From Gillisia hiemivivida (GTDB lineage Bacteria; Bacteroidota; Bacteroidia; Flavobacteriales; Flavobacteriaceae): 64,000 bases of DNA. Location of the stretch: the NCBI RefSeq assembly GCF_007997295.1, contig NZ_VORY01000003.1, forward strand, positions 186,001 through 250,000, read 5' to 3'. This document shows, one piece after another, positions 1-64,000 of this stretch (positions within the stretch are counted from its first letter, which is position 1; each line of letters begins with the position of its first letter). A model generated the notes under the pieces. It saw nothing but the letters and a program-made list of their open reading frames with translations. It searched no databases and was not told where the DNA came from. The translations under genes and the position numbers were made by a program.

Positions 1-42
1 ACAACATTACTGAGTTTCTTTATTCTCCGTCAAAAAAATTGA
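1..42 (+). CDS. C-terminal end of an unidentified gene (partial)
   Basis: An open frame from the window edge gives 13 codons (TTLLSFFILRQKN) before TGA. The residues are hydrophobic and then basic, as at the end of a membrane protein. A rho-independent terminator in the same direction starts 27 bases later, which is the main reason to believe this is the end of a real gene. Nothing can be said about function, and the stretch is short enough to be chance. Confidence 0.3.
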   Translation, partial: TTLLSFFILRQKN

Positions 43-68
43 TGTTCTTCTAATTCTTGGAAGTAAAG

Positions 69-108
69 TGCCCCCAAAAAGTTGAACACTAATTGGGGGC
101 ATTTTTTT
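69..108 (+). terminator. Intrinsic terminator
   Basis: A 9-bp perfect stem (TGCCCCCAA with TTGGGGGCA) and a 15-nt loop are followed by seven T. Read on the minus strand it lacks a proper U-tract, so it mainly serves the gene entering from the left edge. Confidence 0.75.
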
Positions 109-149
109 AATTATAGGAAATTGGATAAGACTTTCCTTCTTAAATAGAA

Positions 150-380
150 TTACTGATTCTCCCCATTTACGTCATCTGTATTATGAACTTCTTCATCTAT
201 TTCTTTGACAACTTTTTCGGCACCGGCTTCAATTTTCTCTCCTGCTTCTTTAGCATTTGTTTCTATATCTTCACCTATAGACTCTAAAGCATCTTCTGTT
301 TTTTCTTGAGTAGTTTCTCTACAAGAATATACCGATGTTGCCATTGCAGCAAGCATCAGCATTAAAAATAATTTTTTCAT
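150..380 (-). CDS. Small acidic lipoprotein, SCRET family, copy 1
   Basis: A 76-residue protein with a basic-hydrophobic signal peptide ending at Y-S-C (Cys20), a plausible lipid-attachment site although Tyr at -2 is atypical. The mature part is Glu/Lys-rich, almost certainly helical, and ends in an N-T-D-D-V-N-G block. It is clearly paralogous to the next gene (461-694): both have Cys20 followed by RETT-EKTEDA. It belongs with three similar small lipoproteins at 32.3-33.2 kb. A terminator separates it from the upstream paralogue, so it may have its own promoter. Function is unknown; an envelope-stress or osmotic role is only a guess. Confidence 0.75.
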   Translation of the reverse strand: MKKLFLMLMLAAMATSVYSCRETTQEKTEDALESIGEDIETNAKEAGEKIEAGAEKVVKEIDEEVHNTDDVNGENQ

Positions 381-404
381 TGTTTAGATTTAAAGGGTTT
401 AACT

Positions 405-438
405 AAAAAAGCCACCTCAAATTAAATTAAGATGGCTT
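405..438 (-). terminator. Intrinsic terminator between the two small lipoprotein genes
   Basis: On the minus strand, AAGCCA...TGGCTT with a partly paired interior is followed by a run of T. It lies 23 bases beyond the stop of the gene at 461-694. Confidence 0.6.
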
Positions 439-460
439 AAGAATATGAATGCAAAAAAGA

Positions 461-694
461 CTACATGTCGTCGTCTCCGTTCACATCATCAGTTCCATTT
501 ACTTCTTCTTCTACTTCAGTTTCAACGTTTTCAGCAGCAGCATCTAGGTCATCAGCAACATCGTCTGCAGCATCTTCCATGTCGTCAGCTGCGTCTTCCA
601 TAGCGTCTTCTGTTTTTTCTTCTGTTGTTTCTCTACAAGAATAGATTGATAAAGAGAATACAGCAGCTAATAATAATAAAGATAATTTTTTCAT
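461..694 (-). CDS. Small acidic lipoprotein, SCRET family, copy 2
   Basis: A 77-residue protein with signal peptide MKKLSLLLLAAVFSLSIYSC (Cys20 is the likely lipidated residue), then RETTEEKTEDA and repeated D-A-A-D-D/E-D-A units. The C-terminus is very acidic, with an N-G-T-D-D-V motif also present in copy 1 and at the end of the 32688-32948 protein. It is preceded by an excellent Bacteroidetes-type promoter at 721-750. Predicted product: a small periplasm-facing, negatively charged lipoprotein of unknown function. Tandem placement with copy 1 suggests recent duplication. Confidence 0.78.
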   Translation of the reverse strand: MKKLSLLLLAAVFSLSIYSCRETTEEKTEDAMEDAADDMEDAADDVADDLDAAAENVETEVEEEVNGTDDVNGDDDM

Positions 695-720
695 TGTAAA
701 ATGTTTAATTAGTTGAGCAG

Positions 721-750
721 CAAATTTAAACTAATTTTTAATTTGGCCAA
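721..750 (-). promoter_or_regulatory. Bacteroidetes-type promoter for the 461-694 lipoprotein
   Basis: On the minus strand TTG, 19 bases, then TAAATTTG matches the Bacteroidetes primary sigma consensus (TTTG / TAnnTTTG). It lies about 27 bases upstream of the start codon and overlaps the end of the decayed DUF4130 gene. Confidence 0.65.
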
Positions 751-1165
751 GTACTCTTTTCAGTTAAATATTTCCAATATCTTTTGGGTACATGTTGCAG
801 GTGTAGTTTCATATTCTTTCTGGATTTTATATTGGTGCTTTCAAAATATTCTTACCATAATTTTTTAAAGCCTATTCCGGAAGTACTGAAAACACTGGTG
901 TTAGATGAATCTAGGTGATCTTTAGATTTAAAATTAAAATTTATATAACTAGTATCTCGTAAGTTAAAAAACAAGTCGAAATTTCACTTTATATTGTAAA
1001 TAATCCATTTTTGATCGGCATATCGACTTTCAAAATGCTGTAAAATTATGGGGAGAACGTTAAAATCTGGCTCGATCGTAGCAAAATAGATCTTGTGTTT
1101 AGTAAGCTGAAATCTTACAAAAATCTCTATTCCATTCACTTCCTATGAACTTGTTTAGCGATATT
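738..1165 (-). pseudogene. Decayed 3' part of a TIGR03915/DUF4130 DNA-repair-associated gene
   Basis: Reading the minus strand from 1139 down gives one frame with recognisable blocks FVRFQLTKHKIYFATIEPDF, NVLPIILQHFESRYADQKW and, at the end, NMKLHLQHVPKRYWKYLTEK. These are the conserved C-terminal features of the DUF4130 family as I know it. The frame has two internal stops: TGA after IIYNIK and TAA after GIGFKKLW. A further piece (IAKQVHRK) up to 1165 is in another frame. The natural stop is at 738-740. The 5' half is missing. In other genomes this family is encoded beside a DNA-repair radical SAM protein, and remnants of that partner lie at 2596-2822. Confidence 0.75.
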
Positions 1166-1272
1166 ATTGATCCTTAGAATAATATGGTTTCCAATTTTTT
1201 TGTATAAAAGTTTCTATACTTAAATTAACTAAATGCCTTATTAAATAGGTGGATTAGTTTCTTCTAATTCAC

Positions 1273-2562
1273 TCAAAAATGCCAAGATTGTGGCCAAAGC
1301 CATATAATTAACAATCCAGAAACTATGGCAACCCCGAAAACCACTACAATCCATTTTACAATCTCTTTAGCTCCCAAAACTATAGCCATAATTCCTTTGA
1401 AAACCAAATTTGAAATTGAAGCTAAGAGAATCAATTTCCATCCCAATTCTGTTTGTAAGCGCCCATCTTTCATCATTTGTGACAGTGATAGTGTTATGGC
1501 ATCCACATCTGTCAATCCACTAATTATAGAGACGATGTAGAGTGCATTATTACCAAATTGTTGTTTGGTAAAAGCCACTGCCAATAGGATAAAACCATAT
1601 AATAGTCCAAATAAAAGAGCGCTCTTAAACTGTGCAGGATTACTTGGCTCAGGCATTTCATTATCTGAATTATTTTTGTTTATCAGGTAAAATATAATTA
1701 CACATAGAATAGAAACAATAACTATTTCGGCTGCAATGGGAAGAATTATTTGTCCAAGTTTTTCAGGAACAACTACTCCAATTTCTATTAATACGCGTAC
1801 CATAGAGATAGCAGAAGCTGTTGTTATAACAAAGACTGCTAATTTGCTTATATTTTGTGCTTCTTTTGTTTTACGAGCATAGCTGACTGTGGTTGCAGTA
1901 CTGCTAATTAAGCCACCTAAAATTCCGTTGGATATAATTCCAGCTTTTTTGCCCACAACTTTATAGATGAAATACCCAATAACACTTATACCAACTATAA
2001 GGGTAACCATTAACCAAATATTTTGTGGATTAAGCACATCAAGCGGGCCATAGGTTTCATTTGGAAGAATTGGTAGTATAATTAGACTTATGCCTGCCAA
2101 AGTCATGATGGCTGATAAATCCTTATGGCTCAATCGTTCTATAAATTCATGTAAATGATGTTTTAAGTACAATAAAACAGCCATTGATGCACCTACCAAA
2201 ACGCCAATCAATTGGCTTCCTACCACGAGATATGCGCCAATGGCAAACATCAGTAAAGCAGCAACTTCAGTTGTTTGACCTACATCTGGTTTGTCAAATT
2301 TCTTTATTTTAATGTAATTAGCCATCATCAACATAGCTGCGATACTAAGACCCAAAACAGGAAGAATAAAAGCATTGTCATATTCCCGAGTCAAAAACCC
2401 AGCAATAACTCCTAAAATAGAAATAAGTGTAAACGTCCTGACTCCAGCCATTTGGTGGTCGGTTTTTTGACGCTGTAATCCAACCAAAAGACCTAACCCC
2501 AAAGCAATACCTAAAGTTGTTAAATCCGTGTAATTCATAACATCTAAAATACTAAATTCCAT
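1273..2562 (-). CDS. MgtC/SapB and DUF4010 family integral membrane protein
   Basis: A 429-residue, very hydrophobic protein with about 12 predicted membrane segments. Residues about 15-140 resemble the MgtC/SapB domain (GLGLLVGLQRQK near the start, GVRTFTLISILG, DVGQTTEVAALLMFAIGAYL). Residues about 180-400 resemble DUF4010, including GGLISSTATTVSYARKT and SGLTDVDAITLSLSQM. The family is uncharacterised; transport or ion homeostasis is assumed. ATG 2562 directly follows the U-tract of a terminator; Met9 (2538) is an alternative start. The gene sits between the 5' remnant of a radical SAM gene and the 3' remnant of a DUF4130 gene, so it seems to have replaced the middle of an older repair operon. 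Confidence 0.85.
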   Translation of the reverse strand: MEFSILDVMNYTDLTTLGIALGLGLLVGLQRQKTDHQMAGVRTFTLISILGVIAGFLTREYDNAFILPVLGLSIAAMLMMANYIKIKKFDKPDVGQTTEVAALLMFAIGAYLVVGSQLIGVLVGASMAVLLYLKHHLHEFIERLSHKDLSAIMTLAGISLIILPILPNETYGPLDVLNPQNIWLMVTLIVGISVIGYFIYKVVGKKAGIISNGILGGLISSTATTVSYARKTKEAQNISKLAVFVITTASAISMVRVLIEIGVVVPEKLGQIILPIAAEIVIVSILCVIIFYLINKNNSDNEMPEPSNPAQFKSALLFGLLYGFILLAVAFTKQQFGNNALYIVSIISGLTDVDAITLSLSQMMKDGRLQTELGWKLILLASISNLVFKGIMAIVLGAKEIVKWIVVVFGVAIVSGLLIIWLWPQSWHF

Positions 2563-2595
2563 AAAAAAAACCCCATCTTTGGATAGGGTTCTTTT
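2563..2595 (-). terminator. Intrinsic terminator abutting the DUF4010 start codon
   Basis: On the minus strand AACCC-T-ATC / GAT-G-GGGTT forms an interrupted stem with a 4-base loop, followed by eight T that run straight into ATG 2562. It would stop transcripts from dinB-dnaE, or act as an attenuator for the DUF4010 gene. Confidence 0.65.
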
Positions 2596-2822
2596 TCATG
2601 TCACGTAATAGGCTAAATCAAAAATGCAGTAATTAGTTAATAAGGTCTTTAGGAAAGAAACGCAACTGTTATCTTCTTTATAGCTGTTTCAAATACCACG
2701 GTATCACTATTTCCTAATCCTCCTTTATTGGCACGCTTGCTCCCGATACTAAATCAGGAGAAATCATATTTCGCAGCATCTGCCAGAATATTTAATTTTT
2801 CCTGAATTCTTTCCAAAGACAT
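2596..2822 (-). pseudogene. Decayed 5' part of a DNA modification/repair radical SAM gene (TIGR03916-like)
   Basis: From ATG 2822 the minus strand reads MSLERIQEKLNILADAAKYD, then F-S-stop-F-S-I-G-S-K-R and NKGGLGNSDT. After a frameshift it continues as R-G-I-stop-N-S-Y-K-E-D-N-S-C-V-S and FLKTLLTNYCIFDLAYYVT-stop. I recognise this as the N-terminus of the radical SAM family whose members read KLNILADAAKYD-VSC, GIC-HS and LLTNYCIYDCAYC. Two conserved Cys codons have become TGA, and the iron-sulfur Cys residues of the CxxxCxxC motif are now Leu and Tyr. The rest of the gene is gone. It starts 22 bases after the dnaE stop, so it was the next gene of that operon. Confidence 0.8.
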
Positions 2823-2843
2823 AATTATTGTTTTCGTTTAGCT

Positions 2844-5800
2844 TCAATTCTTTTTTTCTTCCAGACTTTTCATTTTTTCAATTCGGTGGCCGGTAGCCAG
2901 ATTTCCTTCGGAAAATCGCGGATCTGTGATGTAAGCCTCTTTCTTCATTTTGCTCACTTCAATACTAAAAAAGTCGAATTCTTCGGTGACCTTTCCTAAT
3001 AGTGCATAAACTCCACTGCCTCTAAATGCGTATTTTTCTGCGATAGGAGGGAAGAGAATGGTATCAAAAAAGTAACCTTCTCGATCTATAAAAGTTCCAA
3101 AATTCATTGGTTTTCCCTTTGCCGTTCTAGTGTTTTTCACCGTTACCAGATATCCGTAAATCAAAATTTCCTTATTTAGAAACCCTGCCAGATCCTTTTG
3201 TCCATAATCGGTTTGAGGAGACTCCTGTAGCAAATCAAAATGACTACATAATGGAAATCCCAAGAGTTCTATTTGCTCAAAAGACTCTTCTTGTAGAGTA
3301 GTATGTAATTCTGGCAATGTGAATTTTTTATGCTTCGGAGTAAAAAGAGGTACCTGATGTGGCTTCTTGGGTTTCTTGTTTAGTTTAAAATGAGCTTCCC
3401 ATAAGAGTTGATATTTGTCTATGCCTGTAAACCTAAATGCATTAATCCTAATTAGTATGCTTAATTGCTCTATGCTAATGGGAACACGATCTATAAAATT
3501 TTCTAAGGATTTAAATTTTCCTTTAAAATTCCTGTTTTCCAGAATACGTTGTACAGCGCGATGCTCGACTTCTTTTAAATTTCCAAAACCCAAATAAATG
3601 GTCGTTCCTTTTATGGTATTATGGTAATCCCCTTCATTGATACACGGTGGCTCTACAGTAGCTCCACTCATCTTGGCCTCATGCACATACATTTCTGTAG
3701 AGTAAAAACCGCCTCCGTTATTAAGAGTTGCTACCATATATTCTAATGGGAAATAGGCTTTTAAGAACAAACTCTGATAACTTTCTACGGCATAGCTGGC
3801 AGAATGCCCTTTTGCAAAGGCGTATCCTGCAAAACTTTTTATTTGATCCCAGACTTCAGAAATGGTCGTTTCTGCGATCTTTTTCTCACGACAGTTGGAG
3901 ATGAACTTTTCTTCTACCCGCTGAAATTCTTCTCGGGAGCGATATTTCCCACTCATTCCACGGCGCAAAACATCTGCCTCTGCAAGGCTGAGGCCGGCAA
4001 AAAAATGCGCTACTTTAATTACATCTTCTTGATACACCATAATGCCATAAGTGTCCGGCATTATTTTGGCAAGTTCGGGATGGGCATTGTCTCGTCTTTC
4101 TGGGTATCTGTGGCGTAAGATATATTCTCGCATCATTCCGCTCCTTGCCACCCCAGGGCGAATAATGGAACTGGCAGCCACCAAACCTAAATAGGTGTCG
4201 GTTTGTAATTTTCTAAGCAACATACGCATTGCAGGGGATTCCACATAAAAGCAGCCAATACAAGAACCTTCTTTAATAAGATTATTTATTTTAGAATCTT
4301 CTTTAAAAACTGCTACATCATGAATGTCGAATGCAGCTGCATCTGGCTGATTTTCAGCAATGATGTATAAAGAATCCCGAATCTTCCCTAATCCTCTTTG
4401 TGCGAGAATATCAAATTTATAAAGTCCCACATCTTCAGAGATCACCATATCAAACTGCACACAAGGAAATCCTTTTGGCGGAAGGTCTAAAGCAGAAAAA
4501 GCTGTAAGTGGTTTGTTAGAAATTAGAATTCCTCCTGCATGGATACTTCGGTAATTAGGCATGCCCTGAATTAAATCGCCATATTTAAGGACTATTTTAT
4601 GAATGTCATCTTGTTTGTTATTTGGAAGACTTCCTTTACAGAGCTTGTCTATGTCTTCTTTTGGAAGTCCAAAGACTTTCCCTAATTCTCTAATTACGGC
4701 TCTAAATTGGAAGGTGTTATAAGTGGCAAGCAGGGCCGTATGCTTGAATTCTTCAAAAATAAACCTAGTGATATCTTCCCGATCGTTCCATGAAAAATCT
4801 ATATCGAAATCTGGCGGACTGGTCCTGAATTCATTTATAAATCGTTCAAAATAAAGATCTAATTCTATAGGATCTACCTCGGTGATCTGCAGTAGATAGG
4901 CCACAATACTATTGGCGCCGCTTCCTCTGCCTACATAGAAATATCCTTTTTCCCGGGCATATTGGCAAATGCGCCAGTTAATAAGAAAATAGGAGATAAA
5001 GTTCATTTTCTTAATGACCTTTAATTCTGTGATCATTCTTTTAAGAACTTCCTCTTTAGCTTCAGGATAGCGAAGAAGGAGTCCTTTTTCGCAAAGTTCT
5101 TTTAGGAATTTTTCATCATTAGAAGCGCTTTCCCCAAAAACCTGCTGATTCTGAGGCTTTCTGTTTTCAGAAAAATCGAAATGGATCTTACAGTCTGCCA
5201 GAAGCTCTTCGGTGTTTTTGAGAATAAAAGGGAACTCTTCAAAATGCTCTTTTATCTTCTCAAGAGGACTCATTTGCTCTTCTTTTCCAGCCTGTTCTTC
5301 AGGAGAGAGTTTGCTTAGAAGTGTATTATTATCAATGGCGCGCAACAATCTATGCGCATTAAAATCTCGTTTATTTCTGAAGGTGACAGGTTGTAATATT
5401 ACCAGTTTGGTGGTGAGTTCCTTTAATTTTGAAAACTTCAATTTTCGCAATTCAGCAATACTTACCCCAATAAATTCATTGGCGGCAAATTGACTTATTT
5501 CTGAAGCTAATATTTTTTCAAAAGGATAAATAATAAAAGCATTTTCGAAAAAAGGTGCTTTTTCCGGGATGACTATTTTTTGCTGAAGATGTTTAGAAAG
5601 AAAATCATTTAATTCCTGAAAACCCTCATTGTTCTTTGCGATGCCTATAAATTGTTGCTGTACTCCATTCCTGAAATCTATTCCCAGAATTGGGGTGATA
5701 TCATATTCTTTGGCAATTCTCACAAAATTTAGGCTGGCAGAAGTGTTATTAATATCTGTAAGCACTAAAGTTTTTACATTATTTTTTTGTGCCAGTTCCA

Positions 5801-5864
5801 GTAATTCTATTTCTGAAAATGTTCCAAAGCGTATGCTATAATATGTGTGGTTATTTAAGTACAA
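2844..5864 (-). CDS. dnaE: Short DNA polymerase III alpha-type (likely error-prone) polymerase
   Basis: A 1006-residue C-family polymerase, shorter than replicative Bacteroidetes DnaE (about 1450 residues by family knowledge). The PHP domain is at residues 1-200 and starts N-N-H-T-Y-Y-S, with residues changed from the intact metal-binding pattern. The palm has GRGSGAN near 310 and the catalytic block PDFDIDFSW near 350-358. A helix-hairpin-helix region lies near 780-850, and an OB fold is at about 895-970 (EILIYGYLVTVKNTRTAKGK). The only possible start is TTG at 5864, because TAA lies four codons upstream. It is downstream of dinB and probably co-transcribed, suggesting translesion synthesis or mutagenic repair. 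A repeat element occupies the 222-base gap to dinB. Confidence 0.9.
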   Translation of the reverse strand: MYLNNHTYYSIRFGTFSEIELLELAQKNNVKTLVLTDINNTSASLNFVRIAKEYDITPILGIDFRNGVQQQFIGIAKNNEGFQELNDFLSKHLQQKIVIPEKAPFFENAFIIYPFEKILASEISQFAANEFIGVSIAELRKLKFSKLKELTTKLVILQPVTFRNKRDFNAHRLLRAIDNNTLLSKLSPEEQAGKEEQMSPLEKIKEHFEEFPFILKNTEELLADCKIHFDFSENRKPQNQQVFGESASNDEKFLKELCEKGLLLRYPEAKEEVLKRMITELKVIKKMNFISYFLINWRICQYAREKGYFYVGRGSGANSIVAYLLQITEVDPIELDLYFERFINEFRTSPPDFDIDFSWNDREDITRFIFEEFKHTALLATYNTFQFRAVIRELGKVFGLPKEDIDKLCKGSLPNNKQDDIHKIVLKYGDLIQGMPNYRSIHAGGILISNKPLTAFSALDLPPKGFPCVQFDMVISEDVGLYKFDILAQRGLGKIRDSLYIIAENQPDAAAFDIHDVAVFKEDSKINNLIKEGSCIGCFYVESPAMRMLLRKLQTDTYLGLVAASSIIRPGVARSGMMREYILRHRYPERRDNAHPELAKIMPDTYGIMVYQEDVIKVAHFFAGLSLAEADVLRRGMSGKYRSREEFQRVEEKFISNCREKKIAETTISEVWDQIKSFAGYAFAKGHSASYAVESYQSLFLKAYFPLEYMVATLNNGGGFYSTEMYVHEAKMSGATVEPPCINEGDYHNTIKGTTIYLGFGNLKEVEHRAVQRILENRNFKGKFKSLENFIDRVPISIEQLSILIRINAFRFTGIDKYQLLWEAHFKLNKKPKKPHQVPLFTPKHKKFTLPELHTTLQEESFEQIELLGFPLCSHFDLLQESPQTDYGQKDLAGFLNKEILIYGYLVTVKNTRTAKGKPMNFGTFIDREGYFFDTILFPPIAEKYAFRGSGVYALLGKVTEEFDFFSIEVSKMKKEAYITDPRFSEGNLATGHRIEKMKSLEEKKN

Positions 5865-5904
5865 TTTCAGGTCTTATGTTTACAGTATTTTAAACTTCTA
5901 ATTC

Positions 5905-6040
5905 TTAATCCCTCATTGAGGGTTTAATTCCCCGAGGCCTGCCCGAAACATTCAGGCGGGCTTGCCTCGAATTTTTGAAAGTATTTTTCCTCCCGAACCA
6001 TCGGGACATACCTCGTGGGCTTGCCCCGAGGTTCTTGATT
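5905..6040. repeat. Interspersed extragenic palindromic repeat, copy 1
   Basis: This is the longest copy of an element that recurs at 7401 and 10141, with a fragment at 21003. It opens with TTAATCCCTCATTGAGGGTT and contains C-rich/G-rich inverted pairs (CCTGCCCGA / TCAGGCGGG, CCCGAACCATCGGG, GGGCTTGCCC), ending in TTCTTGATT. It lies between dinB and dnaE, so it would be transcribed within that operon and form several stem-loops. Confidence 0.85.
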
Positions 6041-6085
6041 TTTTCTTTCTCTTTTTAATTTTTCTTTCTCTTTTTAAGCAAGGTT

Positions 6086-7300
6086 CTATTGCTTTCTGTG
6101 CGCTAGCACTACCGGTGGTTCCCCATTAAAAGGATTGGTCATCCGGCCAATGGTCCTAGCTCCCAGAGAGGCCGCTCTTAATACGCTTCGGTCTCCATAC
6201 CTAATTCTAATAGTGTCCATAGCATTGTACAAACTCAAAATCTCTTCGTTATCATCGAACAAGTTGATCTGGTAATTTCCACCGGCTAAATGGCTAAAAC
6301 GTATCCCAATAAGCCGCACCAATAAGCGGCGGTTATAGAGTTTTTTGAATAGATCTTTAATCTTGGGAATTAAAATATGATCTGCACTCGTGTAAGGGAT
6401 CTTGAGTTGTTTGGTATAGGTATTAAAATCTGAATATCTTATTTTAACCGAGATACAGGAGGTAAGTTTATCACCACGGCGTAACTGAAATGCGAGATTT
6501 TCCGTCATTGCTATTAAAATGGCGGATAATCTATCTACATCTATAGTATCCCGATCGAAAGTGCGCTCGGTGGAGATGGATTTTCTTTCAGAATAGGGGA
6601 TAACCGGCGTGTTGTCTATTCCTTGTGCTCTATGCCAGATGGTTGTGCCGTTTGCTCCCAATACTTTTTGGATCATTTCCAATGGCATTTCTTGTATTGT
6701 TTTTACATGCCGAACTCCGAGATTCCGAAGGGTTTGGTATGTTTTATCACCCACCATAGGTATTTTCTTTACTGAAAGCGGTGCTAAGAATTCCTTTTCA
6801 AATCCTGAATCTATTTTTAATTGATTGTTGGGTTTTGCTTCATTAGTGGCTACTTTAGAAACTATTTTATTTGCTGAAAGTCCGAAGGAAATAGGTAATC
6901 CTGTTTCCCGAATAATCTTTTTACGTAATTCTGAGGAATATTTATAACAGCCAAAAAACCGATCCATCCCGGTGAGATCTGCATAGAATTCGTCGATGCT
7001 TGATTTTTCAAAAAGCGGAACATCTTTTTTTATTATATCGGTTACATCATTAGAATATTTGGTGTAAGTACTTGCGTCTCCTCTTATAACAGTCGCCTCG
7101 GGACATAATTGTTTGGCGAGTTTCATGGACATTCCGGAATGCACCCCAAAAGCCCTGGTTTCATAACTACAGGCCGCTACGACTCCTCGGTCGCTGGTAC
7201 CTCCTACTAATAAGGGTCTATGCTGTAAACGCGTATCTATTAGGCGTTCTACAGAAACATAAAAGGTGTCCAGATCCAGATGTAATACGGTTTTTGCCAT
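6086..7300 (-). CDS. dinB: DNA polymerase IV (Y-family translesion polymerase)
   Basis: A 404-residue Y-family polymerase. The first catalytic Asp is in HLDLDTFYVSVE (Asp9), and the Asp103-Glu104 pair is in SIDEFYADLTG. The helix-hairpin-helix thumb is near residues 175-200 (KIPMVGDKTYQTLRNLGV), and the little-finger domain covers about 240-350. It bypasses DNA lesions at low fidelity. A perfect 32-bp palindrome 43 bases upstream of ATG is a likely operator for the S24 repressor encoded at 33.2-34.0 kb. The short dnaE lies downstream on the same strand. This pairing is common in Bacteroidetes repair operons. Confidence 0.93.
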   Translation of the reverse strand: MAKTVLHLDLDTFYVSVERLIDTRLQHRPLLVGGTSDRGVVAACSYETRAFGVHSGMSMKLAKQLCPEATVIRGDASTYTKYSNDVTDIIKKDVPLFEKSSIDEFYADLTGMDRFFGCYKYSSELRKKIIRETGLPISFGLSANKIVSKVATNEAKPNNQLKIDSGFEKEFLAPLSVKKIPMVGDKTYQTLRNLGVRHVKTIQEMPLEMIQKVLGANGTTIWHRAQGIDNTPVIPYSERKSISTERTFDRDTIDVDRLSAILIAMTENLAFQLRRGDKLTSCISVKIRYSDFNTYTKQLKIPYTSADHILIPKIKDLFKKLYNRRLLVRLIGIRFSHLAGGNYQINLFDDNEEILSLYNAMDTIRIRYGDRSVLRAASLGARTIGRMTNPFNGEPPVVLAHRKQ

Positions 7301-7342
7301 TTTATATGCATTCCATCTTAGTAGGGAATGATTACAAAATTA

Positions 7343-7374
7343 TGGAATTATTCCAATATATTGGAATAATTCCA
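7343..7374. promoter_or_regulatory. Perfect 32-bp palindromic operator upstream of dinB
   Basis: Two 13-bp units, TGGAATTATTCCA (7343-7355) and TGGAATAATTCCA (7362-7374), separated by ATATAT, together make an exact 32-bp palindrome 43 bases before the dinB start. Two imperfect copies of the same unit precede the S24/LexA-like gene. The arrangement fits two repressor dimers on one face of the helix (19-bp centre spacing). Binding is inferred, not shown. Confidence 0.7.
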
Positions 7375-7400
7375 ATGTTAAAATTAGAAGATTTTGATCT

Positions 7401-7512
7401 TTAATCCCTCATTGAGGGTTTAATTCCCCGAGGCTTGCCTCGAATTTTTAAAAGTATTTTCCTCCCGAACCATCGGGACATACCTCGTGGGCTTGCCCCG
7501 AGGATCTTGATT
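7401..7512. repeat. Interspersed extragenic palindromic repeat, copy 2
   Basis: Nearly identical to copy 1 but lacking its internal CCTGCCCGA...TCAGGCGGG hairpin. It lies between the dinB operator and the hppA terminator. Confidence 0.85.
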
Positions 7513-7606
7513 AGAAGGATCTAGTGTAAGTAGGGAATAGCAGAAATTTGAAAGAATAAATTCCCCTGTATAAATATAATAATGAGAATCTAGAAGATTA
7601 TAAAAA

Positions 7607-7640
7607 GAAAAACCCCCAAGGAATACCTTGAGGGTTTTTT
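7607..7640 (-). terminator. hppA: Intrinsic terminator of hppA
   Basis: On the minus strand an ACCCTCAAGG / CCTTGGGGGT stem with a short loop is followed by five T, 19 bases past the hppA stop. Confidence 0.8.
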
Positions 7641-7658
7641 ATGAAAAAGGAATAAATA

Positions 7659-10052
7659 TTACATATTTTCCAACTCTGCTTCAACTTCAGCTTTAGTTCC
7701 TCTGTAGGTTTTTACTTTTACATCAGTCTTACCATTTTCAATAGTAGTAATTCTAACCTCTGCAACAGTTTCGTCACCTTCAGTGGTCATTCTAATTTCC
7801 ACTTCTTTAGTTACAGAATTTTCTAGATCAGTAACATTTATTATTTCAGTATTTTCAGCTGAATAATTAACATCATCAAGAGTGTGTCCTCCTAATATTG
7901 GAGCTATTACCAAACCGATTAAACAAGTCAGTTTTATCAAGATATTCATAGATGGACCAGAAGTATCTTTAAATGGATCTCCTACAGTGTCACCAGTTAC
8001 AGCCGCTTTATGGGCATCAGATCCTTTATAGGTCATCTCACCATCAATTAAAACTCCGGCTTCAAAAGATTTTTTAGCATTATCCCAAGCTCCACCTGCA
8101 TTGTTCTGGAAAATAGCCCAAAGAACACCACTCACAGTAACTCCAGCCATATAACCTCCTAACATTTCAGCAATTGCCAAATTATTCATTCCGAAGATCA
8201 TAGGGATAAAAGCGATCGCTAAAGGAAAACCTATAGTTAATAATCCAGGTAACATCATTTCTCTTAGAGAAGCTTCGGTAGAGATCGCCACACATTTATC
8301 ATATTGTGGTTTTCCAGTTCCTTCCATAATTCCAGGAATCTCTCTAAACTGTCTACGTACTTCCTGAACCATTTCCATAGCTGCTTTTCCAACGGCATTC
8401 ATTGCTAAGGCAGAAAATACTACGGGAACCATTCCTCCAACAAATAACATTGCTAAAACAGGAGCTTTAAAAATATTGATCCCTTCAATCCCAGTAAAAG
8501 TTACATAGGCTGCAAATAAAGCTAAAGAAGTTAATGCTGCAGATGCAATTGCAAAACCTTTTCCTGTTGCGGCAGTTGTATTTCCAACAGAATCTAAAAT
8601 ATCTGTACGTTCTCTTACTATTGGTTCTTGTTCACTCATTTCGGCAATACCACCTGCATTATCAGATATCGGTCCGAAAGCATCTATTGCTAATTGCATA
8701 GCGGTTGTAGCCATCATTGCTGATGCTGCTAATGCAACTCCATAAAATCCTGCGAAAGCATAAGAAGACCAGATAGCAGCTGCAAATAATAAAACTGAAG
8801 GAAAAGTAGAGATCATCCCTGTTGCTAAACCTGCAATAATATTGGTTCCTGCACCAGTACTGGATTGTTGTACAATTTTGAGAATTGGTTTTTTACCTAA
8901 TCCTGTATAATATTCTGTTACAGAAGAAATTGCTCCTCCAACAATAAGTCCGATGATGGTAGCTCCAAATACACGCATTGAAGAAATTTCTTTAATACCT
9001 TCTCCAAAGAATTCCATTTGCATAGTTGCCGGAAGCATCCATTTTACCAATACATAACATGTTATTGCTACTAAGGCTATAGACACCCAGTTCCCGATGT
9101 TCAAGGCACGCATAACTTGGTCTTCCTTAGCATCATTACTGCTTATTTTCACTAACATGGTACCAATCATAGAAATGATAATTCCTGCACCAGCAATCGC
9201 CATTGGTAATAATACCGGGCCAATTCCGCCAAAAACATCGTCGATGCTTCCACCCATATCCTTAATAACATAATTCCCAAGAACCATGGCTGCTAAAACG
9301 GTTGCTACATAAGACCCAAAAAGATCGGCTCCCATTCCGGCAACATCACCAACGTTGTCTCCCACGTTATCTGCAATAGTGGCTGGGTTTCTAGGATCAT
9401 CTTCAGGAATACCTGCTTCCACTTTTCCCACTAGATCGGCGCCAACATCGGCAGCTTTGGTATAAATTCCTCCACCAACACGGGCAAATAAGGCTATAGA
9501 TTCAGCTCCAAGAGAGAATCCAGCTAGCGTTTCCAATACAATGGTCATGTCCAATGTATTTGTCCATTCGCCTCCCATAAAGTACCAAAAGAAAAAGATA
9601 AAGAAACTTGTTAAGCCTAATACAGCTAAACCTGCAACACCAAGACCCATTACAGTTCCACCGCCAAAGGAAACTTTTAATGCATTTGGTAAACTTGTTT
9701 TGGCAGCTTGTGTAGTTCTAACGTTTGTCTTTGTTGCTATTTTCATTCCCATATTTCCTGCCAAGGCAGAGAAAAATGCTCCGAAAATAAAAGCGATCAC
9801 AATTAACCAGTGCGTAGTTGGTACTACAAAAGAAACTACTGCAAGTGCAACACTCACAATAACTACAAAAATGGCAAGTAATTTATATTCGGCATTTAAA
9901 AAGGCTAGTGCGCCTTCATAGATATGATCTGAAATTTCTTTCATTTTTCCGTCGCCGGCGTCTTGTTTTAAGACCCAAGACCTTTTTATCCACATGTATA
10001 ATAGACCAATTATGGCCAGAACAATTGGGGCATAGATAATCATTGATTCCAT
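7659..10052 (-). CDS. hppA: K+-dependent membrane pyrophosphatase, Na+ (or Na+/H+) pump
   Basis: A 797-residue integral membrane protein with about 16 membrane segments. The family signature DDPRNPATIADNVGDNVGDV is near residues 218-237. Ala494 in GNTTAATGKGF is the residue type seen in K+-dependent members; K+-independent enzymes have Lys there. The enzyme hydrolyses pyrophosphate to pump Na+ and/or H+ across the inner membrane; Bacteroidetes homologues can move both ions (family knowledge). The C-terminus carries about 60 extra acidic residues after the last membrane segment, ending KVKTYRGTKAEVEAELENM, which is longer than usual. The soluble pyrophosphatase gene lies just upstream on the same strand but is separated by a terminator. 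Confidence 0.95.
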   Translation of the reverse strand: MESMIIYAPIVLAIIGLLYMWIKRSWVLKQDAGDGKMKEISDHIYEGALAFLNAEYKLLAIFVVIVSVALAVVSFVVPTTHWLIVIAFIFGAFFSALAGNMGMKIATKTNVRTTQAAKTSLPNALKVSFGGGTVMGLGVAGLAVLGLTSFFIFFFWYFMGGEWTNTLDMTIVLETLAGFSLGAESIALFARVGGGIYTKAADVGADLVGKVEAGIPEDDPRNPATIADNVGDNVGDVAGMGADLFGSYVATVLAAMVLGNYVIKDMGGSIDDVFGGIGPVLLPMAIAGAGIIISMIGTMLVKISSNDAKEDQVMRALNIGNWVSIALVAITCYVLVKWMLPATMQMEFFGEGIKEISSMRVFGATIIGLIVGGAISSVTEYYTGLGKKPILKIVQQSSTGAGTNIIAGLATGMISTFPSVLLFAAAIWSSYAFAGFYGVALAASAMMATTAMQLAIDAFGPISDNAGGIAEMSEQEPIVRERTDILDSVGNTTAATGKGFAIASAALTSLALFAAYVTFTGIEGINIFKAPVLAMLFVGGMVPVVFSALAMNAVGKAAMEMVQEVRRQFREIPGIMEGTGKPQYDKCVAISTEASLREMMLPGLLTIGFPLAIAFIPMIFGMNNLAIAEMLGGYMAGVTVSGVLWAIFQNNAGGAWDNAKKSFEAGVLIDGEMTYKGSDAHKAAVTGDTVGDPFKDTSGPSMNILIKLTCLIGLVIAPILGGHTLDDVNYSAENTEIINVTDLENSVTKEVEIRMTTEGDETVAEVRITTIENGKTDVKVKTYRGTKAEVEAELENM

Positions 10053-10104
10053 AGAGAAAGTTAAAAATTAGTTAATGTCTGCTAATGTAGTTAAATCAAT
10101 GATA

Positions 10105-10144
10105 AATAAAAAAAGCGATAACTTTTTAGAGTTATCGCTTTTAA
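10105..10144 (-). terminator. Intrinsic terminator between ppa and hppA
   Basis: AAAAGCGATAAC pairs with GTTATCGCTTTT around an 8-base loop. On the minus strand it is followed by a T-rich tract. It lies downstream of ppa, beyond repeat copy 3, and 53 bases before the hppA start. Confidence 0.75.
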
Positions 10145-10264
10145 TCCCTCATTGAGGGTTTAGTTACCTGTCCCGAAACATCGGGATGCCTCGAAAATTT
10201 AAAATTATTTTCCTCCCGAACCCTCTGAACATAAATTTTGGGCTTGCCGAGAGCTTCTTGATTT
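10141..10264. repeat. Interspersed extragenic palindromic repeat, copy 3
   Basis: It begins with the same TTAATCCCTCATTGAGGGTT block as copies 1 and 2 and ends in CTTCTTGATT. The interior has diverged, but CCCGAAACATCGGGA remains. It lies in the 3' untranslated part of ppa. Confidence 0.8.
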
Positions 10265-10292
10265 TGTTCAATATTATGAGAAAATCATTCGA

Positions 10293-10805
10293 TTATATTC
10301 CGAATCTCTCTTTGTCTCCTTCATAATTCTTATATCTCTCGATACATTGTTTGATGATTTCTTTAGCTTCATCAGCATTTCCCCATCCACCAACATCTAC
10401 TTTCTTTTTCTCAAGATCTTTGTATACTTTAAAGAAATGTTCGATCTCTTTTAATAAGTGACCATTCACATCATCCAGATCATTCAATCTATTCCAGATA
10501 GGATCTGAAACCGGTACACAGATAATTTTTTCATCTGGTCCTTTTTCATCTGCCATATGGAAAACTCCAATTGGCTTTACTTCCATTACAATTCCAGGGA
10601 AAGTAGGCTCTGCTACCAATACTAATACATCTAAAGGATCACTATCCAATGCTAATGTGTTAGGAATGAATCCGTAATCTGCAGGGTACATCATAGAAGA
10701 AAAGATCATTCGGTCGTACCGAACTTTCTTCAATTCAAAATCATACTCATATTTGTTTCTACTCCCTTTTGGGATCTCTATCAATACATCAAAAGTCTCT
10801 GACAT
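10293..10805 (-). CDS. ppa: Inorganic pyrophosphatase, family I
   Basis: A 170-residue soluble enzyme that hydrolyses pyrophosphate to phosphate using Mg2+. The active-site signature DSDPLDV is at residues 54-60, with YPADYGFIPNT just before and EIPKGSRNKYEY near the N-terminus. Length is normal for bacterial family I enzymes. Its proximity to the ion-pumping pyrophosphatase puts both fates of pyrophosphate side by side, heat release here and energy conservation in HppA. Confidence 0.95.
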   Translation of the reverse strand: MSETFDVLIEIPKGSRNKYEYDFELKKVRYDRMIFSSMMYPADYGFIPNTLALDSDPLDVLVLVAEPTFPGIVMEVKPIGVFHMADEKGPDEKIICVPVSDPIWNRLNDLDDVNGHLLKEIEHFFKVYKDLEKKKVDVGGWGNADEAKEIIKQCIERYKNYEGDKERFGI

Positions 10806-10871
10806 TTTCTTTCTTTTTTATTCAAATTTTTCAGGCGGCAAATATAGTAATTTATACTCTTAAAGAGCATA

Positions 10872-13361
10872 TTAAAAATGAAAACCAAATGAAGCGGTTA
10901 CTCCAAACGATCTTGCATCTTCATTATCGAAATAATTTCCTCTAAAATGAGCATCTATTCTCAGGAACTTAAAAATATTCCCAACACCTACACTATATTC
11001 CCAATAAGGTTCAGAATCTGGCGCAATAAGCGGTAATCCAGAAGCATCTATGTTTTTATTCTTTTCTGAAATTTCTCCGTAAACTCCACGAATTCCAACG
11101 ATCTCCCTTAAATTAAGGTCACGAAGGCCCGGAATCCTTGAAAACAATCTTCCATTAAAGTTGTGTTCCAAATGTGCTGCTATATAAGTATCTGTAACAA
11201 ATTCGTAGAAATTCAACAGTGAAAAACTGTTGTATAAAGCGAAATAGGTTTGATTTCCAGGCACTACGCTCAATAGCCCCAACGGAACCTCTCCAAAGGT
11301 TTTTCCTGTTTCTAAACTAACATTAGATCTTCCGAAGCCTCCTACTAATAACGGCTGATTATAAAAGAATTGTATCTTTTTATAATTAAAATCACTTTCA
11401 AAAATATCTTTTACTCCCAGACTATAATTCAAGAAAAATGTTGGAAAATCATCTCCATTAATAATATTTCTATCTACCCCATACCCAGTGGTTTCTCTTC
11501 CTGGGGTATAAGTGAAAATGGTGGAAATTTCGGTTTGATTTATTTCTGAATCTATTTGTGTAAGCGCATCATCTGTGTAAAAATCCAGACTAAAAGTTGG
11601 TGATGCCGGCTTAAGGATCCTGTAAGATCCAGCTAGTCTAAAAGTGAAATTTTTAATGGGTTCAATTTCCAGGCTTGCTACAGATAGATTAATGGAACTT
11701 AACTTATCATTATCTCCTACATTTATCAAAGAGGAAGAAGCCAAACTTCTACCAAGCACATCGGTAGTATTGGTGAGACTGGTTCCCAACTGCTCAATAT
11801 CGCGCCTGTTCCCGGCGGTGGCAATTATCCTCAATTTTTTGTCTAATAATACTTTAGCTGCGATCCCGTATTTGAATTTCTTATCCTTAAAACCGTAAGC
11901 TCCATATCCTTCAATTCTCCATGGGTCATTCTGGTCAAAATAGGTTCTTCCGCCACCTCTAACTCTCCAGCCTTCTACATCATTAAATCCTAATGTGGCA
12001 TATATAGGCCCGTAATCGAAACCATCTAATTCTATATATCCTGTAGTTAGGGTAGTAGTTAAATTATATAAACGCTTGAAAGCGGGAACCGTTTGCAGGG
12101 TGTCCAGCATTTTATAAACACCTCTTTCGTCACCATTTAATTCTTCTAGACGATTCTTTTGCCAAAATTCATCATCTCTATTATACACTTCTTCCTTGAA
12201 ATCTATAACTCGGTTATCGTAAAATTTCAATGGTTTTTTATTATTGAAATTATAATTATCGTAAAGCACCGTTCTTTTTCCATAGATCCCTCGTGCAGAC
12301 TCTTTGTCTCTAAGTGAGAAATCTACCTGAAAAAAGTCTCGAGTAATTAAGAAAATAGAATCATTTAAAACGTCAAATTCTTGTTCTATATAAACCCCTT
12401 TTACCCAGTTTACATTGGCGTCTTCTGCCATTTCTAGATCGATCTTCTTCACCGCCCAAGTAGTGTCATTTACCCAAAAGTCTCCTTTAAAGGTTAATTC
12501 ATTTTTTCGCCTTGGATAATATCTTATTCTATAGCACCACTTGTCGCCAACAAAAGAGCTGTCTGTTAGAATATAATTGTAATTGTTTATTCCAGTTGTA
12601 GAAAGTGGACTTATAAAACTCTTGTCAAAAAATTTGAGGTAATTCTCGTAAATATCTATTTCAGAATAAATATCTTTTACAGAAGAGATTAAAATCTGAT
12701 TATTGCTAAAACCAGAATTCTTATTTCCTAAAAGTTCTTCTTTAATTTTACCAGATTTTTTATCTCCATATATTTTAGAAACAGCTTCATTAAGAAAAAT
12801 AGGTAAATAGGTTTTTCCAGTAACTCTATTAGTATCCAGATCTTTAAATATAAATTCCATTCCATTAAAAATGGGACTATTAATTAAAGCGCTGTCTATT
12901 TTATTAAGATCGAATTCCAGTTTTTCATATTTCCTGTATTCGTATTGATCGAATTGCTTAACACCATTCTGTCTTTTGTTCTCCCAGACCTTTCTAAGAA
13001 TATCCAAAGCAGGATTATTGGTTTTAGAAGTTTTTCCTTGATAGATCATTACTTCACCCAAAGATTCGGTTATTTCTTTCAGAACGATCTTGAGATTCAA
13101 ATTATCTCCTTTTTCAAGGGGCATTAGCAAAGTCTCATATCCTACATATGAGAATTCTACATTAGGTTGATCTTGATCAGATTTTATGTAGAAATCACCA
13201 TTCTCGGTAGTGGTAGTTCCTTCAGAAGAACTTAAAAAGATAACATTCGCAAAAGGGATAGGAGTGCCTGTCTCATCTACAACAGTTCCGCTAATTCTGG
13301 TTTGTGACCATCCTTGAAAAAAAGTGAATAAAATACAGGTAAAAAAAAGGTATTGTTTCAT
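10872..13361 (-). CDS. DUF5686 family outer-membrane protein with carboxypeptidase-like N-terminal domain
   Basis: About 829 residues from ATG 13361, which gives a clean signal peptide (MKQYLFFTCILFTFFQGWSQ). A start eight codons upstream (13385) would place CLCPT-like residues before it and falls inside the preceding terminator. Residues about 20-110 form a carboxypeptidase-regulatory-like beta-sandwich (RISGTVVDETGTPIPFANV). The remainder is a DUF5686 region ending in a beta-barrel with terminal Phe (SFGVTASFGFHF). Such proteins resemble TonB-dependent transporters without a plug. Substrate is unknown. Confidence 0.85.
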   Translation of the reverse strand: MKQYLFFTCILFTFFQGWSQTRISGTVVDETGTPIPFANVIFLSSSEGTTTTENGDFYIKSDQDQPNVEFSYVGYETLLMPLEKGDNLNLKIVLKEITESLGEVMIYQGKTSKTNNPALDILRKVWENKRQNGVKQFDQYEYRKYEKLEFDLNKIDSALINSPIFNGMEFIFKDLDTNRVTGKTYLPIFLNEAVSKIYGDKKSGKIKEELLGNKNSGFSNNQILISSVKDIYSEIDIYENYLKFFDKSFISPLSTTGINNYNYILTDSSFVGDKWCYRIRYYPRRKNELTFKGDFWVNDTTWAVKKIDLEMAEDANVNWVKGVYIEQEFDVLNDSIFLITRDFFQVDFSLRDKESARGIYGKRTVLYDNYNFNNKKPLKFYDNRVIDFKEEVYNRDDEFWQKNRLEELNGDERGVYKMLDTLQTVPAFKRLYNLTTTLTTGYIELDGFDYGPIYATLGFNDVEGWRVRGGGRTYFDQNDPWRIEGYGAYGFKDKKFKYGIAAKVLLDKKLRIIATAGNRRDIEQLGTSLTNTTDVLGRSLASSSLINVGDNDKLSSINLSVASLEIEPIKNFTFRLAGSYRILKPASPTFSLDFYTDDALTQIDSEINQTEISTIFTYTPGRETTGYGVDRNIINGDDFPTFFLNYSLGVKDIFESDFNYKKIQFFYNQPLLVGGFGRSNVSLETGKTFGEVPLGLLSVVPGNQTYFALYNSFSLLNFYEFVTDTYIAAHLEHNFNGRLFSRIPGLRDLNLREIVGIRGVYGEISEKNKNIDASGLPLIAPDSEPYWEYSVGVGNIFKFLRIDAHFRGNYFDNEDARSFGVTASFGFHF

Positions 13362-13371
13362 AGTTGGGCAC

Positions 13372-13403
13372 AAAAAAAGCTTCACCGTTTAGATGAAGCT
13401 TCA
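13372..13403 (-). terminator. pdhB: Intrinsic terminator of pdhB
   Basis: On the minus strand GAAGCTTCA and TGAAGCTT form a stem followed by seven T, directly after the pdhB stop. It separates pdhB from the DUF5686 gene. Confidence 0.8.
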
Positions 13404-13420
13404 AAGATAAGTCTATAAGA

Positions 13421-14398
13421 TTACTTGTAAAGCACCTTTCTCACAGCTTTAACAACATCGTCACTATTCGGTATCCAGTTTTTTAATAAGACTGGAGAAT
13501 AAGGCGCTGGAGTATCTGCCGTATTGATTTTTATAATAGGGGCATCCAAGTAATCGAATGCATTTTCCTGAACTTGATACGTAATTTCTGTAGCAACATT
13601 TCCAAACGGCCATGCTTCTTCCAAGATCACTAATCTATTTGTTTTTTTAACCGACTTGTATATTGCATCATAATCCAAAGGTCTTACGGTACGCAAGTCA
13701 ATGATCTCACAAGAGATTCCATCTTTTTCTAATTCATCTGCTGCTTTGTAGGCTTCCTTGATGATCTTTCCAAAAGATACAATAGTAACATCTGTTCCTT
13801 CTCTTTTAATATCTGCAACTCCAATTGGAACTATATAATCTTCTTCAGGCACTTCTCCTTTATCTCCGTACATCTGCTCACTTTCCATAAAGATCACAGG
13901 ATCGTCGTCGCGAATTGCCGCTTTTAATAAGCCTTTTGCATCGTAAGGATTGGAAGGTACAACTACTTTCAAACCTGGACAGTTTGCAAACCAGCTTTCA
14001 AAAGCTTGAGAGTGGGTAGCTCCTAATTGCCCTGCAGAGCCCGTTGGCCCTCTAAATACGATAGGAATATTAAATTGCCCACCACTCATTTGGCGCATTT
14101 TAGCTGCGTTGTTAATAATTTGATCTATTCCTACAAGCGCGAAGTTGAAGGTCATAAACTCTATAATAGGTCTATTTCCATTCATAGCACTTCCAATTCC
14201 AATTCCGGTGAAACCAAGTTCAGAGATCGGTGTGTCTATCACACGGTCTGGTCCAAATTCATCCAACATCCCTTTAGACGCTTTATAAGCACCATTATAT
14301 TCTGCCACTTCTTCACCCATTAGGTAAATAGTATCATCTAAGCGCATTTCTTCGCTCATGGCCTGCTGAATCGCTTCTCTGAATTGAATTGTTTTCAT
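13421..14398 (-). CDS. pdhB: Pyruvate dehydrogenase E1 component, beta subunit
   Basis: A 325-residue thiamine-diphosphate-dependent E1 beta subunit. The N-terminal pyrimidine-binding domain includes YLMGEEVAEYNGAYKASKG and DRVIDTPISELGFTGIGIGS. A C-terminal transketolase domain starts near residue 200 (EGTDVTIVSFGKIIKEAYKA) and ends LLKNWIPNSDDVVKAVRKVLY. It decarboxylates pyruvate together with E1 alpha, which is not in this window. The gene stands alone, with a terminator behind it and etfBA transcribed divergently. Confidence 0.93.
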   Translation of the reverse strand: MKTIQFREAIQQAMSEEMRLDDTIYLMGEEVAEYNGAYKASKGMLDEFGPDRVIDTPISELGFTGIGIGSAMNGNRPIIEFMTFNFALVGIDQIINNAAKMRQMSGGQFNIPIVFRGPTGSAGQLGATHSQAFESWFANCPGLKVVVPSNPYDAKGLLKAAIRDDDPVIFMESEQMYGDKGEVPEEDYIVPIGVADIKREGTDVTIVSFGKIIKEAYKAADELEKDGISCEIIDLRTVRPLDYDAIYKSVKKTNRLVILEEAWPFGNVATEITYQVQENAFDYLDAPIIKINTADTPAPYSPVLLKNWIPNSDDVVKAVRKVLYK

Positions 14399-14572
14399 TC
14401 TATATATCTATACTGTTAAATGTATCGCTTTGAAAAAACAAAAATAGTAATTCGTAAAAGTTTATAGCGCATCTAACTGCTAAAATATTTGTTATGCGCG
14501 CATAGTAAATTCTGTATAAATTTCCCTATCTTCGTGATCACGATAAAAAAATTATTTAAAAAGAAAATATAG

Positions 14573-15319
14573 ATGAAAATATTAGTGTGTATAAGTCACG
14601 TACCGGACACTACTTCGAAGATTAACTTTACAGATAATAATACTCAGTTTGATACCAATGGAGTACAGTTTGTAATTAATCCGAATGACGAATTTGGTCT
14701 TACCCGTGCAATGTGGTTCAAAGAAAAACAAGGAGCAATTGTAGATGTAATAAATGTTGGCGGTGCTGAGACTGAGCCGACTTTACGTAAAGCCTTGGCA
14801 ATTGGTGCAGATAATGCAATTAGAGTGAACACGCCTGCTACAGACGGTTTTCAAGTTGCTAAACAACTGGCGAACGTTGCAAAAGAAGGTGAATATGATC
14901 TTATTATTGCAGGACGTGAGTCTATAGATTACAACGGAGGGATGGTTCCTGGGATGTTAGCTGCTTTGTTAAAAGCTAACTTTGTAAACACCTGTATCGG
15001 GCTTGAAATTGAAGGAACCGAAGCAAAAGCGGTTAGAGAAATTGACGGTGGAAAAGAAAGTGTTACCGCTAAATTACCATTGGTTATTGGAGGACAAAAA
15101 GGTTTGGTTGAAGAAAGTGATCTAAGAATTCCTAATATGAGAGGAATTATGATGGCTAGAAAGAAACCTTTAAATGTTGTAGAGCCTGTAGATGTCACAG
15201 CCCAAACTGAGGTTGAGAAGTTCGAAAAACCTGCTCCAAAGGGTGCAGTTAAATTGGTAGAGTCGGATAATTTAGATGAATTGATCGAATTACTTCATAA
15301 TGAAGCTAAAGTGATTTAG
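14573..15319 (+). CDS. etfB: Electron transfer flavoprotein, beta subunit
   Basis: A 248-residue ETF beta subunit that opens MKILVCISHVPDTTSKINF, with AMP-binding-region residues near 95-135 (YDLIIAGRESIDYNGGMVPG) and the beta signature VTAKLPLVIGGQKGL near 170. ETF accepts electrons from acyl-CoA dehydrogenases such as the one at 47.4-48.8 kb and passes them to the quinone pool. It is first in an operon with etfA, 74 bases downstream. Confidence 0.96.
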   Translation: MKILVCISHVPDTTSKINFTDNNTQFDTNGVQFVINPNDEFGLTRAMWFKEKQGAIVDVINVGGAETEPTLRKALAIGADNAIRVNTPATDGFQVAKQLANVAKEGEYDLIIAGRESIDYNGGMVPGMLAALLKANFVNTCIGLEIEGTEAKAVREIDGGKESVTAKLPLVIGGQKGLVEESDLRIPNMRGIMMARKKPLNVVEPVDVTAQTEVEKFEKPAPKGAVKLVESDNLDELIELLHNEAKVI

Positions 15320-15393
15320 TTACATATGGAAGGCTTCAGAAAAGCCGAAATGAGTTAAAGATTTAATATCCACAACAAATAAAAATAAAAAAC

Positions 15394-16362
15394 ATGTCAG
15401 TTTTAGCTTATATAGAATCAGAAGAAGGAAAGTTTAAAAAAGCATCATTAGAAGTGGCTTCCTATGCAAAAGAAGTTGCTCAAATGCTTGGGACTACTGT
15501 AACAGGAGTAACATTTAATGCTGAAGATGTTTCGGAACTTGGAACTTACGGAGTAGACAAGGTTTTGAAGATCAATAATTCAAAATTAAAAGACTTTAAT
15601 GCCGAAGCTTATGCCGATGCATTAAAGCAAGCAGCAGACAAGGAAGACTCTAAAGTGGTAGTTGTAAGTCAGAGTGCAGACAGCAAATATTTAGCACCTC
15701 TTTTAGCGGTGCATTTAAATGCTGGATATGCGTCTAATGTAGTTTCTATCCCAGAAAGTGCTAGCCCTTTTGTTGTGAAAAGAACAGCTTTTACAAATAA
15801 AGCGTTCAATTTCACAAAAATAAGTACAGATATTAAGGTAGTAGGAGTTTCTAAAAATGCCTTTGGTTTAAAAGAAGTTGAAGGAGCTGCAACTGCTGAA
15901 GATTTTTCTCCAAATTTATCTGAAGAAGATTTTTCAGTAAATGTTACCAACGTAGATAAAGCAAAAGATAAAGTGACTATTGCTGATGCAGAGATTGTGG
16001 TTTCTGGTGGTAGAGGGCTTAAAGGTCCAGAGAACTGGGGAATGATCGAAGATCTAGCTGAAACATTAGGTGCTGCAACAGCATGTTCTAAACCGGTGAG
16101 TGATATGGGTTGGAGGCCTCATAGTGAGCACGTTGGGCAAACAGGGAAGCCTGTTGCTTCAAACTTATATATAGCAATTGGTATTTCTGGTGCTATCCAA
16201 CATTTGGCAGGGATTAACTCTTCTAAAGTGAAAGTTGTTATCAATAATGATCCGGAAGCGCCATTTTTTAAGGCTGCAGATTATGGAGTTGTTGGTGATG
16301 CCTTTGAAATTGTACCGAAGCTAAATGAAAAACTAAAAGAATTTAAAGCTAAAAACGCATAA
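15394..16362 (+). CDS. etfA: Electron transfer flavoprotein, alpha subunit
   Basis: A 322-residue ETF alpha subunit. The C-terminal FAD domain has VSGGRGLKGPENWGMIEDLA and then GQTGKPVASNLYIAIGISGA, which bind FAD. It pairs with EtfB to form the soluble electron carrier. A strong terminator follows 21 bases after the stop, so etfBA form a closed two-gene unit. Confidence 0.96.
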   Translation: MSVLAYIESEEGKFKKASLEVASYAKEVAQMLGTTVTGVTFNAEDVSELGTYGVDKVLKINNSKLKDFNAEAYADALKQAADKEDSKVVVVSQSADSKYLAPLLAVHLNAGYASNVVSIPESASPFVVKRTAFTNKAFNFTKISTDIKVVGVSKNAFGLKEVEGAATAEDFSPNLSEEDFSVNVTNVDKAKDKVTIADAEIVVSGGRGLKGPENWGMIEDLAETLGAATACSKPVSDMGWRPHSEHVGQTGKPVASNLYIAIGISGAIQHLAGINSSKVKVVINNDPEAPFFKAADYGVVGDAFEIVPKLNEKLKEFKAKNA

Positions 16363-16383
16363 TTTTTTTAACTTGCGAGCATT

Positions 16384-16439
16384 AAAAGGGCTTTCTAAAT
16401 CTGGTATTTTGTCCTTATTTAGAAAGCCCTTTTCAATTA
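16384..16439 (+). terminator. Intrinsic terminator of etfBA
   Basis: A 17-bp perfect stem (AAAAGGGCTTTCTAAAT with its complement at 16417-16433) is followed by a short T-containing tail. It lies just before the bifunctional nuclease gene. Confidence 0.8.
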
Positions 16440-16446
16440 TTGGTAT

Positions 16447-17061
16447 ATGAGCCTAATACGCCTTAATATAAAAGGAATATCTTACAGTCAAACCCAAAAC
16501 GGCGCTTACGCACTTATTTTAAGTGAAGTGGGCGGGGATAGAAAACTCCCTATCGTTATTGGAGCCTTTGAGGCACAGTCTATAGCCATTGCGCTAGAAA
16601 AGGAAATTAAACCTCCGCGACCTCTTACTCACGATCTATTCAAGAACTTTTGCGACAGATATACGATCAATATTAAACAAGTGATCATTCACAAATTGGT
16701 GGATGGTGTGTTTTATTCTAGCTTAATTTGTGAAAGAGATAAAATTGAAGAGGTAATAGATGCCCGTACTAGTGATGCTATTGCGTTAGCCTTAAGATTT
16801 GATGCCCCAATTTTTACTTATAAAAACATCTTGGATAAAGCAGGAATATTCTTGAAAGGAGAATCTGGATCCTTAACTCCATCTACTGCAAAAGAACAAG
16901 CAGAAATAGATGATATACTTGCAGAAAATATTGAACCTGAAGGCTCAGATTATAAAAAAATGTCCTTGATTGAACTTGAAGATCTACTTACTCAAGCAGT
17001 TAAAAATGAAGATTATGAAAAGGCAGCCAGAATTAGAGACGAGATCTCCAAAAGAAAATAA
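16447..17061 (+). CDS. Bifunctional nuclease family protein (DUF151) with C-terminal UVR motif
   Basis: A 204-residue protein. Residues 1-140 are the bifunctional nuclease domain, with KLPIVIGAFEAQSIAIALE and the conserved IDARTSDAIALALRFDAPIF. Residues 165-204 form a UvrB/UvrC-like helical hairpin (LEDLLTQAVKNEDYEKAARI-RDEI). Plant and thermophile homologues have RNase and DNase activity, but the role in Bacteroidetes is not established. It is followed after 10 bases by nupC, so the two are probably co-transcribed. Confidence 0.9.
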   Translation: MSLIRLNIKGISYSQTQNGAYALILSEVGGDRKLPIVIGAFEAQSIAIALEKEIKPPRPLTHDLFKNFCDRYTINIKQVIIHKLVDGVFYSSLICERDKIEEVIDARTSDAIALALRFDAPIFTYKNILDKAGIFLKGESGSLTPSTAKEQAEIDDILAENIEPEGSDYKKMSLIELEDLLTQAVKNEDYEKAARIRDEISKRK

Positions 17062-17071
17062 GTAGTTATTT

Positions 17072-18775
17072 ATGAAGAAATACTGGTGTTGCCTGTTCTT
17101 TGTTTTATTCGGAATTATTACCGCCCATTCCCAAACAATTTCAAAATCATGGACTTTTCAGTCTGTAAAAGATAGTACTCAAACTCTTTCTGGATTCGCA
17201 TCTGAAGATATAATGACCCTAAAAGATGGTCGTTTTACTATAAATTCTGAAGAGGAAGCAATAGCGCAAGGAGATTATTTGTACCAAAATAATCTTTTGG
17301 TATTCTTTTATAGTCAGCCTGCTGGAGATTCAATAAAGAAATTTAGGATAGCAGAATTAACTGAAGGCTCTCTTCAATTATCAGATAACTCAAACACTTA
17401 TACATTTAGTGAAACCCCTTTGTTAATAGAAGAGGTTATCCCTGTTAGTACAGATAAACAAATGATTCCTAGTGCCGGGATCTCTTTTAAAAGTGTTTCT
17501 AGAGGTCTTTTAGGAATGGCTTCGCTATTGCTAATTGCTTTCTTATTTAGCAGCAGCAGAAGATCTATTAACTGGAAGACAGTTCTTATTGGATTAGGAG
17601 CACAGATGTTACTCGCAATTGGAGTTTTAAAAATCACATTGGTAAAAAATATATTCGAATTTGTTGGTGGGATCTTTGTATTGATCCTTGATTTTACAAG
17701 AGCTGGAAGTGAGTTCTTATTAGGTGGAATGATGGATATAGATAGTTTTGGATTTATATTTTTATTCCAAGTATTACCAACAATCATATTCTTTTCGGCA
17801 TTAACTTCAGTATTGTTTTACTTAGGAATTATTCAAATTGTAGTAAAAGGAATGGCTAAGGTGCTAACCAGAATCATGGGGATTTCCGGAGCTGAAAGTT
17901 TGAGTGTTGCCGGAAACATCTTTTTAGGACAAACCGAAGCTCCTTTAATGATCAAAGCATATTTGGAACGAATGAACCGTTCAGAAATGTTGCTGGTTAT
18001 GATTGGTGGTATGGCTACTGTTGCAGGTGGAGTGCTGGCAGCTTATATAGGTTTTCTCGGGGGAAATGATCCTGAACTTAGACTACAATTCGCAACACAT
18101 TTACTGGCAGCTTCTGTAATGGCAGCGCCAGGAGCTATTGTGATTTCAAAGATATTATATCCTCAAGTTGAAGCTATTAATACAAATGTGGAGGTTTCTT
18201 CAGAAAAAATTGGATCTAATATTTTAGATGCAATCGCAAATGGAACTACAGAAGGTCTTAAACTTGCTGCAAACGTTGCTGCTATGCTACTAGTGTTTAT
18301 TGCTTTTATAGCTATGATAAACTACCTGCTAGGTTGGATTGGGGGAATTACGACCCTGAACTCGGTAATGGCAGATTACACTCCTTATGATAAGTTTTCT
18401 TTAGAATCTATACTTGGAACCATTTTCGCTCCATTAATGTGGCTCATAGGAGTTGCAAAGGAAGATATGATGCTTATGGGGCAATTGCTTGGAATTAAGC
18501 TTGCGGCGAGTGAATTTGTAGGTTATATACAGTTGGCAGATCTTAAGAATCCAATGAATGCCTTGAGTTTAAACTATGAAAAATCGGTGATCATGGCTAC
18601 TTATATGCTTTGTGGATTTGCTAATTTTGCTTCCATTGGAATCCAAATTGGAGGAATTGGATCTTTAGCCCCAGGACAGCGGAAGGTGCTTTCAGAATTT
18701 GGTATGAAAGCCTTATTAGGTGGAACCATTGCATCGCTTTTATCGGCAACTATTGCCGGGATGATTATTGGGTAA
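17072..18775 (+). CDS. nupC: NupC/CNT-family nucleoside:cation symporter with N-terminal exported domain
   Basis: A 567-residue protein. A signal peptide (about 1-20, ending ITAHSQ) and a 110-residue soluble domain precede the concentrative nucleoside transporter core (about 145-565). The core carries GNIFLGQTEAPLMIKAYLER, EDMMLMGQLLGIKLAASEF and CGFANFASIGIQIGGIG, which hold the nucleoside and Na+ binding residues. It imports nucleosides. The extra N-terminal domain should face the periplasm and makes the protein about 150 residues longer than typical NupC. It is likely in one operon with the upstream nuclease, a sensible pairing for nucleic acid scavenging, though that link is inference. 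Confidence 0.92.
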   Translation: MKKYWCCLFFVLFGIITAHSQTISKSWTFQSVKDSTQTLSGFASEDIMTLKDGRFTINSEEEAIAQGDYLYQNNLLVFFYSQPAGDSIKKFRIAELTEGSLQLSDNSNTYTFSETPLLIEEVIPVSTDKQMIPSAGISFKSVSRGLLGMASLLLIAFLFSSSRRSINWKTVLIGLGAQMLLAIGVLKITLVKNIFEFVGGIFVLILDFTRAGSEFLLGGMMDIDSFGFIFLFQVLPTIIFFSALTSVLFYLGIIQIVVKGMAKVLTRIMGISGAESLSVAGNIFLGQTEAPLMIKAYLERMNRSEMLLVMIGGMATVAGGVLAAYIGFLGGNDPELRLQFATHLLAASVMAAPGAIVISKILYPQVEAINTNVEVSSEKIGSNILDAIANGTTEGLKLAANVAAMLLVFIAFIAMINYLLGWIGGITTLNSVMADYTPYDKFSLESILGTIFAPLMWLIGVAKEDMMLMGQLLGIKLAASEFVGYIQLADLKNPMNALSLNYEKSVIMATYMLCGFANFASIGIQIGGIGSLAPGQRKVLSEFGMKALLGGTIASLLSATIAGMIIG

Positions 18776-18902
18776 AATCATAAATTACAGTAAGTTTTAG
18801 AAAAATTTATAATTTCATTTTCTTTATAGCTTTATTTATTTCTATCTTAAACCATGTTATTTTATAATTGGATTTATCGATTCAGTATAAATATTTATAT
18901 CT

Positions 18903-19877
18903 ATGGAAAAAAAGGTAAAGAAAATAAAAAATAGGGGGTATGAAGCTGAAAAGCCACATCATATTCCGCTTGCCGGGTGGCTAGATATTGGGAAAAGGGT
19001 TTTTTCCGAGATAAAGAGAGATCATGTTCAGATAGTATCTGCCGGTGTAGGTTTCTATTTTTTCTTGGCATTATTTCCAACTATTGTTGCAGCCATTTCG
19101 GTTTATAGCCTGGTTTTAGAAACTTCACAAATTCAGGAACAAATTTCAAGACTCAGTACAATCTTGCCTGAACAGGCCTATGGAATGATTATCAATATTC
19201 TGCAACCTGTATTGGAGCAATCTAAAAAGGAAATTGGCTGGGGATTAACCGTTAGTATAGCAATAAGTTTATGGAGTGCCAACAGAGGAACCAACGCTCT
19301 TTTTGAAGGGGTAAATATTGCCTATAATGAGCTGGATCAAAGGAATATTATCAAAAAGAACCTTATTACGCTAATCTTTACTCTTGGAGCAGTGGTATTG
19401 GGATTGATTAGTTTATTGTTTATAATTTTCTTTCCAATTCTAATTGAAAAAGTAGGATTGCCAAAGCAAATAGAGGGTATTCTGGGGTGGTCCCGATGGA
19501 TTGTCCTTGGTATTATTCTTATTCTAAGTTTAAGTATGGTTTACAAAATTGCACCGAACCGCTCCAATCCACGATTTAAGTGGGTGAGCCCAGGCGCGAT
19601 TTTAGGAACTATATTCTGGTTAGCAGGCTCCCTTCTGTTTTCATGGTATGTTAAAAACTTTGGTAGTTACGATGATCTCTATGGCAGTTTTGCTGCCGTT
19701 ATTATACTCATGCTATGGTTATTTCTTACCGCTTTTATCGTATTAATGGGTGCAGAAATAAATTCAGAAATAGAGCACCAAACTATGTTCGATACAACGG
19801 TAGGCGAGCAAAAACCGATGGGAGAAAGGGGAGCATATCACGCGGATCATCATGCCAAGAAGCCTGAAGAGGATTAG
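18903..19877 (+). CDS. YihY/BrkB family inner-membrane protein
   Basis: A 324-residue protein with six predicted membrane segments. Family landmarks are SAGVGFYFFLALFPTIVAAI (residues about 48-67), SLWSANRGTNALFEGVNIAY and the C-terminal LYGSFAAVIILMLWLFLTAF. A hydrophilic His-rich tail (YHADHHAKKPEED) ends the protein. The family was once misannotated as RNase BN; the true function is unknown. It stands alone between nupC and thyA. Confidence 0.9.
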   Translation: MEKKVKKIKNRGYEAEKPHHIPLAGWLDIGKRVFSEIKRDHVQIVSAGVGFYFFLALFPTIVAAISVYSLVLETSQIQEQISRLSTILPEQAYGMIINILQPVLEQSKKEIGWGLTVSIAISLWSANRGTNALFEGVNIAYNELDQRNIIKKNLITLIFTLGAVVLGLISLLFIIFFPILIEKVGLPKQIEGILGWSRWIVLGIILILSLSMVYKIAPNRSNPRFKWVSPGAILGTIFWLAGSLLFSWYVKNFGSYDDLYGSFAAVIILMLWLFLTAFIVLMGAEINSEIEHQTMFDTTVGEQKPMGERGAYHADHHAKKPEED

Positions 19878-20179
19878 CTTATAATATTACGAGACTATCT
19901 TTAGTTATTTACTCTTACTATCTTCTAAAAAAATGTTTTTACGAAAGGAGTAAGGTTCTCAAAATGGACTATAAATCATATAAAAACGGCCGTACCTAAA
20001 GCAAAGCCCTAAGTCTTACTTTATGCTTTTTTAATTAACAAAAGTTTAGAAATTTTATTTTCGATACTTACAACCAGTTTTAATTGTGGCGTTAATAACT
20101 ATTCATAATTCTAGGGGGAATCTAAATTTGAAAATCTAATCAATTCAGTAATTTAGGCGGATCTTAAAAAGTGTAGATT
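19878..20179. other. Intergenic stretch upstream of thyA
   Basis: There are 302 AT-rich bases with no credible reading frame. The only candidate signal is TTTG (20127-20130), 18 bases, TAATTTAG (20149-20156), a near match to the Bacteroidetes promoter 23 bases before thyA. No stable hairpin with a U-tract was seen. Confidence 0.4.
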
Positions 20180-21004
20180 ATGCAGCAATATCACGACTTG
20201 GTAAAACATGTTTTAGAAAACGGAACTCAAAAAGGAGATAGAACAGGAACAGGTACAAAAAGCGTGTTTGGATACCAAATGCGATTTGATCTAAGTAAAG
20301 GATTTCCAATGGTGACAACCAAGAAACTCCACTTAAAATCTATTATTTATGAATTGCTTTGGTTCTTAAAGGGGGATACCAATGTTGGGTATCTACAAGA
20401 AAACGGAGTACGGATATGGAATGCTTGGGCCGATGAAAATGGAGATCTTGGACCAGTATATGGTCATCAATGGAGAAACTGGAATAGTGAAGATATAGAC
20501 CAGATCAAGGAATTAATATATACATTAAAAAACAATCCGAATAGCCGAAGAATGTTAGTTTCTGCTTGGAATTCTTCGGTTTTGCCGGATACTTCTAAAT
20601 CTTTTTCAGAAAATGTTGCTAACGGGAAAGCAGCTTTACCGCCATGTCATGCGTTTTTTCAATTCTATGTAGCAGATGGTAAATTATCTTGTCAGCTTTA
20701 TCAGCGCAGTGCCGATATTTTTCTTGGAGTTCCTTTTAATATTGCCTCCTACGCTTTGTTTACAATGATGGTAGCACAGGTATGTGGTTACGAAGCCGGG
20801 GATTTTATTCATACCTTTGGTGACGCTCATATTTATAATAATCATATTGAGCAGCTGGAACTTCAGTTAAGCAGAGATCTAAGAGCCTTACCCCAAATTA
20901 AGATCAATCCAGACGTGACAGATATTTTTGATTTCAAGTTTGAAGATTTCAGCCTTGAAAATTACGATCCGCATCCGCATATAAAAGGAAAAGTTGCGGT
21001 TTAA
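20180..21004 (+). CDS. thyA: Thymidylate synthase
   Basis: A 274-residue enzyme that methylates dUMP to dTMP with methylene-tetrahydrofolate. The catalytic Cys156 is in [12 protein letters not shown], and the nucleotide-binding segments [20 protein letters not shown] and [12 protein letters not shown] are intact. About 10 extra residues before the catalytic Cys (near 136-150) account for the length over the 264-residue E. coli enzyme. The folate partner folA lies at 25.9 kb on the same strand, outside the same operon. Confidence 0.96.
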
Positions 21005-21064
21005 CTCTCATCGAGGGTTTAATTTATGGAAGCCTGCCCAAAAAATTAGGTGATTGTTACTCGG
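21003..21064. repeat. Degenerate fragment of the extragenic repeat
   Basis: A CTCATCGAGGGTTTAATT start and AAGCCTGCCC echo the repeat copies at 5.9, 7.4 and 10.1 kb, but the rest is missing. It directly follows the thyA stop. Confidence 0.5.
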
Positions 21065-21082
21065 ATTTAAAAATACCTACTT

Positions 21083-21499
21083 ATGAAAAATTTACTTTTT
21101 ATTGCCGCATTAATTTTGTTTACCACAGCTTCCCAAGCCCAAGAAGGAGTTACAGTTAAAGGAAACACCATCACTATGAAAGATATTGGTCCGGTTTGGC
21201 CTGGCTGTGAGAAGAGTGAACTTTCTGCAGAGGATTGCTTTAATAAGCAACTTGCCAAGCATGTTAAATCTAACTTTAAATATCCAAAGGATGCTAACGG
21301 AAAGATCGTTAGAGGAAAATCTGTAATCACTTTTTATATAGATGAAAACGGAAAAGTATGCAAAGTTTCTGCTGAAGGCTCTGAGAAATTGGTGAATCAA
21401 GAGGCTGTGCGTATCACTAAATTATTTCCTGTTATGAAACCTGGGAATAGAGGCGGAAAAAAAATCGAAGTCAAATATAAGATGCCGTTTAACTTTTAG
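21083..21499 (+). CDS. Secreted stand-alone TonB C-terminal-like domain protein
   Basis: A 138-residue protein with a signal peptide ending TTASQAQ (residue 19-20) and a mature domain resembling TonB_C. The relevant segments are GKSVITFYIDENGKVCKVSA and VRITKLFPVMKPGNRGGKKI. It lacks the membrane anchor and Pro-rich spacer of a true TonB, so energy transduction is unlikely. Such short proteins are common in Flavobacteria and have no known role. Two Cys in the mature part (GCEKSELSAEDC) could form a disulfide. Confidence 0.75.
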   Translation: MKNLLFIAALILFTTASQAQEGVTVKGNTITMKDIGPVWPGCEKSELSAEDCFNKQLAKHVKSNFKYPKDANGKIVRGKSVITFYIDENGKVCKVSAEGSEKLVNQEAVRITKLFPVMKPGNRGGKKIEVKYKMPFNF

Positions 21500-21609
21500 T
21501 ACCTCTTTGAGCTTAAATTTGTCTCTTATCAATATAATAGGATTCATTTGACTTTAACTTCTCCTTAACTCACGTTGATTTCACCCATTCCTAAAAAATT
21601 GTAACTTTG

Positions 21610-21632
21610 GATGGTAGCCTTATGTTACCATC
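21610..21632 (+). promoter_or_regulatory. egtB: Promoter -7 box and 5' UTR hairpin of egtB
   Basis: TAACTTTG (21602-21609) matches the Bacteroidetes -7 element. It is followed directly by a 7-bp perfect hairpin, GATGGTA / TACCATC, with a 9-base loop, 6 bases before the start codon. The hairpin would form the very 5' end of the mRNA. There is no well-placed -33 TTG (the nearest gives a 24-base spacer). Confidence 0.45.
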
Positions 21633-21638
21633 TGACCT

Positions 21639-22805
21639 ATGATCTCAAAAGAAAATTTATTTCAACTTTTTACTGAAACAAGAACGCAAACCGAAATTAT
21701 TTGTGCTCCCTTGGAAATTGAAGATTATGTGGTGCAGCCTATAGCAGATGTCTCGCCTCCAAAATGGCATTTGGGTCATACTACCTGGTTCTTTGAAGAG
21801 TTTGTTCTGAAGAAATATCAGAAAGACTATAAGTTGTTTGATGAAAATTCTGCTTTCGTTTTTAATAGTTATTACGAAAGTGTAGGGGAGAAGGTAGTGA
21901 GAACCGATAGGGGGAATTTATCTCGCCCAACCGTAGCTTGGATTTATGAATACCGTTCTTATGTGACCAAAGCTATTTCAGATCTTTTTAATAGTTCTAC
22001 AAATTTTTCAGAAGAGCTTTTTAATGTGATGGAAATAGGTTGCCATCACGAAAAGCAGCATCAAGAATTATTGCTAACAGATATTAAGTACATTCTAGGA
22101 AACAATCCTTTGTTACCTACTTATAAGGATAATTTTAAAGAAAATTCTGTGCAGGAATTTCAGCAAGAATTTTTAACTATCCCAGAAGGTGTTTATGAAA
22201 TAGGTCATGAGGGAGATTCTTTCTTCTATGACAATGAAATAGGTAGGCATAAAGTATATTTGAATCAATATGAGATCTCTAATAAATTGGTTACCAATGG
22301 GGAATATTTAGAATTCATAAAAGATAAAGGCTATAAAGATGTGTTGCTATGGCATGCGGAAGCTTGGGATTGGATAAATACAGAAAAAATCACAGCTCCT
22401 TCTTATTGGCATTATGTAGAAGGTAATTGGAAACAATATACCTTAAGTGGATTAAAAGATTTAGATCTTGAAGCTCCTTTAGCCCATATTTCCTATTATG
22501 AAGCCTTCGCTTTTGCACAATGGAAAGGAATGCGATTGCCTACAGAATTTGAATGGGAAGTTGCGCAAGAGAAGTTCAAATGGGGAAGCAGATGGGAATG
22601 GACAGAAAGCTCTTACAATCCATACCCTAATTATAAAAAAGCAGATGGTGCATTAGGAGAATACAACGGGAAATTTATGGTAAATCAAAAAGTGCTTCGG
22701 GGAGGTTCGGTTGCCACTTCTGTAAATCATACTCGCGCTACCTACAGAAACTTTTTTCACCCACATTTAAGATGGCAATTTACCGGTGTAAGACTTGCTA
22801 AATAA
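21639..22805 (+). CDS. egtB: Ergothioneine biosynthesis protein EgtB (hercynine sulfoxide synthase)
   Basis: A 388-residue two-domain non-heme iron enzyme. The N-terminal DinB-like domain (about 10-150) has iron ligands His47 in HLGHTTWFF and His141 with its HxxxHxE motif (HHEKQHQE, 137-143). The C-terminal formylglycine-generating-enzyme-like domain (about 175-387) includes SYYEAFAFAQWKGMRLPTEF and ends HLRWQFTGVRLAK. It couples hercynine to a thiol and O2. Which thiol donor is used cannot be decided from sequence. egtD follows after 15 bases in the same operon. Confidence 0.93.
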   Translation: MISKENLFQLFTETRTQTEIICAPLEIEDYVVQPIADVSPPKWHLGHTTWFFEEFVLKKYQKDYKLFDENSAFVFNSYYESVGEKVVRTDRGNLSRPTVAWIYEYRSYVTKAISDLFNSSTNFSEELFNVMEIGCHHEKQHQELLLTDIKYILGNNPLLPTYKDNFKENSVQEFQQEFLTIPEGVYEIGHEGDSFFYDNEIGRHKVYLNQYEISNKLVTNGEYLEFIKDKGYKDVLLWHAEAWDWINTEKITAPSYWHYVEGNWKQYTLSGLKDLDLEAPLAHISYYEAFAFAQWKGMRLPTEFEWEVAQEKFKWGSRWEWTESSYNPYPNYKKADGALGEYNGKFMVNQKVLRGGSVATSVNHTRATYRNFFHPHLRWQFTGVRLAK

Positions 22806-22820
22806 TTCGACTTCTAGTAC

Positions 22821-23789
22821 ATGAAAAATAATACAAAAACGCGCTTTACTTCTGCTTTTGAAGAAGATGTTTACTCTGGTCTAACCAGTTACCCTAAGCA
22901 TTTATCTTCTAAATATTTTTACGATAAGAAGGGGGATAAGTTGTTTCAGGATATTATGAATTTACCTGAATATTATCTCACTAATTGTGAGTATAATATT
23001 TTAGCAAACAACACTCAGGAAATTGCTGATGCATTTACGGGAGCTAATGGTTTCGATTTAATTGAGCTTGGAGCAGGGGATGGTAAGAAAACAAAATTAT
23101 TATTGAGATATCTCACAGATAAGAAGATAGATTTCGATTATTTGCCTGTAGATATTAGCCAGAATGCATTAGATGAATTAGAGGGATCTCTTAAAAAAGA
23201 ATTGCCTTCTATTTCTGTGAAGCCACAACAAGGAACCTATTTTAAAACCTTAGAGCGCTTATCTGATTATAACTCTCGAAAAAAAGTGATCCTGGTCTTA
23301 GGGTCTAATATTGGAAACCTTCTTCATAAGGATGCAATAGATTTCCTGAAACAGATACAAGAGGCTATGAGCCCAGATGACATGCTTTTTATGGGCTTCG
23401 ATCAGAAGAAGAATCCTCAAACTGTTTTAGATGCCTATAATGACCCAACAGGTGTTACTGAAGCTTTTAATAAGAATGTTTTAGAAAGGATAAATAGCGA
23501 ATTGAATGGAGATTTTGATCTTGAATCCTTTTTCCACTGGGAAACTTATAATCCTGAAAGCGGTACTGCGAAAAGCTTTTTAATAAGTAAAGAAAAGCAA
23601 ACGGTAACTATTAATGACCTAGCTCTTACAGTGAATTTTGAAGCTTGGGAAAGTATACATACCGAGATCTCCCAAAAATACGATAATATGATCGTAGAGT
23701 GGCTTGCTAGCCAGGCAGATCTTAAGGTGACTGATTCTTTTGCAGATGAAAAGCATTTTTACAAGAATTATATTTTCAGAAAAAAATAA
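22821..23789 (+). CDS. egtD: L-histidine N-alpha-methyltransferase EgtD
   Basis: A 322-residue SAM-dependent enzyme that trimethylates histidine to hercynine, the first step of ergothioneine synthesis. LSSKYFYDKKGDKLFQDIMN near the N-terminus is the typical EgtD start; FDLIELGAGDGKKTKLLLRY (about 75-95) is the SAM site, and VLGSNIGNLL follows near 155. The C-terminus ends ADEKHFYKNYIFRKK, as in the family. It is the second gene of egtBD and is followed by a short terminator. SAM supply comes from metK at 49 kb. Confidence 0.94.
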   Translation: MKNNTKTRFTSAFEEDVYSGLTSYPKHLSSKYFYDKKGDKLFQDIMNLPEYYLTNCEYNILANNTQEIADAFTGANGFDLIELGAGDGKKTKLLLRYLTDKKIDFDYLPVDISQNALDELEGSLKKELPSISVKPQQGTYFKTLERLSDYNSRKKVILVLGSNIGNLLHKDAIDFLKQIQEAMSPDDMLFMGFDQKKNPQTVLDAYNDPTGVTEAFNKNVLERINSELNGDFDLESFFHWETYNPESGTAKSFLISKEKQTVTINDLALTVNFEAWESIHTEISQKYDNMIVEWLASQADLKVTDSFADEKHFYKNYIFRKK

Positions 23790-23812
23790 ATTTTTGAATT
23801 AGAATAAATAAG

Positions 23813-23833
23813 AACTGATTGTCAGTTTTTTTT
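23813..23833 (+). terminator. Short terminator of egtBD
   Basis: AACTGA, loop TTG, TCAGTT, then a run of seven or more T. The 6-bp stem is weak but the U-tract is good. Confidence 0.5.
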
Positions 23834-24034
23834 GCCAGTAATCACAAGCAACTAACTATATTTAGGTTTTACCTTATGTTGATCCTATATATAACTATCG
23901 GAATTGTTTCAGCATCCCAGTAAAGTCTGGAAGAGATCCTGAAACTCCCGGTGTTTCCGGACAGGGTAACGAGATGGACTGTTGTGTTTCTGGACGTAAA
24001 ACAGATATAATAATAAGAATTAAAATTATTTGAT

Positions 24035-24316
24035 ATGAAAGCTATTTGGAATGATACGATAATCGCTGAAAGTAACGATACAAAAGTGGTGGAAAACAAT
24101 CATTATTTCCCACAAGAATCTATAAAGTCTGAATATTTTAAACCAAGCAACACTACATCCAGATGCCCTTGGAAAGGGGAAGCGTCTTACTATAATGTAG
24201 AAGTTGACGGGAAGACCAATAAAGATTCAGCTTGGTATTATCCCCAAGCCAGCCATGCTGCAAAACCAATTGAAAATTATGTGGCTTTCTGGAAAGAGAT
24301 CAAGGTGACAGAATAA
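24035..24316 (+). CDS. DUF427 domain protein
   Basis: A 93-residue small beta-rich protein typical of DUF427: MKAIWNDTIIAESNDTKVVE, then YFPQESIKSEYF, TSRCPWKGEASYYNVEVDGK and WYYPQASHAAKPIENYVAFW. The family is uncharacterised and widespread. It stops at 24316, and the convergent gene ends at 24317, so there is no space for a terminator between them. Confidence 0.88.
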   Translation: MKAIWNDTIIAESNDTKVVENNHYFPQESIKSEYFKPSNTTSRCPWKGEASYYNVEVDGKTNKDSAWYYPQASHAAKPIENYVAFWKEIKVTE

Positions 24317-25411
24317 CTACTTTTGATGATATTCCTTTAGCGCAGTTACCAAAAGGTCAATTTCTTCTTCGGTATTAAAATAATGGAAACTTACTCGAAC
24401 CCCCGGGGTCTTTAGGGAACTTATAATATTTTTACTGTTTAAGAACTCAAGGAGTTTATCATCTCCTCCAATATTAAATATAGAAGAATGTTGAGTTCTT
24501 TTTACTACAGCTTCCTCTAGTAAACCGAGTTTTTCAAACTCTTCTTTAGCCTTTTTAGATAAGAGCTTAATCCGTTCTTCAATTAGATCTATTCCAACGG
24601 AGTTTATAAATTTTATAGCAGCCATTACACTGCCAAAATTTAAGGTATCTTGATGTCCTGGTTCAAATTTCCCTAGAAAATTCCCTTTATGGGCTTTATA
24701 TTTTCCTTGTAACGAATTGAATCCAAATCTTTTAGGGTCTATTTTCTTCGGCACATCTTCTTGAAACAACATAATTGCATTCCCATAACCTGCATTCATC
24801 CACTTATAACCACTTGCAATTACAACATCTATTTTGGATGCATCAAAATCGAATCTTTCAGTTCCAATAAATTGAGTTCCATCAGCCACGAAAAGTGTGT
24901 CAGGAAATTTTTCTTTCATTTCCTTCAAAAAAGCAGTTTCTAATTTTATTCCATTTTCATACTGAACAATGCTAAAGCAAAACAGATCTGGTCGATTTTT
25001 TGTAAGGGCATTCTCTATGTTTTTTTCTAAATTCTCATCGATTTTCGCATAACAAACATCAAACTCCCTGGAGTTCACCGCCCAATTTATAGAAGGATAG
25101 TCTTCTTTTAATAAAAGGATCTTACTTGATTTGTCTATACCCTCTAAAAGCGTATTGAATCCGCTTGAGAAATTATGGATTAAGCCAACTCTGTTGGGTG
25201 CACAATTAAAAAAATCTCCTACTGTCTCACGAACCTTCTCTAAGATCTCTCCTTGTTTATCTCTAAAAACACTCCCCGAAATAAGCAGATCCAGATCGTG
25301 ATCTTGGCGATATTCGAATACCTTTTCAGATAATAATCCACAGGAAGCATTATTTAAATATACATATTGGCGTAGGGCAGGAAAGGCTTTTCTTAAATTC
25401 TTCATAAGCAT
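24317..25411 (-). CDS. Class V aminotransferase-fold PLP enzyme (cysteine desulfurase/lyase-like)
   Basis: A 364-residue fold-type I PLP enzyme. Lys203 in IASGYKWMNAGYG is the Schiff-base residue, Asp177 in FVADGTQ contacts the PLP ring, and YLNNASCGLLSE opens the fold. The substrate is not clear from sequence; candidates include a cysteine or selenocysteine lyase, isopenicillin-epimerase-like enzymes, or an EgtE-like C-S lyase for ergothioneine, since egtBD lies 0.5 kb away. It is on the opposite strand and converges on DUF427, so co-expression with egtBD is not implied. Met3 (25405) is an alternative start. Confidence 0.8.
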   Translation of the reverse strand: MLMKNLRKAFPALRQYVYLNNASCGLLSEKVFEYRQDHDLDLLISGSVFRDKQGEILEKVRETVGDFFNCAPNRVGLIHNFSSGFNTLLEGIDKSSKILLLKEDYPSINWAVNSREFDVCYAKIDENLEKNIENALTKNRPDLFCFSIVQYENGIKLETAFLKEMKEKFPDTLFVADGTQFIGTERFDFDASKIDVVIASGYKWMNAGYGNAIMLFQEDVPKKIDPKRFGFNSLQGKYKAHKGNFLGKFEPGHQDTLNFGSVMAAIKFINSVGIDLIEERIKLLSKKAKEEFEKLGLLEEAVVKRTQHSSIFNIGGDDKLLEFLNSKNIISSLKTPGVRVSFHYFNTEEEIDLLVTALKEYHQK

Positions 25412-25467
25412 TTTAACAATAGACCAAAATTTCTGTAAATTTGGTAAACACTAAAGTACCTCTTATT

Positions 25468-25926
25468 ATGTTTTCTAAAAAGAAAAACACTTCTAAACTA
25501 GATACAGATCAACGCCAGTTATATGAAAATGCTCGAGCCAGAGCACTTCAGAAAAAAAGATTGTTTCAGCATTTCGTGATCTTTTTGGTAGGTGCTGTGT
25601 TGTTAATAGTTTTAAATGTGGTGATTGGCTATCAGGAAGATTTTATGCCCTTAGGATATAATTGGTTTGTCTGGGCAATTTTAGCCTGGTCTTTTTTCTT
25701 TTTTATTCATGTTATAAATGTTTGGGTAACTAGCAGTTTTATGGGGAAAGAATGGGAGCAAAAGCAATTAGAGAAACTAGTTGCAAAACAAAAAGAGCGG
25801 ATTGCTGAGCTTCAACAAAAAGTAGATCGTGACTATCCATTGTCTAAGGAGCCGGAAAACCCTATAATTACAGATAGTACAGAACCTAGAATTATTGAAC
25901 CAAAGACAACAGACAAAAACTATTAA
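25468..25926 (+). CDS. 2TM domain protein
   Basis: About 152 residues from ATG 25468. A TTG nine codons upstream would only add residues unlike the family. Two membrane segments (about 29-49 and 63-87 of this start) are joined by a short loop with YQEDFMPLGYNWFVWA, a hallmark of the Bacteroidetes 2TM domain. A coiled-coil basic stretch follows (KQLEKLVAKQKERIAELQQK), then a Pro/Thr-rich tail. Related domains accompany LytTR regulators, but here it stands alone. Its stop is 4 bases before folA, so the two are co-transcribed. Confidence 0.8.
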   Translation: MFSKKKNTSKLDTDQRQLYENARARALQKKRLFQHFVIFLVGAVLLIVLNVVIGYQEDFMPLGYNWFVWAILAWSFFFFIHVINVWVTSSFMGKEWEQKQLEKLVAKQKERIAELQQKVDRDYPLSKEPENPIITDSTEPRIIEPKTTDKNY

Positions 25927-25930
25927 TACT

Positions 25931-26413
25931 ATGCTAACAATTATTGCAGCTGCAGGAGAGAATAATGAACTTGGAAAAGATAGTGGTTTGGTATGGCATC
26001 TGCCAGATGATTTTAAGCGATTTAAAAAACTCACTACAGGGCACCATATAATAATGGGTCGAAAGACTTTTGATACTTTTCCGCAGCCATTACCAGATAG
26101 AACTCATGTGGTAATTACTAGAAAAGATAACTTCAAAAAAGAGGGAATTGTTACGGTACATTCCTTGGAGCGTGCTATAGATTTTAGCAAGGGAGATCCT
26201 CAGCCCTTCGTTATTGGAGGTGGCGAAATATATAAGTTGGCGATGGAAAAAGCCAACAAGTTGGAACTTACTAGGGTTCACGGCACTTTTGAAGCAGATA
26301 CTTATTTCCCGAAGATCGATGAAAAGATCTGGGTTCTTGAAAAGGAAGAGTTTCATGAAAAAGACGAAAGACACAAATATTCTTTTACCTACCTAACTTA
26401 CGTTCGCCGTTAA
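25931..26413 (+). CDS. folA: Dihydrofolate reductase
   Basis: 160 residues from ATG 25931, where the family start MLTIIAAAGENNELGKDSGL is found; an upstream in-frame ATG at 25895 lies inside the 2TM gene. Family features are LVWHLPDDFKRFKKLT (substrate and NADPH binding), HIIMGRKTFDTFP and FVIGGGEIYKLAM. It reduces dihydrofolate formed by ThyA. It follows the 2TM protein gene with almost no gap. Confidence 0.94.
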   Translation: MLTIIAAAGENNELGKDSGLVWHLPDDFKRFKKLTTGHHIIMGRKTFDTFPQPLPDRTHVVITRKDNFKKEGIVTVHSLERAIDFSKGDPQPFVIGGGEIYKLAMEKANKLELTRVHGTFEADTYFPKIDEKIWVLEKEEFHEKDERHKYSFTYLTYVRR

Positions 26414-26582
26414 TTATTTATAAATTTCTATTGATTTATTTTACTAGATAAGTACTTTGTCTTTTCAGGAATAATTATGATTGCTTAAATATTTTCACAA
26501 TTTTTAACAAAATTCGCTTAAGAATTGGCTGTTTATTAATTCATTAGATTTCGTTTGCTTGGTATCTTGCAAATAAAAAAAG

Positions 26583-27083
26583 ATGAGCACAGAAAACTTA
26601 AATAATACGGAAGCATTAAAGAAAATGAGAAAATTGGTGAAAGATATCGATTTTTGCATGATGCTAACCGATTTGAATTCTAAGCCAATTAGCGCAATTC
26701 CTATGTCTACCAAAAAAGTTGATGAAGCTGGTAACATTTGGTTCTTGAGTGGGAAGAAAAGCGAGCATAACTCCAATATTTCGAAAGATTCAAAAACACA
26801 ACTTTTGTATAGCAATAATTCCGATATGGAATTTATCAGTATTTATGGTTCGGCAACCATTCATTCAGATAAAGATATTATCCATGATCTTTACAGTAAA
26901 AGTGATGATGCATGGTTCGACGATAAAAACGATCCGAACATCACTGCCATAAAATTTGCGCCAAGTCAAGCGTATTATTGGGATACAAAACAAAATAAAT
27001 ATATAGCCTTGTTTAAAAAGGGAATGGCTACCATTACCGGGGATAAAGCAGATGTAGGAGAAAAAGGTAAGTTGAATTTATAG
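26583..27083 (+). CDS. Pyridoxamine 5'-phosphate oxidase-like (general stress protein 26 family)
   Basis: A 166-residue split-barrel flavin-binding-type protein: DIDFCMMLTDLNSKPISAIP, the core NIWFLSGKKSEHNSNISKDS, EFISIYGSATIHSDKD and IKFAPSQAYYWDTKQNKYIA. It resembles general stress protein 26, whose members bind FMN or FAD. The physiological reaction is unknown. It is a single gene with a terminator behind it. Confidence 0.85.
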   Translation: MSTENLNNTEALKKMRKLVKDIDFCMMLTDLNSKPISAIPMSTKKVDEAGNIWFLSGKKSEHNSNISKDSKTQLLYSNNSDMEFISIYGSATIHSDKDIIHDLYSKSDDAWFDDKNDPNITAIKFAPSQAYYWDTKQNKYIALFKKGMATITGDKADVGEKGKLNL

Positions 27084-27110
27084 GCTAAAAAATTTAAAGG
27101 ATCAATAGAA

Positions 27111-27150
27111 AAAGACCTCTAACATATAAGTTATGAGGTCTTTTTTTTTA
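27111..27150 (+). terminator. Intrinsic terminator
   Basis: AAAGACCTC...GAGGTCTTT with extra inner pairing (TAAC / GTTA), followed by nine or more T. Confidence 0.85.
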
Positions 27151-27180
27151 TTTCTATTTTAGCCATACTAAAATGAAATT

Positions 27181-28062
27181 ATGAAAGCATATATATTTCC
27201 TGGACAAGGAGCGCAATTTACAGGAATGGGTTTAGATCTTTATGAGAAGTATCCAAAAGCACAAGAATTATTTGAAAAAGCAAATGATATTTTAGGCTTT
27301 CGAATTACTGATATCATGTTTCAGGGATCTGCTGAAGATCTTAAGCAAACAAAAGTAACACAGCCCGCAATATTTTTGCATTCCGTGATCATGAGTAAGA
27401 TGATGGGAGATTCATTTAAGCCAGATATGGTTGCAGGACACTCGCTTGGTGAAATATCTGCTTTAGTGGCAAATAATACATTAGAGTTTGAAGCTGCTTT
27501 AAAATTAGTATATAAACGCGCTTTAGCGATGCAAGAGGCTTGTGAATTAGAGCCATCTACTATGGCTGCCGTTTTAGGGATGGAAGATGAATTAGTAGAA
27601 GCTATATGTGCTGAAATTGAAGGAACAGTAGTCGCTGCAAATTACAATTGCCCAGGACAATTAGTGATTTCAGGAAATTTAGCTGCTGTTGAAAAAGCAT
27701 GTGAGGTATTGAAAGAAAGAGGCGCAAAGCGAGCACTAATCCTACCTGTAGGAGGAGCTTTTCACTCTCCTCTAATGGAGCCAGCTAGGAAAGAACTGGC
27801 AGAGGCGATTGAGGCAACAACTTTTAGCATTCCCAGCTGTCCAATTTATCAGAATGTAAGTACGTTCGCGGTGACAGACCCAGAAGAGATCAAGAAGAAT
27901 TTGGTGTTTCAATTAACAGCACCAGTAAAATGGACGCATTCTGTTAAAAACATGATCGCCGACGGCGCAACAGAATTTATTGAAGTTGGTCCTGGTAAAG
28001 TATTACAAGGATTGGTGAAGAAAATAGATAGATCTGCTAATACTAGTTCGGCGGAAGTATAA
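27181..28062 (+). CDS. fabD: Malonyl-CoA:ACP transacylase
   Basis: A 293-residue enzyme that loads malonyl groups onto acyl carrier protein for fatty acid synthesis. AYIFPGQGAQFTGMG is at the N-terminus, the catalytic Ser88 is in VAGHSLGEISA, Arg is in the VYKRALAMQEA segment, and the catalytic His is in LPVGGAFHSPLM near 197. Length is normal. It is monocistronic here, and the gene ahead ends in a terminator. Confidence 0.96.
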   Translation: MKAYIFPGQGAQFTGMGLDLYEKYPKAQELFEKANDILGFRITDIMFQGSAEDLKQTKVTQPAIFLHSVIMSKMMGDSFKPDMVAGHSLGEISALVANNTLEFEAALKLVYKRALAMQEACELEPSTMAAVLGMEDELVEAICAEIEGTVVAANYNCPGQLVISGNLAAVEKACEVLKERGAKRALILPVGGAFHSPLMEPARKELAEAIEATTFSIPSCPIYQNVSTFAVTDPEEIKKNLVFQLTAPVKWTHSVKNMIADGATEFIEVGPGKVLQGLVKKIDRSANTSSAEV

Positions 28063-28215
28063 AATAATCGAAATAATTATATCCTGTCATCCTAAAGTTT
28101 TTCATAAAACTTGAAAAAGTGGTAAAGAAGCAACATTAATAAGCGCTTATTCTCTTAATATCCTTATTTCAGGAAACTAAGTCCTTTGTTTTTGGTCTAA
28201 AAATCTTCAATCCAT

Positions 28216-28280
28216 CGTCTTTTTTATCTGCCTTTCATTTCTTTTGCTCGTCCAAAAGAAACGAAGCAAAGAAAAAGACG
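28216..28280. repeat. Palindromic extragenic element between fabD and the amidohydrolase gene
   Basis: Outer arms CGTCTTTTT (28216-28224) and AAAAAGACG (28272-28280) enclose an inner 8-bp hairpin, TTCTTTTG / CAAAAGAA (28239-28260). The CTTTTGCTCGTCCAAAAG core resembles an extragenic element I associate with Bacteroidetes genomes, but no second copy is in this window. Confidence 0.5.
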
Positions 28281-28320
28281 CTTTTTTTAAGGAATTTTTT
28301 GGCAAAAAAGCCAAAAACCA

Positions 28321-28384
28321 TGTTGAAATTACCGCGGAACAACGATTGAAAAATCGTCGCTCCTGAATCTCGGTAATTTCAACA
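28321..28384. repeat. Long inverted repeat, possible bidirectional terminator
   Basis: TGTTGAAATTACCG (28321-28334) and its exact complement (28371-28384) form a 14-bp stem. Inside it is a smaller hairpin, ACGATT / AATCGT. It lies between convergent genes. No long U-tract follows, so it may be a repeat element rather than a terminator. Confidence 0.6.
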
Positions 28385-28453
28385 TATATTCTACAAAAAA
28401 GGATTAAAAAACCTAACTCTTGGATAATAGTTTACATTTAGAAATTAAATTCC

Positions 28454-29734
28454 CTAGTTTTTATAAACTTCACCTTCTTTCATTACAAATTGAACATCCT
28501 CTAAAGTTTTAATGTTTTTAGTTGGATCTTCCTTCACGGCAATAATATCAGCATAAAATCCCGGCGCTAATTGTCCAGATTCATTTTCCATATTTAAGAT
28601 AAGTGCAGGAGTAATTGTTGCACTTTGAATTGCTATCATTGCAGGCATTCCAGCTTCTACCATGAACCCGAATTCTTTACCGTTCTCACCATGTGGATAA
28701 ACTCCGGCATCTGTACCAAAAGCAATTCCAACACCTCTCTTATATGCTTTGCTGAAAGTATTCTGAATTTTAGGTCCTATTTCCAAAGCTTTTGGAACGA
28801 TGATCTCTGGATAATATCCTTCAATCTTCGCCTTTTCTGAAACTTCTTTTCCTGCGGTAATTGTAGGAACTAAATAGGCATCATATTCTTTCATGAGATC
28901 CATGGTTTGTTCACTCATTAGAGTGCCATGTTCTATTGTTTTTACACCACCTTTAACTGCGCGTTGCATTCCCTCGTCCCCATGAGCATGTGCAGCTACA
29001 TGAAATCCGTAATCTTTTGCGGTTTCTGTAATTGCTTTTATTTCTTCAATAGAAAACTGAGGATTGGAGCTTGATTTTGCTACACTCAAGACTCCTCCAG
29101 TTGCTGTGATCTTAATAAGATCTGCACCGTTTTTATAGCGTTGTCTCACTGCTTTCTTAGCATCTTCTGGTCCATTTACCACTCCTTCTTTTGGTCCCGG
29201 ATCTCCCATTAATTCTCGGTTAAAACCATTAGTTGGATCTGCATGCCCTCCTGTTGTTGCTAAGGATTTACCTGCAGTAAAAATTCTGGGACCAACTACT
29301 TTCTTTTTATTTATGGCATTTCTTAAAGCAATATTTACGCCGCTTCCACCAAGATCTCTTACAGTTGTAAAGCCTGCCATGAGGGTTACTTTAGCGAATT
29401 TCACAGAATTAAATGCAAGATCAGCCTCATTTAATGTAAAAGGTTCCAGATAAGCTCCGGGATTAGATTCTCCTTCCATATGAACATGCATGTCTGTTAA
29501 TCCGGGCATTACCGTCATTTCTCGAAGATCTATTAAACTATCACCTTCATTTTTTGGCTGAATATAACCATCTTCCACACTTTTAATCCTTTCTCCAGAA
29601 ACAATGATAGTTTTCTCAGTAAGAATCTTACCATTTTTAGTGTCTACTATTTTTCCGCTTTGGATATAAATATCCTGAGCATTTACAGTTGAAGCGAATA
29701 CAACTCCGCAAAGTATATATATTAGTTTTTTCAT
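28454..29734 (-). CDS. Exported amidohydrolase (imidazolonepropionase-like)
   Basis: A 426-residue protein with a signal peptide (MKKLIYILCGVVFASTVNAQ) and an amidohydrolase TIM barrel. Metal-binding His83 and His85 are in PGLTDMHVHMEG, a Lys is in ADLIKITATGG, further His residues are in HVAAHAHGDEGM and IEHGT, and the Asp is in IAFGTDAGVYPHG. Likely hydrolyses an amide or cyclic imide in the periplasm, perhaps a dipeptide; the substrate is unknown. It lies 9 bases after the DegT aminotransferase gene, so they share a transcript. Confidence 0.9.
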   Translation of the reverse strand: MKKLIYILCGVVFASTVNAQDIYIQSGKIVDTKNGKILTEKTIIVSGERIKSVEDGYIQPKNEGDSLIDLREMTVMPGLTDMHVHMEGESNPGAYLEPFTLNEADLAFNSVKFAKVTLMAGFTTVRDLGGSGVNIALRNAINKKKVVGPRIFTAGKSLATTGGHADPTNGFNRELMGDPGPKEGVVNGPEDAKKAVRQRYKNGADLIKITATGGVLSVAKSSSNPQFSIEEIKAITETAKDYGFHVAAHAHGDEGMQRAVKGGVKTIEHGTLMSEQTMDLMKEYDAYLVPTITAGKEVSEKAKIEGYYPEIIVPKALEIGPKIQNTFSKAYKRGVGIAFGTDAGVYPHGENGKEFGFMVEAGMPAMIAIQSATITPALILNMENESGQLAPGFYADIIAVKEDPTKNIKTLEDVQFVMKEGEVYKN

Positions 29735-29743
29735 AGACTCATC

Positions 29744-30877
29744 TTAATTATTTACAAATTCAATAATAGTTTTTGTGATATGATCAATTTGGTCCGTATC
29801 TAACTCCGTATGCATAGGTAAAGAGATCACTTCTTTTACTAATTGATTGGTTACCGGAAAATCTGCTTCGTTATATCTAGCGTCTTTATATGCTTTTTGG
29901 TTGTGTAAAGGAATTGGGTAATACACTCCACAAGGAATATTATTTTCATTTAGGTGTTTTACCAAAGCATCTCTTTTCCCGTTTGTGATCTTTAATGTGT
30001 ATTGATGAAAAACATGCGTGTCACAATCTCCAGATCTAACTGGGGTTTTAATGTGCTCTTGATCTTTTAATGCCATATTATATCTAAAAGCAGCTGCTTT
30101 TCTTGCTTCATTATAGATGTCTAGTTTTGGTAATTTTGCACGAAGCACCGCTGCCTGAAAACTATCCAACCTAGAATTTACTCCTACTACGTCATGGTGG
30201 TAACGCTCATACATTCCATGATTCACCACTCCTCGTAAAGTATGAGCTAAATCATCATCATTGGTGAAAATAGCTCCACCATCCCCATAACAACCTAAGT
30301 TCTTTGATGGAAAAAAAGAAGTAGATCCAACATGTCCAATAGTCCCTGTTTTGTATGTCTTTGCTTCTTTAGAATGAAAATCTGCACCAATAGCTTGGGC
30401 GTTATCCTCGATCACATATAGATCATGAGCTTTGGCGATCTCCATGATTGCATTCATATCTGCGGTTTGGCCAAAAAGATGAACCGGAACAATAGCTTTT
30501 GTTTTTGGAGTAATTGCTTTTTTAATTGCTTCTGGATCAATGTTAAAAGTTTCCGGATCTACATCTACTAGGACTGGCGTTAATTGCAATAATGCAATAA
30601 CCTCTACGGTGGCTGCGAAAGTAAAATCGGCAGTGATCACTTCATCTCCGGGTTTTAATCCAAGTCCCATCATGGCTATTTGAAGCGCATCTGTTCCATT
30701 TGCACAAGGAATAACATGCTTCACACCTAAATATTCTTCCAGCTCCTTTTGAAAATTTTGGACTTCAGGACCATTTATAAATGCCGAAGTGTTCATTATT
30801 TCTTGAAGAGAGTTATTAATTTGGTCTTTTATGGAGTCATATTGACCTTGAAGGTCAACCATTTGTATCTTTTTCAT
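29744..30877 (-). CDS. DegT/DnrJ/EryC1-family sugar aminotransferase
   Basis: A 377-residue PLP enzyme. Lys192 in TSFFPSKNLGCYGDGGAIFT is the Schiff-base residue, and VIEDNAQAIGAD and NSRLDSFQAAVLRAKL are family landmarks. It transfers an amino group to a nucleotide-linked keto-sugar for surface polysaccharide or lipopolysaccharide; the exact sugar cannot be read from sequence. The KDO transferase gene waaA is divergently encoded 97 bases away, which fits an envelope-glycan role. Confidence 0.9.
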   Translation of the reverse strand: MKKIQMVDLQGQYDSIKDQINNSLQEIMNTSAFINGPEVQNFQKELEEYLGVKHVIPCANGTDALQIAMMGLGLKPGDEVITADFTFAATVEVIALLQLTPVLVDVDPETFNIDPEAIKKAITPKTKAIVPVHLFGQTADMNAIMEIAKAHDLYVIEDNAQAIGADFHSKEAKTYKTGTIGHVGSTSFFPSKNLGCYGDGGAIFTNDDDLAHTLRGVVNHGMYERYHHDVVGVNSRLDSFQAAVLRAKLPKLDIYNEARKAAAFRYNMALKDQEHIKTPVRSGDCDTHVFHQYTLKITNGKRDALVKHLNENNIPCGVYYPIPLHNQKAYKDARYNEADFPVTNQLVKEVISLPMHTELDTDQIDHITKTIIEFVNN

Positions 30878-30974
30878 CTAATTTTTCTTGAAGTGCCACG
30901 AAAATACAAAATATAGCCCCTACCACCAATGCAATTTTTAGGAAAGAGGTATTTTAGCATTCAAATTAGAAAGC

Positions 30975-32225
30975 TTGCAAACACTTTATAACATATTGAT
31001 CTGGTTGGCTGAAAAACTGCTGCCAATTTCAAAATTTTTCAATCCTAAAATGAAATTATTTGTTGAGGGAAGAAAGAATACTTTTCCATTATTAAAATCT
31101 CAGATCAATAAAGACGAGCGGGTAATTTGGTTTCATATGGCTTCTTTGGGAGAATATGAGCAAGGAGTGCCGGTAATGGAAAAGGTTAAGGAGCTATTTC
31201 CTACTCATAGAATTGTAGTGAGTTTCTATTCTCCATCGGGTTATGAGGTCAAGAAAAACTCGACCCTTGCAGATCTTGTGGTTTATTTGCCCTTGGATAC
31301 AGCTAAGAATGTAAACTCATTTTTAGATCTTTTACATCCTGAACTTGCGATTTTTGTGAAATATGAATTCTGGCCAAATATTTTAAATGAACTTAACAGA
31401 AGAGATATTCAAACAGTATTGGTATCTGGTGGATTTAGAGAAGACCAACTCTTTTTTAAAATGACCAATAGCTGGTTTAAAAAACCTCTTGAAGCCTTCA
31501 ATCATTTTTTTGTTCAGAATGAAAAATCTAAGTCATTGCTTAATTCTATAGGATTTAATAATGTTAGTGTAAGTGGCGATACGAGATTTGATAGGGTTGC
31601 AAATCAACTTCAGCTAAATAACAAATTAGATTTTATTGAAGAATTTTTAGATAACAAATTATGTATTGTTGCCGGAAGTACTTGGCCAGAAGACGAATCG
31701 CTTCTGAAGGAATTCATAATGCAAAACAACTGGGATGTCAAAATTATAATTGCGCCTCATACTATAGACCAAGACCGGATCAGGGCTTTTCAAAAAAGTA
31801 TTTCAATTCCGTCTGTTCTCTTTACAGAAAGAGAGGGGAAACAATTATCAGATTCTAAGCTGTTAATTATAGATACGGTAGGTCTATTAACAAAGATCTA
31901 TAGTTATGCAGATATTGCTTATGTGGGTGGGGCAGTTGGGACCACTGGGCTTCATAATATTTTAGAACCCGCAACATTTGGGATTCCGATTATTACAGGG
32001 ACTAATTTTAATAAATTTCCAGAGGCCATTCATTTGGAAGCTCTTAAAGGCTTATATGCTGTGAATTCTAAACATGAAGTGATCTCAATCCTCAATAAGT
32101 TGATTGACGATCCTGAATTTAGACTCAAAACGGGTAGTATTTCAAAGAAATATATTCAGGAAAACGGTGGTGCTACAGAAATGATAAGTTCTTACTTTCA
32201 AGAAAATTTTGTTAAAATTGAATAA
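30975..32225 (+). CDS. waaA: 3-deoxy-D-manno-octulosonic acid (KDO) transferase
   Basis: A 416-residue membrane-anchored glycosyltransferase of lipid A-core synthesis. A TTG start at 30975 is chosen because it supplies the N-terminal membrane anchor (LYNILIWLAEKLLP); the next ATG would lose it. VIWFHMASLGEYEQGVPVME, FVKYEFWPNILNEL and SVSGDTRFDRV are typical of the family, and YVGGAVGTTGLHNILEPATF is the C-terminal sugar-donor site. It transfers KDO from CMP-KDO to lipid A precursor on the inner face of the inner membrane. Confidence 0.93.
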   Translation: MQTLYNILIWLAEKLLPISKFFNPKMKLFVEGRKNTFPLLKSQINKDERVIWFHMASLGEYEQGVPVMEKVKELFPTHRIVVSFYSPSGYEVKKNSTLADLVVYLPLDTAKNVNSFLDLLHPELAIFVKYEFWPNILNELNRRDIQTVLVSGGFREDQLFFKMTNSWFKKPLEAFNHFFVQNEKSKSLLNSIGFNNVSVSGDTRFDRVANQLQLNNKLDFIEEFLDNKLCIVAGSTWPEDESLLKEFIMQNNWDVKIIIAPHTIDQDRIRAFQKSISIPSVLFTEREGKQLSDSKLLIIDTVGLLTKIYSYADIAYVGGAVGTTGLHNILEPATFGIPIITGTNFNKFPEAIHLEALKGLYAVNSKHEVISILNKLIDDPEFRLKTGSISKKYIQENGGATEMISSYFQENFVKIE

Positions 32226-32343
32226 AACTATGCTCCTTTTTCTAATTATATCACCTTTTTTGCTAAAATATTCTAAAAATATAAACGCTTCATTCAATTA
32301 TGTAGTAATTTCGACGATTAATTATAATACAAACTAAAATTAT

Positions 32344-32580
32344 ATGAAACGAGTTATTTATTTGACAGCTTTAATTTTAACAGGTGCTACAACGCTTATT
32401 TCTTGTAGGGATACTGCCGAAAAGGAAACGGTTATTGTAAAAGAAGTTAGAGTTGAAACTGAAAAAGCTGAACCTGTAGAGGAGCGTAAAGGGATTTTAG
32501 AGAGAACGGCACAAGAGGTAGATAAAGAAGTTAATAAAGAGGTAGATAAAAGAATTGATGAAATAGGTGACGATAACTAG
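32344..32580 (+). CDS. Small charged lipoprotein, SCRDT family, copy 3
   Basis: A 78-residue protein with signal peptide and lipobox L-I-S-C (Cys21) followed by RDTAEKE. The mature part alternates acidic and basic residues (EVDKEVNKEVDKRIDEI), predicted as one amphipathic or coiled-coil helix. It is related in design to the genes at 150-694 and to the next two genes. Function unknown. Confidence 0.75.
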   Translation: MKRVIYLTALILTGATTLISCRDTAEKETVIVKEVRVETEKAEPVEERKGILERTAQEVDKEVNKEVDKRIDEIGDDN

Positions 32581-32604
32581 TTCTCAATTTATTTTAATAA
32601 GATT

Positions 32605-32626
32605 AAGGATCTTATCCTTTTTTATT
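32605..32626 (+). terminator. Short terminator after copy 3
   Basis: AAGGAT, loop CTT, ATCCTT, then T-rich sequence. The stem is only 6 bp. Confidence 0.45.
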
Positions 32627-32687
32627 TATATTTATAAAGAATTGACTACTAATTACCAGACAAACCAATAACTACAAAATTAAACTT

Positions 32688-32948
32688 ATGAGAAAATCAA
32701 TTTTAGTATTAGCAACGGCCTTTACACTTACCGCATTTTTCACTTCATGTAGAGATACAAAAAAAGAAAGTGACGATATGGAAATGAGTGATGATATGGA
32801 CGACATGGATGATATGGATGATGACATGAACGATGAGATGGATGAGGTAGGAAACGACTTAGAAAATGCAGCCGATGAAACAGGTGATGCTATAGAAAAT
32901 GCAGCTAACGAAGTTGAAGCTGAGGTTGAAGGAACAGACGATATGTAA
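32688..32948 (+). CDS. Small very acidic lipoprotein, SCRDT family, copy 4
   Basis: An 86-residue protein with a signal peptide ending F-T-S-C (Cys21) followed by RDTKKESD. The next section is almost wholly Asp, Met and Glu in short repeats (DDMDDMDD), then D-L-E-N-A-A-D-E-T-G-D-A-I-E-N-A and a terminal E-G-T-D-D-M. The E/N-G-T-D-D end is shared with the 461-694 protein, linking the two loci. The negative charge suggests cation binding, but this is inference. Confidence 0.75.
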   Translation: MRKSILVLATAFTLTAFFTSCRDTKKESDDMEMSDDMDDMDDMDDDMNDEMDEVGNDLENAADETGDAIENAANEVEAEVEGTDDM

Positions 32949-33052
32949 TATATTGCGCTAATACAGCAGCAAATTGCAAGCAAGACAAATAATCACGAAC
33001 ACTGTAATTAGAAATGATTTGGTGTTTTAAAACAACCACTAAACTTTAAATT

Positions 33053-33175
33053 ATGAAAAAAATTGTTTTTTTATTAGCGCTAACCTTTACTTCTAGTATT
33101 GTGTTAACCTCTTGCCGAGAAGAAAAATCTGGTATTGAGAAAGTTGCTGATGATGTTGAAGATGCTGTAGATTAG
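33053..33175 (+). CDS. Very small lipoprotein, SCRE family, copy 5
   Basis: A 40-residue protein: signal peptide MKKIVFLLALTFTSSIVLTS, then Cys21 with R-E-E-K and a short acidic tail (GIEKVADDVEDAVD). The lipobox L-T-S-C is good. It follows copy 4 by 104 bases with no intervening terminator seen and is the shortest member of the family. It shares the K-V-A-D-D-V-E-D-A pattern with copies 2 and 4. Confidence 0.65.
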   Translation: MKKIVFLLALTFTSSIVLTSCREEKSGIEKVADDVEDAVD

Positions 33176-33199
33176 CATTATAAATCAACTAAAATATTT

Positions 33200-33233
33200 A
33201 AAAATCCATCTCTAACCAAGATGGATTTTTTTA
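33200..33233. terminator. Bidirectional terminator between the small lipoproteins and the S24 repressor gene
   Basis: AAAATCCATCT pairs with AGATGGATTTTT around a 7-base loop. A and T tracts on both sides let it work for both convergent genes; it slightly overlaps the S24 gene stop. Confidence 0.8.
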
Positions 33234-33998
33234 ATGCTTAAAAGTTTTAAATTCACTTTTTAATTCTTCCATAGATTCTTGTAGTTGTCTAAGCAAGCCA
33301 CTTTCTGAGGTGGCATCTATACTAAATGTAAGCTTGCTATTTACTTGCCACAATTCCTGGATATCATTTATTTTAACTTCTACAGGAGCATATTCTTCAT
33401 TAATAGAGATAAGTACTACTTTAAAAGGATCGTCCAGTTTTTTGATCTTTTTTACAAGAACCGAATCATATAATACAACCACATAGATCTTGTTGCTGCT
33501 AATTTCTGTAATACTCGGAATTCCTTTTCCTAAAACCCATTCTCCTGGACGTAAATTAGGCATCATACTATCTCCTTCTACTTGAAAACCTCTATAAGAA
33601 GCATTTCTAAATTCGGGTAAAGGAATATCAAAAGCTGGTAATTGTTGGTACCACTCTACATCTTGTACGTTATGTGGGTAACCGGCTGCAGCCTTTTGGT
33701 TTACTAGAATTATATTTTCTTCCTCTCCGCTGTTTACAGTGATAACTTTTGGGCTAACATCTCCTTTATTTATTTGCAGATATTTTTGAGCACTCTCCCC
33801 AAATAACCAAAGAGGATTCACGCCAAATTGACCTAACAATTCGGCAACTATTTTGCCTGAAAGTTTGGTGCGGCCACGTTCAATATCGGCTGTAGAATTT
33901 TTAATACCAAGCAATTCTGCAAACTCACTTTGCGTAAAATTGTGATCGTCGCGAATTTCCTTAAATCGCTTTATTTCAAATGTTACATCTGTACCCAT
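33231..33998 (-). CDS. LexA-like XRE-S24 repressor
   Basis: 255 residues from ATG 33998. A longer frame to 34031 would run through the operator, so the shorter start is preferred; it also places the HTH normally. The HTH domain (about 5-60) includes FTQSEFAELLGIKNSTADIE. The S24 peptidase domain (about 110-205) has Ser in QVEGDSMMPNLRPGEWVLG and Lys in DSVLVKKIKK. An Ala-Gly pair in NQKAAAGYPHN is a likely self-cleavage site. RecA-stimulated autocleavage is expected from the family. It probably represses itself and dinB through TGGAAT-N-ATTCCA sites at 34018-34051 and 7343-7374. Confidence 0.88.
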   Translation of the reverse strand: MGTDVTFEIKRFKEIRDDHNFTQSEFAELLGIKNSTADIERGRTKLSGKIVAELLGQFGVNPLWLFGESAQKYLQINKGDVSPKVITVNSGEEENIILVNQKAAAGYPHNVQDVEWYQQLPAFDIPLPEFRNASYRGFQVEGDSMMPNLRPGEWVLGKGIPSITEISSNKIYVVVLYDSVLVKKIKKLDDPFKVVLISINEEYAPVEVKINDIQELWQVNSKLTFSIDATSESGLLRQLQESMEELKSEFKTFKH

Positions 33999-34017
33999 AA
34001 TCAAATATAACATTTTT

Positions 34018-34051
34018 TGGAATAAATCCATTTTATATTGGAATTTTTCCT
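34018..34051. promoter_or_regulatory. Two imperfect operator units upstream of the S24 repressor gene
   Basis: TGGAATAAATCCA (34018-34030) and TGGAATTTTTCCT (34039-34051) each differ by one or two bases from the palindromic units in front of dinB. Their starts are 21 bases apart, against 19 at dinB. The first lies 19 bases upstream of ATG 33998. This suggests autoregulation. Confidence 0.6.
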
Positions 34052-34069
34052 ACATGTAAAATCCACATA

Positions 34070-34106
34070 AAAAAACCCTCTATGATATACTATTTTAGAG
34101 AGCTTT
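34070..34106 (-). terminator. Terminator of the DUF892 gene
   Basis: On the minus strand CTCTCTA and TAGAGGG (one G-U pair) are followed by seven T. It lies 24 bases past the DUF892 stop. Confidence 0.55.
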
Positions 34107-34129
34107 TAAATTACCAAAATTTTATTGAT

Positions 34130-34615
34130 CTAAGCTTTTGCTTTCTTATTCAATCTTTTTTCAGCCAGATCATCTAATTTCTGGTCAGCTTTATACTCTT
34201 CATCTAAAGTTTTCTGAAGTTTTTTTGCGATACTGTCATGTCCAAGTTCTTTTGCGAACCGAACTGCAGTTCCATATCCAGATATCTCATAATGTTCTAC
34301 TCGTTGTGCCTCTGCTATTAATCCGGCGTCTTTCACTTCTGGATCTGCTTTTTGGTCAATCATAGATTGAGCTTCCTTAACCAAACCTTCCATAGCTTTG
34401 CATTTTTCACCGGTAGGTTTAATAGAAAGTTCCTTGCAAATCTCTTCAATACGTTGCTTATGAGTTTTTGTTTCTTCTAAATGACCTTCAAATGCTTTTT
34501 TTAACTGAGCATCATGAGCAGCTTTCATCATTTTTGGTAAGGCATCTATTAATTGGTCTTCTGCGCTGTAAAGATCTTTTAACTGATGTTCAAATAACTC
34601 TTCTAAATTTTTCAT
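34130..34615 (-). CDS. DUF892 ferritin-like protein (YciE/YciF type)
   Basis: A 161-residue four-helix protein: MKNLEELFEHQLKDLYSAED, LEETKTHKQRIEEI, AQRVEHYEISGYGTAVRFAK and LDEEYKADQKLDDLAEKRLN supply Glu and His positions typical of a di-iron ferritin-like site. The C-terminus is Lys-rich. Members are stress-induced in other bacteria. It is monocistronic. Confidence 0.88.
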   Translation of the reverse strand: MKNLEELFEHQLKDLYSAEDQLIDALPKMMKAAHDAQLKKAFEGHLEETKTHKQRIEEICKELSIKPTGEKCKAMEGLVKEAQSMIDQKADPEVKDAGLIAEAQRVEHYEISGYGTAVRFAKELGHDSIAKKLQKTLDEEYKADQKLDDLAEKRLNKKAKA

Positions 34616-34922
34616 AATAATATACTTTAATGGTTATGAAACTAATGTAAAAAGTAAGTGACTCATTTTTAGTTAAATACATGATAATTAAAATCTAATT
34701 TTAGTGAATAAATTGTTAAGTCCTAATTAGTGTCTACTAATTATATCCAGACATTATACTTACAAGTTTTGGAATACTGTTTATTATTGAAAAGAAATAG
34801 AATTCACAGAGAGAACCAGTAATGAGCTCTTAAAGTTTATCTAAAATTAGCGGTAATCTCATTACTAATATTTCTATAATGGTAAATTACCTTTTTATTG
34901 GATTTAGAACTTAATTGAAAGA
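34616..34922. other. Divergent intergenic region, DUF892 / App1
   Basis: There are 307 AT-rich bases with no credible gene. The only structure seen is a 9-bp inverted repeat, AGTAATGAG (34818-34826) and CTCATTACT (34858-34866), with a 31-base spacer. Promoters for both flanking genes must lie here, but I could not place them confidently. Confidence 0.4.
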
Positions 34923-35954
34923 ATGCTAAGAAGACTAAAAAGATCATTTAGTAGTAATAAAATTGAAAATGTATTAATTACTCCTTATAGAAGTTATGGA
35001 ACGAAAAACCATCTCTATATTTTGGGTAGAGCTTTGGATGATGTTCCTCTTAAAATTGTACAGGATCAGTCCTTTTTTAATACTCTTAAAACCACCTATA
35101 AACAGTTTGATAGTTTTGAAATTCCATACGCTAAAGTAGAACTAAATATTCCCCAATTTCTAGATCTAAAAACTAAAGCAGATAGAGAAGGTTATTTTCT
35201 ATTCGAAGAAACCTTTGCAAAAGACCTTTCCACAAAAGCAAATGATGAAGGTTGGGTTACTGTGAATTTGTTGTTTAAGAAAAGTGAAGATTCTACCCCT
35301 TCAGAAGAAAGAAAACATTTTCAAGGAGAAGTGTTAATTCCAGACGTTCATGCGGAATATGGTATAATTAGCGATATAGATGATACCATAATTCATACAG
35401 GAGTTACTTCTTTTTTAAAATGGAGGCTCCTTAAAAATTCATTGCTTACCAATGCTTATAAAAGGATTCCATTTAAAGGGGCAGCAGATTTTTATCAGAA
35501 ACTTCACTTAGGAAGAAATCGTGAAAATAAGAATCCGGTTTTCTACATTAGTAATAGTCCGTGGAATTTGTACCAGTATTTAAAGCTTTTCATGGACTTT
35601 AATAAATTTCCAAAGGGACCCATTTTACTACGAAACTTTCGCACTCCTTTCGATAGATCTATTAAACCAGAAAAACCTCATAAGCAAAAAGAGATCATCA
35701 ATATTTTAAAAACCTACCCGGAATTAAAATTCATTTTAATTGGTGATAGTGGAGAACATGATGCTTCTATTTATACGGATATCGCAGCTCAATTTCCAGA
35801 TAGGATCTTAACTATTTATTTGAGAAGCGTAAATCATAAAAGACAGATGAGCCGGGTAAGGAGTATTGTAACCGAATTTGACACCACGCCTATATTAATG
35901 GTAGATAATTCTAATGATGCTGAAGAACATGCCCGTCAAAACGGATTTATTTAG
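34923..35954 (+). CDS. App1-family phosphatase-like protein (DUF2183)
   Basis: A 343-residue protein with a HAD-like catalytic domain from about residue 145. DIDDTIIHTG (151-160) is the DxDxT nucleophile motif, SNSPWNLYQYL holds the second motif, and LIGDSGEHDASIY supplies the acidic residues. The yeast relative App1 is a phosphatidate phosphatase, but the substrate of bacterial members is not known. The N-terminal 140 residues look like a beta-rich domain. It is a single gene with its own terminator. Confidence 0.88.
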   Translation: MLRRLKRSFSSNKIENVLITPYRSYGTKNHLYILGRALDDVPLKIVQDQSFFNTLKTTYKQFDSFEIPYAKVELNIPQFLDLKTKADREGYFLFEETFAKDLSTKANDEGWVTVNLLFKKSEDSTPSEERKHFQGEVLIPDVHAEYGIISDIDDTIIHTGVTSFLKWRLLKNSLLTNAYKRIPFKGAADFYQKLHLGRNRENKNPVFYISNSPWNLYQYLKLFMDFNKFPKGPILLRNFRTPFDRSIKPEKPHKQKEIINILKTYPELKFILIGDSGEHDASIYTDIAAQFPDRILTIYLRSVNHKRQMSRVRSIVTEFDTTPILMVDNSNDAEEHARQNGFI

Positions 35955-35961
35955 TAAAACG

Positions 35962-35989
35962 AAAATCCCGCTGATTGGGGGATTTTTTT
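35962..35989 (+). terminator. Terminator after the App1 gene
   Basis: AAAATCCC and GGGATTTT with a short loop, followed by T. It lies between convergent genes. Confidence 0.7.
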
Positions 35990-36002
35990 ATATGATATTC
36001 TC

Positions 36003-36659
36003 TTAGTGTGTGGCTTGTTGTTCTAAAAGAGACTTCCTAGGCATTGTTTTAAAGATCATATCCCACAGAGGAGAGGAAACTCCAAAAGCCTTATCTGGCT
36101 CTCTATAGTGATGAATGCTATGGTGATGCCATAAGATCCTAAGAAAATTGTTGGGAACCTTAAATGCATGCACAGAATAGTGTACTCCTAAATATGCAGT
36201 ATATCCCATTAGAAAACCTGCAAGGAAACCAAATGCATAATCTCCCATAACACTTCTATAGATCACAAAGAAAATAGTTGCCAAGATCAAACTTAAAACT
36301 GGAGGCATAGCCAATCTGTCTTTATCTTTCGGGAAATCGTGATGTACACCATGCATAGTGTATACAAATTTTTCTCTTTTAGGATTGGTGACCGGTAGAT
36401 GATAGAGATACCTATGCATTAAGTATTCTATAAACGTAAAAAAGAACAATCCGCATAAGAAAAGCAATATTATAGTTGGTACTTCAAAGCCTTTTTCTAC
36501 GATCCCAAAATATATTAGAATGATAGAGATCACAGTGAAAATGATTAAAGGCGCAGCAATATGGGTGTGCGTAAGCTTTTCTAAAATGGGATTTTTAAAA
36601 AGTTTGGCAGAGCCCTTGTGTTTTGGTCTTTTGTGCTTGGTAGACTCCATTGTCATCAA
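36003..36659 (-). CDS. Fatty acid hydroxylase/sterol desaturase family membrane protein
   Basis: A 218-residue protein with four membrane segments and the eight-histidine di-iron set: HRYLYH near 104, HGVHHDFP near 125, HYSVH near 178 and HHHSIHHY near 196. This matches the fatty acid hydroxylase family (2-hydroxylation of acyl chains or similar oxidations). In Bacteroidetes a role in hydroxylated sphingolipids or sulfonolipids is possible but unproven. It lies 3 bases after the deoxynucleoside kinase gene and is co-transcribed with it. Confidence 0.88.
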   Translation of the reverse strand: MMTMESTKHKRPKHKGSAKLFKNPILEKLTHTHIAAPLIIFTVISIILIYFGIVEKGFEVPTIILLFLCGLFFFTFIEYLMHRYLYHLPVTNPKREKFVYTMHGVHHDFPKDKDRLAMPPVLSLILATIFFVIYRSVMGDYAFGFLAGFLMGYTAYLGVHYSVHAFKVPNNFLRILWHHHSIHHYREPDKAFGVSSPLWDMIFKTMPRKSLLEQQATH

Positions 36660-36662
36660 AAT

Positions 36663-37277
36663 TTAAAATAACCCGTGCAATTGAGCATCAATTTTGCTAA
36701 TTATATCTCCTAAATCCTCCGGATTATCTACAAAATTTATATTATCTACATCTATAATGAGCAAGTTCCCTTTATCATACGTATGGACCCAAGCTTCATA
36801 ACGTTCATTCAGTCTACTAAGATAATCAATAGAGATAGAATTTTCATACTCTCTACCTCGTTTATGTATTTGCGCAACCAAATTTGGGATGCTGCTTCTT
36901 AGATATATAAGAAGATTAGGGCCTTCCACCAAACCTTCCATTAGGTCGAAAAGTGATCGGTAATTTTCAAAATCCCTGTTTGGCATCAATCCCATTGCAT
37001 GAAGGTTAGGTGCAAAAATATGAGCGTCTTCATAAATGGTCCTGTCTTGAATAATCTTTTGACCACTTTCTCTTATTTGTAGGATCTGTCTAAACCGAGT
37101 ATTAAGGAAATATATTTGAAGGTTAAAGGACCAACGCTCCATTTTATTATAAAAATCCTCGAGATAAGGATTTTCAAGAACATCTTCGTATTGTGGTTCC
37201 CATTTATAATGTTTTGCTAATAATTTTGTGAGGGTGGTTTTACCAGACCCTATATTTCCCGCAATGGCTACGTGCAT
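36663..37277 (-). CDS. Deoxynucleoside kinase
   Basis: A 204-residue kinase with P-loop GNIGSGKTTL (residues 7-16), the YEDVLENPYLEDFY substrate segment, a QDRTIYEDAHIFA motif and the lid-region RGREYENSISIDYLSRLNERY. It phosphorylates deoxynucleosides for salvage; dA/dG or broad specificity cannot be decided. Nucleoside import by NupC and ThyA function in the same chromosomal region fit salvage but are not linked in an operon. Confidence 0.92.
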   Translation of the reverse strand: MHVAIAGNIGSGKTTLTKLLAKHYKWEPQYEDVLENPYLEDFYNKMERWSFNLQIYFLNTRFRQILQIRESGQKIIQDRTIYEDAHIFAPNLHAMGLMPNRDFENYRSLFDLMEGLVEGPNLLIYLRSSIPNLVAQIHKRGREYENSISIDYLSRLNERYEAWVHTYDKGNLLIIDVDNINFVDNPEDLGDIISKIDAQLHGLF

Positions 37278-37499
37278 ATTTAACTCTTTATGACTGGTTA
37301 TTTTTTGAGGACGATGAAATTAATTCAAAGACTATAAAGATACAAGTTTTAGGCTAAAAATAGTTGATTAGAATTATTCTGGCCATGCATTATTTTTGTT
37401 TCTTCATTCAAACATAATTAACATTATTGGTTAAAGAATTATAAAGTTGAAGATTTAAGATAGTTAATGGCATATATTAATTGAAATTCTATATTAGTC

Positions 37500-38420
37500 A
37501 TGACTAAAACTATATCTTTTTTTAGCTTGCTGCTTATATTAAACTCCTGTAATAATGATGATCCAGGAGATGTTCTTCTTTCTTCTGAAGAAATAAATAT
37601 AAACGGCACAAAGTATTCTGAAAGCAAAAATAATTTTGCTAACACTTATTCCGTCTTTATAGATTCTCTTAATGCTAATGAAGCCATCACAATAGTTGCA
37701 GAAGTGGATCATGCAGCAAATGCAAGATCTGTAGGGCGTGTTCTTAATCCTACGAAAATTGTGTTCTTTGGAAATCCAGTTTTGGGAACTCCATTGATGC
37801 AGAAAAATCAGTTGGCTGGTTTAGATCTGCCACAAAAGGTATTATTCTTCCAAAACTCAGCAAACACAGTATATGCGCTATTTAATAGCGTTCCTTATTT
37901 AGAATCCAGACACGATCTTCAAGGAGTTACCACCTTATCACAAATTTCTACTGCTTTGGAGAACTTAACGAAAGCTGCTACTTCTTCAGAAATTAAACGA
38001 GCTACAGATCTAACAGCAGAATCTAAAGAAGGTATTATCACTGTTGAAAGTGTTCAAGGTTTTGAATCTACATACAATGCCTTAGAAAATGCTATCGCTT
38101 CAAATGAAAATTTAAGTATTGTTGCTCAATTAGACCATCAGGCAAATGCGGCTAATGTAGGATTGGAATTAAGACCAACAAAGATCATTATTTTTGGAAA
38201 CCCTAATCTTGGCTCACCCTTAATGCAAAACAAACAAACTATAGGACTCGATCTCCCTCAAAAGATATTGGTTTGGGAAGATGAAAATGCTGTGGTGAAG
38301 ATCTCCTATAATGATCCTTTTTACCTACAACAAAGATATAATCTGGAGGGGAATCAAGAGGAATTGGAACAAATTTCGACTGCGTTAGATAATTTAGCAA
38401 CTACCGCAGCAGGAAATTAA
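37500..38420 (+). CDS. Lipoprotein with two DUF302 domains
   Basis: A 306-residue protein: signal peptide and lipobox L-N-S-C (Cys17), followed by N-N-D-D-P-G-D. Two similar DUF302 units follow: residues about 40-150 (TKIVFFGNPVLGTPLMQKNQ, AGLDLPQKVLF) and about 180-305 (TKIIIFGNPNLGSPLMQNKQ, GLDLPQKILVW). The near-identical landmarks show internal duplication. DUF302 proteins are uncharacterised. Both copies look complete and could form a pseudo-dimer. Confidence 0.88.
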   Translation: MTKTISFFSLLLILNSCNNDDPGDVLLSSEEININGTKYSESKNNFANTYSVFIDSLNANEAITIVAEVDHAANARSVGRVLNPTKIVFFGNPVLGTPLMQKNQLAGLDLPQKVLFFQNSANTVYALFNSVPYLESRHDLQGVTTLSQISTALENLTKAATSSEIKRATDLTAESKEGIITVESVQGFESTYNALENAIASNENLSIVAQLDHQANAANVGLELRPTKIIIFGNPNLGSPLMQNKQTIGLDLPQKILVWEDENAVVKISYNDPFYLQQRYNLEGNQEELEQISTALDNLATTAAGN

Positions 38421-38424
38421 GGAG

Positions 38425-39366
38425 TTAAGAAAACACTTGATTCTTATAACTGGAATTGAATAAACTGCGATATTGATTTGGAGTGATCTTCTCCAATCTT
38501 TTAAACTGTCTGTTGAAATAGCTAATATTATTAAAGCCAGATTTAAAGGCAATATCTGCAAATTTCCAATTGGTATTCTGTATCAATCGTTTTGCAAATT
38601 TAATGCGCTCTGCATTTAAATAATCTATTGGAGATTCACCCAAAGTATTTCTAAAGGTTCTATAAAAATTTGAAGTACTCATGCAGGCTTTATCCGCCAG
38701 TTTATCTACTGAAATATTTTCAGTGAGATGATCTCTCATATATTTCACTATAAATGCCATTCTATTATTATCGAATAAGGTGGTATTATCTACTAACATC
38801 AATTTAGCTTTGGTTTGAAGCAATCGAATAATTAGCTCCTTTACCATAAGATCTACCAACACATCTTTTGCTTTATTCCCGCTTAAAAAGGTTTGAAAGA
38901 TCCTTTCCAACACAAATTGAACCTGTTCGTTGTTGTGCAGATGAATGGATTTAGCGTCAAAATTATGAGCATCGTTTTCAAATTCTATTCGGCTATTCTC
39001 ATTAAATAAAGCAACAGTCTCTTTGATTTTATCAGGATCTATTCCTAAAGCCAAACACTGGGTTGGTTTTTCAATACTTGCCAACGGGAAATCTATGATC
39101 ATTTTTTCATTGGCTGGTAAAACCACAGATTCTCCCGGAAAAAACTCAAATGCATCCTTATTCTTAAGATGCATTACTTTTTTACCGGTAAGCATGCTGG
39201 CAATAATTGGAAAGCCGAACTGAAGATCTACCTTTTCAGCAGCTTGTTGAGTTTCAAAAACATTGAGCTCTGCATGATTTGCACTATAAATAGTTCTATT
39301 TTCTATAAAAGTATTTAGCTTTCTAGAACTCTTATATTTTGACAAATTTGTATTCAAGACATTCAA
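38425..39366 (-). CDS. AraC-family transcriptional regulator
   Basis: A 313-residue protein with an N-terminal effector/cupin-like domain (about 40-190; GFPIIASMLTGKKVMHLKNK, FFPGESVVLPANEKMIIDFP) and a C-terminal double HTH (about 210-300). The HTH has ISVDKLADKACMSTSNFYRT, GESPIDYLNAERIKFAKRLI and FNNISYFNRQFKRLEKITPN. It is divergent from the aldehyde dehydrogenase-DUF779 pair across 106 bases, and the natural inference is that it controls them. No clear operator repeat was found. Confidence 0.9.
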   Translation of the reverse strand: MNVLNTNLSKYKSSRKLNTFIENRTIYSANHAELNVFETQQAAEKVDLQFGFPIIASMLTGKKVMHLKNKDAFEFFPGESVVLPANEKMIIDFPLASIEKPTQCLALGIDPDKIKETVALFNENSRIEFENDAHNFDAKSIHLHNNEQVQFVLERIFQTFLSGNKAKDVLVDLMVKELIIRLLQTKAKLMLVDNTTLFDNNRMAFIVKYMRDHLTENISVDKLADKACMSTSNFYRTFRNTLGESPIDYLNAERIKFAKRLIQNTNWKFADIAFKSGFNNISYFNRQFKRLEKITPNQYRSLFNSSYKNQVFS

Positions 39367-39472
39367 AAATTAAGAAATTGATAGAAATGTAATAGTCTAA
39401 AGTAGAAAAGTTCAATTATTTATTAGTTTAAATATAGAAATTTATAATCAATAAATTATAATAAAAGACTAT

Positions 39473-40972
39473 ATGAATTATTCAAAGCCAAAGTTCAAAG
39501 AAAAATACGGGAATTTTATAAATGGAAAATTTGAAGCTCCAGATGACGGGGAGTATTTTGATAATCATTCTCCAATAGATAATATGTTATTGGCCAAATA
39601 TCCAAGATCTAAAGAAAGTGTTGTTAAAAAGGCAATTGAAGCGGCTAATAATGCTAAAGATGCTTGGGGAAAAACTTCTGTAGGAGAAAGATCCGCAATT
39701 TTGATGAAGATAGCCGATGTTATTGAAGCAAATCTAAATGAATTTGCACAGATGGAAACTGCAGATAACGGAAAGGCAATTCGCGAGACCGTAAATGCTG
39801 ATGTCCCTTTGGCAGTAGATCACTTCAGGTATTTTGCTTCTGTAATTAGAGCTGAAGAAGGATCTGCAACAGAACTTAATGAGAATACAGTTTCTTTAAT
39901 TATCAGAGAACCTCTGGGTGTTGTTGCGCAGATAATTCCTTGGAATTTTCCACTTCTAATGCTTGCCTGGAAAGTGGCTCCTGCTTTGGCCTCAGGAAAC
40001 TGTGTGGTTTTAAAACCTGCTGAACAAACACCTGCCTCTGCAACTTTTCTTGCTGAAAGGATAGGTGATCTTTTACCTCCAGGTGTTTTTAATGTGATCC
40101 ATGGTTTTGGACCAGAAGCAGGGAAACCCTTAGCTTCTAGTGGCAAGGTAGATAAAGTAGCATTTACTGGGGAAACCACTACCGGACAGTTAATAATGCA
40201 ATATGCTTCTAAGAATTTGAATCCGGTTACAATGGAATTGGGAGGAAAATCTCCGAATGTCTTTTTTAGCAGCATCATGGATCATGATGATGATTTTCTG
40301 GATAAATGTATTGAAGGTGCTGTATTGTTTGCCTTTAATCAAGGAGAAGTATGCACCGCTCCATCCAGGTTGTTAATTCAGGAAGATATCTATGATGCCT
40401 TTATTGAAAAAGTAATTGCCAGAACTGAAGCTATAAAAATGGGAGACCCATTTGATATGAACACCATGATGGGAGCTCAGGCTTCCAATGATCAGCATGA
40501 AAAGATCTTATCTTATATAGAAATAGGGAAAGAAGAAGGTGCTGAGGTTCTAACAGGAGGAGGAGCTAAAAAATTAGACGGAGACCTTTCTAATGGATTC
40601 TATATACAACCAACTATTTTAAAAGGACATAACAAAATGAGGGTTTTTCAAGAAGAGATCTTCGGACCTGTACTTGCAGTTTGTACCTTTAAAGATGAAG
40701 CCGAAGCCATTGAAATAGCTAATGATACTCTATATGGTTTGGGAGCAGGAGTCTGGACAAGAGATGCGCATCAACTTTATCAAATACCTCGTGCTATTAA
40801 GGCAGGAAGAGTATGGGTGAATTGTTACCATGATTATCCAGCACATGCTCCATTTGGAGGATATAAAAAATCCGGTTTTGGTCGTGAGAATCACTTAATG
40901 ATGCTAAATCATTACAGACAAACTAAAAACATGCTAATCTCTTACGATAAGAAGAAACTAGGTTTCTTTTAG
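39473..40972 (+). CDS. NAD(P)-dependent aldehyde dehydrogenase
   Basis: A 499-residue class of enzyme oxidising aldehydes to acids. Landmarks are [19 protein letters not shown] (cofactor site), the general-base Glu in [14 protein letters not shown], the catalytic Cys in [14 protein letters not shown] near residue 300, and [20 protein letters not shown]. It resembles short-chain (acetaldehyde-type) dehydrogenases that travel with DUF779 genes. It is divergent from an AraC regulator and 14 bases ahead of DUF779. Confidence 0.94.
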
Positions 40973-40986
40973 AAAATAAATATACT

Positions 40987-41352
40987 ATGGAATTTAATCG
41001 GGTTGAAATTACAGAGGAGGCTGAAGAAATAGTAGAACAACTGAAGCAGCAACATGGTGAACTGATTTTTCATCAAAGCGGTGGATGTTGTGATGGCTCT
41101 TCTCCTATGTTATTACCCAAGGAAGATTTTTATATAGATGATAATGATATTTGGTTAGGTGAGGTTGCTGGAATTCCATTTTATATGAGCCATGATCAAT
41201 TTGAATATTGGAAGCATACTCATCTTACCGTTGATCTAACCAATGGTCGGGGAGCAAGTTTTTCTTTGGAAATCCCATTAGGAAAGCGCTTTATCATTAG
41301 ATCTCGGTTACTAAAAGAAGAAGAATTAGCCTACCTCAACAAGAAGGCATAA
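40987..41352 (+). CDS. DUF779 protein, aldehyde dehydrogenase partner
   Basis: A 121-residue protein with the DUF779 core: ELIFHQSGGCCDGSSPMLLP and FYIDDNDIWLGEVAGIPFYM, then GRGASFSLEIPLGKRFIIRS. The adjacent Cys pair and Asp could bind metal. Genes of this family are very often next to aldehyde dehydrogenases, and here the gap is 14 bases. An assisting role in aldehyde oxidation has been proposed but no reaction is known. Confidence 0.9.
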   Translation: MEFNRVEITEEAEEIVEQLKQQHGELIFHQSGGCCDGSSPMLLPKEDFYIDDNDIWLGEVAGIPFYMSHDQFEYWKHTHLTVDLTNGRGASFSLEIPLGKRFIIRSRLLKEEELAYLNKKA

Positions 41353-41355
41353 TCG

Positions 41356-41390
41356 AAAAGGCCCTAACGCAAAAGTTTTAGGGTCTTTTT
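41356..41390. terminator. Bidirectional terminator
   Basis: AAAAGGCCCTAA and TTAGGGTCTTTT form a stem with one mismatch; A and T tracts are on both sides, between convergent genes. Confidence 0.75.
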
Positions 41391-41775
41391 ATTTTCTGAA
41401 AAACTGTACCGTCTTATAAATTTCAGATCGTAAATAACAATCGTTACAATCTGAAAACATCCAGATACAATCTATGCTGTCTGTAATCATATGAAATAAT
41501 AATCCAATAAATATTAGTTTAAAAAGTTTATTCTTGATAAGCAAAACACCAAGAATATATCCCAAAATTGCAATTTCAGAATGTAACGGATGATAGCCAA
41601 TTCCACACCGATTGGGATCAAAAAGAGGTGTGGCAAAAACATGGTCTAAATCTACCAACATAGTGAGAACCAGAATTAGCCAGTTTCGTTTCCATTGCTC
41701 CTTATCATACCAATAAGCAATAGCACCTATGGCGAGAAAATGAAGTGAATAATGGACAATAGATTGCAATATCAA
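41389..41775 (-). CDS. DUF6122 family membrane protein
   Basis: A 128-residue protein with three to four membrane segments and conserved polar residues (SIVHYSLHFLAIGAIAYWY, MLVDLDHVFATPLFDPNRCG, GYHPLHSEIAI, FHMITDSIDCIWMF). The His/Asp set resembles the metal-dependent membrane hydrolase type (YdjM-like), but this is only a resemblance. It is last in a run with DUF202 and the large amidohydrolase gene. Confidence 0.8.
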   Translation of the reverse strand: MILQSIVHYSLHFLAIGAIAYWYDKEQWKRNWLILVLTMLVDLDHVFATPLFDPNRCGIGYHPLHSEIAILGYILGVLLIKNKLFKLIFIGLLFHMITDSIDCIWMFSDCNDCYLRSEIYKTVQFFRK

Positions 41776-41819
41776 TTGGAGACTAGTAATAGTTAAAGAT
41801 CGGGTTCAAACTTTTCTTT

Positions 41820-42134
41820 TTAAGATTTATCTTCAACATCTGGCTGTAAAAGTCTCCGAAGTTTTCTGTTCAAATGAATATATCGGTAGATTCCAATAGA
41901 TATAAAAATTACACATATAAATAGAGAAAGATATCCTAACCATTGTACATGTTCATATTCCTTGATCTGTAAAATAGCTAGTCCCCCAATAAAAAGATAC
42001 AAGGAAGAGCGAATGTAGGAAAGCAATGTTCGCTCATTCGCTAATTTCGTCCGCTCCAAAGCCAGATGCTCCCGAATAAATTTCTCATCGATCCTCTGAG
42101 TTTTAAATGGATTGTATAGTTTAACTCTTCTCAT
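41820..42134 (-). CDS. DUF202 (YidH-type) membrane protein
   Basis: A 104-residue protein. LALERTKLANERTLLSYIRS is the diagnostic DUF202 N-terminal helix; two membrane segments follow (YLFIGGLAILQI, LSLFICVIFISIGIYRYI). Function unknown. It lies 17 bases after the amidohydrolase gene and is probably translated from the same mRNA. Confidence 0.88.
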   Translation of the reverse strand: MRRVKLYNPFKTQRIDEKFIREHLALERTKLANERTLLSYIRSSLYLFIGGLAILQIKEYEHVQWLGYLSLFICVIFISIGIYRYIHLNRKLRRLLQPDVEDKS

Positions 42135-42151
42135 TTATAAAAATAAAGATT

Positions 42152-45100
42152 TTAGTTGTGAGTAGATTGGCAAGTACAACCAGGTGCAGTAAAACTTTGA
42201 CTGCTCTCGTGCCAAGGAAATGCTTGATTGTAATTATTATTCTCCCAGTAAAATTCATTTCTTTCCTTCGGATTGTTCCCAACTTCATTCATGGTAGCAG
42301 AATCAAATAAACGTCCGTTAACCATAGTAAATTCAACTGTATTTGAATTTTGGATATCTTCCAATGGATTTTTATCCAGAACTATCATATCGGCCAATTT
42401 TCCAACTTTTAAAGATCCTATTTCATTACCCATTCCAAGGTACTCTGCTCCGTTAATTGTTGCGGTTCTCAAAGCTTCCATATTGCTCATTCCACCCATT
42501 TGTAGTAACCACAGTTCCCAGTGTGCTCCAAGGCCTTGTAGTTGCCCGTGTGCTCCAAGATTTACCTTTACACCTTTATCGCTTAATACTTTTGCAGTTT
42601 CAGAAACTAAAATGGGACCATTGTCATATTCTTCTTGTGGAAGCATCTCTCTACGTCTAGATCTGGAATCTACAATGAAACGTGGAGTGAAGGTCAATAA
42701 CTTTTCATTTTCCCAAACATTCGATTTCTCATACCAGTAAAATTCTCCGTTGATTCCACCATAATTTACAATAAGAGTAGGGGTATAGCCTGTATTACTA
42801 TTTCCCCAAAGTGTGAGCACATCTTTATAAACCGGCGCTACGGGAATATTATGTTCAATCCCTGTATGGCCATCTATGATCATACTCATATTATGGAAAA
42901 AAGTACTTCCTCCTTCAGGAACCACATTTAGATCTAATTCTTTGGCAGCCTGCATCACTTGTTGACGTTGCTCTCTTCTTGGCTGATTATAACTTTTTAT
43001 AGAATTTGCACCAAAGGCTTTAGTTCTTCTAAGTGCAGATCTTGCATCTTCCAAACTGTTGATGTCTGCTTTAAAATCGCCATCGGCACCATAGATTATG
43101 ATCCCTGTAGAAAACAATCTCGGTCCAACCATTTCTCCGTTCTTGATCATTTCTGCCATTCCAAATACCGTTTCACTTAATGCAGATGGATCATGGGCAG
43201 TGGTAACACCAAAGGCAAGGTTTGCATAAAGCGGCCAGTGTTTCTTTGGGCTAATTCCATATCTAAAGGCTCCAATATGAGCATGTGCATCTACAATTCC
43301 AGGCATGATGGTCTTTCCTGTTAGATCGTAAGTTTTTGCGTTTTTAGGAACTTCAATATCATTAGCATTTCCAAGTGCGACAATTTTATTTTCGTTTACT
43401 ACAATAGTTCCATTTTCAATTACACTATCACCTTCCATAGTAATTATACGCACGTTGGTAAAGGCAATTTGCCCTTTTGGAACATCTGTCTTTGCTAGTA
43501 AACCTATTTTTAAGCCAATCTCTGTTATTGCTGAAATAGAGTCTGGTGAAGTTTCTAAAAATGTAAATTTCTGGTCTATTTCATTTGTAAAATATTCGTC
43601 TCCTAAGGTCCAGTGAACTTTGTCGCTATTATTAGACCAATGCAAATTGATTCCTGCATCTTTTGTGATCTGAGTTACCGGAAAGGCTTTGGATTTTCCG
43701 TCCAGATCTATAGGCTTCCCTGTCATTACAAAAGGCGCCACATAGGCTTTATGTAAATTTGAAAACACGATCCATTTATTATCTGGACTAGGGATCAATC
43801 TGTTTGCGTATTTCGAATTGAAATGTACACGTTCATCCTCACCATTCAGGTCTATACTTTTTAAACTCTTGGTAAGATCGCCAAAAAGGTATCCGCCAGT
43901 TTGAAAGATAATTCTGGAATCATCTTTATTGAAAACAGGAAAATCTCCTTCTTTATTTATTTTTTCTGAATTCTTCCCGTCGCCATTCATCAAATATATT
44001 CCTGGCTCCTTGGTAAATGTTTCGCCTAGATCTGTGTTTCCAGACTCCTTGGTGTACACTATTTTATCTCCATTTCTGGAGAAAGATGGGTTTCTATAGA
44101 TTCCTTTTTCTGAAGTTAATGCTACCGGGTTTCCTCCCGAAAGGCTTACTTTTTTAATACTTCCTTTGTTTTGATCGTCCCAGGTTACGTAGATAATAGT
44201 CTTTCCATCTGTAGAAAAAGAAGGATCAAATTCGAAATCTGTATCCTTAGTCAAGCGTTGAGGTTTTCCATTTGGAAGTTCTTTTTTCCAAAGAAATCCT
44301 AATCCGTGAAAAACCAATGTTTTTCCACTTGGAGAAGTCACTGCATTTCTAATAGCTTTCGCGGTGAAATTCTCAGAAAATACCTTCGGACTGGAATGAT
44401 GAGCTTCAGCTATTTTTATAGTTGTTTCAGCATTGAAAGGGATTTCTTTTACTTCAGAAGTTTCCACATTAATGCGTTTTATTTTTCCTTCACTCCAGAT
44501 CACCACTTCTTTATTGTTCGGCATCCAGCTAAATCCAGGATATACTCCAAAAATAGCCCAAGCCTCTTGCTGGTCTTTACTTAGGTTGTCATAAACAGGT
44601 CGTTCTTCACCTGTTTTTAGATCATGCACATACAAAACAGTCTTGGTACGCACTCTTTTAATAAAAGCCAATTTTGTACCATCTCGGGAAATCTGAGGTC
44701 GTGCAGCTCCACCGGAACCTCCTGTAATTGTAAGAGTTTCTCCTGTTTCAAGATCATAACGTTTTATAACATAGATCTGTTTGTTGGGATCTTTGTTATA
44801 CTGAAAATTCCCTCCAGGATACATATCTTCACTATAATACAAATAGCGACCATCTGGGGAAGTGCTAGGTTCATTCACATCCTGCTGATCGTTCTTTCTT
44901 TCGGTTAATTGAAGCCCTGCAGTTCCTGCAATATGATATTGCCACATTTCTCCTGCTCCTAAGGAACGTCCGGAGGTAAAGTGTTTTCTGGCAATTATGG
45001 AATTTCCATCTGCCGTCCAAACTGCGTTATTTAAGAGTCGAAATTCTTCGGTGGTAAGTTGTTTTGCGTTTTTTCCTTCAGCATCCATGATCCAAATATT

Positions 45101-45445
45101 GTCTCCACCTCCAGCATCACTGGTAAATAAGATCTTAGATCCATCTGGGCTAAATCTTGGTTGCACTTCATAAGGCATTCCCGATCTTAATAGCTCAGCT
45201 TTTCCGCCTGAAATTGGCATGCTAAAAATATCTCCTAAAAGATCGAATACTATCTTGCTGCCATCTGGACTCACATCCAAATTCATCCAGGTACCTTCAT
45301 CTGTATTTAAGGGAACCTCATTGATCTTCCAATCTTTGGTATAAGGATTGGAAACATCCCATTTATCTTTTTTGTCTTTTTCCTGTGAGAATGTGGTGGC
45401 AGAGAGTAATACTAAAGCTAGTGTGAGCAATAATTTTTGAATCAT
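42152..45445 (-). CDS. Exported amidohydrolase with N-terminal TolB-like beta-propeller
   Basis: A 1097-residue protein with signal peptide (MIQKLLLTLALVLLSATTFS). Residues about 30-620 are repeated PD40/TolB-like blades (PDGSKIVFDLLGDIF, PRFSPDGSKILFTSDAGGGD, SRDGTKLAFIKRV). Residues about 660-1060 form an amidohydrolase domain with GIVDAHAHIGAF as the metal HxH motif, later VVPEGGSTFFHN and GIEHNIP, and a terminal LADMIVLDKNP. The C-terminus ends in a short Cys-containing tail (PGCTCQSTHN). It is likely a periplasmic peptidase or hydrolase; substrate unknown. It is first in a probable operon with DUF202 and DUF6122. Confidence 0.9.
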   Translation of the reverse strand: MIQKLLLTLALVLLSATTFSQEKDKKDKWDVSNPYTKDWKINEVPLNTDEGTWMNLDVSPDGSKIVFDLLGDIFSMPISGGKAELLRSGMPYEVQPRFSPDGSKILFTSDAGGGDNIWIMDAEGKNAKQLTTEEFRLLNNAVWTADGNSIIARKHFTSGRSLGAGEMWQYHIAGTAGLQLTERKNDQQDVNEPSTSPDGRYLYYSEDMYPGGNFQYNKDPNKQIYVIKRYDLETGETLTITGGSGGAARPQISRDGTKLAFIKRVRTKTVLYVHDLKTGEERPVYDNLSKDQQEAWAIFGVYPGFSWMPNNKEVVIWSEGKIKRINVETSEVKEIPFNAETTIKIAEAHHSSPKVFSENFTAKAIRNAVTSPSGKTLVFHGLGFLWKKELPNGKPQRLTKDTDFEFDPSFSTDGKTIIYVTWDDQNKGSIKKVSLSGGNPVALTSEKGIYRNPSFSRNGDKIVYTKESGNTDLGETFTKEPGIYLMNGDGKNSEKINKEGDFPVFNKDDSRIIFQTGGYLFGDLTKSLKSIDLNGEDERVHFNSKYANRLIPSPDNKWIVFSNLHKAYVAPFVMTGKPIDLDGKSKAFPVTQITKDAGINLHWSNNSDKVHWTLGDEYFTNEIDQKFTFLETSPDSISAITEIGLKIGLLAKTDVPKGQIAFTNVRIITMEGDSVIENGTIVVNENKIVALGNANDIEVPKNAKTYDLTGKTIMPGIVDAHAHIGAFRYGISPKKHWPLYANLAFGVTTAHDPSALSETVFGMAEMIKNGEMVGPRLFSTGIIIYGADGDFKADINSLEDARSALRRTKAFGANSIKSYNQPRREQRQQVMQAAKELDLNVVPEGGSTFFHNMSMIIDGHTGIEHNIPVAPVYKDVLTLWGNSNTGYTPTLIVNYGGINGEFYWYEKSNVWENEKLLTFTPRFIVDSRSRRREMLPQEEYDNGPILVSETAKVLSDKGVKVNLGAHGQLQGLGAHWELWLLQMGGMSNMEALRTATINGAEYLGMGNEIGSLKVGKLADMIVLDKNPLEDIQNSNTVEFTMVNGRLFDSATMNEVGNNPKERNEFYWENNNYNQAFPWHESSQSFTAPGCTCQSTHN

Positions 45446-45516
45446 ATTTATTTTTTATAAGGATAGTTAAAGATACCATTTCTTTTATTTTTACATAATC
45501 TTAATATTTTTAAACT

Positions 45517-46032
45517 ATGAAAGATAAAGATCTTCCCGAATATTGGCTTAGAGGTAAAGTTGAAGGCACTCCAGATCTTTTGCAACCAATTGTTCATTCA
45601 TTGCTGCAGTCTAAACTTGAACTGAAGAAATATATGTTGGATTTTAAAGAATCTCTACTCTGGGAAAAGCCTGCAGGAAGAGCTTCGGTAGGATTTCATT
45701 TGCAACATCTCACTGGGGTTTTAGATAGATTATTCAGCTATGCTGAAGGTTTGAGTCTAACGGAAAAGCAATTAGAATACTTGAAAATTGAAGCTGTGCC
45801 TAACAGCAATGTTTCTTCAGAAATGTTGATAGCTGAATTCGATAAAAAAATTGAGGAAATACTCGAAAAGTTGAAAACCATCCCAGTTGCTAGTTTCACC
45901 GAATTTCGGGGGGTAGGTAGAAAACAATTACCTTCTTCTGTAATCGGTTTGATCTTTCATGCTGCAGAACATACCCAACGGCATATAGGACAATTGTTGG
46001 TTACAGTAAGTGTAGTAAAAGAGGAAAATTAA
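45517..46032 (+). CDS. DinB-superfamily (DinB_2) protein
   Basis: A 171-residue four-helix protein with metal-binding His in VGFHLQHLTGVLDRLF and in FHAAEHTQRHIGQLL. The superfamily contains thiol transferases (for example BSH-dependent enzymes). The specific activity is unknown. This is not the DinB polymerase despite the name. Its end overlaps the convergent universal stress gene by 4 bases. Confidence 0.85.
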   Translation: MKDKDLPEYWLRGKVEGTPDLLQPIVHSLLQSKLELKKYMLDFKESLLWEKPAGRASVGFHLQHLTGVLDRLFSYAEGLSLTEKQLEYLKIEAVPNSNVSSEMLIAEFDKKIEEILEKLKTIPVASFTEFRGVGRKQLPSSVIGLIFHAAEHTQRHIGQLLVTVSVVKEEN

Positions 46033-46481
46033 TCTTCATTTATTGGAATAGTCAGTAGTGGAATGTTCCCATTTTTTAAGAGCTCCAGCGAAACACTTTC
46101 AGATAATAAGTTGTGCAGGAAACTATGTTTGTGATTCCCTACTATTAGGAGATCTGCCTGTAGCTTTTTTGCTTCATTTAGAACTGTTTCTACGGTTGAA
46201 CCTTGAATTAGAAGGGCAGCAGATTCTATTTTTTTATCAAGAAACATATTGGTGATTGCCTGTAGCTTTTTATGTTCTTCTCTTAATTCATCTGCTCTAA
46301 AATCTCTTATGTATTGAGGTCCGGGTTCATAACCCACAAAATCTGGATGGGGATCTGCTACATGAACCACCCATATTTTAGCGTCGAATTGCAAAGCTAG
46401 CGCTTCAGCATAACCTAATAATTTCCCGACGGCATCATTAAAATCTACCGCAACCATGATATTTTTAAATACTGTATTCAT
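46029..46481 (-). CDS. Universal stress protein (UspA family)
   Basis: A 150-residue single-domain Usp: NIMVAVDFNDAVGKLLGYAE at the N-terminus, IWVVHVADPHPDFVG, and LLIVGNHKHSFLHNLLSESV with the G-2x-G-9x-G-like nucleotide-binding end partly altered (GNHKHSFLHNLLSES). It may bind ATP weakly or not at all. It is third in an operon after acyl-CoA dehydrogenase and a 2-hydroxyacid dehydrogenase (10-base gap). Confidence 0.88.
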   Translation of the reverse strand: MNTVFKNIMVAVDFNDAVGKLLGYAEALALQFDAKIWVVHVADPHPDFVGYEPGPQYIRDFRADELREEHKKLQAITNMFLDKKIESAALLIQGSTVETVLNEAKKLQADLLIVGNHKHSFLHNLLSESVSLELLKNGNIPLLTIPINED

Positions 46482-46491
46482 AACTTATTTT

Positions 46492-47412
46492 TTAATATTC
46501 ATTTTTCAAGTCGACTACATTTCTTAAAGGTTCGTTGTTCCTTAGCCGCATATAATTCTCCATTAGTTGATGCGCTACTTTCTTGGGATCTGTAACACTG
46601 GCAATGTGAGGAGAGATATGCACTTTGGGATGCTTCCAAAAAGGATGTTCCTCCGGCAAAGGCTCTGTTCTAAAAACATCTAAACTTGCTCCAGAAAGTT
46701 GTCCGGTATCAAGCATTTCTAAAAGATCATGTTCTACCAAGTGCTCTCCTCGGGCAATATTTATAAGGTAAGCGCCTTTAGGTAATTTTTCAAATAATTC
46801 TTTATTTAGAATGTTTTCCGTTACTGAAGTTAAGGGTAACAAACAGATAAGAATACTAGTATTTTTAAGGAAATCGTTTAAACCTCTTTCTCCGTGATAG
46901 GTGCTCACGCCATCAATTTGCTTTTGAGTTTTAGACCAGCCGGAAACCTTGAATCCGTTTTTAGATAAGGTTAAAGCTGCGGATTTTCCAAGTACTCCAA
47001 GACCCATGATGCCAATATTTTCTTCGTCTACAGTATGGTAGGCTTGTGGATCCCAAATTTTCTCACTGTGGTGCAATGATATATTTCTGATCTTATCTAA
47101 TACTAAAGCTAGCACGAAAGTGCTCATATCCTTAGTAAGTTGCTCGTCTATTATTCGAGTAATAAGAGCGTTTTTAGGAATCTCGGGATCGCAAATAATA
47201 TGATCTACACCCGCACCAATAGAAGCAATCACCTCTAAATTAGAATACTTGTTAAACATTCCTTTTGGATGTTTCCAAGTTACTGCGTAAGTTATTTCCT
47301 GTGGATTATGCTCTTCTGGATATACATACAACTTAACATTAGGCTGTTCTTTCTTAATAGCATTTACCCAAACTTTAGGATCCCTTCCAGGAAATATCAA
47401 TAAGACTGACAT
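46492..47412 (-). CDS. D-2-hydroxyacid dehydrogenase (glyoxylate/hydroxypyruvate reductase A-like)
   Basis: A 306-residue NAD(P)H-dependent reductase. The nucleotide-binding GLGVLGKSAALTLSKNGFKV lies near 136-155; NIARGEHLVEHDLLEMLDTG carries the catalytic Arg region, DVFRTEPLPEEHPFWKH carries Glu, and the catalytic His is in HISPHIASV. Its substrate is probably glyoxylate or hydroxypyruvate. It lies within a three-gene operon with very short gaps. Confidence 0.9.
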   Translation of the reverse strand: MSVLLIFPGRDPKVWVNAIKKEQPNVKLYVYPEEHNPQEITYAVTWKHPKGMFNKYSNLEVIASIGAGVDHIICDPEIPKNALITRIIDEQLTKDMSTFVLALVLDKIRNISLHHSEKIWDPQAYHTVDEENIGIMGLGVLGKSAALTLSKNGFKVSGWSKTQKQIDGVSTYHGERGLNDFLKNTSILICLLPLTSVTENILNKELFEKLPKGAYLINIARGEHLVEHDLLEMLDTGQLSGASLDVFRTEPLPEEHPFWKHPKVHISPHIASVTDPKKVAHQLMENYMRLRNNEPLRNVVDLKNEY

Positions 47413-47423
47413 CTTTTAATTTT

Positions 47424-48788
47424 TTAATTCACGAAGGCACTATAACCGGTAATGGCACGTCCTACTATAAGTGTATTTATTTCTTTGGTCCCTTCATAGC
47501 TATAAATAGCTTCAGCATCGGCAACAAATCGGGCAACATCATGTTCCAGTAGAATTCCATTTCCACCTAATACTTCTCGAGCTCTGCTTACTACGTCTCG
47601 CGTGCGCATGCTGCAATATACTTTAGCTAAAGAGGCATGTTCATCTGTAAGGAGTTCTTGATCTTGTAATTCAGAAAGTCTAAAAACCATAGTTTGCATC
47701 GCCGTTAAGTTGGAAAGCATCTCTACCAAATGATTTTGAATTAGCTGATAGGAAGCAATAGGCCTTCCAAATTGCTCCCTTTTCTTGGAGTATTTCAAAG
47801 CACTTTCATAAGCTCCACGCGCACAGCCAACTGCTTGCCAAGCAACTCCTGCACGGGTCATTTTCAAAACTTTGGCGGTATCCCTAAAGGAATTAGCATT
47901 TTGCAAGCGGTCACTTTCCGGGATGCTACAATCTGTCAACGTAATAAGTGCATTTTGAACAATTCTCAATGCCATCTTGTCTTTCATCTTTTCAGCGACA
48001 AAACCTGGATTATCTTTTCTAAGTATAAACCCTTTTACTTTATTAGAATCTTCATCTCGTGCCCAGATAATAATTACATCGGCAAAAGTGGCATTTCCAA
48101 TCCATTTCTTTTGTCCGTTCAAGATCCAATTCTCCCCGTCAAATTTACAGGTTGTTTCCATACCTTGAGAAACCCCGGATCCTACATTCGGTTCAGTCAA
48201 TCCAAATGCGCCAATCTTCTCTAATTTTTGCATTTGTGGCAGCCATTCTTGTTTTTGCTCTTCGCTTCCACATAGATAGATAGATCCCATTGCGAGTCCA
48301 CTATGAACTCCGAAAAACGTAGAAATAGAAACATCTACTCGAGCCATTTCCTGTGCGATGACCCCTTCCATTAAGAAAGGCAAATTAGGACAGCCATATC
48401 CTTCATAAGGAATACCAGCTATATTTAGTTTTTTGAATTTTTCTATGATCTCAAACGGAAATTTTGCTCTGTTCCAATGATCATTTACCAGTGGTTTTAC
48501 TTCATCTTCCATGAAATTACGAACTTCTAGCTGAAGCTCGCGCTGCTCTGGAGAAAGTTTTAGATCTAAATTATAAAAATCACCATCGATAGGAGGGAGG
48601 TTATGTTGACCTTTTTTCTTTTTGGTTTTCAGCATTTTCATGAGGCCTTTCAATTGGCGTTCATCAAGATTTCCTAAAGCATCCATTGCTTCAGGGAGAT
48701 CTATGGTTTCACTAATTTTCGCCAGCTGATTTAAATCTACCGACTTTAAAAGATTGATCGTATTTTTTACTTTTCCGAAGAGCGACAT
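47424..48788 (-). CDS. Acyl-CoA dehydrogenase (glutaryl-CoA dehydrogenase-like)
   Basis: A 454-residue flavoprotein. Residues 75-190 are the N-terminal helical domain, about 190-290 the beta domain (FGLTEPNVGSGVSQGMETTC, NGQKKWIGNATFADVIIIWA) and about 300-450 the C-terminal helical domain. The domain ends with ARFVADAEAIYSYEGTKEIN, which holds the catalytic Glu in the YEGT motif. An unusual N-terminal extension of about 65 residues (helical, Lys-rich near 52-60) precedes it. It passes electrons to EtfAB. It is first in a three-gene operon. The acyl substrate cannot be fixed. Confidence 0.92.
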   Translation of the reverse strand: MSLFGKVKNTINLLKSVDLNQLAKISETIDLPEAMDALGNLDERQLKGLMKMLKTKKKKGQHNLPPIDGDFYNLDLKLSPEQRELQLEVRNFMEDEVKPLVNDHWNRAKFPFEIIEKFKKLNIAGIPYEGYGCPNLPFLMEGVIAQEMARVDVSISTFFGVHSGLAMGSIYLCGSEEQKQEWLPQMQKLEKIGAFGLTEPNVGSGVSQGMETTCKFDGENWILNGQKKWIGNATFADVIIIWARDEDSNKVKGFILRKDNPGFVAEKMKDKMALRIVQNALITLTDCSIPESDRLQNANSFRDTAKVLKMTRAGVAWQAVGCARGAYESALKYSKKREQFGRPIASYQLIQNHLVEMLSNLTAMQTMVFRLSELQDQELLTDEHASLAKVYCSMRTRDVVSRAREVLGGNGILLEHDVARFVADAEAIYSYEGTKEINTLIVGRAITGYSAFVN

Positions 48789-48872
48789 AGTTAAGGTTTT
48801 TTTTGAATCTTAAAATTAGGGTTTTAATAGGCTGTTCCTTGTTAAAGATTTCCGAAGAATTTTTCAGAAAAC

Positions 48873-48902
48873 AAAAAAGACCACTATTTCTAGTGATCTT
48901 TT
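48873..48902 (-). terminator. metK: Intrinsic terminator of metK
   Basis: On the minus strand AAGATCACTA / TAGTGGTCTT with a short loop is followed by T-rich sequence, 27 bases past the metK stop. Confidence 0.75.
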
Positions 48903-48928
48903 CTGATATATAAGTTAAAAATTTTGAA

Positions 48929-50188
48929 TTAATTTAATTCAAAAGCCTCTTTTACTTTATCTACATAATCTAATTTTTCCCAAGTGAAAAGCTCCACTTC
49001 TCTCGTGATCTTTCCAGAATATGGACTTTCAAAAATTTTGGTGATAGTCCTAGGTTCTTTCCCCATATGCCCATAAGCGGCAGTCTCTCTATAGATAGGA
49101 TTTCTTAGCTTCAACCTATTCTCAATGCTTGCAGGTCTCATATCAAAGATCTCGGCCACTTTTTTTGCGATCTCTCCATTAGAAAGTTTCACTTTAGAAG
49201 TGCCATAAGTGTCTACAGAAATAGAAGTTGGTTTAACAACTCCAATGGCGTACGAAACTTGAATTAAAACTTCATCTGCAACTCCCGCTGCAACCAAATT
49301 TTTAGCGATATGTCTTGCTGCGTATGCGGCAGATCTATCTACCTTACTTGGATCTTTTCCAGAAAAGGCGCCACCTCCGTGAGCTCCTTTTCCACCATAG
49401 GTGTCTACGATGATCTTTCTTCCAGTAAGCCCAGAATCCCCATGTGGGCCTCCAATAACAAACTTTCCGGTTGGATTAATATGGTACGTAATTTTATCAT
49501 TGAATAATTCCTGAACATATTGAGGGAATAGTTTTATTACACGCGGAATCAAAATTTCCTTCATGTCCTTCTTGATCTTGCTCAACATCGCATCATCATC
49601 TTCATCAAACTCATCATGTTGAGTAGAGATCACGATGGCTTCTATACGTTGTGGCACATTCTCGTCACTATATTCAATAGTTACCTGACTTTTAGAATCG
49701 GGTCTTAAATAGGTGATTTCTTTTTCTTCTCGGCGTAACTTTGCCAATTCAATTAAGATCTTGTGAGAAATATCTAATGCCAAAGGCATGTAATTTTCAG
49801 TCTCGTTGGTTGCGTAACCAAACATCATACCTTGGTCACCAGCACCTTGTTCCTCTTTTTCCCCACGATCTACCCCTTGGTTAATGTCCTGAGATTGTTC
49901 ATGGATCAAAGAAATTACACCGCAAGAATCCCCGCTAAACTTGTAAGCTCCTTTGGTATAACCTATATCGTTAATTACCTCTCGGGCAATATTTTGTACA
50001 TCTATATACGTGTTGCTTTTTACTTCTCCAGCCAAAACAACTTGTCCAGTAGTTACGAGTGTTTCACAGGCAACCTTGGAATTCTCATCAAAAGCTAAAA
50101 AATTGTCTAGTAATGTATCACTGATTTGGTCAGCTATTTTATCTGGGTGTCCTTCAGATACACTCTCTGAAGTGAATAAATACGCCAT
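48929..50188 (-). CDS. metK: S-adenosylmethionine synthetase
   Basis: A 419-residue enzyme making SAM from methionine and ATP. Family motifs are [20 protein letters not shown] at the N-terminus, [20 protein letters not shown] near 112 and [20 protein letters not shown] near 270 (phosphate-binding loop). Length is longer than E. coli MetK (384), with extra acidic residues near 195-210 ([12 protein letters not shown]). It is divergent from the metY-metX-hom-metZ operon. Its 5' UTR can form a two-stem structure distinct from an S-box. Confidence 0.96.
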
Positions 50189-50219
50189 TCTTGTCTTTTT
50201 AATTAGTAAGTAAGAAAAT

Positions 50220-50287
50220 ATTTGACGGGAATTGCTAGCGGAGTTTACACTGCTTTAGCATTTTTTAAGGGTAGCAATCAGTCAAAT
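50220..50287 (-). ncRNA. Candidate structured 5' UTR (possible riboswitch) of metK
   Basis: In the metK mRNA sense, ATTTGAC (50281-50287) pairs with GTCAAAT (50220-50226), then after an internal loop ATTGCTA (50272-50278) pairs with TAGCAAT (50231-50237). The enclosed loop holds a second TGCTA (competing partner), TGCTAAAGCA and GTGTAAACTCCGC. The structure ends 31 bases before ATG. No S-box core (GGCAACC) is present. A regulatory role is inferred from position upstream of a SAM-synthesis gene. Confidence 0.45.
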
Positions 50288-50354
50288 CATTCCCTGTAAT
50301 CGTAAGGCGCAAATGTATAAAATTAGATTGAATGCCGTCATCCTTTAACTTCTT

Positions 50355-50483
50355 TTTTGATATTTGTTGAGCGCTCCGCTTCGCCAAAAGGCCTGCCCGA
50401 GAGTTCAGGCGGGCTCACGGCAGGCTTTCGCGACTCGCTTCCCGAGAAAAAGTTCGGGAGAGCTTAAACAAACGCTCAATCCT
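50355..50483. repeat. GC-rich extragenic palindromic element
   Basis: Outer arms TTGAGCG (about 50362) and CGCTCAA (about 50475) enclose GCCTGCCCGA / TCAGGCGGGC and TCCCGA / TCGGGA hairpins. The GCCTGCCCGA...TCAGGCGGGC pair also occurs in repeat copy 1 at 5.9 kb. The element is much richer in G+C than its surroundings. It lies between metK and the methionine attenuator region. Confidence 0.6.
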
Positions 50484-50565
50484 TAGCGCAAAAAAATAAA
50501 TCACGCTCTGAGCATTGACTTTTAGTGGTTTAAGTGAGTTTTATAAAAAATAATTGAGATTAAAT

Positions 50566-50597
50566 TTGGTTTATAAAAAATTCTGTCGTTAAATTTG
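50566..50597 (+). promoter_or_regulatory. Promoter of the metY operon leader
   Basis: TTG (50566-50568), 21 bases, TAAATTTG (50590-50597). The spacer end TTCTGTCGT is nearly the same as in the second leader promoter (TTCTGTCCT at 55713). The leader start codon follows 18 bases after the -7 box, leaving a very short 5' UTR. Confidence 0.7.
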
Positions 50598-50615
50598 TAT
50601 CTAGATTTTAACAAA

Positions 50616-50684
50616 ATGAATCAAGTAATGTGTAATATGTGTATGATGATGTTGGGGCAACCCGCAGCGTTCACTATTGCATAA
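50616..50684 (+). CDS. Methionine/cysteine-rich leader peptide A1
   Basis: A 22-codon frame that opens MNQVMCNMCMMML and ends AAFTIA. Six of the first 12 residues are Met and two are Cys, far above chance. The next feature is an intrinsic terminator, and codons 17-18 contain GCAGCG (50664-50669), which is complementary to CGCTGC in its 5' arm. This is the layout of ribosome-mediated attenuation: a ribosome stalled at Met codons would leave GCAGCG free to block the terminator. The peptide equals its counterpart at 55747 in length. Confidence 0.75.
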   Translation: MNQVMCNMCMMMLGQPAAFTIA

Positions 50685-50705
50685 AACTTAACTTATAAGA
50701 ATTGC

Positions 50706-50738
50706 AAAAGCCGCTGCCAACCGCAGCGGCTTTTTTTG
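50706..50738 (+). terminator. Attenuator terminator A1
   Basis: GCCGCTGC (50710-50717) and GCAGCGGC (50723-50730) with loop CAACC, flanked by AAAA and seven T. It is a strong terminator, 22 bases after the leader A1 stop and before the structural genes, so it must be conditionally read through. Confidence 0.85.
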
Positions 50739-50803
50739 TTTATATAATTCAAAACAAATAATAATTAAAAAGGCTTGAAAGATTTCAGCCCTAACAAATT
50801 AAA

Positions 50804-50902
50804 ATGAAAACAACTTTCTCAATAATTACCATAATGTGCTGTAAGATGCAAATGTGTATGATGTACGCAACAAGCCGCTATTGCCAAAAATTCAGGATGT
50901 AA
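50804..50902 (+). CDS. Methionine/cysteine-rich leader peptide A2
   Basis: A 32-codon frame starting MKTTFSIITIMCCKMQMCMM. It contains seven Met and four Cys, with nine Met/Cys within codons 11-20. The end Y-C-Q-K-F-R-M aligns with N-Y-Q-K-F in the counterpart leader at 55891. TTGCCA (50881-50886) in codons 26-28 can pair with TGGCAA in the 5' arm of the next terminator. It is the second of two leaders on the metY operon transcript. Confidence 0.72.
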   Translation: MKTTFSIITIMCCKMQMCMMYATSRYCQKFRM

Positions 50903-50927
50903 ATTAGTTTTATATAGTTCAATTCCT

Positions 50928-50963
50928 AAATCCCTCTGGCAAACTTGCCAGAGGGATTTTTTT
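50928..50963 (+). terminator. Attenuator terminator A2
   Basis: A 14-bp perfect stem (AAATCCCTCTGGCA with its complement, 50946-50959), loop AACT, followed by T. It lies 58 bases before metY and must be bypassed for metY expression. Confidence 0.88.
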
Positions 50964-51021
50964 ATTTCAGCAAAATTAAGATCATTAGAATAATTCAAAA
51001 TAAACCTTTAAAACAAAAATT

Positions 51022-52314
51022 ATGAGCACACAACAATTCGCAACAAACGCACTGCACGCAGGTCACGATGTAACTATCAACGGAGGAACCAGAGCTGTTC
51101 CATTGTATCAAACCACCTCCTATGTTTTTAAAAATTCAGATCATGCGGCTAACCTATTTTCGTTGGCAGAGCCGGGATTTATTTACACCAGAATTAACAA
51201 TCCAACCAACGATATTCTCGAGCAACGCTTAGCCACGTTAGAGGGTGGAATTGGAGCGGTGGTAACGGCCTCTGGAACTGCAGCTATCAATACTACTTTA
51301 CTTACTTTGTTAAGATCTGGAGACCATATAGTAGCATCTAGTAGTCTTTATGGAGGAACTTACAATCTTCTAAATGTAACCTTACCAAGATTTGGGATCA
51401 CTACCACTTTTGTAGACCCATCTGATCCAGAAAATTTTCAAAAAGCGGCCAAAGAGAATACTAGAGTGTTTTTTATAGAATCTCTTGGTAATCCCAAGTT
51501 AGATGTTCTGGATATCAAAGCTATTTCTACCTATGCTAAAGAGTTTAAAGTTCCTTTAATAGTAGATAATACAGTTGCAACACCTTCACTTTTAAATCCA
51601 ATCCAGCACGGGGCAGATATTGTAATTCATTCCCTTACTAAATATATCAACGGGAACGGGACTTCTCTTGGAGGTGTAATTATTGATGCCGGAAAATTTG
51701 ATTGGGCCAATGGGAAATTTCCTGAATTTACAGAACCTTCCGCAGGATACCATGGTCTTGTTTATCACGATGCTTTAAAGGAAGCAGCTTTTATTGCAAA
51801 AGTAAGAATAGAAGGATTGCGAGATCATGGTGCGGTATTAAGTCCTTTCAATGCCTTCCAGATCATTCAGGGATTGGAAACCTTAGAGATTAGGATTAAA
51901 AAACACAGCGAAAATGCTTTGGCTTTGGCAAAATGGCTACAGGAGCAAGACCAGGTGAAATGGGTGAATTATCCTGGACTTGAAAATAGTGAATATTATG
52001 AACTTGCCCAGCAGTATCTGCCAAAGGGGCAAAGTGGGGTTGTGACTTTTGGAGTGGAAGGCGGTTTTGATTCGGCAAAAGTTATTGCAGATGAAACAAC
52101 AATTTTCTCACTGCTGGCTAATATTGGAGATACTAAATCCTTAATAATTCACCCCGCCAGTACAACTCATCAGCAACTAAGTGACGAACAACAGGAGGCT
52201 ACGGGAGTTACCAAAGATCTCATTAGACTTTCTGTAGGATTGGAGGATCTGGAAGATCTTAAATCTGACTTAAAACAAGCGTTTTCCAAGATTGGCAAAA
52301 AGGTTTTAAAATAA
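51022..52314 (+). CDS. metY: O-acetylhomoserine sulfhydrylase (aminocarboxypropyltransferase)
   Basis: A 430-residue PLP enzyme of the Cys/Met metabolism family. Lys207 in VIHSLTKYINGNG is the Schiff-base residue, and VVTASGTAAINTTLLTLL, LYGGTYNLLNVTLPRFGI and VDNTVATPSLLNPIQHGAD are typical. The 430-residue length and the SLTKYINGNG motif favour MetY over cystathionine gamma-synthase. It makes homocysteine from O-acetylhomoserine and sulfide. It is first structural gene after the tandem attenuators and is followed by metX, whose product is its substrate. Confidence 0.93.
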   Translation: MSTQQFATNALHAGHDVTINGGTRAVPLYQTTSYVFKNSDHAANLFSLAEPGFIYTRINNPTNDILEQRLATLEGGIGAVVTASGTAAINTTLLTLLRSGDHIVASSSLYGGTYNLLNVTLPRFGITTTFVDPSDPENFQKAAKENTRVFFIESLGNPKLDVLDIKAISTYAKEFKVPLIVDNTVATPSLLNPIQHGADIVIHSLTKYINGNGTSLGGVIIDAGKFDWANGKFPEFTEPSAGYHGLVYHDALKEAAFIAKVRIEGLRDHGAVLSPFNAFQIIQGLETLEIRIKKHSENALALAKWLQEQDQVKWVNYPGLENSEYYELAQQYLPKGQSGVVTFGVEGGFDSAKVIADETTIFSLLANIGDTKSLIIHPASTTHQQLSDEQQEATGVTKDLIRLSVGLEDLEDLKSDLKQAFSKIGKKVLK

Positions 52315-52331
52315 TGTGTTGATTGATGAAG

Positions 52332-52373
52332 ACAATCGGGATGAACAAATCCTAATGCGTGATTTCCGATTGT
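52332..52373 (+). other. Inverted repeat between metY and metX
   Basis: ACAATCGG and CCGATTGT form an 8-bp stem with a 26-base loop. There is no U-tract, so it is not a terminator; it may stabilise or process the operon mRNA. Confidence 0.4.
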
Positions 52374-52408
52374 TATTCATTATTGATAAAACTTAAAAAT
52401 AGGTAGTA

Positions 52409-53422
52409 ATGCTTCATAAGATATACATTTCAGAATTTAAGAATAATGCAGGAACCATTCAGGAGCTCCAGTTGACATATCAAACTTTTGGTAGGGAACT
52501 AGGAACTGCGCCAATAGTTCTGGTGAATCATGCACTCACTGGAAATTCAGCAGTAACAGGAAAAAATGGTTGGTGGAAAGAAGTAATTGGGGTTGATAAA
52601 AGCATCGATCTTCTAGAGTATACCGTTCTGGCATTTAATAATCCCGGGAATGGTTTTGATGGAGAGGAGTCTCAGCTAATATTAAATTATAAAGAGTTTA
52701 CGCTTAGGGATATAGCTAAGATTTATTCTGAAGCCTTAAAACAATTAGGGATCTCCAAGATATTTGCAGGAATTGGTGGTTCTATAGGTGGGGCTTTGTT
52801 ATGGGAACAGGCAGTTTTAGATCCAGATCTTTTTGAACATATAATTCCAGTAGCAGCAGATTATAAATCTTCACAATGGGTAAAGGCACAGTGTAAGGTG
52901 CAGGACCAGATCTTAAATAATTCTGTAAATCCGGTTGCAGATGCCAGAATGCATGCAATGACAATTTATAGAAGTCCGGAATCTTTCATCTCGAAATTCA
53001 ATTCAACCCAAAACCATAAAAATGGAACCGGAAATATTGAAGGCTGGTTGGAGCACCATGGTAAAAAACTAGAAAATAGATATCAATTGGCAGCTTACAA
53101 ACTAATGAATCATTTGCTTTCTACTTCAGATATAAGTTTGGGTAGTGGAGATCATTTAAGTGCGGCATCAAAGATAACTGGAGATATTCATATAATTACA
53201 ATTAATTCTGATGGCTTGTTTACAGCCAATGAGAATTGGGATACTTATGTAAATCTGTCTCTTATCAAAGAAAATATAAGTATTGATGAAATTAGATCTA
53301 TACATGGGCATGATGCTTTTCTAATTGAGAATTCTCAAGTAGCATCATTTTTAAATCCAATATTCAACACTAGTAACAAACAAAATGAAAAAAATAAACA
53401 TAGTACTCTTCGGAGTAGGTAA
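52409..53422 (+). CDS. metX: Homoserine O-acetyltransferase (alpha/beta hydrolase fold)
   Basis: A 337-residue enzyme that acetylates homoserine. The nucleophile is Ser125 in GIGGSIGGALLWEQ (most MetX have GGSMGG), with NHALTGNSAV near 40-49 for the oxyanion site, Asp in NSDGLFT near 277 and His in HGHDAFL near 308. It is shorter than many MetX. The stop overlaps the start of the first homoserine dehydrogenase gene by 38 bases, indicating tight coupling. Confidence 0.9.
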   Translation: MLHKIYISEFKNNAGTIQELQLTYQTFGRELGTAPIVLVNHALTGNSAVTGKNGWWKEVIGVDKSIDLLEYTVLAFNNPGNGFDGEESQLILNYKEFTLRDIAKIYSEALKQLGISKIFAGIGGSIGGALLWEQAVLDPDLFEHIIPVAADYKSSQWVKAQCKVQDQILNNSVNPVADARMHAMTIYRSPESFISKFNSTQNHKNGTGNIEGWLEHHGKKLENRYQLAAYKLMNHLLSTSDISLGSGDHLSAASKITGDIHIITINSDGLFTANENWDTYVNLSLIKENISIDEIRSIHGHDAFLIENSQVASFLNPIFNTSNKQNEKNKHSTLRSR

Positions 53423-54464
53423 TGTAGGGAGTGCCTTAATAAATCAGATATTGGAAGCCCGATCCAAAATTTTAAATTCTTCTCAGTTAGAAATTAATAT
53501 CGCGGTTTTGGTAAATTCTAAAATTGCCTTTTATAATAATAATACCATAAACAACTCTTGGGAGGCAGATTTTAAAACCTATGGATATCCTTATAAATTG
53601 TCTCATATTTTAAATCATGTTAAAAAGGAGAAACTCACCAATTTAATCGCAGTAGATGCTACTGCAAGTGAAGATTTCGTTAAAAATTATAAGGAGCTCA
53701 TAAGAAATGGATTTCATATAGTTGCCGCCAATAAAACAGCTAATACGTTGTCTGATAAATTCTATAAGGAGTTAAGAATTGAATTAAAAAAGCACAATAA
53801 ACAATTCCTTTATGAAACCAATGTGGGAGCAGGACTACCGGTAATTAAAACAGTGCAAGATCTACATTTAGCGGGCGAAGAGATAACTAAAATAAGAGGG
53901 ATCTTCTCAGGGTCCTTAAGTTATATTTTTAATACATTTTCTAACAATAACAAATCATTTTCTGAAGTTTTGGAGGATGCTAGAACTAGAGGACTTACAG
54001 AGCCAGACCCCAGAATAGATCTTTCAGGGAAAGATGTGGGGAGAAAATTGTTGATCCTTGCCAGAGAAATAAATATCCTTAAAGAACTTTCTGAAGTTAG
54101 AATAGAAAGCCTGGTTCCTAATCATCTCAATGGAAAGAGTTCAATTTCTCATTTTATCGAGAATCAACAAGAACTAAACTTAAATTTCGAAGAACGGAGA
54201 TCAAAATTAAAGTCGGATGAGGTTTTAAGGCATATTGGAGAGTTAGACGTAGCCAGCGGAGAATTAGAAGTGAAATTGGTAACAGAAAAAAGAAGTTCTC
54301 CCTTTGGAAGTTTACAGGAAGCCGATGCTTCTTTTGAAATATATACGAAGTCTTATGGGAATAGGCCAATTGTTATTCAAGGCGCTGGAGCAGGCGCAGC
54401 AGTGACTTCAAGAGGAGTATTGTCTGATCTTTTAAAGATCTCAGAAAAACTTGAATGTATATAA
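53385..54464 (+). CDS. hom: Homoserine dehydrogenase, copy 1
   Basis: A 359-residue NAD(P)-dependent enzyme reducing aspartate semialdehyde to homoserine. The Rossmann motif LFGVGNVGSALINQI is at the N-terminus; AANKTANTLSDKF near 120-132 and YETNVGAGLPVIKT are substrate-region motifs; IRGIFSGSLSYIFNTF and TEPDPRIDLSGKDV follow. It resembles the C-terminal half of ThrA, without the aspartokinase and without an extra ACT domain. It is clearly paralogous to the gene at 56170-57246. It overlaps metX and is followed by metZ with 10 bases of gap. Confidence 0.9.
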   Translation: MKKINIVLFGVGNVGSALINQILEARSKILNSSQLEINIAVLVNSKIAFYNNNTINNSWEADFKTYGYPYKLSHILNHVKKEKLTNLIAVDATASEDFVKNYKELIRNGFHIVAANKTANTLSDKFYKELRIELKKHNKQFLYETNVGAGLPVIKTVQDLHLAGEEITKIRGIFSGSLSYIFNTFSNNNKSFSEVLEDARTRGLTEPDPRIDLSGKDVGRKLLILAREINILKELSEVRIESLVPNHLNGKSSISHFIENQQELNLNFEERRSKLKSDEVLRHIGELDVASGELEVKLVTEKRSSPFGSLQEADASFEIYTKSYGNRPIVIQGAGAGAAVTSRGVLSDLLKISEKLECI

Positions 54465-54474
54465 TTCACTGAAA

Positions 54475-55653
54475 ATGGAAAATAAACATATAGAAACTAC
54501 GGCTATCAGGACACAAGCAGCTAGAACCCAATATTTAGAACATTCTGTTCCTTTATACTTAACATCAAGTTATGTTTTCGAAGATTCAGAAGATATGCGC
54601 GCGTCTTTTGCTGAAGAGAAAGAACGAAATATTTATAGCAGATATTCCAATCCGAATACCTCTGAGTTTATAGATAAAATGGTGATAATGGAACAAGCAG
54701 AAGCTGGATTTGCTTTTGCTTCAGGAATGGCAGCGGTGTTTTCTAGTTTGGCTGCTTTGTTAAATAGTGGTGACCATATTGTTGCTTGTAAATCCTTATT
54801 TGGATCTACACACAGCTTGTTTTCTCAATATTTTCCTAAATGGAATATTTCACATAGTTATTTCAAGATAGATGAACTGGACAAGATTGAAAACCTTATA
54901 AAACCTGAGACTAAAATTTTATTTGCGGAATCGCCAACAAACCCTGGAGTAGATATTCTAGATCTAGAAAAACTATGTGAGATTGCCAGAAAGCATAACC
55001 TTATCTTGATCATAGATAATTGCTTTGCAACCCCATATCTTCAAAATCCAATAGTATTTGGGGCAGATCTTGTAATTCACTCTGCAACAAAATTAATAGA
55101 TGGTCAAGGCAGAGTCTTAGGTGGGGTTACTGTGGGAAGAGCAGACCTAATTAGGGAAATATATTTGTTCTCAAGGAATACCGGCCCATCAATGTCTCCT
55201 TTCAATGCTTGGATATTGTCTAAAAGTTTGGAAACATTACCAGTGCGTCTAGAAAAACATTGCGAAAATGCGCTTAAGGTTGCTGAGTTCCTTGAAAATA
55301 ATTCTTCCGTAACAAATGTGAAATACCCATTTTTAAAGTCGCATCCCCAATATGAAATTGCCAAAAAGCAAATGAAACTAGGGGGAAATGTAATTGCTTT
55401 TGAGATTAAAAAAGGACTCGATGCCGGACGAAAATTTATAGATGCTATCAAATTATGCTCGATATCGGCAAATTTAGGAGATACCAGAAGCATATTGACT
55501 CATCCGGCTTCTACCACACACAGTAAATTATTAAAATCAGATCGACTGGAATCTGGAATTACAGATGGACTCATTCGTATTTCTGTAGGATTAGAACATG
55601 TGGATGATATAATAAAAGATCTGGAACAAGCTTTAACTGAAGCAAAATATTGA
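54475..55653 (+). CDS. metZ: Cys/Met-metabolism PLP enzyme, likely O-succinylhomoserine/O-acetylhomoserine sulfhydrylase
   Basis: 392 residues from ATG 54475; an ATG eight codons upstream overlaps hom and adds non-homologous residues. The PLP Lys206 is in LVIHSATKLIDGQGRVLGG, a motif typical of MetZ. FAESPTNPGVDILDLEKLCE and SHPASTTHS-like THPASTTHSKL near the end match the family. It could alternatively act as cystathionine gamma-synthase (MetB). With MetY in the same operon, it suggests two routes or different sulfur donors. It is the last gene of the metY-metX-hom-metZ unit. Confidence 0.85.
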   Translation: MENKHIETTAIRTQAARTQYLEHSVPLYLTSSYVFEDSEDMRASFAEEKERNIYSRYSNPNTSEFIDKMVIMEQAEAGFAFASGMAAVFSSLAALLNSGDHIVACKSLFGSTHSLFSQYFPKWNISHSYFKIDELDKIENLIKPETKILFAESPTNPGVDILDLEKLCEIARKHNLILIIDNCFATPYLQNPIVFGADLVIHSATKLIDGQGRVLGGVTVGRADLIREIYLFSRNTGPSMSPFNAWILSKSLETLPVRLEKHCENALKVAEFLENNSSVTNVKYPFLKSHPQYEIAKKQMKLGGNVIAFEIKKGLDAGRKFIDAIKLCSISANLGDTRSILTHPASTTHSKLLKSDRLESGITDGLIRISVGLEHVDDIIKDLEQALTEAKY

Positions 55654-55697
55654 TGGAGTTATTATAAATTAAAGGTGGAAATTTTTTCATATTTAAC

Positions 55698-55729
55698 TTG
55701 GTTTTTAACATCTTCTGTCCTTAACTTTG
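55698..55729 (+). promoter_or_regulatory. Promoter of the second attenuator unit
   Basis: TTG (55698-55700), 21 bases, TAACTTTG (55722-55729). Same layout and similar spacer sequence (GTTTTTAACATCTTCTGTCC versus the first promoter) as at 50566-50597. Confidence 0.7.
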
Positions 55730-55746
55730 TGCTTTCAAACAAGACA

Positions 55747-55815
55747 ATGAATAAAGTGATTCGTAATATGTATAAGTTAATGTGGGAAACCCCTACAGCA
55801 GCTGCTTTTGCGTAA
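55747..55815 (+). CDS. Leader peptide B1
   Basis: A 22-codon frame, the same length as A1, starting MNKVIRNMYKLMW and ending TAAAFA. Positions shared with A1 include M-N-x-V, N-M, Met12, Pro16, Ala18 and the final Ala. Only three Met remain and no Cys, so sensing may be weaker or shifted. GCAGC-T-GC (55798-55805) in codons 18-20 can pair with most of the next terminator's 5' arm. Confidence 0.68.
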   Translation: MNKVIRNMYKLMWETPTAAAFA

Positions 55816-55837
55816 AACTTAAGATATAAGAATTACC

Positions 55838-55866
55838 AAAGCCGCTGCCACCGCAGCGGCTTTTTT
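55838..55866 (+). terminator. Attenuator terminator B1
   Basis: GCCGCTGC (55841-55848) and GCAGCGGC (55853-55860), loop CACC, followed by six T. The stem is identical to that of terminator A1. Confidence 0.85.
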
Positions 55867-55890
55867 GTTACAATAAATTGAAATTAGAGA

Positions 55891-55998
55891 ATGGAACTTA
55901 AGAGGAAAATAAGTAAACCAAATATCATGTGTATTAGTAAACATTGCAATATTTATATGCGCATGTATCGCACCACTTTCAATTATCAGAAATTTTAG
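55891..55998 (+). CDS. Leader peptide B2
   Basis: A 35-codon frame; an internal ATG at 55927 would give 23 codons and align better with A2. From there the order is MCISKHCNIYMRMYR, and it ends N-Y-Q-K-F. The C-terminal Y-x-T-T-x-x-Y-Q-K-F matches A2. TTATCAGA (55983-55990) can pair over eight bases (one G-U) with TCTGGTAA in the following terminator. Confidence 0.62.
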   Translation: MELKRKISKPNIMCISKHCNIYMRMYRTTFNYQKF

Positions 55999-56026
55999 AT
56001 TTTAAACTAGTTTATAGTTTAATTCT

Positions 56027-56064
56027 AAAGATCCCTCTGGTAATTTTTCCAAAGGGATTTTTTC
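56027..56064 (+). terminator. Attenuator terminator B2
   Basis: ATCCCTCTGG (56031-56040) pairs with CCAAAGGGAT (56049-56058) with one mismatch and an 8-base loop, followed by T. It is weaker than A2 and lies about 106 bases before the hom copy 2 start. Confidence 0.75.
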
Positions 56065-56169
56065 TTTCTAAAACTTAAGTTAAAGTATTCAGTTTAGAAA
56101 GAAAATTTTAAAATTAAAGTCACACTTGGCTGAGTTTTTGAAAACAGTCAAAACCTATTAAATGGAATT

Positions 56170-57246
56170 ATGAAAAAGATTCATATAATACTCTTCGGAG
56201 TCGGTAATGTTGGAAGCGCCTTGATCAATCAGATCTTGGAAGCTAGAGAACAACTTAAAAATAAAAGCAAACTAGAAATTAATATACCGGTAATAGTAAA
56301 CTCTTCTTCGGCATTTTATGAAGAGAAATGTGTGCGTCCAGCTTGGAGAACCGATTTTAAATATTTTGGTGTTCCTTATACAGTAGATACTGTTTTAAAA
56401 TACATAAAAAAAGAAGCTTATAAGAACGTGATCATTGTAGATGCAACAGCTAGTAAAGAGTTTGTGCAAAATTATTCTACTTTCATAAAGAACGGATATG
56501 ATATTGTGGCGTCTAATAAATCGGCTAACACGTTATCCAATGTTTTCTATAATAATTTAAGGAAACAACTCAAGAAAAATAAAACGGAGTTTTTATATGA
56601 AACTAACGTGGGTGCGGGATTACCAATAATACAAACCCTGCAAAGGCTGCATGCTTCAGGTGAAAAAGTAACCAAGGTAAGAGGAGTGTTTTCTGGATCG
56701 CTAAGTTATATTTTCAATCAATTTTCGCAACAAAATAAAATGTTCGATTCTTTGTTGGCGGAAGCTGGAATAAAAGGACTTACAGAGAGAGATCCTAGAA
56801 TAGACCTTTCTGGAAATGATGTAGCTGAAAAATTGTTAGTCTTGGCAAGGGAATTACACATGAAAAAAGAACTTTCAGATGTGAACATCGAAAGTTTAGT
56901 GCCAAAGCATTTAAATGGACGAAGTTCAGTTTCACATTTTAAAGATAACCTGAGCGATCTCAATTTAGAATTCGATGACCTGAAGGATGAATTAAAGCCG
57001 GATGAGGTGTTAAGACATATTGGAGAGCTGGATGTGATCACGGGTAGCCTAGAAGTGAAATTGGTAAAGGAAAAAACAAATACAGCTTTTGGAAGTCTAA
57101 AGAATGCGGAAGCTTCTTTTGAGATCTACACAGAATCTCATGGGCAATTTCCTATAGTAATTCAAGGGGCTGCTGCAGGAACTGGCGTAGCCGCCAGAGG
57201 AATTCTCGCGGATTTAACTAAATTAGCCGAAAAATACAATAGATGA
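56170..57246 (+). CDS. hom: Homoserine dehydrogenase, copy 2
   Basis: A 358-residue paralogue of the gene at 53385: the same LFGVGNVGSALINQILEAR start, ASNKSANTLSNVF, YETNVGAGLPIIQT, VRGVFSGSLSYIFNQF and TERDPRIDLSGNDV. Catalytic Lys and Asp positions look intact in both copies, so both should be active. This copy lies directly behind leaders B1 and B2 and overlaps an OsmC gene by ATGA, so its supply of homoserine can be tuned separately. Confidence 0.9.
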   Translation: MKKIHIILFGVGNVGSALINQILEAREQLKNKSKLEINIPVIVNSSSAFYEEKCVRPAWRTDFKYFGVPYTVDTVLKYIKKEAYKNVIIVDATASKEFVQNYSTFIKNGYDIVASNKSANTLSNVFYNNLRKQLKKNKTEFLYETNVGAGLPIIQTLQRLHASGEKVTKVRGVFSGSLSYIFNQFSQQNKMFDSLLAEAGIKGLTERDPRIDLSGNDVAEKLLVLARELHMKKELSDVNIESLVPKHLNGRSSVSHFKDNLSDLNLEFDDLKDELKPDEVLRHIGELDVITGSLEVKLVKEKTNTAFGSLKNAEASFEIYTESHGQFPIVIQGAAAGTGVAARGILADLTKLAEKYNR

Positions 57247-57665
57247 AGATCAATTTAAAACGACTGAACAACAACTATCTTTTCGAAACTAAAAACGAAC
57301 GAGGAGATATTGTGCTTTTAGATAACAAATCTGAAGAAGAACCAAAAGGCTCTAGCCCAATGGATCTAATTCTGAGAGGAATTGCGGGTTGTAGTAGTAT
57401 AGATGTTGTAATGATCTTGAAGAAGCAACAGCATGAGCTTGAAGATTTGCAGGTAGAAGTGGAAGGTTTCCGTGAAGAGGGTGCTATTCCAAATGTTTTC
57501 AAAAAAATTCAGTTAGACTTTATTTTGAGAGGAGATGTACCTGCAGCTAAGGTTAAAAGAGCCGTACAGTTATCCATGGAAAAATATTGTTCAGTTTCAA
57601 AAATGTTAGAAAAGGCAGCAACAATTACCTATGGAATTAAATTAAATGGCGAAGAAATTAGCTGA
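57243..57665 (+). CDS. OsmC family protein
   Basis: A 140-residue protein. GSSPMDLILRGIAGCSSIDV near 37-56 holds the first Cys of the OsmC/Ohr redox pair, and SMEKYCSVSKMLEKAATI near 112-130 holds the second. Family members reduce organic peroxides or handle thiol compounds. It starts by a 4-base overlap with hom copy 2, so it is translationally coupled with a methionine-pathway gene; a role in sulfur or thiol stress is inference. Confidence 0.88.
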   Translation: MKINLKRLNNNYLFETKNERGDIVLLDNKSEEEPKGSSPMDLILRGIAGCSSIDVVMILKKQQHELEDLQVEVEGFREEGAIPNVFKKIQLDFILRGDVPAAKVKRAVQLSMEKYCSVSKMLEKAATITYGIKLNGEEIS

Positions 57666-57685
57666 GGTTAATTAATAAGTTGTCC

Positions 57686-57715
57686 TTTGAAATGCGCAAA
57701 CTAAGCGTATATTTA
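57686..57715 (+). promoter_or_regulatory. Probable promoter of the metH-metF operon
   Basis: TTTG (57686-57689), 18 bases, TATATTTA (57708-57715), a near match to the Bacteroidetes consensus, 32 bases ahead of the SAM riboswitch. Confidence 0.45.
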
Positions 57716-57747
57716 CAAAACTTAAGTTCTTAATTTTATTTAAAAAC

Positions 57748-57848
57748 GTTATCAAGAAAGGTGGAGGGATAAGACCCTATGAGACCTTGGCAACCCTCCT
57801 TTTGGAGAAGGTGCTACATTCTACCGCGCTCTGGCGTGGATAGATAAC
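57748..57848 (+). ncRNA. SAM-I (S-box) riboswitch upstream of metH
   Basis: Closing helix GTTATC (57748-57753) and GATAAC (57843-57848). The core follows the S-box consensus: ATCAAGAAAGGTGGAGGGA, then ACCCTATGA, CCTTGGCAACC, a CTCC/GGAG hairpin, AAGGTGCTACATTCTACC and a last hairpin. It binds SAM and lowers downstream expression. No classical terminator follows the aptamer, so control may be translational or through another structure in the 50 bases before ATG. Confidence 0.92.
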
Positions 57849-57898
57849 AAAAAGAATTCTTTTCACTCCTCTTTTTTGATACATATATACTTTATAAT

Positions 57899-58915
57899 AT
57901 GTCAAAATTAGAAGAGACCCTTTCCAAAAAAATATTAATCCTCGATGGTGCAATGGGCACCATGCTTCAAGAATATAAATTCTCTGAAGAAGACTTTCGT
58001 GGATCGCGTTTTGCCGATTGGCCAAGATCGCTAAAAGGGAATAATGATCTTTTATCGCTTACTCAGCCTCATGCAATCGAGGAGATCCACAGGAAGTATT
58101 TTCTGGCGGGAGCAGATATCGTAGAGACCAATACTTTTTCCGGAACCACCATTGCCATGGCAGATTACGGCATGGAGGAATTGGTCTATGAGTTAAATTA
58201 TGAATCGGCCAGGATCGCAAAAAAAGTTGCTGTAGAGCTCACTTTGGAAGATCCATCAAAACCTAGATTTGTAGCCGGTGCAATTGGGCCAACTAATAAA
58301 ACTGCTAGTATGTCTCCAGATGTTAACGATCCTGGATATAGAGCTATCTCATTTGAACAATTATTAGTTGCCTATAAACTTCAAGCACGTGCCTTGATTG
58401 ATGGTGGAGTAGATGTTCTTTTAATTGAAACAGTTTTTGATACGCTTAATGCAAAAGCGGCTTTATTCGCTATAGATGAATTAAAAGAGGAGCTAAATTC
58501 TGAAATTCCTGTAATGATAAGCGGGACAATTACAGATGCCTCCGGGAGAACACTTTCCGGGCAAACTGCCGAAGCTTTTCTGATTTCAATTTCACATATG
58601 AATTTGTTGAGTGTAGGTTTTAACTGTGCGCTTGGTGCAAATCAACTCACTCCCCATTTAGAAGAATTGGCTCGAAAAAGCGATTTTGGGATCTCTGCTT
58701 ATCCAAACGCAGGATTACCGAATACCTTTGGAGAATACGATGAAACTCCGGAGATAATGGCAGAGCAAATCCGTGAATATTTAGAGAAAGGTTTGGTGAA
58801 TATCTTAGGCGGTTGTTGCGGAACCACTCCGGCACATATCAAAGCCATTGCTGACATTGCCAAAGAATACAAACCAAGATCACTTAAAAAGATTTTGAAC
58901 CCAGAAATTTTATAA
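57899..58915 (+). CDS. metH: Methionine synthase, homocysteine-binding half (split MetH)
   Basis: A 338-residue protein equal to the N-terminal Hcy-binding barrel of Met[21 protein letters not shown] at the start, [18 protein letters not shown], and Zn-binding Cys in [10 protein letters not shown] and [13 protein letters not shown]. The remaining MetH domains are encoded by the next gene, two bases after the stop, so the enzyme is split into two polypeptides. It transfers methyl from methyl-cobalamin to homocysteine. Expression is under the upstream S-box. Confidence 0.94.
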
Positions 58916-58917
58916 AA

Positions 58918-61605
58918 ATGACAAAATTTAGAGCATTAAAACTTTCGGGTTTAGAACCGCTTATAATTACACCGGAAAGCAATTTCGTGAATGTAGGAGA
59001 GCGTACCAATATGTCTGGTTCCAAAAAATTCCTTCGACTTATAAAGGAAGATAATTATGAAGAGGCATTAAGTATTGCCAGAAACCAAGTAGATGAAGGA
59101 GCGCAAATCATAGATATAAATATGGATGATGGCTTGGTAGATGGAAAAGAAGCCATGGTAAAATTCCTTAATCTCATAGTAGCAGAACCTGATATTGCAA
59201 GAGTTCCCATTATGATAGATAGCTCTAAATGGGAGATTATAGAAGCTGGACTTCGGGTGGTACAGGGAAAATGTGTGGTAAATTCTATCAGCCTAAAGGA
59301 AGGCGAAGAGGAATTCATCAAACATGCAAAAAAAGTTAAGCGTTATGGTGCAGCCGTAATTATTATGGCTTTTGATGAATTGGGTCAAGCCGATTCTTAT
59401 GATCGCAGAATTGAAATCGCAGAGCGTTCCTATAACATTCTTACCCAAAAAGTGGGTTTTCCTCCAGAAGATATCATCTTCGACCTTAATATATTTCCGG
59501 TAGCAACTGGGATGGATGAGCATCGAAGAAATGCGATAGATTTTATTGAGGCAACACGTTGGGTGAAATCTAATTTACCACATTGTAGTATAAGCGGTGG
59601 AGTGAGTAATGTTTCGTTTTCTTTTAGAGGGAATATTCCGGTGAGAGAAGCAATGCATTCGGTATTCTTATATCATGCTATTAAAGCCGGGATGAATATT
59701 GGAATTGTGAATCCGGCAATGCTGGAGGTGTACGATAATATTCCAAAAGATCTTTTAGAACATGTAGAAGATGTTATTCTGGATAGAAGAGACGATGCCA
59801 CCGACCGGCTTTTAATTTTTGCTGAAACCGTGACCGGTACTATTAAGGAGAATAAAATAGATCTTTCTTGGAGAGAAAAAACCTTACAAGAGAGAATTAC
59901 CCATGCCTTGGTTAGAGGGATTGATGCTTTTATTATCGAAGATGTAGAATCTGCCAGATTAATTGCGGCCAGACCAATTGAGGTGATTGAAATTTATTTA
60001 ATGACAGGGATGAATGTAGTAGGAGATCTCTTTGGAAGCGGTAAAATGTTCTTGCCTCAAGTTGTGAAATCGGCGAGGGTTATGAAAAAAGCTGTGGCCT
60101 ATTTACTTCCTTTTATAGAAGCCGCAAAAGATGGCTCTACAGGAAAAGGTGCAAAAGGTAAGATCTTGATGGCAACAGTAAAGGGTGATGTTCACGATAT
60201 CGGGAAGAATATTGTTGGTGTGGTGTTGGGTTGTAATAATTACGAAATTATAGATCTTGGCGTCATGGTAGCTCCAGAAAAGATCATTGAGATCGCAAAG
60301 GTAGAAAATGTAGATGCAATTGGCTTAAGCGGACTTATTACTCCGTCTTTAGATGAAATGGTGTTTTTGGCAAAAGAGATGCAACGACAGGATTTTTCGG
60401 TTCCCTTATTAATTGGAGGCGCAACTACATCCAAAGCGCATACAGCGGTTAAAATAGATCCTCACTATAACAATGCAGTGATCCACGTAAATGATGCTTC
60501 TCGTGCGGTGAATGTGGTGAATGATCTTCTGAAGAAGGAAACTTCGAAACAATATTTTAAGGATATCAAATTGGACTATGAGGTCTTCAGAACCAATTTT
60601 TTAAAGCGAAGTAAAGTGAAAGATTTTCTTCCGCTGGAACTTGCTAGAGAAAATAAATTCAAGATAAATTGGGGTAATACTGAGATCATTAAACCCAATA
60701 AACTTGGAGTTCAAGTTTTGGAAGATCTAGATCTTGAAAAATTAGTGCCCTTTATAGATTGGACTCCTTTCTTCAGAAGTTGGGATCTGCACGGGAAATA
60801 TCCGGCGATCTTAAGCGATGAGGTTGTTGGTGAGCAAGCCAGTATTTTGTTTGAAGATGCGCAGCAACTTTTAAAAAAGATCCTAAAAGATAAACTATTG
60901 CAGGCAAAAGCTGTCTTTGGTTTATTCCCTGCGAATTCAGTTGAAGTAGATGATATCGAGATCCATTATTCTGAAGGAAATAAAGAAAAACAAACAGTTT
61001 TTAGAACATTAAGACAGCAGCTCAAAAAATATGAAGGCAAACCAAATTTTGCTTTAGCCGATTTTATTGCGCCGAAAGAGACAGGAATTCAGGATTATAT
61101 GGGTTGTTTTTGTGTAAGTACCGGGTTTGGAACACAAGAGTTGGCTACAAAATTTGAAGCCGACCTGGACGATTATAATTCAATTATGATTAAGGCTTTA
61201 TCGGATAGATTAGCTGAAGCCTTTGCAGAATATCTTCATAAAAAGGTGAGGATTGAAGATTGGGGCTATGCTTCAAACGAAGAGCTTACTAATGAAGATT
61301 TAATAAAAGAAAGTTATAAAGGAATTCGTCCTGCTCCTGGATATCCAGCCTGTCCAGATCATTTAGAAAAAATCACCATTTGGGAAGTCTTAAAAGTAGA
61401 AGAAAATATCGGAGTTAAACTTACAGATAGTTTAGCCATGTGGCCAGCAGCCAGTGTGAGTGGTTATTACTTAGGAAATCCCGAGGCTAAATACTTCGGC
61501 CTTGGAAAGATCAAATTAGATCAGGTACAAGATTTTGCAAAACGAAAAGCTATTTCTGTGGAAAAAGCAGAAAAATGGTTGAATCCTTCAATTTCAGATC
61601 AATAA
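58918..61605 (+). CDS. metH: Methionine synthase, folate/cobalamin/activation half (split MetH)
   Basis: An 895-residue protein with the remaining MetH modules: pterin-binding barrel (about 15-285; [36 protein letters not shown]), cobalamin-binding cap and Rossmann domain (about 330-560), and SAM-binding activation domain (about 600-890; [39 protein letters not shown]). In the cobalamin domain [16 protein letters not shown] contains the DxHxxG cobalt-ligand His. It needs vitamin B12. It follows the Hcy domain gene by 2 bases and precedes metF by 7 bases. Confidence 0.95.
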
Positions 61606-61612
61606 ATAATAG

Positions 61613-62569
61613 ATGAAAATAACAGAACATATAGCTGCCGCAAAAGGCAAAACACTTTTTTCTTTTGAAATATTACCTCCATTAAAAGGTCAGAATATTC
61701 AATCTATATTTGACGGAATAGATCCGTTAATGGAATTTAAACCTCCATTTATAGATGTTACGTATCATCGGGAAGAGTACGTGTACATTTTACAAGCTAA
61801 CGGATTTTTAGAGAAAAAAGTAGTTCGAAAGCGGCCTGGAACGGTGGGTATTTGTGCAGCAATTCAGAATAAATACGGCATAGATGCAGTGCCACATATC
61901 CTTTGTGGAGGATTTACCAAAGAAGATACCGAGAACTTTCTTATAGATCTAGATTTTTTAGGGATCCACAATGTAATGGCATTAAGGGGTGATGCAGTTA
62001 AGAGCGAAACCTATTTTAAACCAGAACCTAAGGGCAATAATTTCGCTTCAGATCTTGTAAATCAGATCTCAGAAATAAATCGTGGGCAATACTTGGATAA
62101 TCACTTAGAGAAAAACCATACCACAGATTTTTGCGTAGGTGTAGCAGGATACCCTGAAAAGCACATGGAGGCACCAAGTTTAGATAACGACATAGAAAAG
62201 CTGAAAGCAAAAGTTGCCGCCGGAGCGGAATATGTGGTTACACAAATGTTCTATGATAATTCAAAATTCTTTGAATTTGTGGAAAAATGCCGAAAAAGCG
62301 GAATTACAGTCCCAATAATTCCAGGACTTAAACCAATTGCTACAAAAAAACAACTCACCAATATCCCGCATAGATTTCATTTAAATCTACCAGAAGAATT
62401 AATTAGTTCAGTTAATAATTGCAAGACAGATTTGGAAGTTCGGGAAGTAGGTGTGGAGTGGTGTACTGCTCAAAGTAAAGAACTTATAAGCTCTGGTGTG
62501 GAAGTGTTGCATTATTATTCCATGGGGAAAAGCACTAATATTCACAAAATTGCTTCTTCGGTTTTTTAA
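61613..62569 (+). CDS. metF: Methylenetetrahydrofolate reductase
   Basis: A 318-residue FAD enzyme giving methyl-tetrahydrofolate to MetH. FSFEILPPLKGQNIQSIFDG holds the catalytic Glu, FIDVTYHREEY and NVMALRGDAVKSE are family landmarks, and AGAEYVVTQMFYDNSKFFEF and PGLKPIATKKQL follow. It is the third gene of the S-box-controlled metH1-metH2-metF operon. Confidence 0.95.
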   Translation: MKITEHIAAAKGKTLFSFEILPPLKGQNIQSIFDGIDPLMEFKPPFIDVTYHREEYVYILQANGFLEKKVVRKRPGTVGICAAIQNKYGIDAVPHILCGGFTKEDTENFLIDLDFLGIHNVMALRGDAVKSETYFKPEPKGNNFASDLVNQISEINRGQYLDNHLEKNHTTDFCVGVAGYPEKHMEAPSLDNDIEKLKAKVAAGAEYVVTQMFYDNSKFFEFVEKCRKSGITVPIIPGLKPIATKKQLTNIPHRFHLNLPEELISSVNNCKTDLEVREVGVEWCTAQSKELISSGVEVLHYYSMGKSTNIHKIASSVF

Positions 62570-62593
62570 ATTAATAGATTAGATTTGCCCCCT

Positions 62594-63697
62594 ATGAAAA
62601 AAAGTTTACTCGCCCTGCTTTTAATTTTTTCTACAGTTTCCTATGCTCAAGAAGAGATAAAAAAGTATTATGCCTTTGATGCCAATTATTTTTATGGCTC
62701 CATCATGGAACACAATCCTGATATAGCACATTTAATTACCGGTCATCCCACTGGAGTGATTTTGAGTTTCAACAGGAAAACCTATGGATTAGAAGCTTGG
62801 GAGCGCAGGTATAATTACCCAGATTTTGGTTATTCCTTCACCTATCAGGATATGAAAAATCAGTATTTAGGTGAGAATTATGGCTTATATGCCCATTTTA
62901 ATTTTTACTTTCTCAAGAGGAATTTAATGTTCAGGATTGGACAAGGGATTGCTTATGCTACAAAACCATACAATTCAGAATCTAACTATATTAATAATGC
63001 TTACGGTTCTCGATTACTGAGTTCTACTTATTTAATGGGTAACTATCATAAGCAAAATATTTATAAGGGTTTGGGAGTTCAAGCAGGTATTTCTATAATT
63101 CACTATTCCAATGCGGACTTTAAATCTCCTAACAATAGTACTAACACCTTTACCTTTAATTTTGGATTGAATTATCATTTAGATTATGAGAATATTCCCG
63201 ATTATGTAGAAAAAGATTCGAAGGAGAAAAGATATACAGAACCTATTCATTACAATTTTGTGGTAAGGAGCGGAATAAATACTACCGGAGTTATAGGCTC
63301 TAAACAATATCCATTTCTAACCTTAACAGGTTTTGCAGATAAGGTGATCAATAAGAAAAGTACTTTACAAGCAGGAGCAGAACTGTTCTTTTCTAAAGCT
63401 TTAGAGGAATTTATATATTTCCAATCGGTGGCTTTTCCTCAGGGAATAACCGAAGGAGATGAAGATGCTAAAAGGGTAGGGGTTTTTATAGGCCATCAGT
63501 TAACCTTCAATAAAATGTCCCTAGTTACACAAGTGGGTTATTATGCGTATTATCCGTACGATAATTATGTGGAGCGGCTGTATAACAGATTAGGTTTGCG
63601 TAGAAAAATCAATGAACACTGGTGGGCATCTGCTACAGTAAGGTCGCATGCGGCAAATGCAGAAGCGGTAGAATTTTCAATAGGATATAGGTTATGA
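62594..63697 (+). CDS. PagL-like acyloxyacyl hydrolase/lipid A deacylase family outer-membrane protein
   Basis: 367 residues from ATG 62594; a TTG three codons upstream is less likely. Signal peptide MKKSLLALLLIFSTVSYAQ. The mature part is a beta-barrel with Tyr/Phe-rich strands. LGVQAGISIIHYSNADFKSP near 165-185 carries the His-Tyr-Ser arrangement resembling the PagL active site (HxS), and the last residues GYRL are barrel-like. It may remove acyl chains from lipid A, but Bacteroidetes members are longer than PagL and activity is unproven. It overlaps the next gene by ATGA. Confidence 0.75.
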   Translation: MKKSLLALLLIFSTVSYAQEEIKKYYAFDANYFYGSIMEHNPDIAHLITGHPTGVILSFNRKTYGLEAWERRYNYPDFGYSFTYQDMKNQYLGENYGLYAHFNFYFLKRNLMFRIGQGIAYATKPYNSESNYINNAYGSRLLSSTYLMGNYHKQNIYKGLGVQAGISIIHYSNADFKSPNNSTNTFTFNFGLNYHLDYENIPDYVEKDSKEKRYTEPIHYNFVVRSGINTTGVIGSKQYPFLTLTGFADKVINKKSTLQAGAELFFSKALEEFIYFQSVAFPQGITEGDEDAKRVGVFIGHQLTFNKMSLVTQVGYYAYYPYDNYVERLYNRLGLRRKINEHWWASATVRSHAANAEAVEFSIGYRL

Positions 63698-64000
63698 AGA
63701 AGTTATTGTTAATACTGTCAGTTATTTTAATCTTTAGTTGTAATGCTGAAGATGCTCCTGGCTGTTTTAAAAAAGCCGGAGAGATCGTACAAGATGAAGT
63801 TTCAGTAGACGTCTTTAATGAAATAATCGTGTATGAACAGGTTAAACTTTTTATTCAGCAAGGTCCTGTTCAAAAAGTGGTGATAGAAACTGGTGAGAAT
63901 CTAAGAAAAGATGTTAGTGTTGAAGTTATAGATAATAGGTTAAGTATTCGGAATGAGAATTCTTGCAACTTGGTTCGGGAATACGAGCTTACTAAAGTAT
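63694..64000 (+). CDS. DUF2807 (head GIN domain) lipoprotein, cut by the window edge
   Basis: At least 102 residues: signal peptide with lipobox F-S-C (Cys16) and N-A-E-D-A-P. YEQVKLFIQQGPVQKVVIET, ENLRKDVSVEVIDNRLSIRN and C-N-L-V-R-E-Y-E resemble the start of the putative auto-transporter adhesin (head GIN) fold. It starts within the stop of the PagL-like gene (ATGA overlap), so they are translated together. The C-terminal part is outside the window. Confidence 0.8.
   Translation, partial: MKKLLLILSVILIFSCNAEDAPGCFKKAGEIVQDEVSVDVFNEIIVYEQVKLFIQQGPVQKVVIETGENLRKDVSVEVIDNRLSIRNENSCNLVREYELTKV

Follow-up and report, generated by a model that had tools for sequence, protein, structure and literature searches.

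The metY-metX-hom-metZ operon of Gillisia hiemivivida is preceded by two short reading frames rich in methionine and cysteine codons, each followed by an intrinsic terminator, and this raises the question of how the operon is regulated; its genes, by family match, make the very amino acids read by these codons. Riboswitches, T-boxes and repressors are known regulators of methionine genes. From the comparative analysis of the window (the whole stretch of 64,000 nucleotides studied here) and of related loci, we consider it very probable that the operon is controlled by two ribosome-mediated transcription attenuators of the trp/his type, placed in series and reading Met and Cys. A trp/his-type mechanism had been put forward in a sequence-only reading of this DNA, and it is now supported by the frames, the terminators, the covarying antiterminators and the register between them.

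The leader lies on the forward strand, and direct reading bore out the arrangement proposed in the sequence-only reading, namely one promoter and two Met/Cys-rich frames, each with its terminator, before metY-metX-hom-metZ. The promoter, as read from the sequence, consists of TTTG (50565-50568), a spacer of 21 nt and the −7 box TAAATTTG (50590-50597); TAnnTTTG is the flavobacterial sigma-A −7 box, located at −12 to −5 (PMC9723704, in part), which places the transcription start of the window near 50602. The first frame, A1 (50616-50684), has 22 codons followed by TAA and encodes MNQVMCNMCMMMLGQPAAFTIA, with six Met and two Cys within its first 12 codons. Its regulatory codons, assigned by the footprint folding described below, are codons 5-12 (M C N M C M M M, 50628-50651). 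The antiterminator strand of A1, GCAGCG (50664-50669), is a copy of the terminator 3' arm and has CGCTGC (50712-50717) as its partner, within an intrinsic terminator of 12 bp followed by a T tract (50706-50734); this pairing had already been pointed out, with GCAGCG at the same coordinates, and we found it to covary. The second frame, A2 (50804-50902; 32 codons and TAA, MKTTFSIITIMCCKMQMCMMYATSRYCQKFRM), contains seven Met and four Cys. Its antiterminator strand, TTGCCA (50881-50886), faces TGGCAA (50937-50942) in a terminator of 14 bp followed by a T tract (50928-50959). Three elements were absent from the sequence-only reading: this A2 antiterminator, the predicted ribosome-free fold that hides the A1 antiterminator, and the diverged repeat of the tandem leader, at 55747-56062, in front of a hom paralogue.

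The genes behind the leader, all in the forward orientation, are metY (51022-52314; O-acetylhomoserine/O-acetylserine sulfhydrylase, TIGR01326, 631 bits for a cut-off of 495), a metX-like homoserine O-acyltransferase gene (52409-53422; TIGR01392, E 4e-50), hom (53385-54464; homoserine dehydrogenase, E 7e-110) and a gene for a metZ-like sulfhydrylase (54478-55653; NF006003, 501 bits for a cut-off of 522, E 2e-150); the best family matches of the last three are clear although they fall under the curated cut-offs. The metK gene lies upstream of the leader in the opposite, divergent orientation. By eye, the stretch 50370-50480 of the metK-metY interval is G+C-rich and repeat-like.

Chance as the origin of the tandem units is excluded. 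A unit was defined as a frame 12-60 codons long that contains five or more Met or Cys codons and ends 5-60 nt before an intrinsic terminator, with terminator loops allowed up to 14 (a limit of 9 missed the second units of L016, L033 and L121). The 600 bases before metY hold two such units, and none of 3000 dinucleotide shuffles gave any. The background rate, which was drawn from the metY loci examined and not from a whole genome, was nine units (4.3/Mb) once the sense strand of the metY upstream regions had been set aside, which left 2.08 Mb of strand-bases; two of the nine are A2 copies in front of the hom paralogue, and another is an A2 region read on its antisense strand. With the same criteria, at least one unit was found at 49 of 188 metY loci (about 187 kb of upstream DNA), i.e., tandem units at 39 loci (one species being counted twice) and a single unit at ten more. 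Among these ten, a second unit is visible by eye at L033, L194 and L213, and a doubtful one at L253; L028 ends at a contig edge, L027 has an A2-like unit only, L036 is uncertain, and A1 stands alone at L211, L233 and L234. The 188 loci comprise 38 named flavobacterial records, 13 further Gillisia loci, 136 loci taken one per genus and the window. They are not all independent, because the named and the one-per-genus sets have at least four species in common (L016/L196, L020/L130, L046/L226 and L049/L251). Loci L009-L014, from the same species as other Gillisia loci, were dropped before the counts, the partial metY genes of G049 and G073 were left out, and 59 of 199 genomes of the family had no MetY at E 1e-150.

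The tandem pair occurs at all 14 Gillisia loci examined, and the same arrangement is found in Salinimicrobium, Salegentibacter, Christiangramia and some Flavobacterium; none of 36 more distant metY loci outside the flavobacterial set has a unit. The loss of Met-rich frames in relatives had been named beforehand as an outcome that would count against attenuation; when the comparison was run, both frames turned out to be conserved. Selection on the frame at the codon level appears modest, with a synonymous share of 0.251 for an expected 0.193 (31 leaders). A covariance model, R1, was built from 45 A1 units, so that part of its matches arise by construction; matches under 52 bits were taken as background terminators and all those of at least 60 bits were counted. 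In the family sample, 89 of 199 genomes gave something at E 0.001, mostly at 38-52 bits, and 16 reached 60 bits. In the order sample, 26 of 296 genomes did so, 21 of them in one genus (g111, probably Flavobacterium from the likeness of its leaders) and one in another family, and in the phylum sample 14 of 296, all in the same family; samples of more than 40 genomes were searched with stricter filters, by which weak matches are lost. Across 16 Gillisia genomes, R1 retrieved 14 metY units (110-128 bits) and seven units ahead of the hom paralogue (83-100 bits), of which six were checked at the locus and that of G013 by position; the next match scores 46.5 bits.

Each frame ends in a mimic of its terminator 3' arm, and mimic and arms covary. 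In A1, the codons for a frequent ...SAA... or ...SAE... carry GCAGCG or GCAGAG; in most loci, this copy of the 3' arm sits 21 nt upstream of where the stop codon ends. A terminator with CCTCTGC in place of CCGCTGC goes with GCAGAGG in place of GCAGCG in the leader (L025, L136, L211 and L222), L234 being an exception. As an unrestricted search for antiterminators chose unlikely strands (e.g., in L234 and L263, and for A2 in L117 and L039), the register was later restricted. The A1 alignment holds 45 of 47 units (out are one of the duplicates L196 and L016, and L036, which has no clear antiterminator). That of A2 holds 35 of 41, without L017, L021, L027, L039, L044 and L196, where the stop or the antiterminator is placed differently or the locus is a duplicate. 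For the A1 antiterminator (44 distinct sequences), 95.1% of 264 cells are paired and 17 are changed on both sides, a number reached by none of 500 shuffles; for that of A2, 94.8% of 210 cells are paired and 11 are changed on both sides, again as high in none of 500 shuffles. One A2 pair passes through G-C, G-U, A-U and U-G states, and the replacement of YCQ by YYQ in some Christiangramia/Gramella loci turns an A2 G-U pair into A-U. The covariation score was likewise as high in 0/500 shuffles, for A1 and A2 alike. Two of the five measures are weaker: the number of pairs with a double change (equalled in 13/500 shuffles for A1, and not unusual for A2, at 154/500) and the number of further pair types (37/500 for A1 and 6/500 for A2). 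Sliding the partner by 1-3 columns lowered the pairing from 95% to 24-55% for A1 and to 6-51% for A2. The A1 terminator itself has 28 cells with a double change, so that the A1 mimic and both terminator arms change together. In L117, the A2 antiterminator is damaged.

The position of the antiterminator strand relative to the Met and Cys codons was evaluated with a footprint model, in which the ribosome masked 17 nt on the 5' side and 11 nt on the 3' side of the A-site codon and the RNA was cut before the terminator 3' arm. For A1 of the window, the predicted pairing probability of the antiterminator is 0.91-0.99 for A-site codons 2-12 (0.99 at codons 5-12), drops to 0.55 at codon 13 and is 0 from codon 14 on, the Met run ending at codon 12. 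This register is nearly fixed: at 44 of the 45 A1 loci, the last open codon lies 0-2 codons beyond the final Met/Cys codon (an offset of 0 in 17 loci, 1 in 25 and 2 in two), and at the remaining one the offset is −2. With a downstream edge of 9 nt, the offset is 1 or 2 in 44 loci, and with 13 nt it is −1 to 1 in 44. A2 is looser, with offsets from −4 to +3 that are negative in 17 of 38 loci, and among the 40 A2 loci folded no open state was obtained in L039 and L044. With the ribosome at the stop codon, the antiterminator is closed in 44/45 A1 and 39/40 A2 loci. Met/Cys codons fall at open and closed positions in the proportion 263/7 in A1 and 316/89 in A2, and other codons in the proportion 257/478 and 412/387, respectively; because the loci are related, these pooled counts are used without Fisher significance. 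In the model, then, a stalled ribosome frees the antiterminator strand and a ribosome at the stop codon hides it, sharply for A1 and more loosely for A2.

In the ribosome-free A1 RNA of the window, the antiterminator has a pairing probability of 0.01, because the antiterminator strand, together with the bases that follow it, is predicted to pair with the Met-codon stretch. A closed state of the ribosome-free RNA is predicted in only 28 of 45 A1 and 10 of 40 A2 loci, so that this default state is not conserved. At equilibrium, the full terminator, once completed, prevails whatever the ribosome state (P 0.88-0.96); the switch would therefore need a kinetic competition during RNA synthesis. In the trp system, the contest between antiterminator and terminator is likewise decided while the RNA is being made.

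A Met/Cys-rich frame near the 5' end and an intrinsic terminator before the structural gene, as expected for a ribosome-mediated attenuator, are both present, and from them we propose the following sequence of events. When charged Met-tRNA and Cys-tRNA are plentiful, the ribosome would translate each frame up to its stop codon and cover the antiterminator strand, and the terminator would form. When charged Met-tRNA or Cys-tRNA is short, the ribosome would stall on the Met/Cys codons, leaving the antiterminator strand free to capture the 5' arm of the terminator during its synthesis, and the polymerase would read on. That the two stages work in series, as was suggested beforehand, is consistent with the distribution of the promoter motif: TAnnTTTG occurs at most 60 nt from the A1 ATG in 39 of 45 loci, at 18-21 nt in 35, compared with 4.7% of mononucleotide shuffles, and in none of 38 A1-to-A2 and 40 A2-to-metY intervals. 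As the sole promoter motif lies before A1 and none between the stages, the polymerase most likely must pass both terminators. Since read-through would be needed twice, leakage would be obtained by multiplying the read-throughs of the two stages, and the response would be steeper.

Do the two stages read the same signal? The sequence-only reading had proposed an AND-like gate of two different signals, with A1 reading Met only and A2 reading both Met and Cys. This idea has in its favor that A2 is the richer in Cys codons (3.62 per frame, versus 1.82 in A1) and that the A1 run of the window closes with three Met codons. However, Cys codons are present in A1 at 40 of 45 loci (two or more at 34) and in A2 at 40 of 40; the Met:Cys ratios of A1 and A2 are similar (4.18 and 6.50 Met per frame, respectively, not counting the start codon); and 263 of the 270 Met/Cys codons in A1 fall where the antiterminator is predicted to be open. 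Leaving out the start codon, Met and Cys together account for 28% of the codons in A1 (45 loci) and 35% in A2 (40 loci). As Cys codons occur in both frames, both look like sensors of Met or Cys, and, the same codon types being present in both stages, there is no evidence for a two-signal AND gate. We thus regard such a gate as unlikely; judged by the codons, two stages acting on one signal fit better. A reason for reading both amino acids is offered by MetY itself, which belongs to a homocysteine/cysteine-forming family (TIGR01326).

Three further explanations would do without sensing of tRNA charging. The translated peptides might respond as nascent peptides, or to a metal such as copper or mercury, given that soft metals could, on general chemical grounds, be bound by clusters like MCNMCMMM and that the peptide is conserved within Gillisia. 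The genes downstream, however, serve Met and Cys biosynthesis, and the order and spacing of Met and Cys differ between genera, whereas their position relative to the A1 antiterminator hardly varies; we consider this explanation very improbable. Even less credit is due to the proposal that the leader is a SAM, T-box or other ligand-binding RNA in which the frames are accidental. SAM-I is indeed the usual regulator of metY in the family (107 of 136 loci), but no Rfam family reached its gathering score in 50302-51021, the T-box model had no match in the window at that score, and a search of 50500-51030 at E up to 10 yielded weak matches only, with no SAM riboswitch and no T-box (they include His_leader at 27 bits and Thr_leader at 20 bits, for cut-offs of 49 and 55); the conservation of the frames and of their register also speaks against it. 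As for terminators that would merely insulate metY from upstream transcription, behind decayed or accidental frames, intergenic terminators are common and the hom-paralogue copy has lost most of its Met codons. Yet the shuffles and the low background rate given above, together with the covariation of the antiterminators, make this the least credible of the explanations, and as the upstream metK is divergent, there is no co-directional neighbor from which metY would need insulation. Serial attenuation by Met/Cys-reading ribosomes thus remains our preferred reading.

The tandem leader occurs a second time in the window, on the same strand, before a second hom copy (56170-57246; family match and alignment) that is 62.5% identical to the first. 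It comprises A1' (55747-55863, MNKVIRNMYKLMWETPTAAAFA, terminator at 55838-55863; R1, 96 bits) and A2' (55891-56062, terminator at 56027-56062; R2, 69 bits), and it has diverged, in that the Met codons are mostly lost and the terminators kept. A1' is nevertheless conserved in the six Gillisia loci compared, as MxxVIxxMYxLMWxxxTAAAFA (Met 8 and Met 12 are retained), and its last open codon in the footprint folding is codon 14, two beyond Met 12; the A2' frame is poorly conserved and unrecognisable in L117. The leader of the hom copy may be a weaker sensor or on its way out. Directly before this hom, at 56126-56169 (starting with TTGGCTGAGTTTTTGAAAA), lies a candidate further hairpin, which is similar by eye in six Gillisia loci with few substitutions.

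Units are also found before genes of sulfur assimilation. In L283, an A1 unit with three Cys precedes a run of cysE, cysK, cobA/cysG, cysJ, cysI and cysG-type genes (NCBIfam matches, some under the curated cut-offs), which is followed by A1-A2-metY, and the order of the units alone is the same in L284. In L285 and L297, an A1-type leader stands before a gene for a TonB-dependent receptor of 948 aa (Pfam), 3.2-3.4 kb ahead of A2-metY; that this receptor imports a sulfur compound is a guess. By unit positions alone, A1 and A2 are split likewise in L296 and L298. In L288 (G214, from another family of the order), an A1-like unit lies immediately before metX.

How do these leaders relate to the SAM-I riboswitch? 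In the one-per-genus set (136 metY), SAM-I occurs 79-408 nt upstream of metY in 107 loci and attenuator units in 13 (12 found by script, and L191 assigned by eye), and the two together upstream of metY in none; the 16 loci with neither include L250, which has a doubtful unit, several that look by eye like metK-metY operons, and L131, which ends at a contig edge and whose genome has A1 on another contig (L270). The exclusion extends to the named set (units in 23 of 38, SAM-I in 14, both in none) and to the 13 further Gillisia loci (no SAM-I before metY), 36 loci with units in all. SAM-I does occur past the metY start, in most cases right behind the gene, at six attenuator loci of the 136 (L132, L136, L183, L233, L234 and L253) and also at L191, L192 and L264. 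In G138 (L289, oriented positions 2885-3337), A1, SAM-I (Rfam, 73 bits) and metX follow one another in series, and no metY of this genome passed the MetY search; the arrangement is a possible intermediate between the two sensors. On a MetY tree built with a quick method, the attenuator label requires 12 changes, at least two of them forced by well-supported branches, and it is distributed nearly at random (mean of 13.6 changes on shuffling, 31/500 shuffles being as low); many exchanges, losses or transfer would fit these changes alike and cannot be told apart.

The window itself has SAM-II before metK (50245-50301, reverse strand) and SAM-I before metH (57746-57850, forward strand), so that, with the tandem leader, three kinds of candidate Met sensor lie in one neighborhood. 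Elsewhere, a frame poor in Met/Cys (like MPEIFKITNKSQMNKSLQMNKMFNVASIRVCVC) stands before an A2-like terminator, ahead of SAM-I and metX, in L136, L285, L290 and L295. In L292 and L293, A1/A2-like units are followed by short hom-like fragments (175 and 168 aa), which look like the remains of a hom copy, and then by SAM-I and a metH-like gene.

Taking these loci together, we lean towards the view that the leaders form a conserved modular Met/Cys system, in which two stages reading the same signal multiply, and the modules are swapped with SAM-I, placed before cys genes, or set in series with SAM-I before metX. If so, the readout of one and the same pathway would be SAM in some cases and charged Met/Cys-tRNA in others, and, as orthologous genes are governed by a SAM sensor in most genera and by a putative tRNA-charging sensor elsewhere, the benefit of each readout becomes comparable. 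Two attenuators in series with one signal would also offer a natural test of why a cell squares a response. Translation initiation in this group relies on signals other than Shine-Dalgarno (PMC9723704, in part), so that the coupling of translation to transcription becomes testable there.

The open literature searched yielded no description of a ribosome attenuator reading Met codons, nor, as had been supposed, of a Met-codon or Met/Cys tandem attenuator in Bacteroidetes, most subscription papers lying outside its scope, as do two comparative papers on classic attenuation cited in PMC4833913 (Lyubetsky 2007, Lopatovskaya et al.). For Flavobacteriaceae, the single pointer was a remark that there are signs of attenuation by leader peptides upstream of amino-acid operons, in an article whose main text does not contain the word methionine (PMC9723704, in part). 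Frames with Cys codons precede sulfur genes in the actinobacterial cys operons (PMC1262725) and, as uORFC-8-2 with its two conserved Cys codons, the cysS gene of Rhodobacterales (PMC8632094); according to the former, the mycobacterial cys leaders have no obvious terminators, and no conserved RNA structures precede Met operons. PMC2965389 records a second tandem terminator in the rimP leader of several Gammaproteobacteria, as well as the exchange of sensing systems, T-box versus leader peptide, before the same genes, so that exchange as such is not new; its cases concern neither Met/Cys nor Bacteroidetes (a word absent from the main text), and the exchange described here is with a SAM riboswitch. 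SAM-I (RF00162) and SAM-II (RF01726) control genes of the same pathway and, unlike the Met/Cys leaders, bind SAM directly. The metE gene of Bacillus clausii is likewise preceded by two serial terminators, but these belong to tandem SAM and B12 riboswitches, i.e., ligand-binding RNAs with two different ligands (PMC3641672, in part). The Salmonella mgtCBR leader, treated in the same source, resembles the present one in having two short frames, one of which reads amino-acid limitation, and in both cases two attenuators follow one promoter. The mgtCBR leader senses ATP and proline and has stem-loops described there as unlike intrinsic terminators, whereas both Met/Cys stages have intrinsic terminators and, judged by their codons only, appear to read the same amino acids and not a different signal each. 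With the enterobacterial trp, his and thr attenuators (PMC3641672, in part), the Met/Cys leader shares the amino-acid-rich frame, the terminator, the competing antiterminator and the presumed control by charged tRNA; unlike them, it would read both Met and Cys, is tandem, carries its antiterminator strand within the last codons of the frame, and shows no detectable sequence kinship, the best Rfam leader matches lying far under their cut-offs.
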